DNA from: a virus
DNA: 27,468 nt
Reading direction: 5' to 3' (one strand)
Virus record (IMG/VR): IMGVR_UViG_3300049893_002131
Span: 1 to 27,468 of that record
This document shows, piece after piece, positions 1 through 27,468 of this stretch. The position numbers and the translations under genes are program-made. Under the pieces are notes generated by a model, which did not search any database, was not told the origin of the DNA, and worked only from the letters and a program-made list of their open reading frames with translations. The first letter of the stretch is position 1, and every line of letters starts with the position of its first letter.

Positions 1-317
1 ACCACCCCCACCCACAGCCACACCCTCATTCCTTATGTACGCGACCAACTACGCAACCCCCATCACGGTAGTTAAGAATGAAAATGAGAATCAGTCTCAA
101 AATCTGGTGGCACGAATTTTGCAAGCTCCGAACATGTCAAAAGATTAGGCACCCCCAACCACCCCCGCCAAGTGGGGTCGAAGGGGCGCGAGGGAGGGAA
201 TATCCGCCCACACTGGGGAGCCCTAAATTGGAGCAGCTTGGCCCCGACTTGGTATCAACCGCATCCTGAGTGCGCCAGTTTATAACCTGCCCCTTTCTGA
301 ACCAGCCAATTCAGATT

Positions 318-338
318 CTAACCTGGCCTACTGGTTAG
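318..338. other. Inverted repeat, 6-bp arms
   Basis: CTAACC at 318-323 and GGTTAG at 333-338 are exact complements around a 9-base loop. Function unknown; one of a cluster of dyads in the leader. Confidence 0.3.
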
Positions 339-405
339 CATAAACCTATTTGTTGAAACTTGCCCTTAAAGCAAAGAGCATAAAATGCTACAAACGACCA
401 AGATT

Positions 406-416
406 CCCAATTTGGG
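406..416. other. 11-bp palindrome
   Basis: CCCAA-T-TTGGG is a perfect odd palindrome. A competing pairing of TTGGG (412-416) with CCCAA (427-431) exists. Function unknown; possibly a protein-binding dyad. Confidence 0.25.
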
Positions 417-579
417 CAACTTCGCACCCAATCCTGACTTGACTTGCTCCCAGGAACTTGCTACAACTTAAATAGGCTCAGATAGCTTTCCCAACCGGAA
501 AGTGCGTACGGCCTACGGCAGGTGTTGACATGTGACGGGTAAAATACCTAAGCATTCAGCCTAGCATCCCCCCCTGGAA

Positions 580-607
580 AGCCCACTTGATTAATCAAGC
601 TTGGGCT
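580..607. other. Large dyad with a 14-bp perfect palindromic core
   Basis: CTTGATTAATCAAG at 586-599 is a perfect palindrome. It is flanked by AGCCCA (580-585) and TGGGCT (602-607), which also pair if two bases (600-601) bulge out. The total is about 13 base pairs. No T-run follows, so it is not an ordinary terminator. An operator, origin element or cruciform-type recognition site is more likely. Confidence 0.4.
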
Positions 608-649
608 GTTCCTATTTGAGAGTTGCAAATTTGGCCGCTGAGTGACCGA

Positions 650-678
650 TTGTGTAACTTTTAGCGCAACATTATACA
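650..678 (+). promoter_or_regulatory. Weak candidate sigma70-type promoter
   Basis: TTGTGT at 650-655 and TATACA at 673-678 are separated by exactly 17 bases. The -10 matches TATAAT at four positions and the -35 at three. A second TTGTGTAA occurs at 681. Placement in the non-coding leader supports it weakly. Confidence 0.3.
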
Positions 679-705
679 GCTTGTGTAAATTGTCGGTAAG
701 CTAAA

Positions 706-720
706 TGAGAACAATTCTCA
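706..720. other. Operator-like dyad
   Basis: TGAGAA (706-711) and TTCTCA (715-720) are exact complements with a 3-base spacer. The 15-bp size and symmetry resemble a binding site for a dimeric regulator. It lies downstream of the candidate promoter at 650-678. Confidence 0.35.
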
Positions 721-770
721 ATTGGCCCCAGAAGCAACTTGGCGGCCCACCTAGAGAATCCAGTTTTCAC

Positions 771-800
771 TTGACATGATTGCCCCATCGGCCCTAGCTT
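771..800 (+). promoter_or_regulatory. Candidate promoter with consensus -35
   Basis: TTGACA at 771-776 is a perfect -35 box. TAGCTT at 795-800, 18 bases on, is a poor -10. If used, transcription would start around 807, inside the 12-bp palindrome 801-812, so a protein bound there could block it. This is one of several TTGACA boxes concentrated in intergenic DNA of this window. Confidence 0.35.
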
Positions 801-802
801 AG

Positions 803-822
803 CTATATAGCTTAGTGACCGC
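803..822 (+). repeat. Operator-like inverted repeat, copy A
   Basis: ctatatagcttagtgaccgc matches the reverse complement of 919-938 at 18 of 20 positions. It contains most of the perfect palindrome AGCTATATAGCT (801-812). Because of that core, a 14-base string also recurs directly at 797-810 and 925-938. Two related sites about 100 bp apart are typical of a regulator-binding pair. Confidence 0.5.
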
Positions 823-856
823 AGCCGCTTGGCCCCCATCGCAAAGCCACTTAGAC

Positions 857-874
857 CTAGGTAGCTTTACCTAG
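857..874. other. 7-bp stem, 4-base loop
   Basis: CTAGGTA (857-863) and TACCTAG (868-874) are perfect complements around GCTT. A related CTAGGTAG string recurs in the intergenic region before the scaffold gene (near 6409). Function unknown. Confidence 0.35.
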
Positions 875-908
875 AGCATGTTAATACTTGCCGTTCAGCA
901 AGGCGTGC

Positions 909-958
909 GAGCCTTCCGGCGGTCGCTTAGCTATATAGGGGTAAGCGACTAAAGGCTT
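909..958 (+). promoter_or_regulatory. Long hairpin immediately upstream of the first gene
   Basis: An outer stem pairs AGCCTT (910-915) with AAGGCT (952-957). After a small internal loop, an inner stem pairs GTCGCTTA (922-929) with TAAGCGAC (942-949) exactly. The structure ends 46 bases before the ATG of the first gene and overlaps the TTGACA at 957. It could act as an operator in DNA or a leader structure in RNA. No T-run follows, so it is not a simple terminator. Confidence 0.45.
919..938 (-). repeat. Operator-like inverted repeat, copy B
   Basis: The reverse complement of this segment is ctatatagctaagcgaccgc and matches copy A (803-822) at 18 of 20 positions. Copy B lies in the 5' arm and loop of the 909-958 hairpin, close to the start of the downstream gene. 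That gene encodes a DNA-binding-like protein, so autoregulation is a reasonable but unproven idea. Confidence 0.5.
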
Positions 959-985
959 GACAACTCGTAGCACATTGGGTACGGT
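957..985 (+). promoter_or_regulatory. Possible promoter just before the first gene
   Basis: TTGACA (957-962) and TACGGT (980-985) are 17 bases apart. A start near 992 would fall on the ribosome-binding site at 991-996, which makes it doubtful as the sole promoter for this gene. Confidence 0.22.
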
Positions 986-1004
986 GGTAGAAGGAGTTTT
1001 GAAT

Positions 1005-1319
1005 ATGAAGCCTATCGACAGTCCAGCTAACCCCGTTCGCCACCGTTACATGGCCGACCGCCTGCTTGCGCTTCTTTTATATAAGCCAGTAGACAAGGAA
1101 GCCGGCATCGAACGCCTGCCCGATGGCAGCGTCCTACTTCGAATGGGCCCCCTCGCTAGACTCCTCAAACTCAATTCCTCCAAGCTTTACGACCAACTCC
1201 TCTTCCTCCATTCCATGGGCTACCTGGATACCTTTGATATCAAGTACGCCTGGGGTAAGGTTCGCGTCCGGCCCTCCAAGCCTTTATGCAGCTGGACCGA
1301 GTCTGGGGAATCCAAATGA
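1005..1319 (+). CDS. Small winged-helix-like DNA-binding protein (hypothetical)
   Basis: A 104-residue protein. I chose the ATG at 1005 because AAGGAG lies 8 bases upstream (991-996). An in-frame TTG at 957 would add 16 residues but has no comparable site. Residues about 40-90 read like a winged helix-turn-helix: a basic helix-rich stretch with LARLLKLNSSKLYDQLLFL, then MGYLDTF and an alternating basic strand ending KVRVRPSKP. This is pattern-level recognition, not a family match. Its TGA overlaps the ATG of the next gene (ATGA), suggesting coupled translation with the terminase block. The paired operator-like sites just upstream are candidate targets. It could equally be a packaging accessory protein. 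Confidence 0.6.
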   Translation: MKPIDSPANPVRHRYMADRLLALLLYKPVDKEAGIERLPDGSVLLRMGPLARLLKLNSSKLYDQLLFLHSMGYLDTFDIKYAWGKVRVRPSKPLCSWTESGESK

Positions 1320-1927
1320 CCAATCTTAGGAAAAGCGTCCTGCCCGCCATCTCCGCGCCCGGCGCTTCCAGCTCGGAGCCGGAGTCCCAGGACCAGAACC
1401 CGTCACCCGAGGCATCCTCCGCTATTCCTGTCCAGGCTTCTGGCGTGGGGATTGCCGAGGGTGGCGTATTCCGTCCCACAGAAGCACAATCAAGGGTAAG
1501 GGCCAAATTCTGGGCGAGAATCGCCGATAACCCCCTCCTGGACCCTAGGAGCGTCTCCCTGGCTCAAGCGCAACAGATGACCAATTCTGCCGCTCTCAGG
1601 GCATGGTGGGATAAGCCCGGCTTTCAGGACTGGTTCCTATCTGCTACCGTGGTAGACGAAAGACTGGATTACCTGCTGCACCTTGCCCTAGCTTCGGCAG
1701 AGGACATCCTACTGAACACCGACCCTAAGGCACAGTCCGCCCGGGTACAGATGGTCAAGATTGTGGCTGAGATGGCTGGCCGATTGAAGCAGGGTGCTCA
1801 GGACCCTAAAGCCGCCGCAGCCGAGAAAAAGAAAAAAGCAATTGAGGCAATGGGTCAGGAAGAATTAGTCAAGTTCCTTCAGGACCAGGGCCTTTCCGTA
1901 CAACAAGTAGTAACTTTAGAAAAGTGA
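1316..1927 (+). CDS. Putative terminase small subunit
   Basis: A 203-residue protein starting at the ATG that overlaps the previous stop, with GGGGA about 6 bases upstream. Residues 1-50 are a Ser/Pro/Ala-rich, probably disordered tail. The middle has RVRAKFWARIADNPLLDP followed by an HTH-like AQAQQMTNSAALRAWW and then DKPGFQDWF, an arrangement I associate with small terminase-like phage proteins that sit ahead of TerL. A helical segment (about 120-165) and a lysine-rich linker (AEKKKKAIEAM) follow. Small terminases recognise phage DNA and load the large subunit. Position two genes before TerL supports the call, but no diagnostic motif proves it. Confidence 0.55.
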   Translation: MTNLRKSVLPAISAPGASSSEPESQDQNPSPEASSAIPVQASGVGIAEGGVFRPTEAQSRVRAKFWARIADNPLLDPRSVSLAQAQQMTNSAALRAWWDKPGFQDWFLSATVVDERLDYLLHLALASAEDILLNTDPKAQSARVQMVKIVAEMAGRLKQGAQDPKAAAAEKKKKAIEAMGQEELVKFLQDQGLSVQQVVTLEK

Positions 1928-1934
1928 GACACCC

Positions 1935-2555
1935 ATGACTTCCGGTTTCATAATGAAATCCTTACTTCCTGCCCCTATCCTAATTGGGCCAAATTATCCT
2001 AACCAAGTTTGGACTTCCGCACCCTTTTCCCTTACTCAGCCAATAGGGACATCTAATCTCAACATCATTTGGGGATATTTGGATACAAATGCAACTAGTA
2101 ACATGCCTTTTATTACCACCGTAAGCCATTACACTTACAACTACAGGCGAGCCAATACAACCGTTGGTCTAGGTATATCAACATCCGGTGGAAATGCCGG
2201 AGAAGCCGCCACAATCAATCCGACCACCAATAGAATTGCCCTTGATTTTTCCGAAAATAGTCCAGTCATTTTCTACAATCCAGGAGGGGCGACTCTTCCT
2301 TCCGAACTTCAATTCAATAAGGTCTATTACACAATAAACTGTGTATCCGGTGTAACCCCATCGCTTCAATTGGCGGAAACTGTGGGTGGCAAACCTATCG
2401 ATTTCAGTAGTGCCGGTAGTGGGACAGCCTCCTTATTGGAACTATCCTCCGGTGGTATTTCGTTAATTACCGGACTTGCTCCAACAATGTCCGTAGAATT
2501 GGCTCCGCCGGTTGATATGCAATTGGTGGATGTTGTACTGGTAGCCCCCACCTAA
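1935..2555 (+). CDS. Beta-rich virion-like protein between the terminase genes (hypothetical)
   Basis: A 206-residue protein with weak ribosome-binding sequence. Its TAA overlaps the ATG of TerL by one base (TAATG), so the two are probably coupled. The composition is Thr/Ser/Gly/Asn-rich with alternating hydrophobic residues, typical of phage beta-sandwich proteins. Residues about 100-167 contain a module with LPSELQFNKVYYT, then LQLAETVGGKPIDFSSAG. The same pattern (LP-x-L-x-x-N-x-x-YYV ... F-x-LS-T-x-x-G-x-x-IDFSS-x-G) recurs in the giant tail protein near its residues 847-924, and in looser form at 113-190. That module is one I know as common in phage structural proteins. A head or neck decoration role is possible; the position between TerS and TerL is unusual. 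Confidence 0.6.
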   Translation: MTSGFIMKSLLPAPILIGPNYPNQVWTSAPFSLTQPIGTSNLNIIWGYLDTNATSNMPFITTVSHYTYNYRRANTTVGLGISTSGGNAGEAATINPTTNRIALDFSENSPVIFYNPGGATLPSELQFNKVYYTINCVSGVTPSLQLAETVGGKPIDFSSAGSGTASLLELSSGGISLITGLAPTMSVELAPPVDMQLVDVVLVAPT

Positions 2556-3976
2556 TGCAACCCGGAAGTCCAGACCTAATCCTTGCAGCCGCCCAGCGTC
2601 TTAAAGAGCTGGAGCGGCAGGTCTGCTTTGACGGTACAGTTCCAGGCTCCCGACCCAACGCCTTTCAGGACCAGATTATTCAGGACTGGGGCAAAATTCC
2701 AACCCAGGCTGTGACCGCAGGTAACCAGTCCGGTAAATCCGCCCTGGGTGCCCGGCTAGCCGCCTGGTTCCTGGCAGAGAATAAGCCCGGTTGGGTTCGC
2801 CCAGCTAAATGGGGCAAGACTCCCCTGATGGGCCTAATTGTGGGCAGGACCATGAAGCAGGTGGAGGAGGAGCTTCTCAAAAAGCTGACCAGCTTCTTCG
2901 ACCCCGATGAGTTACACATCCCAAAAGTGGGCATGGTGCCGCAGAAGGTCGTCCACAAAAAGACCGGCAATACCCTCCTACTGGCCTCTCACCACAATGA
3001 AAACGAAGCCCGGGAGAAACTGCAGGCGTTCGTCCTAAACTTCATCTGGCTGGACGAGATGCCCAAGTCGATTCACCTTTTTGAAGAATTGGAACGCAGG
3101 GTACAATCCAAGGACGGCTGGTTCATCAGCACGTTCACCCCTAAAGTGCGGAACCCAGAAATACGTAAGCTGGTAGATTCTTACTCCTTTCCATATTCCC
3201 GCAAGTATAAGATGTCCATGTTTGCCAATCCCACTTTGTCAGAGGAGCGCAAGCAGAAAATCCTCCGAGAACTGGAGGGATATCCGGACTCCTACCGCCA
3301 GTGTATTCTGGAAGGTGAGTGGATGGATGATGACCTGGCCGTCTATTCCGTTCCGGACCATGCAGTTCGTGAGCCTCAAAACTATTCGAGTGCATGGCGG
3401 CATGTGGAAGGCGCAGACCCTGCCCTCCAATCGAAACACGGCCAAGTGGTATTTGCTGAGGAGCCAGGTACAGGTAACTGGTATGTGGTAAGGGCGGATT
3501 ATGTCTCAGGAATCTTTGTTCCAGAGGACCTGGTAAAAGCGGTCACCGACCGGATAAGGCATTTGAACGTAGTACGACGCGTTTGTGATGCCGCCTCTAC
3601 TTGGTATGTGGGCCAGGCGGGCAAAATGGGCTTCACCTATGTAGCCCCATATGACAAGAATAACCGGCGCGAAGAAATGATGAAATCCTTTCAGTCCAGT
3701 TTGGGGAATCGGGTCTTTATTGCGCCCTGGTGCCAGGACCTTCTAAACGAACTGGGAAGTATGGCCTGGAGCGAAACCCGGGCGGATAAGGTTGTAAACT
3801 CCCGTTCATACCATCTACACGATGCCCTTATATACGCCCACGATTGCCTTCCTAAACCAGAACAGGTACAATTGGTGCCGGAACTTCACGTCCGCCTTAG
3901 AATGCAAATTGAAAAAGACAGGAAACGTGAAACTTTAAAAAATGGAAAAGTAGGTATAAAGAGGCGTCGATGGTAA
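2555..3976 (+). CDS. terL: Terminase large subunit
   Basis: A 473-residue protein, normal length for TerL. It is the ATP-driven motor and nuclease that cuts concatemeric DNA and pumps it through the portal. The Walker A motif is GNQSGKS at residues 56-62, preceded by AVTA. The Walker B motif is FIWLDE at 163-168, with the acidic pair D167/E168. The C-terminal RNase H-like nuclease has acidic residues in GADPA (D288), VCDAAS (D345) and YHLHDAL (D423), the spacing expected for the metal site. It starts on the last base of the preceding stop and overlaps the following small gene by 7 bases. The call is secure; which packaging type it uses (headful, cos or direct repeats) cannot be read here. Confidence 0.97.
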   Translation: MQPGSPDLILAAAQRLKELERQVCFDGTVPGSRPNAFQDQIIQDWGKIPTQAVTAGNQSGKSALGARLAAWFLAENKPGWVRPAKWGKTPLMGLIVGRTMKQVEEELLKKLTSFFDPDELHIPKVGMVPQKVVHKKTGNTLLLASHHNENEAREKLQAFVLNFIWLDEMPKSIHLFEELERRVQSKDGWFISTFTPKVRNPEIRKLVDSYSFPYSRKYKMSMFANPTLSEERKQKILRELEGYPDSYRQCILEGEWMDDDLAVYSVPDHAVREPQNYSSAWRHVEGADPALQSKHGQVVFAEEPGTGNWYVVRADYVSGIFVPEDLVKAVTDRIRHLNVVRRVCDAASTWYVGQAGKMGFTYVAPYDKNNRREEMMKSFQSSLGNRVFIAPWCQDLLNELGSMAWSETRADKVVNSRSYHLHDALIYAHDCLPKPEQVQLVPELHVRLRMQIEKDRKRETLKNGKVGIKRRRW

Positions 3977-4122
3977 ATCTAATTCTACTAGGAATAGCAC
4001 CTTTATACATTGTCGGATTTTTAGCTCTTTTAGGTGTAATGAATCAGCGAAAACGCCTTCGCCAAGAAGTTCGTCAATATGCCAACCTACGTCGAGTTGC
4101 CAACGGGAGAAAGTACAAATGA
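3970..4122 (+). CDS. Small single-membrane-span protein overlapping TerL
   Basis: A 50-residue open frame whose ATG lies inside the TerL 3' end and whose TGA overlaps the next ATG (ATGA). Residues 2-23 are a continuous hydrophobic segment (NLILLGIAPLYIVGFLALLG) that should span a membrane once. The remainder is strongly basic, beginning MNQRKRLRQEVRQY and ending NGRKYK. Stop-to-start overlaps on both sides in three different frames argue strongly that it is translated. It might be a small holin- or antiholin-like protein or a membrane anchor for packaging. I do not recognise a family. No lysis gene adjoins it, so the role is open. Confidence 0.7.
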   Translation: MVNLILLGIAPLYIVGFLALLGVMNQRKRLRQEVRQYANLRRVANGRKYK

Positions 4123-4343
4123 GCAAGCTTGTTAGTAAACTTAGGGAATCTAAGCCCCCAAAAAAGTCCCCAGCTTCAGGCCACATTGACCTTGAAAAAC
4201 GCATCGAATATGCGATAAACTGTATTGAGGCTGATATGCCCTCGAAGCAGAAAGCTGCCGACTTCCTTCATAAAGCTAGACAGCATCTCGATAATCCTGA
4301 GCTTCTTTCCAAATTAGATAAGGTACTTAGCGATGGCACATAA
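4119..4343 (+). CDS. Small hypothetical protein ahead of portal
   Basis: A 74-residue, mostly helical, charged protein. The basic start MSKLVSKLRESKPPKKSP is followed by predicted helices (LEKRIEYAINCIEADM and KAADFLHKARQHL). It overlaps the stop of the TM protein by four bases and the portal start by 11 bases, so it belongs to the same translated unit. The N-terminus resembles that of the 74-residue protein at 22474 (MKKLVTKLRKGP), although the rest does not align. No function is assigned. Confidence 0.75.
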   Translation: MSKLVSKLRESKPPKKSPASGHIDLEKRIEYAINCIEADMPSKQKAADFLHKARQHLDNPELLSKLDKVLSDGT

Positions 4344-6387
4344 ACTGAATGTATGGGCAACTCCCGACCAGGCTAAACTGGAACTGAAGAGAAGACTGAC
4401 AAACGCTACCCAGGCCCGTATAGATATCGAAAGGGGTTGGAGGGAAGCTGAGAGGATTGTATTCACAATTCAGAACGTGGATGAGACTGGCGCTGAAAAA
4501 GTCGCTTTAGGGGACGGCACTGGTGTAGATGATGCATTCACCAGCCAGCCTCGCGTAGCCGTAAACACTACCTTCAAGAACTACAGGTTCCTGCACTCCC
4601 AGATGTCAGCGAACCCACCCTCGGTGGTCTGCCGCCCAACCAGCGGGGATTTGCACGATGTAAGAGCAGCTGATGCGTCTGACCGGCTTATCCGCCACGC
4701 TATTCGCAAGCATAAGCTTCAGGAGGTACAGGACCGCTGCACAGGCCACGCCCTCCTCTATGGTACCGGCTTTATTAAAACTATCTGGAATCCGGACCTG
4801 GGCGATATCCTTGAGTTCAATCCCGAGACTGGCGAAATTCTGACGGAAGGCGAAATCGACTTCTCCGTTCCTCTTCCATGGAATATCTTCATCGACCCGG
4901 ATGCTGAGACCTGGGAAAAGGCCCGGTTTGTATTCGAAAGAATCTACATGGCTTATGATGAAGCCTGCCTCATGTTCCCAGGAAAAGAGGAAATTCTGGA
5001 CCGGCTTAGGAAAAAGACCCAGTCTGCAACCCAGCCAAGCCAGCCGCTGGAAACTGAGCCCCAACCTACCTTCCTAAAGCAGCATCACTACGATGTTCTT
5101 GAAATCTATCAGTACTGGGAAACAGGCTTACCAATCAACGGGATGCAGGGCAGATTCGCCTACTGCACTAGCGAGGGCGAGCTTCTCTGCGACGTAACAA
5201 CCTCCCCGTTCCGATTCCCTAATGTGAAAAAGAACTCGAAGCTGGGCGATAACATGGAGACTGGCTTTGAAGTTGCCCGCCTCCCTTACTGCCTAATGAC
5301 CGACATCGATAACCCCACAAGCATTTGGGGCCGCAGCACCGTAGTCTACCAGTCTCCTCTGCAGGACATTCATAATGCGCTCATGAACACCATGATTGAG
5401 AATGCAAGAGCGCACGGTGTAGCCCGCCTTCTGATGCACGAGGACACCGCGATTGCGGATGACTCCATCACCAACTCCCCATACGATATTGTACGTTGGA
5501 CCGGCTCCCGTCCCCCAGAGTACCAGCCTCCAATGGCCCTTCCTGCCGTTATCAACGACCTGGTCCAGCTGATGGCCCGGGGCATCGACGATATGGCTGG
5601 TGTGAACGAATCAATGTTCGGCCAGCAGTCCCGGGAACAAAGTGGGTTCTCCATGCAGTACGCCACTAACCAGGGCAACATGATTCGCCGTCGCCTTTTC
5701 AACAAATACACCCTCCTTGTGGAGAGTCTCTTCAAGAACTATCTGGACCTAATCCGGAAGCACTGGGATGTAGAGCACACCATCTTTGTTCTAGGAAAAG
5801 AGAAAGCATTTGAGGCACTTGACATTAAAGGCGCGGATATCCAATCAGGCTTTGACCTGGTTGTAGAATACGGGGCCTCCCTATCCCTGGACCCGGTCTC
5901 CCGTCGCCAGGAACTTATCACCATGATGCCTCTATTCGAGAAAGCAGGTGTAGACCCTAGGGACTTACTCCGTTTAGTGAAACTATCCGAACTGGAAGGC
6001 GCGTATGACATGGTTCAGATGGCTGCAGATAGGCAGCAGGAAATCTTTGATGAAATTCAGGCAACCGGCACTCAGGTTTCGCCGAGAGAGATGCAGGACC
6101 ATGAGAATATGCTCAAGTACGCATATGGGTTTCTGATGGGAGCAGCCTTTCGCGATTTACCTCAGGAAACTCAACAGCTTATCGAACAGCATATCAAGTT
6201 GAGGGAACAGCTCCTAGCTCAGAAGGCCGGCGCTCCAGGAGCACCCGCGGGCGGAGTTCCCGGAATGCCTCCCATGACAAGCCAACTCCCCGTTTCCGCT
6301 GGCCAAACTGGCAAACAGGCGGACACCACCCAGCTTGCAATGCAACCGGGCAATCCGCCCCTAGCTAAACAAGTGGGACAAAAGTGA
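4333..6387 (+). CDS. Portal protein (P22-like size)
   Basis: A 684-residue protein forming the dodecameric DNA gateway at one capsid vertex; it binds the terminase during packaging and the tail connector afterwards. Features include an N-terminal helical part with QARIDIERGWREAERIVF, a region RVAVNTTFKNYRFLHSQMSA followed by NPPSVVCRP, and GHALLYGTGFIKTIWNPDLG, typical of large podoviral portals that begin with membrane- and clip-proximal helices. The central part carries PLPWNIFIDPDA. The last 55 residues or so are a Gly/Ala/Pro/Gln-rich flexible tail. AAGGTA lies about 8 bases before the ATG. Following TerL and preceding a scaffold and capsid gene makes the assignment firm. No tail-tape gene accompanies it. 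Confidence 0.93.
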   Translation: MAHKLNVWATPDQAKLELKRRLTNATQARIDIERGWREAERIVFTIQNVDETGAEKVALGDGTGVDDAFTSQPRVAVNTTFKNYRFLHSQMSANPPSVVCRPTSGDLHDVRAADASDRLIRHAIRKHKLQEVQDRCTGHALLYGTGFIKTIWNPDLGDILEFNPETGEILTEGEIDFSVPLPWNIFIDPDAETWEKARFVFERIYMAYDEACLMFPGKEEILDRLRKKTQSATQPSQPLETEPQPTFLKQHHYDVLEIYQYWETGLPINGMQGRFAYCTSEGELLCDVTTSPFRFPNVKKNSKLGDNMETGFEVARLPYCLMTDIDNPTSIWGRSTVVYQSPLQDIHNALMNTMIENARAHGVARLLMHEDTAIADDSITNSPYDIVRWTGSRPPEYQPPMALPAVINDLVQLMARGIDDMAGVNESMFGQQSREQSGFSMQYATNQGNMIRRRLFNKYTLLVESLFKNYLDLIRKHWDVEHTIFVLGKEKAFEALDIKGADIQSGFDLVVEYGASLSLDPVSRRQELITMMPLFEKAGVDPRDLLRLVKLSELEGAYDMVQMAADRQQEIFDEIQATGTQVSPREMQDHENMLKYAYGFLMGAAFRDLPQETQQLIEQHIKLREQLLAQKAGAPGAPAGGVPGMPPMTSQLPVSAGQTGKQADTTQLAMQPGNPPLAKQVGQK

Positions 6388-6395
6388 CAAATAGA

Positions 6396-6424
6396 TTGAC
6401 ACCTGCTACTAGGTAGGTTACTGT
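6396..6424 (+). promoter_or_regulatory. Candidate promoter for the scaffold-capsid genes
   Basis: TTGACA (6396-6401) and TACTGT (6419-6424) are 17 bases apart in the 124-base gap before the scaffold gene. The -10 box is poor but resembles TACGGT of the 957 candidate. A separate promoter here would suit the high demand for capsid components. Confidence 0.4.
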
Positions 6425-6433
6425 CAATAAAAG

Positions 6434-6457
6434 GCTTATCCCCATTCCGGGGACAGC
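6434..6457 (+). other. Leader hairpin before the scaffold gene
   Basis: TCCCC (6439-6443) pairs with GGGGA (6449-6453) around ATTCC. GCT (6434-6436) can pair with AGC (6455-6457) as an outer extension. No T-run follows, so a 5' leader structure in the transcript from the 6396 promoter is the likelier reading. Confidence 0.3.
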
Positions 6458-6511
6458 ATTTAAATCGGTTGTTCATCCTTCTCACAAAAGGCCAGCAACT
6501 AGGAGATAGAA

Positions 6512-7591
6512 ATGGAAAATTTTGTTAAATCGAATACTGAGTCAGCCGGATATGCGAATTTGAGCACGCTATTCGACAGCTCGGTCCCAGCAGCCCCAGA
6601 AGCTGGTCAGGAAGCGTTATCCAACCAGGACACGCCAAGCCCGGACCTCGGTGATAAAGGGAAGTTGGGCGAAGTGCCAGAATCGGCAGATGCTGCTGCT
6701 CCAGCGCAGGAAGCCTCGGAACAGGAAGTCCCGGAAGCTAACTGGCTTGAAGTACCAGTAACTGATGACAAAGGCAAAAGAAAGGTCAAGGTAGACCTTA
6801 ACAACACAGAGCAGCTCAAGAAGACAATCGCAGCGGCTTATGGATTCCGCAAAGCTCTAGCTGAACGTGACAATGTATCAGCTAAGCTGAAGGAAATTGA
6901 GCCAAAGTACACCGAATTGAAGCAGGGTTGGGACACACTTGAGAGTGCATACCAGAATGGTGGCATCGAAGGTTTAGTGGACCTGCTCGGCGGTAAGAAG
7001 GGGTACTACTCCGAATGGAAGCGTCAGGAATTGGAGAAGGAACTCCGCTACCAGAATGCATCGGAAGCTGAGAAAAGAGAACTTGACCTACGGGAAAAAC
7101 TTGAGAAGCTGGAAAAGGAATCCAGCCTTAGAGAGAAGCGTGCAGCAGAGGAAGCTGAGCGCGCCCGTACTGAAAGGGAAGAGGCCCAGCTCAGGTCCCT
7201 CGAATCTCAAATCACACCAGCATTCAACAAGCACCGCTTTGCAGGCACGCTTGGTGATGCGAGCAAGGAAGCTCGGCTGGATAAAGCAATCTGGGACCAG
7301 GCTCTAGCAAACCTAGAATCCCTACCAGATGATGTGCAACTTACTCCTCAACTGATTGAAAGAGAGTTCAAGCAAATTGCTACTGAGTTCCGCGCAATCA
7401 TTGGGAAGCAAGCTGCAGCACAAGCGAAGAAGGTGATTGAGAATAAAAAGCAAGCTGCTCAAACCCAAGTCGCTGCGGCGGCCAAGTCGGTACCCGCATC
7501 TAGCATACAAAATTCAATGACAAACAACATCAAAAAAGGTGGAATTGGTGGACTAACAGATGCACTAATGGATGTGCTCAGGTCACGCTAA
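6512..7591 (+). CDS. Scaffolding protein
   Basis: A 359-residue, very charged and helix-rich protein with AGGAG 7 bases before the ATG. Residues 1-75 are acidic and Pro/Ala-rich, probably disordered. Residues about 110-225 form long charged helices, for example KELRYQNASEAEKRELDLRE, predicted to be coiled coil. The C-terminal part is Ala/Gln/Lys-rich and ends IKKGGIGGLTDALMDVLRSR. Scaffolds co-assemble with capsid protein into the procapsid and then leave. Composition, length and position directly between portal and capsid protein are the basis of the call; scaffold sequences diverge too much for a motif proof. No protease motif was seen. Confidence 0.8.
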   Translation: MENFVKSNTESAGYANLSTLFDSSVPAAPEAGQEALSNQDTPSPDLGDKGKLGEVPESADAAAPAQEASEQEVPEANWLEVPVTDDKGKRKVKVDLNNTEQLKKTIAAAYGFRKALAERDNVSAKLKEIEPKYTELKQGWDTLESAYQNGGIEGLVDLLGGKKGYYSEWKRQELEKELRYQNASEAEKRELDLREKLEKLEKESSLREKRAAEEAERARTEREEAQLRSLESQITPAFNKHRFAGTLGDASKEARLDKAIWDQALANLESLPDDVQLTPQLIEREFKQIATEFRAIIGKQAAAQAKKVIENKKQAAQTQVAAAAKSVPASSIQNSMTNNIKKGGIGGLTDALMDVLRSR

Positions 7592-7620
7592 TCCGAACAA
7601 ATCAAAAAGGAATTTGAATC

Positions 7621-8988
7621 ATGGCATACACAGGAATTAGTCAGTTAGCTCTCGGTAACTATCTTACGATAGCTTTCATCGAAGGCGTACACAAGAACAT
7701 TTCAGTCGCATACCCAGAGTGGGAACTCGTGGACAGGATGCGCGTTGGCTCAGTAGATGGTCGTGAAGCCCGCTACTTGCTCCAAAAATCCCTTGGCCCA
7801 AGCGCCATCCAGTACCGTAACCCGGGCGTCCGCTCTGAGTTCCCGGCTGGCCAGGAAAGCTCAATCCAAGAAGGTACCATCCAGTACAAAGAACTTGATG
7901 CAACCATCGAGCTTGAGTACAACTTGTACCGCCGCATCTTGGAATCGAAAAGCAAGTACGACGCCTCGGCTCTCGCAATGGAAGTTGACTCGAAGATTAC
8001 CGCTCTTAAGCGCCAAATCTCGCTGGACTTCTACGGCGACGGCACTGGCTGTCTTGGCCGCGTTTCCAGCGCAGCTGTTTCAGGTGGGCTCGCTGTTGTT
8101 ACCCTTCGTCAATTGGACTCAGACCAAGGCTTCGCCGGCTGCTTCCAATTTGACGAGCAAGTTAAGAACTACGCAGCAGCTGGCACCGCAGGTACCGCTC
8201 CTACCGTAGCTTCTGGCACTTTTGCTTACTGGAAAGTTGTTGCTCGTGACCCACGCAGCGCAACCAACACGGTTACCCTCCAAGCTTGTGACTCAACTGG
8301 CGCTGCCCTGACAGTTTCCAGCTGGGCCCCAGCTGCAGGTGAAGCTTTCTACAAACTTGGCCAACCAACCATCCCGAACCTAACCAGCGTCTCCGACTAT
8401 GGTACGGTAACGGAAGCAATCACCGGTCTCGATTCCCTCGTTTCGGCTGACGGTCGTACTGTTAACGGCATCTCGATGCTCGGCGCAGTTCAAGGCACCG
8501 TGTACGACAACGCTGGCTCGACCATCGACGTAAACGCTATTGAGCAAGCAATGAACCAAGTTAAGAATGCAGTCGGCGAAGGCCGCTACAGCTGGAAGCA
8601 AGCTCTCTGCAACAGGGAAACTCGCTCCGCATTCATCGACAGCCGTGAAACGGACCGCCGCTTCATCTCGGTTACCGATGACAAGCGCGGTGTTGCCAAG
8701 TTCTCATACATCCACCAAGATGACACCATCGAACTGAAAGGTTCGGAATTCTGTAACTTCAAGCGGATGTACATCCTGCCTGAAGGCAAAACGGAAGGTC
8801 AGAAAGTCCTCCAGTTCCGCGGAACGGACTTCAAACCTGCTCGTGCAGAAAACGGGGACGTCTTCATGTTCGCTCCAGGCAGCGCTGGCTACCATAAGCG
8901 CTTGATGGTTTCCTACATGAACGGCATGGGTCAGTTGGTCAACCTGCATCCTGCAGCTTGCGTTAAAATCACCAACTTCTCCATCTAA
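7621..8988 (+). CDS. Major capsid protein
   Basis: A 455-residue protein, expected to have the HK97 fold and form the head shell. AAGGA lies about 11 bases upstream of the ATG. Visible parts are an N-terminal arm (MAYTGISQLALGNYLTIAFI), an extended charged region with SAIQYRNPGVRSEFPAGQES, and a long helix region (YNLYRRILESKSKYDASALA). Residues about 140-250 are Gly/Ala/Thr-rich beta sequence and look like an inserted domain. The rest returns to capsid-like helices with SRETDRRFISV and the final LHPAACVKITNFSI. The gene uses a more restricted set of codons (GCT, GGC, AAC, ATC, CGC) than its neighbours, as expected of the most highly expressed gene. It follows the scaffold directly. Confidence 0.9.
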   Translation: MAYTGISQLALGNYLTIAFIEGVHKNISVAYPEWELVDRMRVGSVDGREARYLLQKSLGPSAIQYRNPGVRSEFPAGQESSIQEGTIQYKELDATIELEYNLYRRILESKSKYDASALAMEVDSKITALKRQISLDFYGDGTGCLGRVSSAAVSGGLAVVTLRQLDSDQGFAGCFQFDEQVKNYAAAGTAGTAPTVASGTFAYWKVVARDPRSATNTVTLQACDSTGAALTVSSWAPAAGEAFYKLGQPTIPNLTSVSDYGTVTEAITGLDSLVSADGRTVNGISMLGAVQGTVYDNAGSTIDVNAIEQAMNQVKNAVGEGRYSWKQALCNRETRSAFIDSRETDRRFISVTDDKRGVAKFSYIHQDDTIELKGSEFCNFKRMYILPEGKTEGQKVLQFRGTDFKPARAENGDVFMFAPGSAGYHKRLMVSYMNGMGQLVNLHPAACVKITNFSI

Positions 8989-9007
8989 TCTCTTTAACCT
9001 AACTCGC

Positions 9008-9025
9008 GCCCTCTTAACCGAGGGC
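9008..9025 (+). terminator. Stem-loop after the capsid gene, possible attenuator
   Basis: GCCCTC (9008-9013) pairs exactly with GAGGGC (9020-9025) around TTAACC. The following sequence CGGGTTCT has no proper T-run, so it would terminate weakly at best. It may reduce read-through or protect the capsid mRNA 3' end. Confidence 0.35.
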
Positions 9026-9048
9026 CGGGTTCTACAAGGATTTCACCC

Positions 9049-9498
9049 ATGAGTTCACCAGTCGTAAACGCGATTGCTGCAGCTTTGAAAGCCGGGAAAT
9101 ACCCAGCTCGCAAATTTGGCAAGCGCGAAAACAAACAAATCGAGTCCGTCCTGGATTCGACCGTTAAATTAGTCGAAGCTACCTACGATGCAACGGTAAA
9201 TGGCGGCGCACTTGGAACATATACGCTTGGCGTATCCATCCCAGCAGGCGCAGTCGTCACCGCAGCATGGTGTGACATTCAGACGGGCCTAGCTGGTGCT
9301 TCCGGCTCCCTGACCTTAAACGTCCCCACCGAAGGTGCTTTGACACAAGCTTTGACTTCTGCGGCTAACGGTTCCGCTTCGGTCGTTGCTAGTACAGCTC
9401 TGCCTAAGAAAGTTGCTGCAGCTCGCACGTTGCAAGTAACCGTAACTGGCGGTGCTCTGAGTGCCGGCAAAATCGTGTTCCACGTTCAGTACGTCTAA
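9049..9498 (+). CDS. Probable head decoration or minor capsid protein
   Basis: A 149-residue protein with CAAGGA 8 bases before the ATG. The N-terminal 45 residues are basic (ARKFGKRENKQIES), and the remainder is beta-rich with alternating Val/Thr/Ala/Gly. The string VNGGALGTYTLGVSIPAGAV is a pattern I recognise from small phage virion proteins next to capsid genes. Position right after the capsid protein suggests a decoration or capsid-fibre protein that stabilises the shell. It is separated from the capsid gene by a stem-loop and from the next gene by structured RNA. It has no motif that proves the function. Confidence 0.55.
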   Translation: MSSPVVNAIAAALKAGKYPARKFGKRENKQIESVLDSTVKLVEATYDATVNGGALGTYTLGVSIPAGAVVTAAWCDIQTGLAGASGSLTLNVPTEGALTQALTSAANGSASVVASTALPKKVAAARTLQVTVTGGALSAGKIVFHVQYV

Positions 9499-9511
9499 TC
9501 TGGCAGACAGA

Positions 9512-9574
9512 ACTTGCGGCTAGCAGCTTGTCCCTTCTAGACGGCAAGGCTGGATTAGCGCCCAGCCCGCAAGT
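9512..9574 (+). ncRNA. Candidate three-way-junction RNA element
   Basis: The outer stem pairs ACTTGCGG (9512-9519) with CCGCAAGT (9567-9574), eight exact pairs. Inside, CTTGTC (9527-9532) pairs with GGCAAG (9543-9548; one G-U), and GCTGG (9549-9553) pairs with CCAGC (9562-9566). The second and third helices abut each other, and the third abuts the outer stem, which is a compact junction geometry. No promoter is obvious directly upstream, so it would be part of the read-through mRNA. It may be an mRNA-processing or stability element, or a packaged or regulatory RNA. No known family is recognised. Confidence 0.4.
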
Positions 9575-9599
9575 CCATCTAAACTAGAACCTCCCAACG

Positions 9600-9639
9600 G
9601 CCTGCTGAGTCAGGCGCGGGGACCTCCCCTAACAAGGGG
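9600..9639 (+). other. Two tandem stem-loops before the fibre gene
   Basis: GCCTG (9600-9604) pairs with CAGGC (9611-9615), and CCCC (9626-9629) pairs with GGGG (9636-9639) around TAACAA. They follow the three-way-junction candidate and precede the AAGGTG ribosome-binding site at 9649. No T-run is present. Confidence 0.3.
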
Positions 9640-9660
9640 CCAGGACTAAAAGGTGAAAGC

Positions 9661-10908
9661 ATGGCTTACTCTCTCAGCCCGAATTTAAAGCTTCGGATAG
9701 ACACAAACTTAACCGCCAACGCCAAGTACAATCTCCTGAAGTTGGATGAACTTGGCTCCCTGGCTGCGACCACAAGCGCATCCGGGACCGTTCAGCTCAA
9801 GTCCCAATACGACCTGTTCCTGAACGCAAATGACCCTGACCAAGGGGGTACTGGCCGCGGCGGCAACATCATAATGGGCGCTCCAGACAATCAGCTGGAC
9901 TCCATTGTAATGAATGCCTCCCGAATTGTAGTGAACGGAAGCTGGGGCTTTTTTGACCAGGCGGTAGCAAATACCGAACAGGAAGCTTCCAGTCTTACCG
10001 TTGCCTACTTCTCCAATCTCTCCGGTTCCCTGGACCCCCAGGATGTCACTCTCAAACTGGACTTGAACAATCAGGACCGCTCCCTAGTACTAGGCGGCGA
10101 TTTAAGGGTGTTCGGTTCCGTTGAGCTGAATACCCCGGTTGCAGCCCAGCTGGACCTGCCCGAATCCGGCACCCTGGCCACCCTAGCCAACTCGGAAGTT
10201 TTCCAAAATAAACAGATAAGTGCCCTTCAGAATCAGATTCAGGATTTGGGCCTAGCAAACTTTGCCACCGATTTCCTACTCCCCGGCTCCCGAGTTCTTC
10301 CCACCTTCACCAGCACCGCCACAGTTCCCCGTCTCGATTTCAAAACAGGAAGCCAGGTAACTGGATTTCAGGCTGCCTCTAACCAGGCAAGCTCCCTACT
10401 GTTCACGCTTCCCAGCTCTACAGGAGAATCGGGCCAGGTTCTAGGAACAGACGGCAATGGGGTTCTAAGCTGGGTAAATAGGTCCAGCACCTCCCTGTCC
10501 GTTGTATCCAGTGCATCCGAACTCACTACCCAGGTTGTTCAGAATCCGGTTAGTGGAGTCGCCACCGTCACTATTGACAAATCTGCTCAAGACCCCAACT
10601 TGGTATGGGCAGGCCCTACTTTGGGTACGGCACAGAAACCTACATTTCGCAAATTGGCCAGGCAGGACCTGTCGCATCTCGTAGGTAATTCGATGTCAGT
10701 TACCTGGATGCCCAATCAAGGTGCCAGTTTAAACATACAGCACAATTGGGGTACGCGTGCCATAATTGTCCAAATTTTTGATAACTTAGAGTTCAAAAGC
10801 CTTGACGGACCGGATGTCATTAGGGTAGACTTAAATACAGTGAGACTAGAATCCCGCTTGCCTCCCCCAACGGGCGGCTGGACGGTTCTGTTGCACGCGG
10901 TCCTATAG
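9661..10908 (+). CDS. Fibre-type virion protein
   Basis: A 415-residue protein with AAGGTG upstream. Residues 1-160 are beta-rich, including GGTGRGGNIIMGAPDNQL and an oligomer-like DVTLKLDLNNQDRSLVLGGD. Residues about 185-200 (FQNKQISALQNQIQDLGL) look like a short coiled coil that would trimerise the fibre. Residues about 240-270 hold the FTLPSSTGESGQVLGTDGNG motif common in phage fibres. The last 70 residues form a cap domain (NIQHNWGTRAIIVQIFD ... GWTVLLHAVL) that aligns with the C-terminus of the next protein (TVTHNMGTKDVMVQVYD ... GWRVLVLKV). Probably a tail fibre, tail spike base or head fibre. Its neighbours are also fibre genes. Confidence 0.72.
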   Translation: MAYSLSPNLKLRIDTNLTANAKYNLLKLDELGSLAATTSASGTVQLKSQYDLFLNANDPDQGGTGRGGNIIMGAPDNQLDSIVMNASRIVVNGSWGFFDQAVANTEQEASSLTVAYFSNLSGSLDPQDVTLKLDLNNQDRSLVLGGDLRVFGSVELNTPVAAQLDLPESGTLATLANSEVFQNKQISALQNQIQDLGLANFATDFLLPGSRVLPTFTSTATVPRLDFKTGSQVTGFQAASNQASSLLFTLPSSTGESGQVLGTDGNGVLSWVNRSSTSLSVVSSASELTTQVVQNPVSGVATVTIDKSAQDPNLVWAGPTLGTAQKPTFRKLARQDLSHLVGNSMSVTWMPNQGASLNIQHNWGTRAIIVQIFDNLEFKSLDGPDVIRVDLNTVRLESRLPPPTGGWTVLLHAVL

Positions 10909-10924
10909 GACGCTCCATCTAATT

Positions 10925-10956
10925 AATCTGATTGGTCCGGCCGTGGTGGTCGGATT
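10925..10956 (+). terminator. Stem-loop between two fibre genes, weak terminator at most
   Basis: AATCTGA (10925-10931) pairs with TCGGATT (10950-10956) with one G-U pair, and is followed by CATTTATTG. The gap is only 67 bases, and the following gene has its own GAGG ribosome-binding site at 10965. Confidence 0.3.
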
Positions 10957-10975
10957 CATTTATTGAGGTATTCTC

Positions 10976-13867
10976 ATGAGTTTAAGAATTTATGGCGACT
11001 TGGCGCTCCAGAATCAGGCAGCTCTAAAACTGCTTGATGCCGCCAACGGCTACTCGGTTCAACTCCGGGCTCCTTCCAGCCTGGCGTCGGACACCACCTT
11101 CCAGCTGCCATCCAGCCTGGGTCAAAACAACCAGGTTATGGTGACAGATGCGAACGGCCAGTTCTCGTTCGCTTTCCTTGCTGATGCAAACGTTGCCAGC
11201 AATGCAGCAATCTCCCTGAGCAAACTTGCCGCTTTAACGGTAAGCAGGGCACTTGTGTCCGATTCAAACGGTGTGGTTTCCGCTAGCGCCGTAACGGCAA
11301 CTGAAATGGGCTTCTTATCGGGAGTCACCAGCTCAGTTCAGGACCAAATTGATTCGGAAGTCTCCGCTCGCCAATCGGCTATCTCCCAAGAGCAATCAGC
11401 TCGCGAAGCTGCCGATTCCGACCTGCAGGACGCAATTGATGCAGAAGCTGCAACAAGAGCTTCCGCAATCTCCGCGGAACAGTCCTCCCGTCAATCTGCA
11501 GATGCCAATCTTCAGAGCCAAATTGACAACATTCTCAGCAATGTGGACCCAGCAGCTCTTGACTCCTTAACGGAAGTTGTTGCTGCATTCCAAGCTGCTG
11601 ACTCTGACCTTAGCGCGGCTATCCAGGCGTTAGGCACGGGCGCAAACTCTGCTCTCGCCGACGAAGTCTCCCGGGCTCAAGCTGCTGAAACTGCACTTCA
11701 AAGCGCAATTGACGCGGAAGTTTCAAATCGCCAATCTGCCGTTTCAAGTGAAGCGTCGAGCCGCCAATCAGCTGACAGCACACTGCAATCGAACATTGAC
11801 GCAGAAGCTAGTGCTAGGGCCAGCGCCGATTCAAGCCTGCAAAGCGGCCTGACTTCGGAAGCTGGAACCAGAGCAGCTGCAGATACAGCACTTGGCGCCC
11901 GCATTGACGCGCTTACCGTAGATGACATGACTGACGTTGAAACCAGCTCCAAAGCTGGCGGCGACTTGATGGAGTGGGACTCGGTTGCTGGTCAGTGGAA
12001 AAATGTGGCTCCTCTAACGGAAGCTTCGGTTGTTACTGTTGTTACTCCCGGCAACGAGACTCTCGTCAACAGCTTCACCAATACCATCGCGGACAATGAC
12101 GGAGCTGGCCCAGCTTTAGGTACCACCTACAGCCCAGCTAGCAACGTAACTGTATCCAAAGTTGGTTTCAAAATTGGTCGTAGTTCCAACCTCACCGCAG
12201 GTATGACTGTTACGGCTAAAATCTATGCTGTTTCCGAGTTGATTGCCAATTACATCAACAGCGGTTACAACCCCAACGATTTTGCACTCATTGCCACTTC
12301 AACCAACACCCTTTCCGGTTCTGACTTAGCTCTCTATCCAGCAGCTCCTAGCATGGAATACTTTACGTTTAACAACGTACAGTTATCCGCTAACAACTTC
12401 TACGTTATTTGGGCAGAAGTGGACGGGATTCCTCTTGGCACTTCCACCACTAACTATCTAGCTCCGGCCTATGCTACTGGAGCTATGGGCTCATTCAGCA
12501 GCGGCCATTACAAGCATATGTCCCCCGGTGGGTGGGTTCAAGGTCTAACCGACTTGGTTCTTGGCTACGAAATCTACACTGGCGGAGCTGGTTCTAGCTC
12601 CACTGAAGCAGCTGTTGGCGTCATCAAGACGAATGCAGCTGGCCAGTTGGATGACTCCTTCCTCGCTCACGACGTAGACTTCGGCGGCCACAAGCTGTCC
12701 GGCGTTTCCAGTCCTGCTGCTGGAACGGACGCTGCCAATAAGGACTATGTTGACGCTGAAGTAGCAAGCGAAGCAAGCGCACGTTCCAGTGCCATTTCTT
12801 CGGAAGCTAGTGCACGTCAGAGTGCAGACCAGACACTACAAAGCAACATTGACTCAGAAGTCTCAAACCGTCAAGCTGCTGTTTCTGCTGAACAATCAGC
12901 TCGCGAAACTGCTGATAGTGCAGAGTCGGCTGCCCGCATTGCAGCGGACCAGGATTTGCAGGACCAGATTGATGCTTTGGACAGCGGTTCGAACGCTGCT
13001 CTAGCTCAAGAGGTCTCGGACCGCCAAGCTGCTGATGCGACACTACAAGGCAACATTGATACGGAAAAAGCCCGGATTGATGCTATCCTATCTGCTTCTG
13101 ACGCAGACAAAGACTCCTTCGCTGAGATTGTCCAGTTAATCAACTCGGTAGATACTGAGAACGACTCCGCTTTTGCTGCCTACGTTCTTTCGAACGACGC
13201 TGCTTTGGCTCAGGAAGTTTCGGACCGCCAGTCGGCCGTTTCTTCGGAGGCAAGTGCCCGTTCCGCTGCAGACACCACTCTGCAAGGCAACATTGACAGC
13301 GAAGCTGCTACTCGCCAGTCTGCTGATGAAACTTTGCAGGACAATATTGATGCTGAAGCTGCCAGCCGTCAGAGCGCCGATACTACCCTGCAAGGGAACA
13401 TCGATGCTGAACAGTCGGCTCGCGAAGCTGCTGACGCTCAAGAAGAAGCTGCTCGGATGGCTGCTGACGCTGGTCTAGCAGAGGATATTGCTGATGAAGC
13501 TAGTGCACGCCAAGCTGCGGACACCACGCTACAGTCCAATATCGATGCGGAAGCAACTGCACGGGCAGCTGGAGATGGAGCACTGGCTAGTGACCTGGCT
13601 GATGAAGTGTCTGCTCGGGAAACCGCTGACACCGAAATCTACACCTACATCGACGGTCACAAGTTCAAAATGGACTGGACCTCGGGAACCTCGCTGACTG
13701 TCACCCATAACATGGGAACGAAGGATGTGATGGTTCAGGTGTACGACAAGGCGGACGGTTCTAGCCTAACCATGGAGATGATTAGAGCGACCACTAATAC
13801 GGTAACTCTAACCGCTACTGAGGCTCCTAACGCTTCCGGCTGGAGAGTCCTAGTACTCAAAGTCTAA
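10976..13867 (+). CDS. Long tail fibre with coiled-coil repeats
   Basis: A 963-residue protein. Residues 1-65 are an N-terminal fibre motif (SDTTFQLPSSLGQNNQV). Residues about 120-310 are a coiled-coil repeat block built from units starting with Arg, such as RQSADSTLQSNIDAEASA. A DDMTDVE linker (about 315) leads to a beta domain (about 350-540) that may bind a receptor or glycan. DFGGHKLSGVSSPAAGTDAA with NKDYVD (about 566-592) is a widespread tail-fibre signature. A second coiled-coil block follows (about 592-890). The last 70 residues are a cap domain shared with the preceding protein. Such repeats form trimeric shafts. GAGG lies 8 bases before the ATG. A strong terminator follows. Confidence 0.85.
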   Translation: MSLRIYGDLALQNQAALKLLDAANGYSVQLRAPSSLASDTTFQLPSSLGQNNQVMVTDANGQFSFAFLADANVASNAAISLSKLAALTVSRALVSDSNGVVSASAVTATEMGFLSGVTSSVQDQIDSEVSARQSAISQEQSAREAADSDLQDAIDAEAATRASAISAEQSSRQSADANLQSQIDNILSNVDPAALDSLTEVVAAFQAADSDLSAAIQALGTGANSALADEVSRAQAAETALQSAIDAEVSNRQSAVSSEASSRQSADSTLQSNIDAEASARASADSSLQSGLTSEAGTRAAADTALGARIDALTVDDMTDVETSSKAGGDLMEWDSVAGQWKNVAPLTEASVVTVVTPGNETLVNSFTNTIADNDGAGPALGTTYSPASNVTVSKVGFKIGRSSNLTAGMTVTAKIYAVSELIANYINSGYNPNDFALIATSTNTLSGSDLALYPAAPSMEYFTFNNVQLSANNFYVIWAEVDGIPLGTSTTNYLAPAYATGAMGSFSSGHYKHMSPGGWVQGLTDLVLGYEIYTGGAGSSSTEAAVGVIKTNAAGQLDDSFLAHDVDFGGHKLSGVSSPAAGTDAANKDYVDAEVASEASARSSAISSEASARQSADQTLQSNIDSEVSNRQAAVSAEQSARETADSAESAARIAADQDLQDQIDALDSGSNAALAQEVSDRQAADATLQGNIDTEKARIDAILSASDADKDSFAEIVQLINSVDTENDSAFAAYVLSNDAALAQEVSDRQSAVSSEASARSAADTTLQGNIDSEAATRQSADETLQDNIDAEAASRQSADTTLQGNIDAEQSAREAADAQEEAARMAADAGLAEDIADEASARQAADTTLQSNIDAEATARAAGDGALASDLADEVSARETADTEIYTYIDGHKFKMDWTSGTSLTVTHNMGTKDVMVQVYDKADGSSLTMEMIRATTNTVTLTATEAPNASGWRVLVLKV
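11349..11905 (+). repeat. First coiled-coil repeat block (11- and 18-residue units)
   Basis: Translated units all begin at Arg or an equivalent position. Examples of 18 residues are RQSADSTLQSNIDAEASA and RASADSSLQSGLTSEAGT; examples of 11 residues are RQSAISQEQSA and RQSAVSSEASS. Eighteen equals 11 plus 7, so hendecads and heptads are combined. At DNA level the units differ by many synonymous changes. Confidence 0.7.
12756..13641 (+). repeat. Second coiled-coil repeat block
   Basis: The same unit design resumes after the beta domain. RQSADETLQDNIDAEAAS, RQSADTTLQGNIDAEQSA and RQAADTTLQSNIDAEATA are 18-residue units. Shorter 11-residue units include RQAAVSAEQSA and RQSAVSSEASA. A segment with ILSASDADKDSFAEIVQLIN interrupts the block. 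The codons used for identical residues differ from unit to unit. Confidence 0.7.
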
Positions 13868-13887
13868 TCCCTTTAGGGACTAATTTG

Positions 13888-13919
13888 GGGGCTCTGCCTA
13901 CGGGCGGGGCCCTTTTTTT
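13888..13919 (+). terminator. Rho-independent terminator
   Basis: GGGCTCTGCC (13889-13898) pairs with GGCGGGGCCC (13903-13912) over ten base pairs including two G-U pairs. The loop is TACG closed by C-G, a UNCG-type stable tetraloop. Seven T residues follow at once (13913-13919). It ends the transcript of the long fibre gene. Confidence 0.9.
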
Positions 13920-13957
13920 ATTCCCCTCAGCAAGGCCAAGTCCGGTTAGGAATTTTC

Positions 13958-13986
13958 TTGACCTTTCCAGCCTAGGGTGCTAACCT
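13958..13986 (+). promoter_or_regulatory. Candidate promoter between two terminators
   Basis: TTGACC (13958-13963) is five of six to consensus and TAACCT (13981-13986) follows after exactly 17 bases. It lies directly after a strong terminator, where restarting transcription for the next fibre gene would be needed. Expected start near 13993. Confidence 0.45.
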
Positions 13987-14070
13987 GAGGATTGGCTCTC
14001 CTTAGTCGTTTTTCATGGGGCAGGGCCTTCCCCCCTAAGCCAAAGCCCAGTTATGCTGGGCTGGGCTTTT
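13985..14070 (+). ncRNA. Possible short RNA or structured leader
   Basis: Between the 13958 promoter candidate and the stem ending at 14070 there is room for a transcript of about 78 bases starting near 13993. GGGG (14017-14020) can pair with CCCC in the C-run 14030-14035, and the transcript would end in the 14042-14070 stem. A further hairpin, CTGAGG (13985-13990) with CCTTAG (14000-14005), overlaps the expected start and would need a start upstream of it. Either a free small RNA or the structured 5' leader of the 14118 gene would fit. Confidence 0.3.
14042..14070 (+). terminator. Terminator-like stem before the next fibre gene
   Basis: AAAGCCCAG (14042-14050) pairs exactly with CTGGGCTTT (14061-14069), nine pairs. 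An alternative seven-pair stem uses CTGGGCT at 14056-14062. Four T residues (14067-14070) end it, then GGGCCCCC. It could terminate or attenuate transcription 48 bases before the ATG at 14118. Confidence 0.5.
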
Positions 14071-14117
14071 GGGCCCCCAGACCAACTGGACCACACAAGT
14101 CACGGATGACCTAAAGT

Positions 14118-16709
14118 ATGGATATTTTTGGCTATTTAAGAGAGGTACGAGGCCTCCTGTTCCGCAAGCCCACTTCCCAAGGGGGCAAGCAGGTTACCAT
14201 TCAGCCAAGTGCTGCGTCTGACGCCTCGGACACCACCTTCCAACTGCCCGATTTGACACAGAATACCCCCTCCCCTCTCACCTCCGATACCATTGTGGGC
14301 CAGGATGCAAAGCAGACCCTGTCCAATAAGACTCTCACAAGCCCAGCTATAAACGGGGCCACTATCGACGGGACCAGCACGATAGCGGGCACCAGCGGAA
14401 CAAATGTGGCAGCCGGAGCAGGACTTGCTAATGCGGCCACAAATCTGAATACGGCAAGCACCCTGGTAAAGCGGGATGCATCGGGCAACTTTTTAGCTGG
14501 GCAGATTACGGCGACCGATTTCATTGGACACCTCCAGGGGAACGCGGACACCGCAACCACGGCTGGAAGCACTGGAACTTTTACTGGAACCTTCAGTGGG
14601 GATGTAGCTGGTGGTCAATCCACAACCCAAGTGGACCAAGTTGGCCCCACCGGGAATAAGAAGACGGCCACTCAAATCGCCACTTCCGTAGATACCACCA
14701 CAGCAGCTACCCAGCTGAACACCCCCAGCACTCTCGTGAAGCGGGATGCGTCCGGCAACTTTGCAGCCGGGACAATCACCGCGTCTCTAGCCGGGAATGC
14801 AACTACCGCGACTACCTCCGTGTCCTTCTCCGGCTCCTTGACCGGGGATGTGACCGGAACTCAGTCCAGCACGGTAGTTTCTACTGTCGGGACTAAGACT
14901 GCCACCCAAGTTGCTCAGGCTGTCACTGACACTGTTGATGCAACTCCTTTGGCCACGCCTGGTAAGTTGGTAAAACGGAATGTGTCTGGGGAAGCCTCCT
15001 TCGCTGGAATCAGTTTGACACAGCCTTTATCGGTTACTAACGGAGGTACTGGAGCTACGACAAGTACAGGCACCGGCTCAGTCGTTCTTGGTACGGACCC
15101 TCAACTCTATCAGCCTGCCCTTCTTGATATTGTGAAACAGGACTACAAAGACGAAGCTGCCACCATTGGCGCCTCCTCTCCCTATCTCCTAACTCCCACC
15201 GCAGAATATCCAGTTCAGAGAATCACCTCGGGAACCACTTTAGGGCAAGTGGGCGGAGCAACCGGAACTGGCCGGCAGTACATCCTAATTAACGAGACTG
15301 CCAGCGATATTACAATTAAGAACAATGTGACCGCAAATGCCTATTCCATTTACACGGGAACTGGAACGGATTTTGTTTTAAAGTCGAATGCGGCTGTCAT
15401 TCTAGTCTACGACCAAAGCCTGGCTTCAGGAGCAGGACGCTGGGTTCTAGCCGGAGGCTCAGGTGCAGGTGGCGGTTCTAGTACTGTCAATATCACTGCA
15501 ACTGGCTTCTCGTTAGGCAATGTGATTGCGTCTAACGGCACCGGCTACATTAAGGGCGCTGCAAATGCGGCATCTACAAGCGAAGTCGTCGGTATTATTA
15601 GTAAAGTGGTTACGGTTAATGCGGAGTATGAACTCACCCTGCTGGGCTTAGTTAGTGTGCAAGCGTCCGACTTTGTGGATGCAAGCGGAGTGCAGCTCCT
15701 AGCCACCCCGGCCTCTGGTACGGCAATCTTCTTGTCGAATGTCGTAGCAGGCAAACTGACTGCGGTGGAACCCACAACTATTGGGCATGTGAGTGTTCCT
15801 CTCGGAGTAATGGCTGCAGATACCAGCAAAATGTACTTCATACCGAAGCGCGGAAGCGTGGTGGGCGGTACTAACGCAAGAACCCAGCTTACTCTGACTT
15901 CAGCTGCTACTACCCAGATTTTTAATGCAGCTACTCCTAGTCTGTATCAAGCAGGAGAACTGACGGGCTGGGTCCAACTTGGTACCAACCAGAAGTTCTA
16001 CTTCCAAGCACCATTTGCTCAGAACGGCGCAGGGACAGACTGGAACATCTCCCCAAGTTATGTCGGCGATACGCCTCCAACCGGCTTCTCGATAACCATA
16101 TCGAGCGCAGGTGCCATCTCAGCAACTTGCCCTACGTTCTCAGGAACGGGACTGATAAACTATGCGCTGAATGCTCCAGCAGTCGGAGCTACCTTCCCGT
16201 TAGAAATCAGTGCGGCCAGAATTACTCAGGATACGATAGCCGCAGCCCGCCTTCCAGTCGTGGTACCAGGTACTAGTGCTGGCGTAGTAGCTGCTGCTGG
16301 TTTACCCGGGAATACTACGGGTAGTGTAATTGCTGCTGGGTATGTGGGGGAAGTAAAAACAGCGACTGGAACTAGCACAACTGTTTCATCCAGCTACACA
16401 CAGGTAGCAGCGGTTTCACTAACTCCTGGAATTTGGTGCGTTTCTGGAAGTGTTTATTATTCTGGCACCGGAGGTACATCTATCGGTATCGCTATTTCAC
16501 AAAATCCAAATAGTAGTGCCGGACTCGTTATTGGAATTTCTAACGTAGCGTATGCACTAAACGCTACGTCAGGTACTGGCGGTGCTACCTTACCTGCTGT
16601 ATTTGTAACGGTAACAACTAATCCTACTCCTTATTATCTTAATTATAATTCATCTGGTGTGTCATCTGGAACGTTTTATGGTGGCATCCAAGCTGTAAGA
16701 ATCGCATAG
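14118..16709 (+). CDS. Modular tail fibre / receptor-binding protein
   Basis: An 863-residue protein; the ribosome-binding site is weak (GGA at 14108). Residues 1-15 contain a short hydrophobic-basic start. SDTTFQLPDL (about 36-45) matches the N-terminal motif of the preceding fibre. Residues about 110-300 hold three copies of a unit with LVKRDASGNF, GNATTAT and KTATQ elements, a common phage fibre repeat. The middle (about 330-740) is beta-rich and glycine-rich. From about residue 742 (GEVKTATGTSTTVSSSYTQV) a separate C-terminal domain runs to the end with GIWCVSGSVYYSGTGGTSIG. That part is richer in A/T-ending codons than the rest, suggesting exchange. Its likely role is contact with the host surface. 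Confidence 0.8.
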   Translation: MDIFGYLREVRGLLFRKPTSQGGKQVTIQPSAASDASDTTFQLPDLTQNTPSPLTSDTIVGQDAKQTLSNKTLTSPAINGATIDGTSTIAGTSGTNVAAGAGLANAATNLNTASTLVKRDASGNFLAGQITATDFIGHLQGNADTATTAGSTGTFTGTFSGDVAGGQSTTQVDQVGPTGNKKTATQIATSVDTTTAATQLNTPSTLVKRDASGNFAAGTITASLAGNATTATTSVSFSGSLTGDVTGTQSSTVVSTVGTKTATQVAQAVTDTVDATPLATPGKLVKRNVSGEASFAGISLTQPLSVTNGGTGATTSTGTGSVVLGTDPQLYQPALLDIVKQDYKDEAATIGASSPYLLTPTAEYPVQRITSGTTLGQVGGATGTGRQYILINETASDITIKNNVTANAYSIYTGTGTDFVLKSNAAVILVYDQSLASGAGRWVLAGGSGAGGGSSTVNITATGFSLGNVIASNGTGYIKGAANAASTSEVVGIISKVVTVNAEYELTLLGLVSVQASDFVDASGVQLLATPASGTAIFLSNVVAGKLTAVEPTTIGHVSVPLGVMAADTSKMYFIPKRGSVVGGTNARTQLTLTSAATTQIFNAATPSLYQAGELTGWVQLGTNQKFYFQAPFAQNGAGTDWNISPSYVGDTPPTGFSITISSAGAISATCPTFSGTGLINYALNAPAVGATFPLEISAARITQDTIAAARLPVVVPGTSAGVVAAAGLPGNTTGSVIAAGYVGEVKTATGTSTTVSSSYTQVAAVSLTPGIWCVSGSVYYSGTGGTSIGIAISQNPNSSAGLVIGISNVAYALNATSGTGGATLPAVFVTVTTNPTPYYLNYNSSGVSSGTFYGGIQAVRIA
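14450..15010 (+). repeat. Three-fold fibre repeat (about 80-90 residues)
   Basis: Copies carry LVKRDASGNFLAGQIT (about residue 116), LVKRDASGNFAAGTIT (about 206) and a diverged LVKRNVSGEASFAG (about 284). Between them lie FTGTFSGDVAGGQS and FSGSLTGDVTGTQS, followed by KTATQ. Confidence 0.7.
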
Positions 16710-16731
16710 TCAACTAGTGTGACCGGATAGC

Positions 16732-16752
16732 CAACACCGATACTCAGTGTTG
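16732..16752 (+). other. Leader hairpin 1 of the fibre cassette
   Basis: CAACAC (16732-16737) pairs with GTGTTG (16747-16752) around nine bases. It is preceded by GC and followed by AC, giving GCC...GAC flanks like the hairpin at 16801. Confidence 0.4.
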
Positions 16753-16800
16753 ACTCTCCTTCGAGAACAGATAGACAATAACACAAAGGGAGTCTATAGC

Positions 16801-16815
16801 CAACCGAAGCGGTTG
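16801..16815 (+). other. Leader hairpin 2, covarying partner of the 19923 hairpin
   Basis: CAACCG (16801-16806) pairs with CGGTTG (16810-16815) around AAG. The hairpin at 19923-19937 has the same loop, the same flanks (GCC before, GTC after) and stem changes that keep pairing. It overlaps the approach to the TTGACA box at 16818. Confidence 0.55.
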
Positions 16816-16817
16816 TC

Positions 16818-16846
16818 TTGACAGTGACCCACAAATGAACTAAACA
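16818..16846 (+). promoter_or_regulatory. Candidate promoter of the fibre cassette
   Basis: TTGACA (16818-16823) and TAAACA (16841-16846) are 17 bases apart. Transcription would start near 16853, giving a leader of about 57 bases that includes the 16855-16883 hairpin. The -35 box directly follows hairpin 2. Confidence 0.45.
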
Positions 16847-16854
16847 AGAAGGGG

Positions 16855-16883
16855 CCTCTATACTCGCGAAGCTAGTATGGGGG
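16855..16883 (+). other. Leader hairpin 3 with a GCGAAGC tip
   Basis: CCTCTATACT (16855-16864) pairs with AGTATGGGGG (16874-16883), including G-U pairs. After one mismatch the tip is GCGAAGC (16866-16872), a sequence known for an exceptionally stable mini-hairpin. It ends 14 bases before the GGAG ribosome-binding site at 16897. Confidence 0.45.
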
Positions 16884-16909
16884 ACCCGGCAACAACGGAG
16901 TAAAACGAC

Positions 16910-17644
16910 GTGACTACAGTAAGCACCCTCGGCACCTACGGAGACCCGTCAGGAAGTAGCCTGATGTTCCGGAACAAAATAATCAACGGCGGCTTTGACA
17001 TTTGGCAACGTGGCACTAGCCAGACTTCAAGTGGTTATGGAAGTGACGATAGATGGAGCAACAGCAACAGCGGCACGACTAAGACACATTCTAGACAAGC
17101 ATTTGATGTTGGACAAACGGCAGTTCCAGGCAATCCGACATACTATTCCAGAACTGTTGTAAGTTCCGTTGCTGGCGCCGGTAACTACGCAGTTAAATTG
17201 CAGAATGTTGAAAATGTAGCTACATTGTCAGGGCAGACTGCCACTTTATCGTTTTGGGCAAAGGCAGACACAGCTAAGAATGTGGCAATAGAGTTTAGAC
17301 AAGAATTTGGGTCTGGGGGCTCGCCTTCCTCACCTACCAGCTTTTCCGTAAGTACAGTCAGTCTTACTACAAGTTGGCAACGGTATTCCGTTATGGTAAA
17401 CGTGCCAAGTATATCCGGTAAAATTCTAGGAACTAATAACGACCACTCTTTGGCAATTTGGTTCTGGTTTGATGCAGGTTCCAATTGGAATGCGCGTACC
17501 AACTCCCTCGGCCAACAGTCCGGTACTTTTGATATTGCTCAAGTTCAACTGGAAGCAGGCTCCTCAGCTACCCCCTTTGAGCAGCGTCCAGTGGGCCCTC
17601 TGTCAGAGGTATTTGTGCTCTTTTGGTGGAAACTCAACTTATGA
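16910..17644 (+). CDS. Tail fibre / glycan-binding-like protein, frameshifted at its 3' end
   Basis: A 244-residue frame starting at GTG, with GGAG 9 bases upstream. It begins with a phage fibre signature, MFRNKIINGGFDIWQRGT, followed by DDRWSNSNSG and a jelly-roll-like carbohydrate-binding pattern (LSGQTATLSFWAKADT ... TSWQRYSVMVNVPS). It continues through FDIAQVQLEAGSSATPFEQR to PVG at 17588-17596. In intact proteins of this type RPxG is followed within a few residues by ALCQRY. Here the frame instead runs into unrelated GPLSEVF and stops, while ALCQRY continues in the +1 frame. So the last 16 or so residues are out of frame. The gene looks disrupted, unless ribosomes shift there or the assembly has an error. 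Confidence 0.75.
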   Translation: MTTVSTLGTYGDPSGSSLMFRNKIINGGFDIWQRGTSQTSSGYGSDDRWSNSNSGTTKTHSRQAFDVGQTAVPGNPTYYSRTVVSSVAGAGNYAVKLQNVENVATLSGQTATLSFWAKADTAKNVAIEFRQEFGSGGSPSSPTSFSVSTVSLTTSWQRYSVMVNVPSISGKILGTNNDHSLAIWFWFDAGSNWNARTNSLGQQSGTFDIAQVQLEAGSSATPFEQRPVGPLSEVFVLFWWKLNL

Positions 17645-17942
17645 GACACCTGCCGTAGGACAAGCAGCTGGAGGAACAACTGCTTATTTTGCTTTATCGT
17701 TTCCAGTTGAAATGAGGACTTCTCCAGGGCTATCCGTTTCTTCTATCAGTCACTGGACAGCCTGCAACACTACTGGGGCCAATATTACCGCAACTAATAT
17801 TACATTAGGAACAACATCAACTGGAACACGGTGCGGTGTATTTTACGTCACTGTGGCATCTGGTTTAGTTGCTGGTAGTGCTTCGTTATTGCAAGCCAAC
17901 AATACAACAAGTGCGCGTTTGTATTTCTCAGCAGAACTCTAA
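17469..17942 (+). pseudogene. C-terminal part of the frameshifted tail fibre
   Basis: The frame is open from an ATG at 17469, but only the part from about 17595 looks like protein. There it reads ALCQRYLCSFGGNSTYETPA and then a beta-rich Thr/Ala/Gly segment ending TTSARLYFSAEL. ALCQRY normally follows the RPxG ending of the upstream frame, so this is the tail of the same gene, displaced by +1. The portion 17469-17594 overlaps real coding sequence in the other frame and is a shadow. There is no ribosome-binding site at 17469. The joined protein would be about 343 residues. An ordinary separate gene is unlikely. Confidence 0.65.
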
Positions 17943-17977
17943 TCCACTTTCTCACACTCTGAAAGGAGTATTTTTAT

Positions 17978-19918
17978 ATGACATCGAGTGCTTTCACACC
18001 AGCCGTTTTGACCGTACCCTCTACCGGAGGGGGCACGGGACAGGGTGAACTAAATATAGTAACGAACTCCATCGCTGCCTCTGACACCACGGGGTGGTCT
18101 GCAGTAGGCCCAGCAGCTACTCTTGGTAAAGGAACAAGTGGGGGACCGCTTTCTCCCACTATCGGTACCTATTTTACCATCATCAACACCATAGGTTCTC
18201 CGACAGAGAGTTCTACTTCGGGTGCTTACTCCGTCCTCACGCTGCCTTCGGGGATGCAGAACCGGAAGCTGAAAGTGGAGTTCTATTTTACCAGTCCTGC
18301 TACAGATACCTTCAGTGTCTCTGTGTACAAGGGTACCACCCGGGTACCGCTGACGACGGACTCAGCTGGAGCGACCAACTTACCGAAGTCTACTACCGGC
18401 AAGTTTACTGCTTACTTTGATACGGATAGCTCCGGGACCTGGACCCTCTCGATTACTCGAACCGCGGGTAGCGGTGCAACTCCGTTGCAATTTACTAACG
18501 TGGTCGTCGGCCCCGGCATCCAACCCCAAGGTGCTGTAGTGGGTGAGTGGCAATCTACGACGCTAACGCCGAGTGTAGCTGCGTTCGGAACCGTCTCTAA
18601 TCAAGACTATTGGATTAAAAGAGAGGGCTCGGAAGCAATCATTCGCGGTTCTTTCTTGACTGGAACAACTGCTGCGTCTCCAGCTGTAATAGCAATGCCG
18701 GCCAATTTGACAATCAACGCTACAGCACTGGCATCCACTGCGCGTGGTCGTTTAGGCAGATTTGAAATTGGTACAACAATCGGCAATGCGCTAATTTCCT
18801 CGACCGATAAAGAAGGTGTTATCTATTATAACGGCTCAAGTACCAGCAACCTGTATCTAACGGTACAAACCACAACTACTGGATATTACGCAAACAACGG
18901 TACCTCAATAACTGGTGGACCAGCGTATATTATTTTTGAAGCGCGTGTACCAATCGCCGAATGGACCGGCTCGGGTACCGTCCAACTCGCTCAGAATGAT
19001 GTTGAGTACGCGTACAATACTAGCGGACTTACTACAGCTGGTGGTTCAAATACTTCTGCGTTTGGCTACGGCCCAGTGGGAGCGGTGTTAGGGTCTATTG
19101 CATCTACTACTCAGGCGACCAGCTATACCACCATGCGTGTCAGATTTCAGACACCTATCCAGGCCGGGGATTCCATTGTTGTTGAATTTGATGGTGGTCA
19201 AAATCAGTGGATGCCAGCACCAAACCGGTCCCCTTGGATAATTAATAACGCAGCTGTATACGGAGTACAGGCTGTTCCTGTATTTGGAAGTTTGACCGAT
19301 GTTGATGTTCTTTTCGGTAACTCCGGACAGCAGAGTTCAGGAGCACTGACTTACGGCACAAGCGGCTCAGCCTGGTCAAATATATCTACATGGAAATGGA
19401 GGGTAAGGAAGTCCTCAGCAGGTGCTGCTGTGGGCTATGGTATTGTAGCCAAAGACCAGTCTGGCCTACTTCCGGCTTACAACACCAACCTGGACGATGC
19501 TACAGCGACTAGGCTGGGATTGAAGCAGTATCTGCATGGTACGAGCTACAATGGCGGGAATGCTCCAACTGTTACGTCCTCGCAGGCCGGTTTCTCGGTA
19601 AACAGAGCTGTATTTGTCCCCTACCAGACGCAGGACGGTGCTTGGCGGTTGAAGTTTAATATTACAGCAGCTTTTACAAGTGCAACCATAACTAGCAATG
19701 TTACTACGATAGCGGGAACAGTTTTCAAGTCTACTACCAACAACTATCAACCAGCATTTGGGATGCCGATAGGTAATACTTTAGGGATATATCAAGCATA
19801 TGTATCTCCGAGCACGGGTGCCTTGACGTTAATAACCCCGTCAACGCCAGGAGTTACAGGCGTAGCCTACTCCGGCGACGTAGAACTGGATTCTAAACCA
19901 ACTTGGGCCTACAGCTAA
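17978..19918 (+). CDS. Tail fibre / receptor-binding protein
   Basis: A 646-residue protein with AAGGAG 10 bases before the ATG. Residues 1-25 hold a low-complexity VPSTGGGTGQGELNI start seen in modular fibres. Residues about 50-175 form a beta-sandwich-like module (LKVEFYFTSPATDTFSVSVY ... GTWTLSITR). From about residue 185 a module begins GEWQSTTLTPSVAAFGTVSN and continues with WIKREGSEAIIRGSF, a pattern typical of C-terminal fibre domains in phages. A second part (about 410-510) contains SLTDVDVLFGNSGQQSSGAL, and the C-terminus is again beta-rich. It probably contacts the host surface together with the frameshifted neighbour. A hairpin follows three bases after the stop. Confidence 0.75.
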   Translation: MTSSAFTPAVLTVPSTGGGTGQGELNIVTNSIAASDTTGWSAVGPAATLGKGTSGGPLSPTIGTYFTIINTIGSPTESSTSGAYSVLTLPSGMQNRKLKVEFYFTSPATDTFSVSVYKGTTRVPLTTDSAGATNLPKSTTGKFTAYFDTDSSGTWTLSITRTAGSGATPLQFTNVVVGPGIQPQGAVVGEWQSTTLTPSVAAFGTVSNQDYWIKREGSEAIIRGSFLTGTTAASPAVIAMPANLTINATALASTARGRLGRFEIGTTIGNALISSTDKEGVIYYNGSSTSNLYLTVQTTTTGYYANNGTSITGGPAYIIFEARVPIAEWTGSGTVQLAQNDVEYAYNTSGLTTAGGSNTSAFGYGPVGAVLGSIASTTQATSYTTMRVRFQTPIQAGDSIVVEFDGGQNQWMPAPNRSPWIINNAAVYGVQAVPVFGSLTDVDVLFGNSGQQSSGALTYGTSGSAWSNISTWKWRVRKSSAGAAVGYGIVAKDQSGLLPAYNTNLDDATATRLGLKQYLHGTSYNGGNAPTVTSSQAGFSVNRAVFVPYQTQDGAWRLKFNITAAFTSATITSNVTTIAGTVFKSTTNNYQPAFGMPIGNTLGIYQAYVSPSTGALTLITPSTPGVTGVAYSGDVELDSKPTWAYS

Positions 19919-19922
19919 GAGC

Positions 19923-19937
19923 CGACTGAAGCAGTCG
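19923..19937 (+). other. Hairpin after the fibre cassette, covarying with 16801-16815
   Basis: CGACTG (19923-19928) pairs with CAGTCG (19932-19937) around AAG, flanked by GC and TC. Compared with 16801-16815, A-T has become G-C and C-G has become T-A. Similarity continues for about 15 bases downstream (GAC, GA and CAC kept in register). There is no T-run, so it is not a standard terminator. Confidence 0.55.
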
Positions 19938-19963
19938 TCGGGACTGAGAAACACTGGGATACT

Positions 19964-20824
19964 ATGAAGTCTTTCTGGACATTTCTACTCTTCTATCTGA
20001 CGCACCTCTTCGGCTGCGCTTCAGAATCCGAGTCCCTGTCCCCGGAGACTCTGGACCAGCTTCGTGAGCTGCGGGAGTACCTGCGCGAGCAGTACGCCCG
20101 GAAGGCGGAGCAGCACCTAGGCAACTGGCCCTCCGATTCCGATTGCGATGGCGCCCTTTGGGCCGGGGTTGCCCGAGCGGCCGGTCTGGAGCAGGTCGAT
20201 TTGAGTCTAGGCCTAACCTGGGAAGGAAGGCCCACCCGGCGCCCTGGTTCCGATTGCGGCCCTCTGGAGCTGGGAATGAACGGGGGAGCAGCTTGCACCA
20301 CCAGCACCGATATGATGACCGGCCTTATCCTCGGATTATATTCTGATGGCGATTTAACAAGCCTCCGGAAACTCAGGGGATACGCGGACAGGAACGCCCT
20401 AGTTATGGGATTCCCTAAAACGCTTGTGGCCAGGTCCGTTATGAAGCCGGGTACCCGCTCTTTACTGTCCAGGGCGATTCAGAAGCTTGGCGGGCAGAAG
20501 GACGGCTGGAAGTACCTGGACCAAATTTACACACCCCCTCTGCAGGACTACGAGTTGCATCTCTCCCTCCTAACTCTCCTGCTGGAGGAGAAGCTGGGCA
20601 CCATGAACGACACCAAGCGGGCTGTCCTGGATTTGGAAGCCAGTTTGAACCCGCAGGACGCCTTCTGTCTCGCCCTGGCAGGGCAGCACCAAAAGGCTGC
20701 AGATTTACTCAGGAATCCCGGCTGGACCCCGCCAGGCTACGTTAGAGGCCCGGAGCTTGCCGGTTTAGTGCATAAGCTCCTGGTTATTCAATACATTCTT
20801 GACACCCACTCAAAAAGGAGGTAA
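19964..20824 (+). CDS. Predicted phage lipoprotein of unknown function
   Basis: A 286-residue protein. Residues 1-18 (MKSFWTFLLFYLTHLFGC) form a short signal sequence ending in a lipobox-like LFGC, so Cys18 would be lipidated and the protein held in the cell envelope; Phe at -2 is less usual. A charged helix follows (about 25-48). The core has conserved-looking Cys/Asp motifs: SDCDGALWAGVARAAG, RRPGSDCGP and TTSTDMMTGLILGLYSDGDL, then GTRSLLSRAIQKLGG. I recall similar motifs in uncharacterised phage and bacterial proteins but cannot name a family. The spacing of acid, Cys and Thr/Asp residues suggests an active site. It precedes an XhlA-like gene, so lysis or superinfection exclusion are possible. 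GC-rich codons differ from the fibre genes before it. Confidence 0.65.
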   Translation: MKSFWTFLLFYLTHLFGCASESESLSPETLDQLRELREYLREQYARKAEQHLGNWPSDSDCDGALWAGVARAAGLEQVDLSLGLTWEGRPTRRPGSDCGPLELGMNGGAACTTSTDMMTGLILGLYSDGDLTSLRKLRGYADRNALVMGFPKTLVARSVMKPGTRSLLSRAIQKLGGQKDGWKYLDQIYTPPLQDYELHLSLLTLLLEEKLGTMNDTKRAVLDLEASLNPQDAFCLALAGQHQKAADLLRNPGWTPPGYVRGPELAGLVHKLLVIQYILDTHSKRR

Positions 20825-20830
20825 CCTGAC

Positions 20831-21061
20831 ATGGAGAGCCCGATTTCTGACGCAACCGTGCAGCATCTGGACAAACGGTTTGACCGGCTAGAAACTCGCC
20901 TGGACCAACTGGATGAAAAGCTGGAGGACCACCTGGGACGAATCTCCAGCGCAGAAACTGAATTGAGTTGGGTTAAAGGCGCAGGTAAATTTGTTCTAAC
21001 TCTAATACTATCGGCCTTGGGCTTTCTTGCTCAAGCTATCTGGACTAACACAGGGAAGTGA
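20831..21061 (+). CDS. XhlA-like membrane protein, lysis-associated
   Basis: A 76-residue protein with the strong ribosome-binding site AAGGAGGT at 20815-20822, which contains part of the previous stop. Residues 8-35 form a charged coiled coil (LDKRFDRLETRLDQLDEKLE), and residues 50-72 are one hydrophobic helix (GKFVLTLILSALGFLAQAIW). Coiled coil followed by a C-terminal membrane anchor is the layout of XhlA/haemolysin-type phage proteins that cooperate with holins. It is preceded by a lipoprotein gene and followed by an acidic protein gene. No endolysin is visible in the window. The match is by architecture only, so another small anchored protein remains possible. Confidence 0.6.
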   Translation: MESPISDATVQHLDKRFDRLETRLDQLDEKLEDHLGRISSAETELSWVKGAGKFVLTLILSALGFLAQAIWTNTGK

Positions 21062-21068
21062 GTTTTAA

Positions 21069-21446
21069 ATGAAGAATTATTTGAAGAAAATCAAGGCAAA
21101 GATGCCAGCTGCTCCAGGCAAGGACGCAGACGAGCAGGAGGACATGCTGGAGCTGGACCTGGAGTCCCAGGAACCTGAAGCCGGCGAGTCTCCGGAGCAT
21201 GAAGCTGCAGAGTCCCCAGAATTTGAAGCTGGCGAGCACGAGGAAATGGGCGAAATGGAAGCAGGTCTTCCAGAAGGAACTCCGGAAGAGGAGGCTATGG
21301 AGACCGAGGAAGCCCATACAGCCGAACTGTCCGATGAGGCTCTCCTAGCTGAAATCCGGAAACGCGGCCTTCTACAAAAGCACGCAGGTGCTCCTAAGAA
21401 AGCTGTTGCTGTCTCTAAAGATGCAGAAGAAGAGACCGGCTACTAA
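21069..21446 (+). CDS. Glutamate-rich acidic protein (hypothetical)
   Basis: A 125-residue protein with 30 Glu and 6 Asp, giving nearly 29% acidic residues. Residues 1-19 are basic (MKNYLKKIKAKMPAAPGK). The middle is Glu/Ala/Pro-rich with imperfect repeats such as EAGESPEHEAAESPEFEAGE and is probably disordered. Near the C-terminus a small helical motif (ELSDEALLAEIRKRGLL) is the only part likely to fold. It follows the XhlA-like gene after a short gap and has only a weak ribosome-binding site. Roles consistent with the composition include a small virion or assembly factor, or a DNA mimic, but none is supported by a motif. Confidence 0.65.
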   Translation: MKNYLKKIKAKMPAAPGKDADEQEDMLELDLESQEPEAGESPEHEAAESPEFEAGEHEEMGEMEAGLPEGTPEEEAMETEEAHTAELSDEALLAEIRKRGLLQKHAGAPKKAVAVSKDAEEETGY

Positions 21447-21477
21447 TTCAACTTAACAATTTAGAGGGGGATTCGGG

Positions 21478-22464
21478 ATGGCTCGTAGGTTAACCACCAA
21501 CAATTTAATCAATGATATCAGGTCGTTAATTGATGAGCATAACCAGGTGTCAATTGATGATAAAACGGACATCCTACCCGCACTGAACCGGGCGCAGGAC
21601 GTTGCCTCCAATATCCTGGCACGGCACTACGAGTCCCCACTCCTAGCTTACACCCTTCAGTACCTGCAGCCTGGTGTCCGGGAATACCAGATACCTCGGG
21701 ATGCGTTTGAACAGCGGCTAGAAAAGATTGAAGTGCAGATTCAGAACGGACTATTCAACCCGGTTAAGCGCCAAAGCTACCGGGATGCGACCCTTCTGGA
21801 AACAACTGCCAGGACCGCATTCCCTCTGTTCTATTCCGAGATTGGGGATATGTACCGCCTATACCCAAGTCCAACAGGCGCTTACCCGCTCCGAATCTGG
21901 TACAACAAGGACCCGGAGCCGCTAGTACAGGAGCAGGGCACCATCACCGACCTGCCTTCAAAGCTTCCCAGCGGACTTTATGAATCGAGATACGTTGTAG
22001 TCTCAGATATCGGCGGGGACCTGACTACAGAGGAAGGACTATTCACCTCCTATGTAAACTTTGTGGACGGCTTCACCGGCCGCATCAAAGGAACTTGTCA
22101 GATATTCAATATCACGACCAACACTGTTACCTTTAAGGCTACTCCCGATAGGACTGAGGTACTAGGGCATTCCGTTTCCGGCGCTCTTCCTCCAGACCTG
22201 GCTCTTGATGACCTGATTTGCACGGTGGAAGGGAACTGCATCTCAGTCCTGAAAAAGCCATTCGCAAACTACCTGATTTCGATGGCCGCTTCCGAGCTGC
22301 TGAATACCAAGCTTGGCATTCCGAATGAGATGGCAGAAAAAGTCCGTAAGGAGATGGAAAAGCTGGTGCAGGAATCTTGGGTCGGACGCGAGAATTACGC
22401 TCGTGTCCGTAGCGCAAGTCCGCACTGGGAAAGAATCGGCAGAAGGTACGGCAATAGATTCTAG
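21478..22464 (+). CDS. Probable tail adaptor / head-tail connector protein
   Basis: A 328-residue protein with AGAGGGGG before the ATG. The N-terminus is helical (NLINDIRSLIDEHNQVSIDD, then ILPALNRAQDVASNILARHY), followed by ESPLLAYTLQYLQPGVREYQ and IPRDAFEQRLEKIEVQIQNG. The C-terminus returns to helices (KPFANYLISMAASELLNTKL ... KVRKEMEKLV). This helix-beta-helix plan is what I expect of phage adaptor or neck proteins that join the portal to a short tail, and I recognise the N-terminal region as common in such virion proteins. No exact family is named. It sits near the giant nozzle-like protein, which fits a connector. Confidence 0.6.
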   Translation: MARRLTTNNLINDIRSLIDEHNQVSIDDKTDILPALNRAQDVASNILARHYESPLLAYTLQYLQPGVREYQIPRDAFEQRLEKIEVQIQNGLFNPVKRQSYRDATLLETTARTAFPLFYSEIGDMYRLYPSPTGAYPLRIWYNKDPEPLVQEQGTITDLPSKLPSGLYESRYVVVSDIGGDLTTEEGLFTSYVNFVDGFTGRIKGTCQIFNITTNTVTFKATPDRTEVLGHSVSGALPPDLALDDLICTVEGNCISVLKKPFANYLISMAASELLNTKLGIPNEMAEKVRKEMEKLVQESWVGRENYARVRSASPHWERIGRRYGNRF

Positions 22465-22473
22465 GAGTTACAT

Positions 22474-22698
22474 ATGAAAAAACTAGTCACAAAACTTAGA
22501 AAAGGCCCAGTCCCCCAAAAACCCGATTCCCCGGAATCCATGCAAAGCCTATTTGCTGAAGCTGGCGAGGATTATCAGGCGCCGGAGCCGAAGGAGCCGG
22601 ATGAGGAGGAGCAGATACGCCCAGGCCAGCCTGCGATGACTCCGCAGCGTGTAGGCGGCAGCTATCTGAAGCCTAAACTCAAGAAACCCCTCGCATAA
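22474..22698 (+). CDS. Small hypothetical protein
   Basis: A 74-residue protein. AGGAG at 22463-22467 overlaps the stop of the adaptor gene. It is Pro/Glu/Lys-rich: a basic start (MKKLVTKLRKGPVPQK), an acidic middle (PEPKEPDEEEQIRPG) and a basic end (YLKPKLKKPLA). It is probably largely disordered. The first ten residues resemble those of the 74-residue protein at 4119 (MSKLVSKLRE). No function can be given; it may ride with the tail genes on either side. Confidence 0.7.
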   Translation: MKKLVTKLRKGPVPQKPDSPESMQSLFAEAGEDYQAPEPKEPDEEEQIRPGQPAMTPQRVGGSYLKPKLKKPLA

Positions 22699-22710
22699 CA
22701 GGAGTCCAGA

Positions 22711-22872
22711 ATGCCTGCTAAATCCAAAGCCCAATTCAGAGCAATGGCAGCTGCTGCGCAAGGCGATTCCGATGTAATTGACATCCCGCCTAAAAAGGCT
22801 AAAGAGTACCTGAAGAAGGTGCGCTACTCCAAGCTACCTGAAACAGTTTCTCAGAAATCCAAGTCCAAATAA
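22711..22872 (+). CDS. Small MPAKSKAQFRAM-type phage protein
   Basis: A 53-residue protein with CAGGAG 6 bases before the ATG. It begins MPAKSKAQFRAMAAAAQGD and is basic throughout, with PPKKAKEYLKKV and a C-terminal lysine-serine tail. I recognise the opening as that of a recurrent family of tiny phage proteins (DUF3008-like), whose function I do not know. It lies 12 bases after the previous stop and 17 before the giant tail gene, so it is part of the same operon. Confidence 0.75.
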   Translation: MPAKSKAQFRAMAAAAQGDSDVIDIPPKKAKEYLKKVRYSKLPETVSQKSKSK

Positions 22873-22889
22873 ATTCCAAGGGGATTCCC

Positions 22890-25800
22890 ATGGCTCTGCA
22901 ATATCAATCTATCTCCCACGGCGATTTAGGCGGTTCGGGGATTGATGCACTCAGTTCCGAGGATGCAATTCAGGACGGGTATGCAGAGGACCTGCTGAAT
23001 GTGGACGCTTCCCCGCAAGGCTACCTGTCTAAACGGGTAGGCTATCAGCAGATTTACGGCCAGCTTCCAGTTCGAGTACTGGGAATGGAGTACCTGGACA
23101 CAAGCACCATCCAGTTCACACTGGACGCATCTATCGACCTATCCAACATCAAGGGCCCAGTTCACTCCCGCCCAATCGTGGTGTCCGGAAGGAACTCGGC
23201 TGCTTCGGAAAGTCTAGGCTACACTGTCACTGTGAACCCAAGCACCTTTGTGTTAAGCCTGGCCCCGGCTGCAGCCCCTCTTCGCAATGATATTGTCTAC
23301 TTTGAAACCACTGGGACCATGCCTAATGGCCTCGTGGCAAATACCTACTATTATGCCCAGCCTGGATATCTGGACCCTACCGTTTTTGGCGTAAGCGCTA
23401 CAAAAGACGGCTCTTCTATTCCCGTAACCTCTACCGGCACTGGAACTCTGACACTTCGCTATAAGCAGGGCGACTTTGAGAGGGTAGGGGAGTCCGCCCA
23501 GTACTACCCCAGGTTTGATGCTGACGTACGCCGCAGCCTGCCTTCCAAGGATACGGCCACTACTGTAGTGATTCCTGCAACGGAGCACGGTCTCGACTCC
23601 CCATTCATGGCTGTAGGTACCTCCCTGTCCACCAACACTGTGACCAGAAACAATCAGGTATTCTGGCCAAGTCAAGTGGAAATTGATGAAGTCAGCTTTG
23701 CCATTTCAGTAGAGGAATTCAACAGCGGCGAAGCTCAGAAGCAATACGTCTACTGGGCAGATAAGACTCCTAAGCCTGGCTTTGTGTACGTCTCCTCCAC
23801 CTCCAGCCCTTGGGTCGTACCAAACAATGGCATCCTGCAGACTAAGGAGTTTGGTCCCGCAGTTCACGGCCTGACGAGCAAGAATATTCAGGTGGAAGTG
23901 TATGCTATCGAATCGGGGACTTACCGAAAGATTATCCCAGACAAAGTATCAATCAATATTCTCGGATATGTAGTCGTCGAGCTTTACAACAGCGGACCTG
24001 CTCCTTTAAATGTATTCTGCATTCTATCTGTAGTGGACCCGGACCGCGTCATAACCTCAACGGGCTGGGATTCGGGGACAAATTCTATTACAGTTGAAAT
24101 TGAGAATCCGCCCACCCCGTACCTATTCGCTTCCTGCTATAAACTGGTTGCGGGCACGCAGGTGCAGGTGTATCCAAACTCCATCACTTACGATGATACT
24201 CTGGATAAATTTACCCTGGAGTTCCTAGCTTCTCAGAATGAGAATATCTCCGTTTATTGGGAACCTGGTTACATAATTTCAAACCGCCTTAGGGTTACTG
24301 CACATGACTTCATTAAACAGCCATTTGAGGATACCCGTCCTCAGCTAACTCTCTGGGGCTTGGACCATTCTAACTTGTATCTACACCCTGAGGACACGCG
24401 GGCCGGTTGGGTTTCCCATCTGGACACATACCGTTCCCCTGGCGTTGGCTTCTTAGTCGCTGGATTAGGCGGGAACCTATTCTCCGGTAAGGACCTGGAT
24501 GAGGGTACCAAAGTCTCCTACAAGATTCCAACTCTCTATCCTAACTTGAGAGCTAGGGTACTGAATGAGGTTACCTGCGGCCCTGCCTTTACAGGTCAAA
24601 CTTCAGGCTTAACGGCAAGAACTGGTGGACAAATTGGGGGGACTACTTGGGGAAGTGGATTTGCTACCTCCTCTGAACTTACCTACCTAACTACCCTGAA
24701 TAATCAGGATGTTTCATTATTAGGATATGTCCGCGTCGTTCTAAGAGCTTCTCAAGTCGCCGCAATAAACCCAATTTCAGGCGTATTCAATCCCATCATT
24801 GCAAACAAGGATTGGCTGAATATTGAGAATGCAGGTAAGCCAATTCATGATGGAATTTGGCGAATAGTTTCTAGAACATTCTATTTCTCAGGTGGAATTG
24901 AAACGGACCCAAGGATAGAACTTGTTGTCCAGAACTTGAACATAAAGCAGCTGCTTGATGAGAACCCTACGGAACTTGTCGGAACCACAATTTGGAACTC
25001 TACTACCGGAGCTAAATGCGGGATATTCAGCGGCAGGATTGAGTTGAGCACCGCAGCTGATAAAGTGGCGTTCCTACCAGGGGACACCATCATATCCAGC
25101 AACCTAACTGCAGCTGAGCCTATTGAGGTAGCTGAGGTGTCCGGAACTGTCCTAAATCTCCTGAACTTCTACCAGCTGGAAAGCTTCGCCGCCGCAACCA
25201 CTTTAGTAGGCCGGCGCAATTCGGATGTAATTTCAATGAGGAATGCATCTGATGAGGAGTCGGTAGATAACCTGGCTGGCACAGATAACCTGAGAGTTAC
25301 TGGGTACACTCGCCAGTTTAAAGTGAAGTCGGTAAACCCACTGCCCACCTTGGACATTCTATCCCTTCTAACTAGTGGGGGAATCGCGACAGCGGAATTA
25401 AGTGTTAGAACAGGCACATTTACTCCCTGCACTATTGATGCTGGAACGAATGAGATTTCAGTTAGTTCAGCGCAAACTTTGCAAGCCGGAGCTACGCTCT
25501 GTTTTCAAGGAACAAGTTTACCAGCTGAATTAAATCCGAATCAGGCTTACTATGTAAAACAGGTGGTGTTCCCGCTTGTTCCATTTAGGTTTAAGCTGTC
25601 TGAAACCTTGGATGGGCCGGAGATTGACTTTAGCTCTTCCGGGACTAGTGTTGAGTTTGCAAGTGCAATCCCGAAGCCTGCGTACACCCTAGCTGCCGGG
25701 GATAAACTGGTAGTTGCCAACGCGGGAGACAGCACAGGGAACCGGGTAGTTACTAGCGTAGTAGATGAGACGCATTTCCAATTTGAGACTGAAGCAGCCG

Positions 25801-27468
25801 ATGGTACTTTGACGTACAACTTAACCACACTGCCAATGCACCTCATTGGAAAAACTGCTCAAATCGATGAAGAGATTCTGTGGCAGGATTCCCTATCCTC
25901 CAGTATCCTAATCGACGTACCCGGCCGCTGGATTCCGATTGAGGCTCCGGAGCACACCTCCGATTTAGCTCCTACCACCTACAAACGGTACCTGGAGAAC
26001 TCGGCATACGATGAACAGCCTATCCTACGGAGTACTCAGGTCGCGGATACTCTATTCCTGAACAACGGGGATGACCGAACTCTCAAAATAGATGGCTCCA
26101 GTCTATACAGACCAGGCCTAATCCGCTGGCAACCACAGCTTTTCTTTAGCCAGGCTACCGCAACGGGTTCCCAATCTATCCCGTTGATTAAAACCAGCAT
26201 TCTAACTAAAAACAATACTACCTGGGCAAACAACTATTTCTATGTAAATGAGCCCGATGTAAACGCCTTCCCTAACGGAACCCGGATTCAGTTAATAAGC
26301 CCTACTGGAGTGACTGACGGCATCTTTACCGTAATAGACTCTACTACTACGTCAAATGGTTCTAGTCACCTAATTTATGTAGACCGCAATATAAATACCA
26401 CCTACAATCCGCCAACGCAGTGGACTCTTTCTACTGTCTCCAGCTATTCCTACTACTTCCGACTGAATGCAGTGGACGCAAATCAGAATGTCATTGCATC
26501 AGCCGCAACAGGCTCTTACGATTGTACAATTCAAGTAGCAAAAGACTTCCAGAATAGGATACGCCTAGTTGGCCTGCCTGCTCTCGATATCTACGACTAT
26601 GAGAGACTGGAAGTTCAAATCTACAGGACCAAGCAGAACGGTGTAGCTCCCTACTATCTCTTAACCACAATCGCACTGCCTTCGGATGCGAACCAAGGGT
26701 ATATTGACTGGGTGGACACAGTAGCGGATTCGGACATCGGCTTAGTATCCCAACTGGACCCTGTAAATACCGCGCTGAAGGGCCAGGAGCTAGGGGTAGG
26801 GTGGAGTGCCCCTGTCCGGGCGAAACACTTAACAAGTGCGGCGAATCGGCTTGTACTGGGCAATCTGACTTCGGACCCATACATCGACCTGGTTATCCGG
26901 AATATTGGTAGCACCGTTAAGGCAGATGACCTGATTAGTAAGAAGTTCCTACTCAGGAAATCCAACTTGGACAATTCCACCACTACAAACATGGTGGACC
27001 GAATCAATTATGAGTTTATAAATGGGACTGGCGCTCATTCCATTACTTCAATAACTTACGGTACTAATGTAGTAACCATGGGATTCTCAGCTGCCCATGG
27101 CCGAGCAGTTGGGGATTGGATTTATCTCTATTCTGATACTGCAAACTCGGATTTAGAAACATACTTGATGGGCTGGTGGCAAGTTACCGCAACCCCAACA
27201 GCCAGTACACTAACTTTCACATGGATTCCTTCTGCAGGTGTAACACCTACTCTAACCCTTGCTAAGCAAGTGAATCGCATGGTTCACGCTAGTACTGGAA
27301 CGGATGTGCCGGTTTTCCTTGGAACGGATTTTAACCTCCAGACTTCCAATGGACAGCCTAGCGCATCGGGTAACGGGATTCAGAATCTGGCGATGCGCCG
27401 GCTTGCATCGGCAATCAATGCGACCCAACGGATGGTAAACCCCCTTATTCTTAAAAATGGCGTATATC
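22890..27468 (+). CDS. Very long tail protein (nozzle/stabilisation-like), 3' end outside window
   Basis: The frame opens at ATG 22890 after AAGGGGA and stays open to the edge, more than 1,520 residues. The start (MALQYQSISHGDLGGSGIDA, then AIQDGYAEDLLNVDASPQGY and LSKRVGYQ) resembles nozzle/tail-tubular proteins of short-tailed phages by layout: short beta start, LLNVD and KR(V/P)G. Two copies of the LP-x-x-L ... YY module occur, about residues 113-190 and 847-924, the second close to the 1935 gene product. Later come other beta modules (TYGTNVVTMGFSAAHGRAVG near 1385). SAANRLVLGNLTSDPYIDLV (about 1310) is like the beta-propeller surface motif of stabilisation proteins. The length is far greater than that of classical nozzles (about 470-800). 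A large baseplate-like or fibre-carrying protein is the alternative. Confidence 0.65.
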   Translation, partial: MALQYQSISHGDLGGSGIDALSSEDAIQDGYAEDLLNVDASPQGYLSKRVGYQQIYGQLPVRVLGMEYLDTSTIQFTLDASIDLSNIKGPVHSRPIVVSGRNSAASESLGYTVTVNPSTFVLSLAPAAAPLRNDIVYFETTGTMPNGLVANTYYYAQPGYLDPTVFGVSATKDGSSIPVTSTGTGTLTLRYKQGDFERVGESAQYYPRFDADVRRSLPSKDTATTVVIPATEHGLDSPFMAVGTSLSTNTVTRNNQVFWPSQVEIDEVSFAISVEEFNSGEAQKQYVYWADKTPKPGFVYVSSTSSPWVVPNNGILQTKEFGPAVHGLTSKNIQVEVYAIESGTYRKIIPDKVSINILGYVVVELYNSGPAPLNVFCILSVVDPDRVITSTGWDSGTNSITVEIENPPTPYLFASCYKLVAGTQVQVYPNSITYDDTLDKFTLEFLASQNENISVYWEPGYIISNRLRVTAHDFIKQPFEDTRPQLTLWGLDHSNLYLHPEDTRAGWVSHLDTYRSPGVGFLVAGLGGNLFSGKDLDEGTKVSYKIPTLYPNLRARVLNEVTCGPAFTGQTSGLTARTGGQIGGTTWGSGFATSSELTYLTTLNNQDVSLLGYVRVVLRASQVAAINPISGVFNPIIANKDWLNIENAGKPIHDGIWRIVSRTFYFSGGIETDPRIELVVQNLNIKQLLDENPTELVGTTIWNSTTGAKCGIFSGRIELSTAADKVAFLPGDTIISSNLTAAEPIEVAEVSGTVLNLLNFYQLESFAAATTLVGRRNSDVISMRNASDEESVDNLAGTDNLRVTGYTRQFKVKSVNPLPTLDILSLLTSGGIATAELSVRTGTFTPCTIDAGTNEISVSSAQTLQAGATLCFQGTSLPAELNPNQAYYVKQVVFPLVPFRFKLSETLDGPEIDFSSSGTSVEFASAIPKPAYTLAAGDKLVVANAGDSTGNRVVTSVVDETHFQFETEAADGTLTYNLTTLPMHLIGKTAQIDEEILWQDSLSSSILIDVPGRWIPIEAPEHTSDLAPTTYKRYLENSAYDEQPILRSTQVADTLFLNNGDDRTLKIDGSSLYRPGLIRWQPQLFFSQATATGSQSIPLIKTSILTKNNTTWANNYFYVNEPDVNAFPNGTRIQLISPTGVTDGIFTVIDSTTTSNGSSHLIYVDRNINTTYNPPTQWTLSTVSSYSYYFRLNAVDANQNVIASAATGSYDCTIQVAKDFQNRIRLVGLPALDIYDYERLEVQIYRTKQNGVAPYYLLTTIALPSDANQGYIDWVDTVADSDIGLVSQLDPVNTALKGQELGVGWSAPVRAKHLTSAANRLVLGNLTSDPYIDLVIRNIGSTVKADDLISKKFLLRKSNLDNSTTTNMVDRINYEFINGTGAHSITSITYGTNVVTMGFSAAHGRAVGDWIYLYSDTANSDLETYLMGWWQVTATPTASTLTFTWIPSAGVTPTLTLAKQVNRMVHASTGTDVPVFLGTDFNLQTSNGQPSASGNGIQNLAMRRLASAINATQRMVNPLILKNGVY

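Follow-up and report, generated by a model that had tools for sequence, protein, structure and literature searches.

An uncultivated virus contig, IMGVR_UViG_3300049893_002131 (27,468 bases, analysed whole and called the window below), carries two adjacent fibre-region genes, the cassette, with a small hairpin on either side, which raises the question of whether these hairpins are related, what they might do, and whether they have any part in the presence of the genes between them. Its genes are those of a tailed phage: a terminase, an SU10-type adaptor, a P22/SU10-type portal, a protein in the capsid position and a series of large fibre-like genes. We find two close copies of the hairpin and one looser one, all on the coding strand and all intergenic, with stems kept by compensatory change. 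Our leading interpretation, held tentatively and with rather less than even confidence, is that they are stem-loops of the mRNA, paralogous to one another, which lie in the spacers of fibre genes and were duplicated during rearrangement of the fibre region.

Genes and hairpins of the fibre region

The features on which the argument rests are as follows.

14118–16709, + strand: fibre-like gene of 863 aa, 5' of the hairpins; open reading frame with a weak PHROG structural-protein match
16730–16754, + strand: third hairpin, GC(CAACAC-CGATACTCA-GTGTTG)AC; from the frame scan, fold −7.0 kcal/mol
16799–16817, + strand: hairpin copy 1, GC(CAACCG-AAG-CGGTTG)TC; stem-loop proper 16801–16815
16818–16832, + strand: likeness past copy 1, TTGACAGTGACCCAC, with the hexamer TTGACA at its start; from the alignment
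16852–16887, + strand: separate strong hairpin in copy 1's spacer, the leader of the first cassette gene; GCGAAGC apex, 16850–16890 folding at −21.3 kcal/mol (z −3.2)
16910–17942, + strand: first cassette fibre gene; PHROG tail fibre, E 8.7e-61
17978–19918, + strand: second cassette gene, 646 aa; open reading frame
19921–19939, + strand: hairpin copy 2, GC(CGACTG-AAG-CAGTCG)TC; stem-loop proper 19923–19937
19940–19954, + strand: likeness past copy 2, GGGACTGAGAAACAC; from the alignment
19964–20824, + strand: probable lipoprotein gene of 286 aa, 3' of the cassette; same place in the relative L012

The first cassette protein is about 60% identical to a Rhizobium phage fibre, with homology running in one frame up to about EQRPVG and the expected ALCQRYL resuming in another. 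Its gene is divided between a 244-aa open reading frame (16910–17644) and a second frame that continues to 17942, and the apparent shift, near 17590–17600, could mark either a gene that is genuinely broken or a fault in the assembly. The 646-aa protein has no PHROG, Pfam or phage match. A probable lipoprotein of 286–291 aa sits among the fibre genes both here and in L012 (18388–19263), with no Pfam match for the L012 homologue and neither a Pfam nor a PHROG match for the window protein. Elsewhere in the window, the spacer at 13887–14070, between genes for 963-aa and 863-aa proteins, holds a strong terminator (13887–13914) together with another hairpin, GC-rich, near 14045, which suggests separate transcription units; the gene-poor left end holds a 20-base inverted repeat (803–822 versus 919–938, 90% complementary).

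Copies 1 and 2 each consist of a 6-bp stem and an AAG loop, with the C of GCC pairing with the G of GTC, and fold at about −6.5 and −6.8 kcal/mol, respectively. Two of the six stem pairs differ between them, both in a compensatory manner (A-T/G-C and C-G/T-A), and the loop and the remaining four pairs are identical. An ungapped alignment of 16798–16832 with 19920–19954 gives 26 identities in 35 positions. The two hairpins therefore have the sequence and position reported for them in the initial annotation, the differences in their stems do preserve pairing, and the 15 or so further bases of similarity described there extend to 16832 and 19954. A third exact match to the pattern first proposed, at 12504–12522, lies within coding sequence and does not fold.

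The third hairpin shares ATAGCCAAC with copy 1 (16796–16804), and ATAGTCAAC, related to ATAGCCAAC, overlaps the stop codon at 16706–16714. This hairpin had been missed, and it alters the layout: one copy does stand on each side of the fibre genes, as originally described, but the extra member at 16730–16754 makes two before them, and the arrangement is two hairpins 5' of the cassette and one 3', with no matched pair of borders. When both strands of the window were scanned with the frame GC(C-stem-G)[AT]C, exactly three hairpins were returned (0.22 expected in shuffles), all of them in spacers, which make up 5% of the window; because G[AT]C replaced GTC in the frame only once the third hairpin was known, this count is partly post hoc and should be taken as suggestive, not as a clean test.

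Pairing, folding and searches for further copies

Under our preferred reading, the hairpins would form weak stem-loops in the mRNA, positioned at gene ends or close to them, where they may protect or separate neighbouring messages, and the copies would have arisen as spacer DNA that was duplicated or carried along while two extra fibre genes were gained. Several observations point this way: the likeness of the copies exceeds that found in shuffles and among unrelated pairs of hairpins from other phages (see below); both stem differences are compensatory around an invariant loop; the third copy lies in copy 1's spacer; copy 2 begins two bases past the stop codon of the 17978–19918 gene, ahead of the next gene start; and the cassette is absent from L012, where the flanking genes abut. 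Neither copy is listed as terminator-like, and the absence of a T-run after either stem means that they are not intrinsic (Rho-independent) terminators, which we also count in favour of stem-loops of this kind. Folding prediction has each hairpin forming in isolation. The paralogous RNA control elements suggested at the outset thus stand as far as paralogous stem-loops are concerned, given the likeness, the compensatory changes and the third copy; their effect on RNA is putative. On the other side, the stems are weak as well as short, at about −6.5 kcal/mol, the 91 nt surrounding copy 2 are no more stably folded than shuffled sequence, and two covarying pairs in two sequences amount to little evidence; such pairs can also arise without selection, by template switching at quasi-palindromes. 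The set also occurs in one genome only, and so lacks the conservation that usually signals function.

The main rival reading is a neutral one, in which the hairpins are relics of an old spacer duplication that have no present function and whose palindromes survive through biased mutation or by chance. We judge this somewhat unlikely, though it accounts for a good deal: the weak stems, the absence of hairpins at both places in L012, the lack at copy 1 of a downstream gene start comparable to that of copy 2, and the fact that the element was not found elsewhere in the searches made. It sits less easily with a divergence of 26% that has yet broken no stem pair, and with the retention of the same frame in the third copy.

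Those searches covered both structure and sequence. A covariance model, which the initial annotation had proposed for finding further copies at fibre-gene borders, scored about 50 bits on copies 1 and 2, from which it was built, and no more than about 11 on the rest of the window; it returned nothing credible in the relatives or in nine phage regions with homologous fibres (including those of Rhizobium, Stenotrophomonas, Agrobacterium and Pseudomonas phages), so that no member beyond the training pair came to light by a method which, like the pattern searches, detects close copies only and would let a diverged family with other stems escape. In IMG/VR, GCCNNNNGAAGCNNNNGTCNNGACNGNGA matched three loci whose stems fail to pair, and GCCNACYGAAGCRGTNGTC, which covers both copies, matched seven, five of which pair perfectly but all within open reading frames (in L021/L023, for example, the frame of a tape-measure-like protein on the other strand). 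A longer pattern had no match in the genome collection. Rfam gave no match above the family gathering score in either the window or the spacer, and no tRNA or tmRNA was found.

Chance likeness and the region in a relative

A resemblance picked out by eye among the many hairpins in 27 kb could be fortuitous, which we consider unlikely. The number of hairpins is indeed at chance level, with 8 in the window against 6.5 in shuffles (6-bp stems, 3-nt loops), and hairpins alone therefore mean nothing. For the same class, however, the best pair likeness of 24/38, against a shuffle mean of 15, was reached in 0 of 300 shuffles; it was likewise reached in 0 of 60 with stems of at least 6 bp and loops of 3–8, and in 1 of 60 once stems of 5 were allowed, this broadest class being the one that lends chance some weight. 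In approximately 193 kb of other phage DNA, from which most loci fetched with the hairpin motif itself were excluded, unrelated pairs reach a likeness of only 11–18, and one higher-scoring pair in that comparison is a genuine repeat of another phage. The likeness of copies 1 and 2 is beyond chance in most tests, and the position of all three members in the small spacer fraction of the window also speaks against coincidence.

The window has few close relatives in IMG/VR, most of which end short of the hairpin and cassette region; no relatives were found with the proteins at 14118, 19964, 21478 and 22890 as queries, nor was a capsid relative found in the genome collection. The only informative relative that spans the region is L012, which comes from a contig of 59,352 bases and has a capsid-position protein at 74% identity. 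It keeps the outer genes, namely a fibre gene with an N-terminus like that of the 863-aa protein (residues 1–71 against a 556-aa protein, 34%, E 2e-5, BLASTP) and a homologue of the 286-aa lipoprotein (42% over 273 aa, E 3e-54, BLASTP), only 17 bases apart. The L012 record contains no match to either cassette protein, and the hairpins are absent at both places, with none at the gene junction. Because L012 is without both fibre genes and its outer genes abut, 16910–19918 is, by sequence comparison, extra DNA relative to it; L012 is too divergent for breakpoints to be placed or for gain and loss to be separated between the lineages. The comparison of relatives proposed in the initial annotation thus came out in part as expected, in that the cassette DNA is missing and its neighbours are kept, but the hairpins are missing too.

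This comparison bears directly on the proposal that the hairpin DNA supplies short homology by which phages exchange receptor-binding cassettes. The retention of the outer neighbours in L012 without the cassette is consistent with it, as is a cassette GC content of 48–50% against approximately 52–53% for most core genes. We nevertheless rate it as quite improbable: there is no hairpin at the L012 junction, no other hairpin-bordered cassette was found, the copy number is odd (three), and phage fibre regions are variable anyway. With L012 lacking cassette and hairpins alike, no hairpin-bordered swap is visible, and one genome this divergent is unable to identify the hairpins as crossover points. 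The suggestion of recombination borders is not borne out, the model and pattern scans having turned up no further copy at a gene border, and nothing here shows the hairpins driving gene exchange. A wider version, in which hairpins private to this phage lineage would delimit fibre modules open to exchange and steer how these are acquired or lost, whether by serving as recombination sites or by supplying portable RNA ends with which a module could be added while the adjoining genes stay undisturbed, is in our view very unlikely.

Duplicated promoter or operator sites, with a palindrome beside a −35 element, are a highly improbable explanation. TTGACA lies directly 3' of copy 1, and in the phage record L024 the palindrome TGAGAATCATTCTCA occurs twice (11634–11663 and 12684–12713, 1050 bases apart), each time followed by a −35-like TTGACA promoter element; the L024 pair are probably duplicated operators. 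Copy 2, however, has GGGACT at the equivalent place, no acceptable −10 was found at either copy (sigma-70 consensus only, in a promoter scan that does not list 16818–16832), and promoter-like sites in the hairpin region are at chance number by the same consensus.

Comparison with known phage elements

Tailed phages carry intergenic mRNA stem-loops and processing sites. The hairpins described here resemble these in being small, coding-strand structures between late genes, and differ in being paralogous, with the same frame and loop; the mRNA role we assign to them is putative. Target hairpins of diversity-generating retroelements (DGRs) have a 7–10 bp GC-rich stem and a GRNA loop and lie downstream of the variable repeat (PMC3240598), and a hairpin just past the stop codon of a fibre gene recalls that of the tail-fibre/tropism gene mtd in phage BPP-1, but the stems here are shorter (6 bp) with AAG loops, no RVT_1 reverse transcriptase match was found in the window or three relatives (records that may be incomplete), no template/variable repeat (TR/VR) pair was found in the window, and a DGR target at the fibre gene ends is extremely unlikely.

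The closest described case is that of the promoter early stem-loops (PeSLs) of T4-like phages, repeated spacer stem-loops which, in work cited in PMC4503421, are reported to mediate gene shuffling between related phages, are described by title as composite promoter-terminator motifs, and are densely distributed where genes have been shuffled. Both systems comprise short repeated stem-loops in phage spacers. Set against that account, the present hairpins differ in having no T-run after either stem and hence no terminator character; in having TTGACA at copy 1 only and no acceptable −10, and so no adjacent early promoter by the sigma-70 consensus; in numbering three copies in two spacers, with no others found by the model, rather than many at module borders; and in belonging to a phage with a P22/SU10-type portal, which is not T4-like. 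What the present evidence describes is a small feature repeated in the spacers of a single genome, beside a gain of fibre genes of a kind common in phages. Were the hairpins to guide fibre exchange, they would be markers for finding exchangeable host-range modules, and a podovirus-like counterpart to the role reported for PeSLs in T4-like phages.
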